Assembly (NCBI GenBank): GCA_028290765.1
Contig: JAQGJF010000862.1
Location: 1 to 7,097, forward strand
Reading direction: 5' to 3'
DNA: 7,097 nt
Source: Tardiphaga sp.
GTDB lineage: Bacteria; Pseudomonadota; Alphaproteobacteria; Rhizobiales; Xanthobacteraceae
Position numbers and translations under genes: made by a program. Numbering within the stretch: the stretch's first letter is position 1; every line of letters starts with the position of its first letter. Below the pieces are notes generated by a model that had not been told where the DNA came from, made no database searches, and saw only the letters and a program-made list of their open reading frames with translations. Positions 1 to 7,097 of the stretch are shown in pieces.

Positions 1-367
1 CTTGCGCGGGGTGCAACATGGCAACGGAGAATTGATCGACGTGTTCCGCGCGCTGCGGCATGCGCCGCGCGCGCAGGAAGCGCTGTATCCGCTCGCCGCC
101 CGGCTGCCGCCGGTCTCCGAGTTCTTCACCGATCCCGCCTTGCGCGAAGACCCGGCGTTGCTGGCGCGTCTCGCGGCACCGGCGAATCCGGACACCGGTA
201 TCCTGCACGAGGCCAATGAACCCGGCCGCCGCGGCGGCTTCTCGATCTACGTGCCGTAATTTTACACCCCCGACCGCGCCTGGCCGCTGGTGATGGCGCT
301 GCTTGGCGGCTGCGGCAAGGGCGGCGGTTTCCTGTGTAGCTGGCTGCGCTATGCGCGAAGCCGCGGC
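1..367 (+). pseudogene. Broken alpha/beta-hydrolase (phospholipase/carboxylesterase-like) copy, plus-strand arm
   Basis: This is the middle part of a hydrolase gene, entering from the left edge. Its frame (from base 2) aligns without gaps to residues 84-193 of the minus-strand copy at 357-935, with about 83% amino-acid identity up to a stop. The stop is TAA at 257-259, where the other copy has GAA (Val-Pro-Glu). Beyond it the same frame still reads hydrolase sequence (FYTPDRAWPLVMAL, then FLCSWLRYARSRG) to about 367. The oxyanion-hole motif HGGSGNG of the other copy is LGGCGKG here, so the His and the Ser-Gly-Asn signature are lost. The nucleophile elbow (GxSxG), Asp and His of the family are absent because the gene is cut at 357-367 and joined to the opposite strand. 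It cannot be functional as read. The phospholipase/carboxylesterase assignment rests on the HGG motif and overall resemblance only. Confidence 0.75.
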
Positions 368-686
368 CATTGCCGCTGCCGCCATGCAGCGCCATCACCA
401 GCGGCCAGGCGCGGTCGGGCGTGTAATATTCCGGCACGTAGAGCGAGAAGCCGCCGCGGCCGCCGGGCTCGTTGGCGTCGTGAAAGATGCCGGTGTCCGG
501 ATTTGCCGGTTCGGCGAGACGCGCCAGCAGGCCGGGATCTTCGCGCAGGGTCGGATCGAGGAAGAACTCGGACACCGGCGGAAACCGGGCATTGAGCGGA
601 TACAGCGCTTCCTGAGCGCGGGTCGCATGGCGCAACGCGCGGAACACGTCGATCAGCTCCCCGTCGCCACGTTGCACGGCGCGCAG
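2..686. repeat. Large imperfect inverted repeat (arms 2-331 and 357-686)
   Basis: The two hydrolase fragments form an inverted duplication. The arms are about 330 bases each, with no indels and about 85% nucleotide identity by hand comparison (roughly 48 differences). They are separated by 25 bases (332-356) found only in the plus copy. Plus position x pairs with position 688-x. The sequence gaagccgcggc at 357-367 is read as Arg-Ser-Arg-Gly by the plus copy and, on the other strand, as Gly-Arg-Gly-Phe by the minus copy. It is therefore an 11-base microhomology at the junction. Differences near the left edge are mostly third-position. Those near the junction include the stop codon and active-site changes. 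Confidence 0.85.
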
Positions 687-935
687 GCCCTCGAACGCGG
701 CGAGTGCCGCATCGCTCGCGGTCTGCAGCGCGACCTGCAGGTCGGCAGACTCCGCCGGCCAATCGGCCAGTCGCGGCCGGACCGCCCGCAGCGCCTGATC
801 CGGCGTGCCGGCGGCCTCCAGCACCGCATCGAAAGCCGGCGGATGGAAATGACGGGCGATGAAACCGAGCGCTTCGAGCGATTGCAGCAGCGGCGGCAGC
901 ACCGCCACGATGTCGTCCACGACCGTCTCGCTCAT
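126..935 (-). pseudogene. Truncated alpha/beta-hydrolase (phospholipase/carboxylesterase-like), with antisense read-through tail
   Basis: The open frame encodes 269 residues, but only residues 1-193 (357-935) are genuine hydrolase sequence. Residues 1 to about 160 are a mainly helical N-terminal region. The esterase domain begins near FSLYVPEYYTPDRAW (163-177), followed by a core strand and the oxyanion loop MALHGGSGNGRGF (181-193), as in LpqC/PHB-depolymerase-like esterases. At residue 193 the frame runs into the oppositely oriented second copy and is translated out of frame as an Arg- and Ala-rich tail to a stop at 126-128. The GxSxG nucleophile, acid and histidine are therefore missing and no esterase activity is expected. 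The ATG at 933-935 has only a weak GAGAG Shine-Dalgarno 4 bases upstream. A gene remnant ends 38 bases upstream on the same strand, so this was probably the downstream gene of an operon. The precise substrate cannot be told. Confidence 0.7.
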
Positions 936-973
936 CGCGCTCTCACACGTGGCTGCATTGGCTCCATCCCAGG

Positions 974-1033
974 TTATCGGGTGTAATTCTCGGGATCGTA
1001 GCCGCCGTCCGCCAAGCCGAACAGGAAAAGCTT
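974..1033 (-). pseudogene. Orphan 3' end of an unidentified gene
   Basis: On the minus strand a frame reads LFLFGLADGGYDPENYTR and then stops at TAA (974-976), 38 bases before the start of the truncated hydrolase. The residues look like a real protein C-terminus (balanced composition, GGYDPENY) and not like random GC-rich frame noise. There is no start codon: going upstream, the frame enters the last codons of the SDR gene, whose stop (1032-1034) overlaps it. This is best explained as the tail of a gene once cotranscribed with the hydrolase and cut off when the SDR/HxlR segment arrived. I do not recognise the protein. With so few residues, coincidence is possible. Confidence 0.4.
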
Positions 1034-2048
1034 AAGCCGCTTTGCCCGCGATCAGGCTGTTGGCGCAATCAATGACCGTTGTTGCGGCGGGGCGCGGCGT
1101 CCAGTCGAGCAGGCGCCGCGCTTTTTCCGACGTAAAGCGGCGCTTTTGCCCAAGACCCGGCGTCACAGCCGTGAGCGACCGATCGAACAGCGAAGCGAGC
1201 CGAAGCATGAAGTCCGGCAACGCGCGGGTCGGAACCCGTCTGGCCTGCTCGCCAAGGTTCGCGCGCAAGGTCTTCGAAATGTCCGCCATCCACATGAAGT
1301 CGCCGGCCGCGATGAAGCGCTGTCCGGCGGCTTGCGGCGACGTCATGGCGCGGATGTGGATATCGGCGACATCGCGGACATCGACGATGCTGAATCCCAG
1401 GCGCGGATTACCGGGAACCCGGCCGTCGAGGAGGCGTCCGATCACTTGCACCGAACCGAGGTTCTCCATCGTCAGGACCGGGCCGAGCACCGCGCTGGGA
1501 AGGATCGTGGTCAGCGTGGTCGAGCCAGCATCTTTGATGATGAAATCCCAGGCCGCCCGCTCCGCAAGCGCCTTCGACTGCCGGTAGGCTGTGAGCTTCG
1601 GCGCGTTCGGGTCGGTCCACATGGTCTCATCATTGATGGTGTCCGGTCCCTGCGGCGGTGAACTCGCGGCGGCCGTGGATGAGGTCATCACGACGCGCCC
1701 GACCCCGGCGGCGGTGGCGGCGCGCAGCACCCGCAGCGCGCCGTCGCGCGCGGGCGCAATCAGGACATTCGGATCGCTGGGGGCGTCCGCGCCAAGTGGC
1801 GAGGCGACATGGAGCACATAGTCGCAGCCGGATACGGCGGCATCCCAGCCCTCGTCGCTGTTCAGGTCGGCGACGAAGAATGTCAGGCGATCGCCGGGAT
1901 CGGTGATGGCGGCGACGGCCGCGCGAACCGCCGGCTCCCGTGCCAGGCTGCGCACAGTCGTCCGCACCGTATAGCCGCGTTTCAGAAGCTCGACGATGCA
2001 CCAGCCGCCGACAAAACCCGTTCCGCCCGTCACCAGAACCGTACCCAT
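1032..2048 (-). CDS. NAD(P)-dependent extended SDR, dihydroflavonol-4-reductase-like aldehyde/ketone reductase
   Basis: This is a 338-residue cytosolic oxidoreductase of the extended short-chain dehydrogenase/reductase family (NAD-dependent epimerase/dehydratase fold). The nucleotide-binding motif TGGTGFVG is at residues 7-14. Strand 2 ends in basic residues (R29, R33), which suggests NADPH. The catalytic Ser lies in MTSSTAA (121-127), and YRQSK (155-159) gives the Tyr-x3-Lys pair. A substrate-side PSAVLGP loop is at 184-190 and a conserved FSIVDVRDVA at 219-228. Length is normal for dihydroflavonol reductase, cinnamoyl-CoA reductase and bacterial aldehyde reductase relatives. In bacteria these usually reduce aldehydes or ketones; the substrate here is unknown. 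The ATG at 2046-2048 follows GAGGAG (2054-2059) with 5-base spacing, which fixes the start. It is divergent from an HxlR regulator, its likely controller. It ends directly on the remnant of another gene, so it probably came in by insertion or recombination. Confidence 0.88.
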   Translation of the reverse strand: MGTVLVTGGTGFVGGWCIVELLKRGYTVRTTVRSLAREPAVRAAVAAITDPGDRLTFFVADLNSDEGWDAAVSGCDYVLHVASPLGADAPSDPNVLIAPARDGALRVLRAATAAGVGRVVMTSSTAAASSPPQGPDTINDETMWTDPNAPKLTAYRQSKALAERAAWDFIIKDAGSTTLTTILPSAVLGPVLTMENLGSVQVIGRLLDGRVPGNPRLGFSIVDVRDVADIHIRAMTSPQAAGQRFIAAGDFMWMADISKTLRANLGEQARRVPTRALPDFMLRLASLFDRSLTAVTPGLGQKRRFTSEKARRLLDWTPRPAATTVIDCANSLIAGKAA

Positions 2049-2178
2049 ACCCGCTCCTCATCGATCGTCTGGCGCCCGCGCATCAAATCGCAGGCCCGAT
2101 GCGTTTTCCGTGATCCTCGCGGTATGGAAATGCGTGTTACATGGCTTACTTCAAGTAGGATGAAAACGGATACCTGGC
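2049..2178. promoter_or_regulatory. Divergent SDR/HxlR control region with candidate operator TACTTCAAGTA
   Basis: The 130 bases between the two divergent genes must hold both promoters. A perfect 11-base palindrome, TACTTCAAGTA, lies at 2147-2157, 21 bases before the HxlR start. A second TTAC stands at 2137-2140, nine bases before the TTAC at 2146-2149. On the minus strand the palindrome overlaps TTGAAG (2149-2154), which could act as a -35 for the SDR gene, although no good -10 follows. A 6-bp inverted repeat, CGCATC/GATGCG (2079-2084 and 2098-2103), lies nearer the SDR start. HxlR-type regulators are known to bind short A/T-ended palindromes in their own divergent promoter. The operator assignment is inference. 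Confidence 0.4.
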
Positions 2179-2598
2179 ATGGAAAACCATACTGTCGACC
2201 CGCCCATCGATGATTGCGCCTGCGCCGACTCCTGCGCACCAAGCAGCGTGGATGTGTCGAAATTCCAGAACGCGATAAACGCCATCGTCGGCAAATGGAA
2301 GATCGAGATTGTCTGTGCCCTGGTGGATGGTCCGCGCCGGTTCGGCGAGCTGCGGCGGTCGCTGCCCGCCATCACGCAACACATGCTGACGGCTCAATTA
2401 CGTGAACTCGCCCATAGTGGCTTGGTGGTGCGGACGGCCTATGCCGAGATCCCGCCCCGGGTGGAATATGAATTGACCGAAGCCGCCTATGCGCTGGAGC
2501 CGGTTTTCCAGGCATTGCTGGCGTGGTCCGAGCGATACGGCGCGGACCTTCCGCCGAAAAAGCAAAGATCGAAAGCCGCCAGCGCCCCGGTGGGGTAA
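2179..2598 (+). CDS. HxlR-family winged-helix transcriptional regulator
   Basis: This 139-residue DNA-binding protein of the HxlR (MarR-related, DUF24) family is expected to act as a dimer. The family core runs from about residue 28 to 123. It begins with NAIVGKWKIEIVCAL, then the family signature GPRRFGELRRSLPAITQHMLTAQLREL across 51-77, and the wing TAYAEIPPRVEYELTE. A C-terminal dimerisation helix (LEPVFQALLAWSERYG) follows. The N-terminus has a cysteine cluster (C13, C15, C19) plus C46 in the first core helix. Several relatives (YodB, HypR, QorR) sense quinones, disulfide stress or electrophiles through an N-terminal cysteine. The ATG at 2179 is weakly served by CGGA about 8 bases upstream; an ATG at 2160 is out of frame. 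Divergence from the SDR gene suggests it controls that gene and itself. Repressor versus activator cannot be told. Confidence 0.9.
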   Translation: MENHTVDPPIDDCACADSCAPSSVDVSKFQNAINAIVGKWKIEIVCALVDGPRRFGELRRSLPAITQHMLTAQLRELAHSGLVVRTAYAEIPPRVEYELTEAAYALEPVFQALLAWSERYGADLPPKKQRSKAASAPVG

Positions 2599-2638
2599 CA
2601 GCGCCTCGCGGGTGCCGCGTTGTCGCTCGCCCCGATTT

Positions 2639-2656
2639 GATCCCTTAACCGGGATC
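2639..2656. terminator. Hairpin after the HxlR gene (GATCCC/GGGATC), possible terminator
   Basis: A perfect 6-bp inverted repeat, GATCCC-ttaacc-GGGATC, starts 40 bases after the HxlR stop. It has a compact loop but no T-run after it, so it is a weak candidate for intrinsic termination. It could equally be part of the control region of the downstream acyl-CoA synthetase. Confidence 0.25.
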
Positions 2657-2659
2657 CAG

Positions 2660-2673
2660 GTTACGGATGTAAC
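2660..2673. promoter_or_regulatory. Palindrome GTTAC-N4-GTAAC upstream of the acyl-CoA synthetase gene
   Basis: GTTACggatGTAAC is a perfect 5-bp dyad with a 4-base centre, 84 bases upstream of the synthetase ATG and four bases after the GATCCC/GGGATC hairpin. Its shape is that of a dimeric-regulator operator. A half-site GTAAC recurs near 2700 (in aaccgtaacgtc), and GTTAC also occurs at 2136-2140 in the SDR/HxlR region. Whether the neighbouring HxlR protein or a fatty-acid regulator binds it is not visible. No convincing -35/-10 pair was found. Confidence 0.3.
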
Positions 2674-2757
2674 ACACCGCCGCCACAGGCAATCAAACCG
2701 TAACGTCAGATCGTCATATCCGATCCCGGCTGGATGTTGTCGGCAAGGAGCGGTCGG

Positions 2758-4386
2758 ATGATCCGAGGCACAGAAATTTCAATTTCTCACCATTTCGGCG
2801 ATCAATCGGAGCCGGTGCGCGAAGGCACCGTCGGCGACGCGCTGCGGCGCGCGGTCACCGATTGGGGGCCCCGGATCGCTTTGGTCGAAGGCGCCGCGAC
2901 GGAGGCCGAGCGCAGGCGCTGGACCTTTGCCGAATTGTTGCAGGATGCCGAGCATGTGGCTCGCCTGTTGCTGACCCACTTCTATCCCGGGGAGCACGTC
3001 GCGGTATGGGCGCCAAATTCCCCGGAATGGATTGTGCTGGAATTCGGCGCCCCCTTGGCCGGCCTGACGCTGGTGACCGTCAATCCCGCCTATCAGGCCA
3101 AGGAACTGACCTATGTTCTGAAGCAGTCGGAGGCCGCGGGGCTTTTTATCACTCGCCACTATCGCGGCCGCGATTTCATGGCGATCGTCGACGGCATCCG
3201 CCCCTCGCTGCCCTCGCTGCGTCATGTCGCCGAACTCGGCGACTGGCCAGCGGCGACGATGGCGCCGGCCGCGCGAAGCGATCTGCCGGCGGTCGCGCCG
3301 GGCGATATCGCGCAGATCCAATACACTTCCGGAACCACCGGCTTTCCAAAAGGCGCGCTGTTGACCCATCGCGGCTTGGCCAACAATGCGCGGTTCTTCG
3401 CCGGGTGCATCGGGGCGACGCCGAATGACGTCTGGGTCAATCCGATGCCGCTGTTTCACACCGCTGGTTGCGGGCTGGTGACGCTAGGTGCGCTGCAGAC
3501 CGGAGGCGCCCATGTCATTGCGCCGGGCTTCGACGCCACGCTGATCCTGAACCTGATCGAACAGGAGCGGGGCACCGGCATGCTGGGCGTGCCGACCATG
3601 CTCGTCGCCATGCTGAACGAGCTGGACGCGATGAGCTACGATCTGTCATCGGTGCGGCTGGTGGCCACGGGTGGCGCGCCGGTTTCATCCGACCTGGTCC
3701 GCCGTGTTCGAAAGAAAATAGGAGCACCGGTCGTCATCGGCTACGGCCAGACCGAGGCTTCGCCCTATGTGACGCATACCGCTCCCGACGATCCGCTGGA
3801 AGACGGGGTGCTGACGGTCGGCCGTCCGCTGCCCCATTGCGAAGTCAAGATCGTCAATCCCGAAACCGGGATCACGGTCCCGACAGGTCGACCCGGCGAG
3901 ATCTGCGCACGCGGCTATTCGGTGATGAAAGGCTATTTCAACAATCCCGGCGCGACGGCCAACGCGATCGATCGCCAGGGCTGGCTGCATACCGGTGACC
4001 TCGGCAGCATGGATTCCCAAGGCTATTGCCGCATTCTCGGCCGGCTCAAGGACATGATCATCCGTGGCGGCGAAAACATCTATCCCCGCGAAATCGAGGA
4101 ACTTCTGTGCCGTTATCCCGGCGTCATCGATGTCGCGGTCGTCGGCGTGCCGGATGAGGTCTGGGGAGAAATTCCCGCAGCCGTCATCCGTTGCGCCGGC
4201 GAGAATCGGCCAAGCGAGGACGACCTGTTCGATTTCTGCCGGCAGCATCTGGCGCCCTACAAAACCCCGCGGCTCTGGCGCTTCGTCGACCAGTTTCCGC
4301 AAACCGCGTCCGGCAAGGTGCAAAAATTCGTATTGCGCGACCAGTTCCGGCCGGAGCGTCGGGATCCCTCTTTGCTGCCAGGCTAG
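2758..4386 (+). CDS. Medium/long-chain acyl-CoA synthetase, ACSF2-like (AMP-binding, ANL superfamily)
   Basis: This 542-residue enzyme activates a fatty acid with ATP to acyl-AMP, then transfers it to CoA, feeding beta-oxidation or lipid synthesis in the cytosol. All ANL motifs are intact: phosphate-binding loop [11 protein letters not shown] (189-199), substrate-side PLFHTAG (231-237), GGAPVSS (305-311), adenine-binding GYGQTEAS (328-335), the ATP-binding Asp in GWLHTGDLG (408-416), and the hinge with [20 protein letters not shown] (428-447). TASGKVQK (517-524) contains the catalytic Lys520. The IYPREIE segment, [10 protein letters not shown] and overall length match the ACSF2/FadD-like branch better than acetyl-CoA synthetase. 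Start choice: ATG at 2758 has AAGGAG (2745-2750) seven bases upstream; an in-frame TTG at 2734 precedes that site and was rejected. It appears monocistronic, transcribed toward the RTX gene, with its stop codon inside the 20-base repeat at 4381-4440. Chain-length preference cannot be read from sequence. Confidence 0.92.
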
Positions 4387-4440
4387 CTCTCCCGGCCGCG
4401 GGCCACCTCTCCTAGCCATGGGCTAGCTCTCCTAGCCATT
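4381..4440. repeat. Three-unit 20-base tandem repeat, last unit self-complementary, between convergent genes; possible bidirectional terminator
   Basis: Three consecutive 20-base units occupy 4381-4400, 4401-4420 and 4421-4440. Units 2 and 3 match at 17 of 20 bases, and units 1 and 3 at 15 of 20 with the first 12 identical. Unit 3 contains GGCTAG-ctctc-CTAGCC, a 6-bp hairpin. The GGCTAG of unit 1 (4381-4386) can also pair with CTAGCC of unit 2 (4412-4417), enclosing an inner GGCC/GGCC pair. The array begins inside the synthetase stop codon and ends two bases before the RTX stop on the other strand. It therefore fills the whole gap between two convergent genes and could terminate transcription both ways, though no T-run is present. 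Confidence 0.7.
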
Positions 4441-4441
4441 G

Positions 4442-6625
4442 TCACAGGTGAAAATCGGTGACCGCCAGCGTGCTGGCGTTGACGTAGATGCTGAAATCGG
4501 CGGTTCCGTTGCCGTCAAGGTCGCCCTGCAGGAGGTGGTCGGCGTAGCGCAGTTCGCCGGCGTTGTTGCTGAAGCCCGCGGTGCCGACATAGTTGAACGC
4601 CTGATCGCCGGCCAAACCGGTATTGGCATCGATCGCCGACAGGTCGATCTGGTCGAACTGCGCGGAGGAGAAATCGACGATATGGTCCTCGGCGCCGAGC
4701 TTGCTGTCGTCGGTCGTCTTGAAGACGAATGTGTCGACCCATGGAGAACTGCCGGCCTGATCGCCGATCAGGGTGTCCTGGCCAAGGCCGCCGATCAGGA
4801 TGTCGTTGCCGTCCCCACCCTTGAGCACATCGTTGCCGGCTCCGCCGTCGAGCGTATCGTGGCCAAACCGTCCGCCATCGAGAACGTTGGCGCCGTCGTC
4901 GCCGGTCAGCGTGTCGTCGCCGAGCCCGCCGGTCAGGTTCTCGATGGAATCGATGGTGTCGCCTGCCGCATCGCCACCGGTCGATGTATGCAGCGCGAGA
5001 TTAATGCTGACGGCGGTGAAGGTGTCGCCATAGGCGACGGTGTCGCTGCCGGCGCCGCCGGCGAAGGCATCGGTGCCAGCGCCGCCATACAGGGTGTCGT
5101 TGCCGTCGCCGCCCCACAATTGGTCGCTGCCGGCGTCGCCGAACAGCAGGTCGTCGCCAGTGCCGCCGAGCAACAAATCATTGCCGCCGCCACCATGCAG
5201 CGTATCGTTCTGCTCGCGGCCGTCGAGAGTGTCGTTGCCGGCGCCGCCGGTGAGCACATTGGCGGCGAGATTGCCCGTGAGCGTGTCGTCGAACGCAGTT
5301 CCGATCAGATTTTCGATGGAATTGAAGGTGTCGCCGGCGGCATCGGGTCCGCTCGCAATATTCAGCGCCAGGTCGACGCTCACGCCATCCACTGTCGCGC
5401 TGTAGTCGACGGTGTCGCTGCCGGCGCCGCCTGCGAAGACATCGGCGCCGGCGCCGCCGATGAAGGTGTCGTTGCCGGCATTGCCCCACAGATGGTCGTC
5501 GCCTGTGCCGCCGTTGAGTATATCATTGCCCGCGCCGCCAATGAGTTGGTCGTTGCCGCTGTCGCCGAACAGCTGGTCGTCGCCGCTGCCGCCGGTGAGT
5601 GAATCGTTGCCGGTGCCGCCATGCGCAACAATGACATTGCTCGCGGCACCGGCATTCAGCGTGTCGTTGCCGTCGTCGCCCCAGAAATGGATGGTGCCGG
5701 TGAGCTGCGACCCGGCCATGCTGGCAATCGTCATTGTGTCGTTGCCGCCGAGGCCATGGACGTCGAGACCTTCGACATGAGCGAGCGTCAGCGACACGTC
5801 GCCGGTCGAAATGCCGGCGCCGGTGAACACCGCACTGCTGCCGTCCGGCGCGAGTGTGAAGGTCTCCGAATTGTTGCTGGCGTCGACCTCCTGAACGTCG
5901 GTCCCGGCGCCGCCATCGACAACATCGTTCCCGCTCGGCACGGTGTTGCCGATGAAGTCGAGATTCCCGATCGCATACCAGACGAACAGGTCGTCACCGC
6001 CGCCGCCGTTCAGGATGTCGGAGCCGCCATTGCCGGCGATCACGTCGTTGAAGTCCGTACCCGTGATGGTGTTCGCCGTGTTGTCGCCGTGAAGAATGTT
6101 TTCGTTGCCGGCGGTGCTCAGGTTGAGAAACACGCGATAATCGCCGGTCTGTCCGTTGTCGGCGTGGCCGGACGACGAATCGAACGGATCGGCCAGGTAG
6201 GTCGACGAGGCCGAGATCACCACCGTGTAAGTGTCGGTCGCGGGCAGTGTGAAATGGAGAAAGTCGTCATATTCGGCGTTCGGATCATATGAATCGATCG
6301 AACCGACGAGAGTGCCGTTGCTCGAATAGACCGCGACGGTGGTATCGAGACCGCCGAAAACCAGCGAATCGACGTCGACCGTGAGCACGTCATTCGCGGC
6401 GCCTTGAACAACGAAGGCATCGACGTCGCCCGATGTCGATCCATAGGGTCCGTCACCGATGGTGCCGTTGGCCTGGATCAGATTGGGACGCCCGGGCCAC
6501 CCGGGATAGGTGGTTGACGGCAATCCCGTCCAGTTGCCGAGAAGGATCGAGCCATCGTCTTCGGATTGCGTGATTTCCGGAACCAGGCTGGCGGTGGTCG
6601 ATCGGTTGCTCGCGGCTTGTGGCAT
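4442..6625 (-). CDS. Secreted RTX calcium-binding protein with N-terminal PPC-like domain (type I secretion substrate)
   Basis: This 727-residue acidic, Gly/Asp-rich protein has no N-terminal signal peptide. Residues 60-170 resemble a bacterial pre-peptidase C-terminal (PPC) beta-sandwich: GDVDAF, DVLTVDVDS, LDTTVAVYSSNG, YDDFLHFTLPATDTYTVVIS and GDYRVFLNL. Then come about 25 GGxGxDxUx nonapeptides in blocks near 198-215, 291-324, 336-407, 460-531 and 566-620, which fold as calcium-filled beta-rolls. Between blocks are two copies of a spacer of the form SDTV-Y...GDAAGDT-SIENL. The C-terminal 90 residues resemble serralysin-type ends and finish in TDFHL, a usual type I secretion terminus. No protease, lipase or adhesin catalytic motif is seen, so a surface, matrix or biofilm role is inferred. 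Start: ATG at 6625 has AAGGAG (6634-6639) 8 bases upstream; an in-frame ATG at 6649 is the alternative. No exporter genes lie nearby. Confidence 0.88.
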   Translation of the reverse strand: MPQAASNRSTTASLVPEITQSEDDGSILLGNWTGLPSTTYPGWPGRPNLIQANGTIGDGPYGSTSGDVDAFVVQGAANDVLTVDVDSLVFGGLDTTVAVYSSNGTLVGSIDSYDPNAEYDDFLHFTLPATDTYTVVISASSTYLADPFDSSSGHADNGQTGDYRVFLNLSTAGNENILHGDNTANTITGTDFNDVIAGNGGSDILNGGGGDDLFVWYAIGNLDFIGNTVPSGNDVVDGGAGTDVQEVDASNNSETFTLAPDGSSAVFTGAGISTGDVSLTLAHVEGLDVHGLGGNDTMTIASMAGSQLTGTIHFWGDDGNDTLNAGAASNVIVAHGGTGNDSLTGGSGDDQLFGDSGNDQLIGGAGNDILNGGTGDDHLWGNAGNDTFIGGAGADVFAGGAGSDTVDYSATVDGVSVDLALNIASGPDAAGDTFNSIENLIGTAFDDTLTGNLAANVLTGGAGNDTLDGREQNDTLHGGGGNDLLLGGTGDDLLFGDAGSDQLWGGDGNDTLYGGAGTDAFAGGAGSDTVAYGDTFTAVSINLALHTSTGGDAAGDTIDSIENLTGGLGDDTLTGDDGANVLDGGRFGHDTLDGGAGNDVLKGGDGNDILIGGLGQDTLIGDQAGSSPWVDTFVFKTTDDSKLGAEDHIVDFSSAQFDQIDLSAIDANTGLAGDQAFNYVGTAGFSNNAGELRYADHLLQGDLDGNGTADFSIYVNASTLAVTDFHL
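4865..5608 (-). repeat. 124-residue tandem module duplication inside the RTX protein
   Basis: Residues 340-463 (5237-5608) and 464-587 (4865-5236) of the RTX protein align end to end with a constant offset of 124 residues (372 bases). Each module has a run of nonapeptides, then GGAGSDTV-Y, a hydrophobic strand (VSVDLALN or VSINLALH), GDAAGDT, SIENL, DDTLTG and an ANVL strand. At the DNA level the segment around 5041-5086 recurs at 5413-5458 with few changes. Module 2 starts with a degenerate unit (GREQNDTLH), and an odd unit (GGRFGHDTLD) follows its copy of ANVL. This is how RTX arrays usually grow. Confidence 0.8.
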
Positions 6626-6708
6626 GGTTTCGACTCCTTCTCTTTTCATTGCACCGCCTTGATCCGGCGGCGGGTGAAGGCCTTCGCACGAAGGCAAGCG
6701 CCATCGTT

Positions 6709-6741
6709 GCGCGTGCGATCTCGAAAGATCGAAACACGCGC
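6709..6741 (-). promoter_or_regulatory. 13-bp hairpin with TTCG loop in the RTX gene leader
   Basis: On the minus (RTX-coding) strand the order is GCGCGTG, a TTT bulge, CGATCT, loop TTCG, AGATCG, CACGCGC. The two stem parts are perfect (7 + 6 bp) and contiguous on one side. The structure lies 84-116 bases upstream of the RTX ATG. No T-run follows, so it is not a standard terminator. It may be an mRNA-stabilising or regulatory leader stem, or a DNA-binding dyad. It matches no riboswitch class I know. Confidence 0.5.
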
Positions 6742-6762
6742 TTCGAAAATTTTGATTCGAAG
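6741..6762. promoter_or_regulatory. Inverted repeat CTTCGAA-N8-TTCGAAG upstream of the RTX gene
   Basis: Two perfect 7-bp arms flank the AT-rich spacer aattttga, immediately next to the 6709-6741 hairpin. The 22-base dyad with an AT-rich centre has the shape of a regulator operator overlapping a promoter. The regulator is unknown. Confidence 0.35.
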
Positions 6763-6928
6763 TTTTGTGGAACGCTAATCCTGCTTGTCGCCAAGCTGAG
6801 GTTTCATTCCGTCAAATGTTTGGCGGTATCTTTTTGCGCGAAGGTTCCATCCGCATGTAGGCCATGCGCAATGCGCAACGTGACGACGCCGGTTGCAGGA
6901 TGGATTTTGCGGCTACTGGGAAACCTGT

Positions 6929-6942
6929 GTCGCTCAGGCGAC
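6929..6942 (-). terminator. Short hairpin downstream of the partial gene (GTCGC/GCGAC)
   Basis: GTCGC-tcag-GCGAC begins about 41 bases past the stop codon (6984-6986) of the upstream minus-strand gene. It could contribute to termination. The stem is only 5 bp and is followed by ACAGGTTT, not a true T-run, so support is weak. Confidence 0.2.
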
Positions 6943-6983
6943 TTCATCCAGCGAGACAAGTTCTTCACACAAGCGCAGACGGC

Positions 6984-7097
6984 CTACGGGTCCAGCTCGG
7001 TGTCCCAATAGAGATAATCCAGCCAGCTGTCGTGCAGGTAGTTCGGCGGGAACAGCCGGCCGTTGCGGTGCAGCTGATGCACCGTCGGCGCGAACGG
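6984..7097 (-). CDS. C-terminal 37 residues of an unrecognised protein (partial)
   Basis: The minus strand from the right edge reads 37 codons to TAG (6984-6986). The start is outside the window. The peptide is aromatic and charged, with HQLHRNGRLFPPNYLHD in the first half and WLDYLYWDTELDP at the end. GC-rich third positions and balanced composition support a real coding end. I do not recognise the family. It is on the same strand as the RTX gene but 358 bases upstream of it with a possible hairpin between, so cotranscription is unlikely. It is unrelated to the hydrolase fragments and to the 974-1033 remnant. Confidence 0.6.
   Translation of the reverse strand, partial: PFAPTVHQLHRNGRLFPPNYLHDSWLDYLYWDTELDP

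Follow-up and report, generated by a model that had tools for sequence, protein, structure and literature searches.

Introduction

Inverted chimeric reads arise at inverted repeats in libraries prepared by sonication, and as a hypothesis the excerpts of PMC10908179 used here propose that a natural inverted repeat lets partial single strands of different molecules pair, after which the paired strands are filled in. Inversions also made up 406 of 475 MDA chimeras in the excerpted results of PMC1855051, in which at least two complementary bases, and up to 21, were present at 76.8% of the junctions. Most of those inversions were intramolecular, and complementary bases were present at only 34.8% of the inverted junctions lying more than 10 kb apart, which were taken as mostly intermolecular.

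Here, we analysed a window of 7,097 nucleotides, meaning the whole stretch of DNA under study, for which an earlier note had described two copies of a hydrolase gene segment pointing at each other. The inverted structure is borne out as sequence, and very probably it is an artefact of sequencing, library preparation, amplification or assembly, an inter-species inverted chimera at a contig end with no real rearrangement behind it. The warning in that note about an assembly or amplification chimera has thus become the best-supported reading. The divergence of about 16% between the arms, a stop codon at 257-259, a cluster of changes reaching to 350 and the position at a contig end had been missed.

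Two segments of one esterase gene face each other at a contig end

Repeat finding on the window returned a gap-free inverted repeat of 338 nt, 85% complementary, with arms at 3-340 and 348-685, in agreement with the roughly 330 gap-free bases described before; pairing the arms base by base about their axis gave 288 identical positions out of 344. The next longest inverted repeat in the window was only 38 nt (among the best 25 of 84), so the 338-nt repeat is not due to chance. The window is a whole contig, probably a metagenome contig: the contig given for its own protein, P0001, is 7097 bases long, and base 1, where the left arm starts, is therefore a contig end.

The left arm (1-356, plus strand) is an internal segment of a phospholipase/carboxylesterase-like gene, of a lineage denoted L, and is read in the plus direction from base 1; the frame is open to 256, is interrupted by the stop at 257-259 and goes on in register to the junction. 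The right arm belongs to the 5′ part of an esterase gene (357-935, minus strand; lineage R), of which the first 193 codons are present, from the start at 935 to the cut at the junction. Beyond it an accidental open frame runs on to 126, giving a spurious fusion frame of 269 residues, P0001 (126-935, minus strand), which starts in the real gene, crosses the junction and ends on the reverse strand of the left arm. With no junction, the intact gene would continue beyond the right arm with the LWSWLRDARSRG codons.

All 193 residues of the right arm are identical to the start of P0002, an intact esterase of 355 residues from elsewhere (longest contig 7675 bases, source jgi), which runs past the place of the junction as GRGFLWSWLRDARSRG, the sequence across that place being GRGFLWSWLRDARSRGAIVIAP. 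P0002 matches PF02230 (Abhydrolase_2) at residues 243-349 with 26.8 bits against a cutoff of 23; P0001 fails the gathering score, and its truncated frame ends before the matched region. The phospholipase/carboxylesterase name is carried by many of the protein matches (best 120 of 4233).

At the other end of the window, 6984-7097 (minus strand) encodes the last 37 residues of a conserved gene; some relatives have it upstream of the esterase and in the same orientation. All 37 residues are identical in the four loci L004, L008, L010 and L055, and any match was obtained in 8 of 75 loci, a comparison in which many flanks are too short to reach this gene (from L041 onward at most 3.6 kb where inspected). 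The retention of this upstream gene suggests that the right arm sits in its native neighbourhood, and that the left arm is the piece that does not belong.

Between the esterase and this gene lie an NAD-dependent epimerase/dehydratase-like gene (minus strand), an HxlR-type regulator and an AMP-binding acyl-CoA ligase-like gene (both plus strand), together at 1032-4386 and adjoining the esterase, followed by a large RTX-type protein gene (4442-6697, minus strand). Nine stretches of the RTX product match the PF00353 calcium-binding nonapeptide repeats, and the gene carries an internal 280-nt repeat (4929-5208 versus 5301-5580, 71% identical). No match to the epimerase, the regulator or the RTX gene was obtained at E 1e-10 in the 75 loci, many of them with short flanks, and the ligase-like gene gave distant matches only, of about 28-32%, in 21 of the 75. 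The genes of 1032-4386 together with the RTX gene may represent an insertion specific to this lineage, next to a conserved locus. The minus strand of 980-1031 reads GGYDPENYTR and then a stop, a string similar to LYVPEYYT in the esterase (about 418-445); the likeness may be accidental, or the end of another gene may have left a remnant here. A plasmid origin was considered and rejected: bases 1-960 had no match among 72,556 plasmid records, which shows only that no similar plasmid is in that collection.

The junction lies at a near-inverted pair of sites

The run GAAGCCGCGGC at 357-367, where the strands change over, had been taken as common to both copies. It fits the right arm completely, while the left arm fits at 357 and at 359-367 and less well at 358, where the window has A and the 59 homologues have C in 52, A in 4, G in 2 and T in 1. 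With this poor fit at 358, the firmly shared run is 9 bases (359-367) rather than 11.

The homologues were 59 segments from 70 of the 75 loci (11 were dropped as too short or identical), compared without gaps. In these intact genes the two junction sites are spaced 25 bases apart, as the earlier note had supposed. Its further supposition that the two sites are exact reverse complements did not hold: when both arms were aligned to the intact homologues, which had been proposed as the check for paired sites, an exact 11/11 pair occurred in 0 of the 59 distinct segments, but contiguous pairing of at least 9 bases occurred in 15. The commonest forms of the sites were GCCGCGGCTTC (23) and GCAGCCGCGGC (22). 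Somewhere in their length, 33 of the 59 segments contain an inverted repeat of 9 or more bases whose loop is no longer than 60, compared with 196 of 1180 codon-shuffled segments, an excess indicating that the esterase gene is prone to such pairing. In the window, two segments of the same locus are joined in opposite orientations at a short inverted repeat, as in an inverted chimera.

The join is absent from relatives. With up to 3 mismatches allowed, none of 265 genomes of a Bradyrhizobium genus (that of G003, whose locus L003 is Bradyrhizobium sp.) contains the junction sequence, and 229 contain the uninterrupted sequence; with P0002 intact as well, the uninverted arrangement is the norm, again as expected of an inverted chimera.

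The arms diverged under purifying selection

Over codons 1-85 the arms differ at 40 of 255 bases (24 synonymous, 16 nonsynonymous; 84% identity), with a dN/dS of 0.20. Ordinary homologue pairs of like identity (n = 160) had a median dN/dS of 0.21, with a 5-95% range of 0.13-0.39. Of 2000 neutral simulations, none came down to the dN/dS of the arms, and 46% contained a stop within codons 1-85. The arms therefore diverged under purifying selection in codons 1-85, with selection reaching to base 256, and the same simulations led us to reject neutral decay of an old inverted duplication. We also considered whether the left arm is throughout an error-ridden copy of the right arm, and rejected this too: its codons 1-85 break 0 of 11 near-invariant columns, and 24 of the 40 differences are synonymous.

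The left arm has closer relatives than the right arm. Among the best 120 of 1381 matches, the intact protein P0121 is closest to it, with 89% over 85 residues, compared with 83.5% protein identity to the right arm, and in a protein tree the distance of the left arm is 0.14 to P0121 and 0.31 to the right arm. Among the matches listed, the left arm is less close to the right arm than to 10 of 206 other proteins. The best 120 of 1381 matches, from a collection clustered at 90%, included no intact and nearly identical twin of the left arm. Of the arm's 85 residues, the first 39 are those of P0122, an intact orthologue of 356 residues that is not encoded by the window and comes from a contig of 3643 bases with no source listed.

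In a nucleotide tree of the 59 genome homologues and the two arms, the arms were sisters with a bootstrap of 100, which suggested in-lineage paralogues. This was weakened once metagenome proteins were added, since the denser protein tree (FastTree, 207 proteins: the best 120 of 4233, drawn from 7999 candidates, plus the best 120 of 1381) separates the arms, with local supports of 0.76 to 0.88. Distant homologues bearing indels (for example L034, L037 and L038) are out of register upstream in the gap-free comparison, which inflates their branch lengths and the counts of private bases (maximum 33 in the first part). The arms are not copies of one sequence, and our best reading is that they derive from orthologous genes of two lineages.

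These data bear directly on the mechanism favoured earlier, a snap-back or template switch within one gene copy, in the cell or during amplification. The sites are in register and 25 bases apart, and 15 of 59 homologues can pair over 9 or more contiguous bases, which would suit it. Such an event gives identical arms if new and neutral decay of both arms if old, but what we observed are arms identical at 84% over codons 1-85, far beyond copying errors, with selected differences, and with different intact genes as their nearest relatives, the left arm being closer to these than to its partner. We consider this mechanism barely credible.

A cluster of unusual changes abuts the junction

Downstream of base 256 the left arm changes character. 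The stop and seven other changes at near-invariant residues form an error-like cluster (257-350, plus strand), at bases 257, 261, 303, 311, 319, 323, 337 and 350, all of them transversions to T or G, with the effects E to stop, Y to F, H to L, S to C, N to K, R to G, W to C and D to Y. Among 206 proteins the left-arm residues at these positions occurred 0, 1, 0, 1, 0, 0, 0 and 0 times. Seven of the eight bases were seen in none of the 59 homologues. For the homologues, counted over the same stretch, the median number of such private bases is 0 and the highest 4, and the left arm itself carries only 2 in the 255 bases that precede the cluster. Between the arms, codons 86-110 hold 5 nonsynonymous and 2 synonymous differences with the stop excluded, compared with medians of 1 and 5 in the 160 homologue pairs. 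Transitions and transversions are 20:20 over codons 1-85, a ratio that gives a chance of about 0.004 for eight transversions out of eight. Near-invariant columns are broken at 0 of 11 before 257 and at 8 of 31 after it, a difference that is not significant (Fisher p = 0.086). The right arm has a single base that no homologue shows, at 519, remote from the junction overlap.

These features suggest that the cluster consists of read errors, and its pattern is roughly what one poor read running rightward to the junction would leave. According to the excerpts of PMC4787001, Illumina errors climb towards read ends and indels are far rarer; substitutions in its example data set lead to G from A, C or T and from G mostly to T, MiSeq sets favouring G and T and HiSeq sets G. 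The fit to this published spectrum is partial: A to T accounts for three of the eight changes, whereas the example set favours A to G, and six of the eight lead to T, whereas the HiSeq sets favour G.

The gene is normally present once per genome

A first scan gave at least 40 homologous loci, 29 of them from Bradyrhizobium and most of the others from related alphaproteobacteria. In the same 265 genomes, with at most 12 first-look candidates scored per genome, the esterase gene was matched in 262, and twice in only three (G005, G154 and G173), indicating that it is normally present once. The two matches in G173 look like one gene broken by a frame change, and those in G154 like two contig fragments. 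G005 has two full-length matches on separate contigs (C137 and C139, loci L073 and L060; 79% and 78% to the query), which point to a genuine second copy or else to a bin of mixed origin.

These counts have to be set against a real rearrangement, in which a second, diverged and functional copy, for example acquired from a relative, was joined head-on by a recent template switch at microhomology; both copies would have been truncated, and the left one would then have gained its stop. Both arms do look selected until recently, a suitable near-inverted repeat is present, the arms are sisters among the genome homologues, as an in-lineage duplication would also make them, and G005 has matches on two contigs. 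But two matches occur in only 3 of 265 genomes, apparently as pieces of one gene in two of these, the junction was found in none of the 265, the structure stands exactly at a contig end, and eight changes of one kind within 94 bases by the junction are unlike neutral decay. We regard such a rearrangement as improbable. Its most specific form, the acquisition of a sister-species orthologue followed by a very recent microhomology-mediated head-on fusion in which error-prone synthesis left the transversions in the 94-base stretch, is very improbable.

Strands of two species may have annealed at the paired sites

For the inter-species chimera that we favour, the following course can be proposed. 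From 357 rightwards the contig would be the true locus of an organism R, Bradyrhizobium-like, and would break off within the esterase gene of R. Bases 1-356 would be the orthologous gene of a second, related organism L that was present in the same sample, placed in the reverse orientation. Single strands of the same sense, derived from two molecules, may have annealed at the near-inverted pair GCCGCGGCT / AGCCGCGGC, whose sites lie 25 bases apart in the intact gene; the annealed end would then have been filled in, and a single low-quality read across the product could have extended the contig. Library preparation, amplification and assembly are all possible stages for the join. Strands from a mixed community could come from two species, so that the arms would be alike and yet not identical, and annealing between species would account jointly for the orientation, the register, the junction, the divergence and the position at the contig end. 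This last position and the cluster of changes are indirect signs that the junction may have low or single-read support.

An end overlap of 11 bases is enough for some read mergers. The artefact could have been purely computational, reads or contigs of two organisms having been merged on the 11-base overlap. The unusual changes do end just left of the overlap, and the sole unseen base of the right arm lies well away from it. However, both ends would have to stop by chance at homologous inverted-repeat sites, a coincidence that annealing does not need, and we hold this form of the artefact to be unlikely.

Discussion

Our analysis shows that what looks convincingly like an inverted duplication can stand at a contig end; the 16% divergence of its arms is, on the best reading, due to their origin in two species. 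Three simple tests, namely selection between the arms, private changes near the join, and intact counterparts elsewhere, help to separate such a chimera from a true palindromic gene fusion and from the fold-back of a single molecule. The matter has a practical side, in that the spurious fused frame of 269 residues is already listed as protein P0001 in the searched collection. The inverted structure is real as sequence and most likely not a feature of any genome, and should be given little biological weight.

As for the gene itself, the locus agrees with the PF02230 hydrolase of Bradyrhizobium in that the intact P0002 scores above the family cutoff and the right arm equals its first 193 residues; it differs in that neither copy in the window is complete. 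Compared with the inverted chimeras of sonication libraries, as the PDSM model is set out in the excerpts of PMC10908179, the window likewise joins a sense strand to an inverted complement at a short natural inverted repeat, and the model allows strands from different molecules. The model was described for human DNA, in which the strands have nearly the same sequence, whereas here they would be orthologues 84% identical, and its chimeras are reads, whereas here the product stands in an assembled contig. The inverted MDA chimeras in the excerpts of PMC1855051 share with this locus the inversion, the intervening deletion and the complementary bases (up to 21) at most junctions. They are mostly intramolecular with identical arms, whereas the join in the window would be intermolecular, between organisms, with amplification only one possible setting for it.
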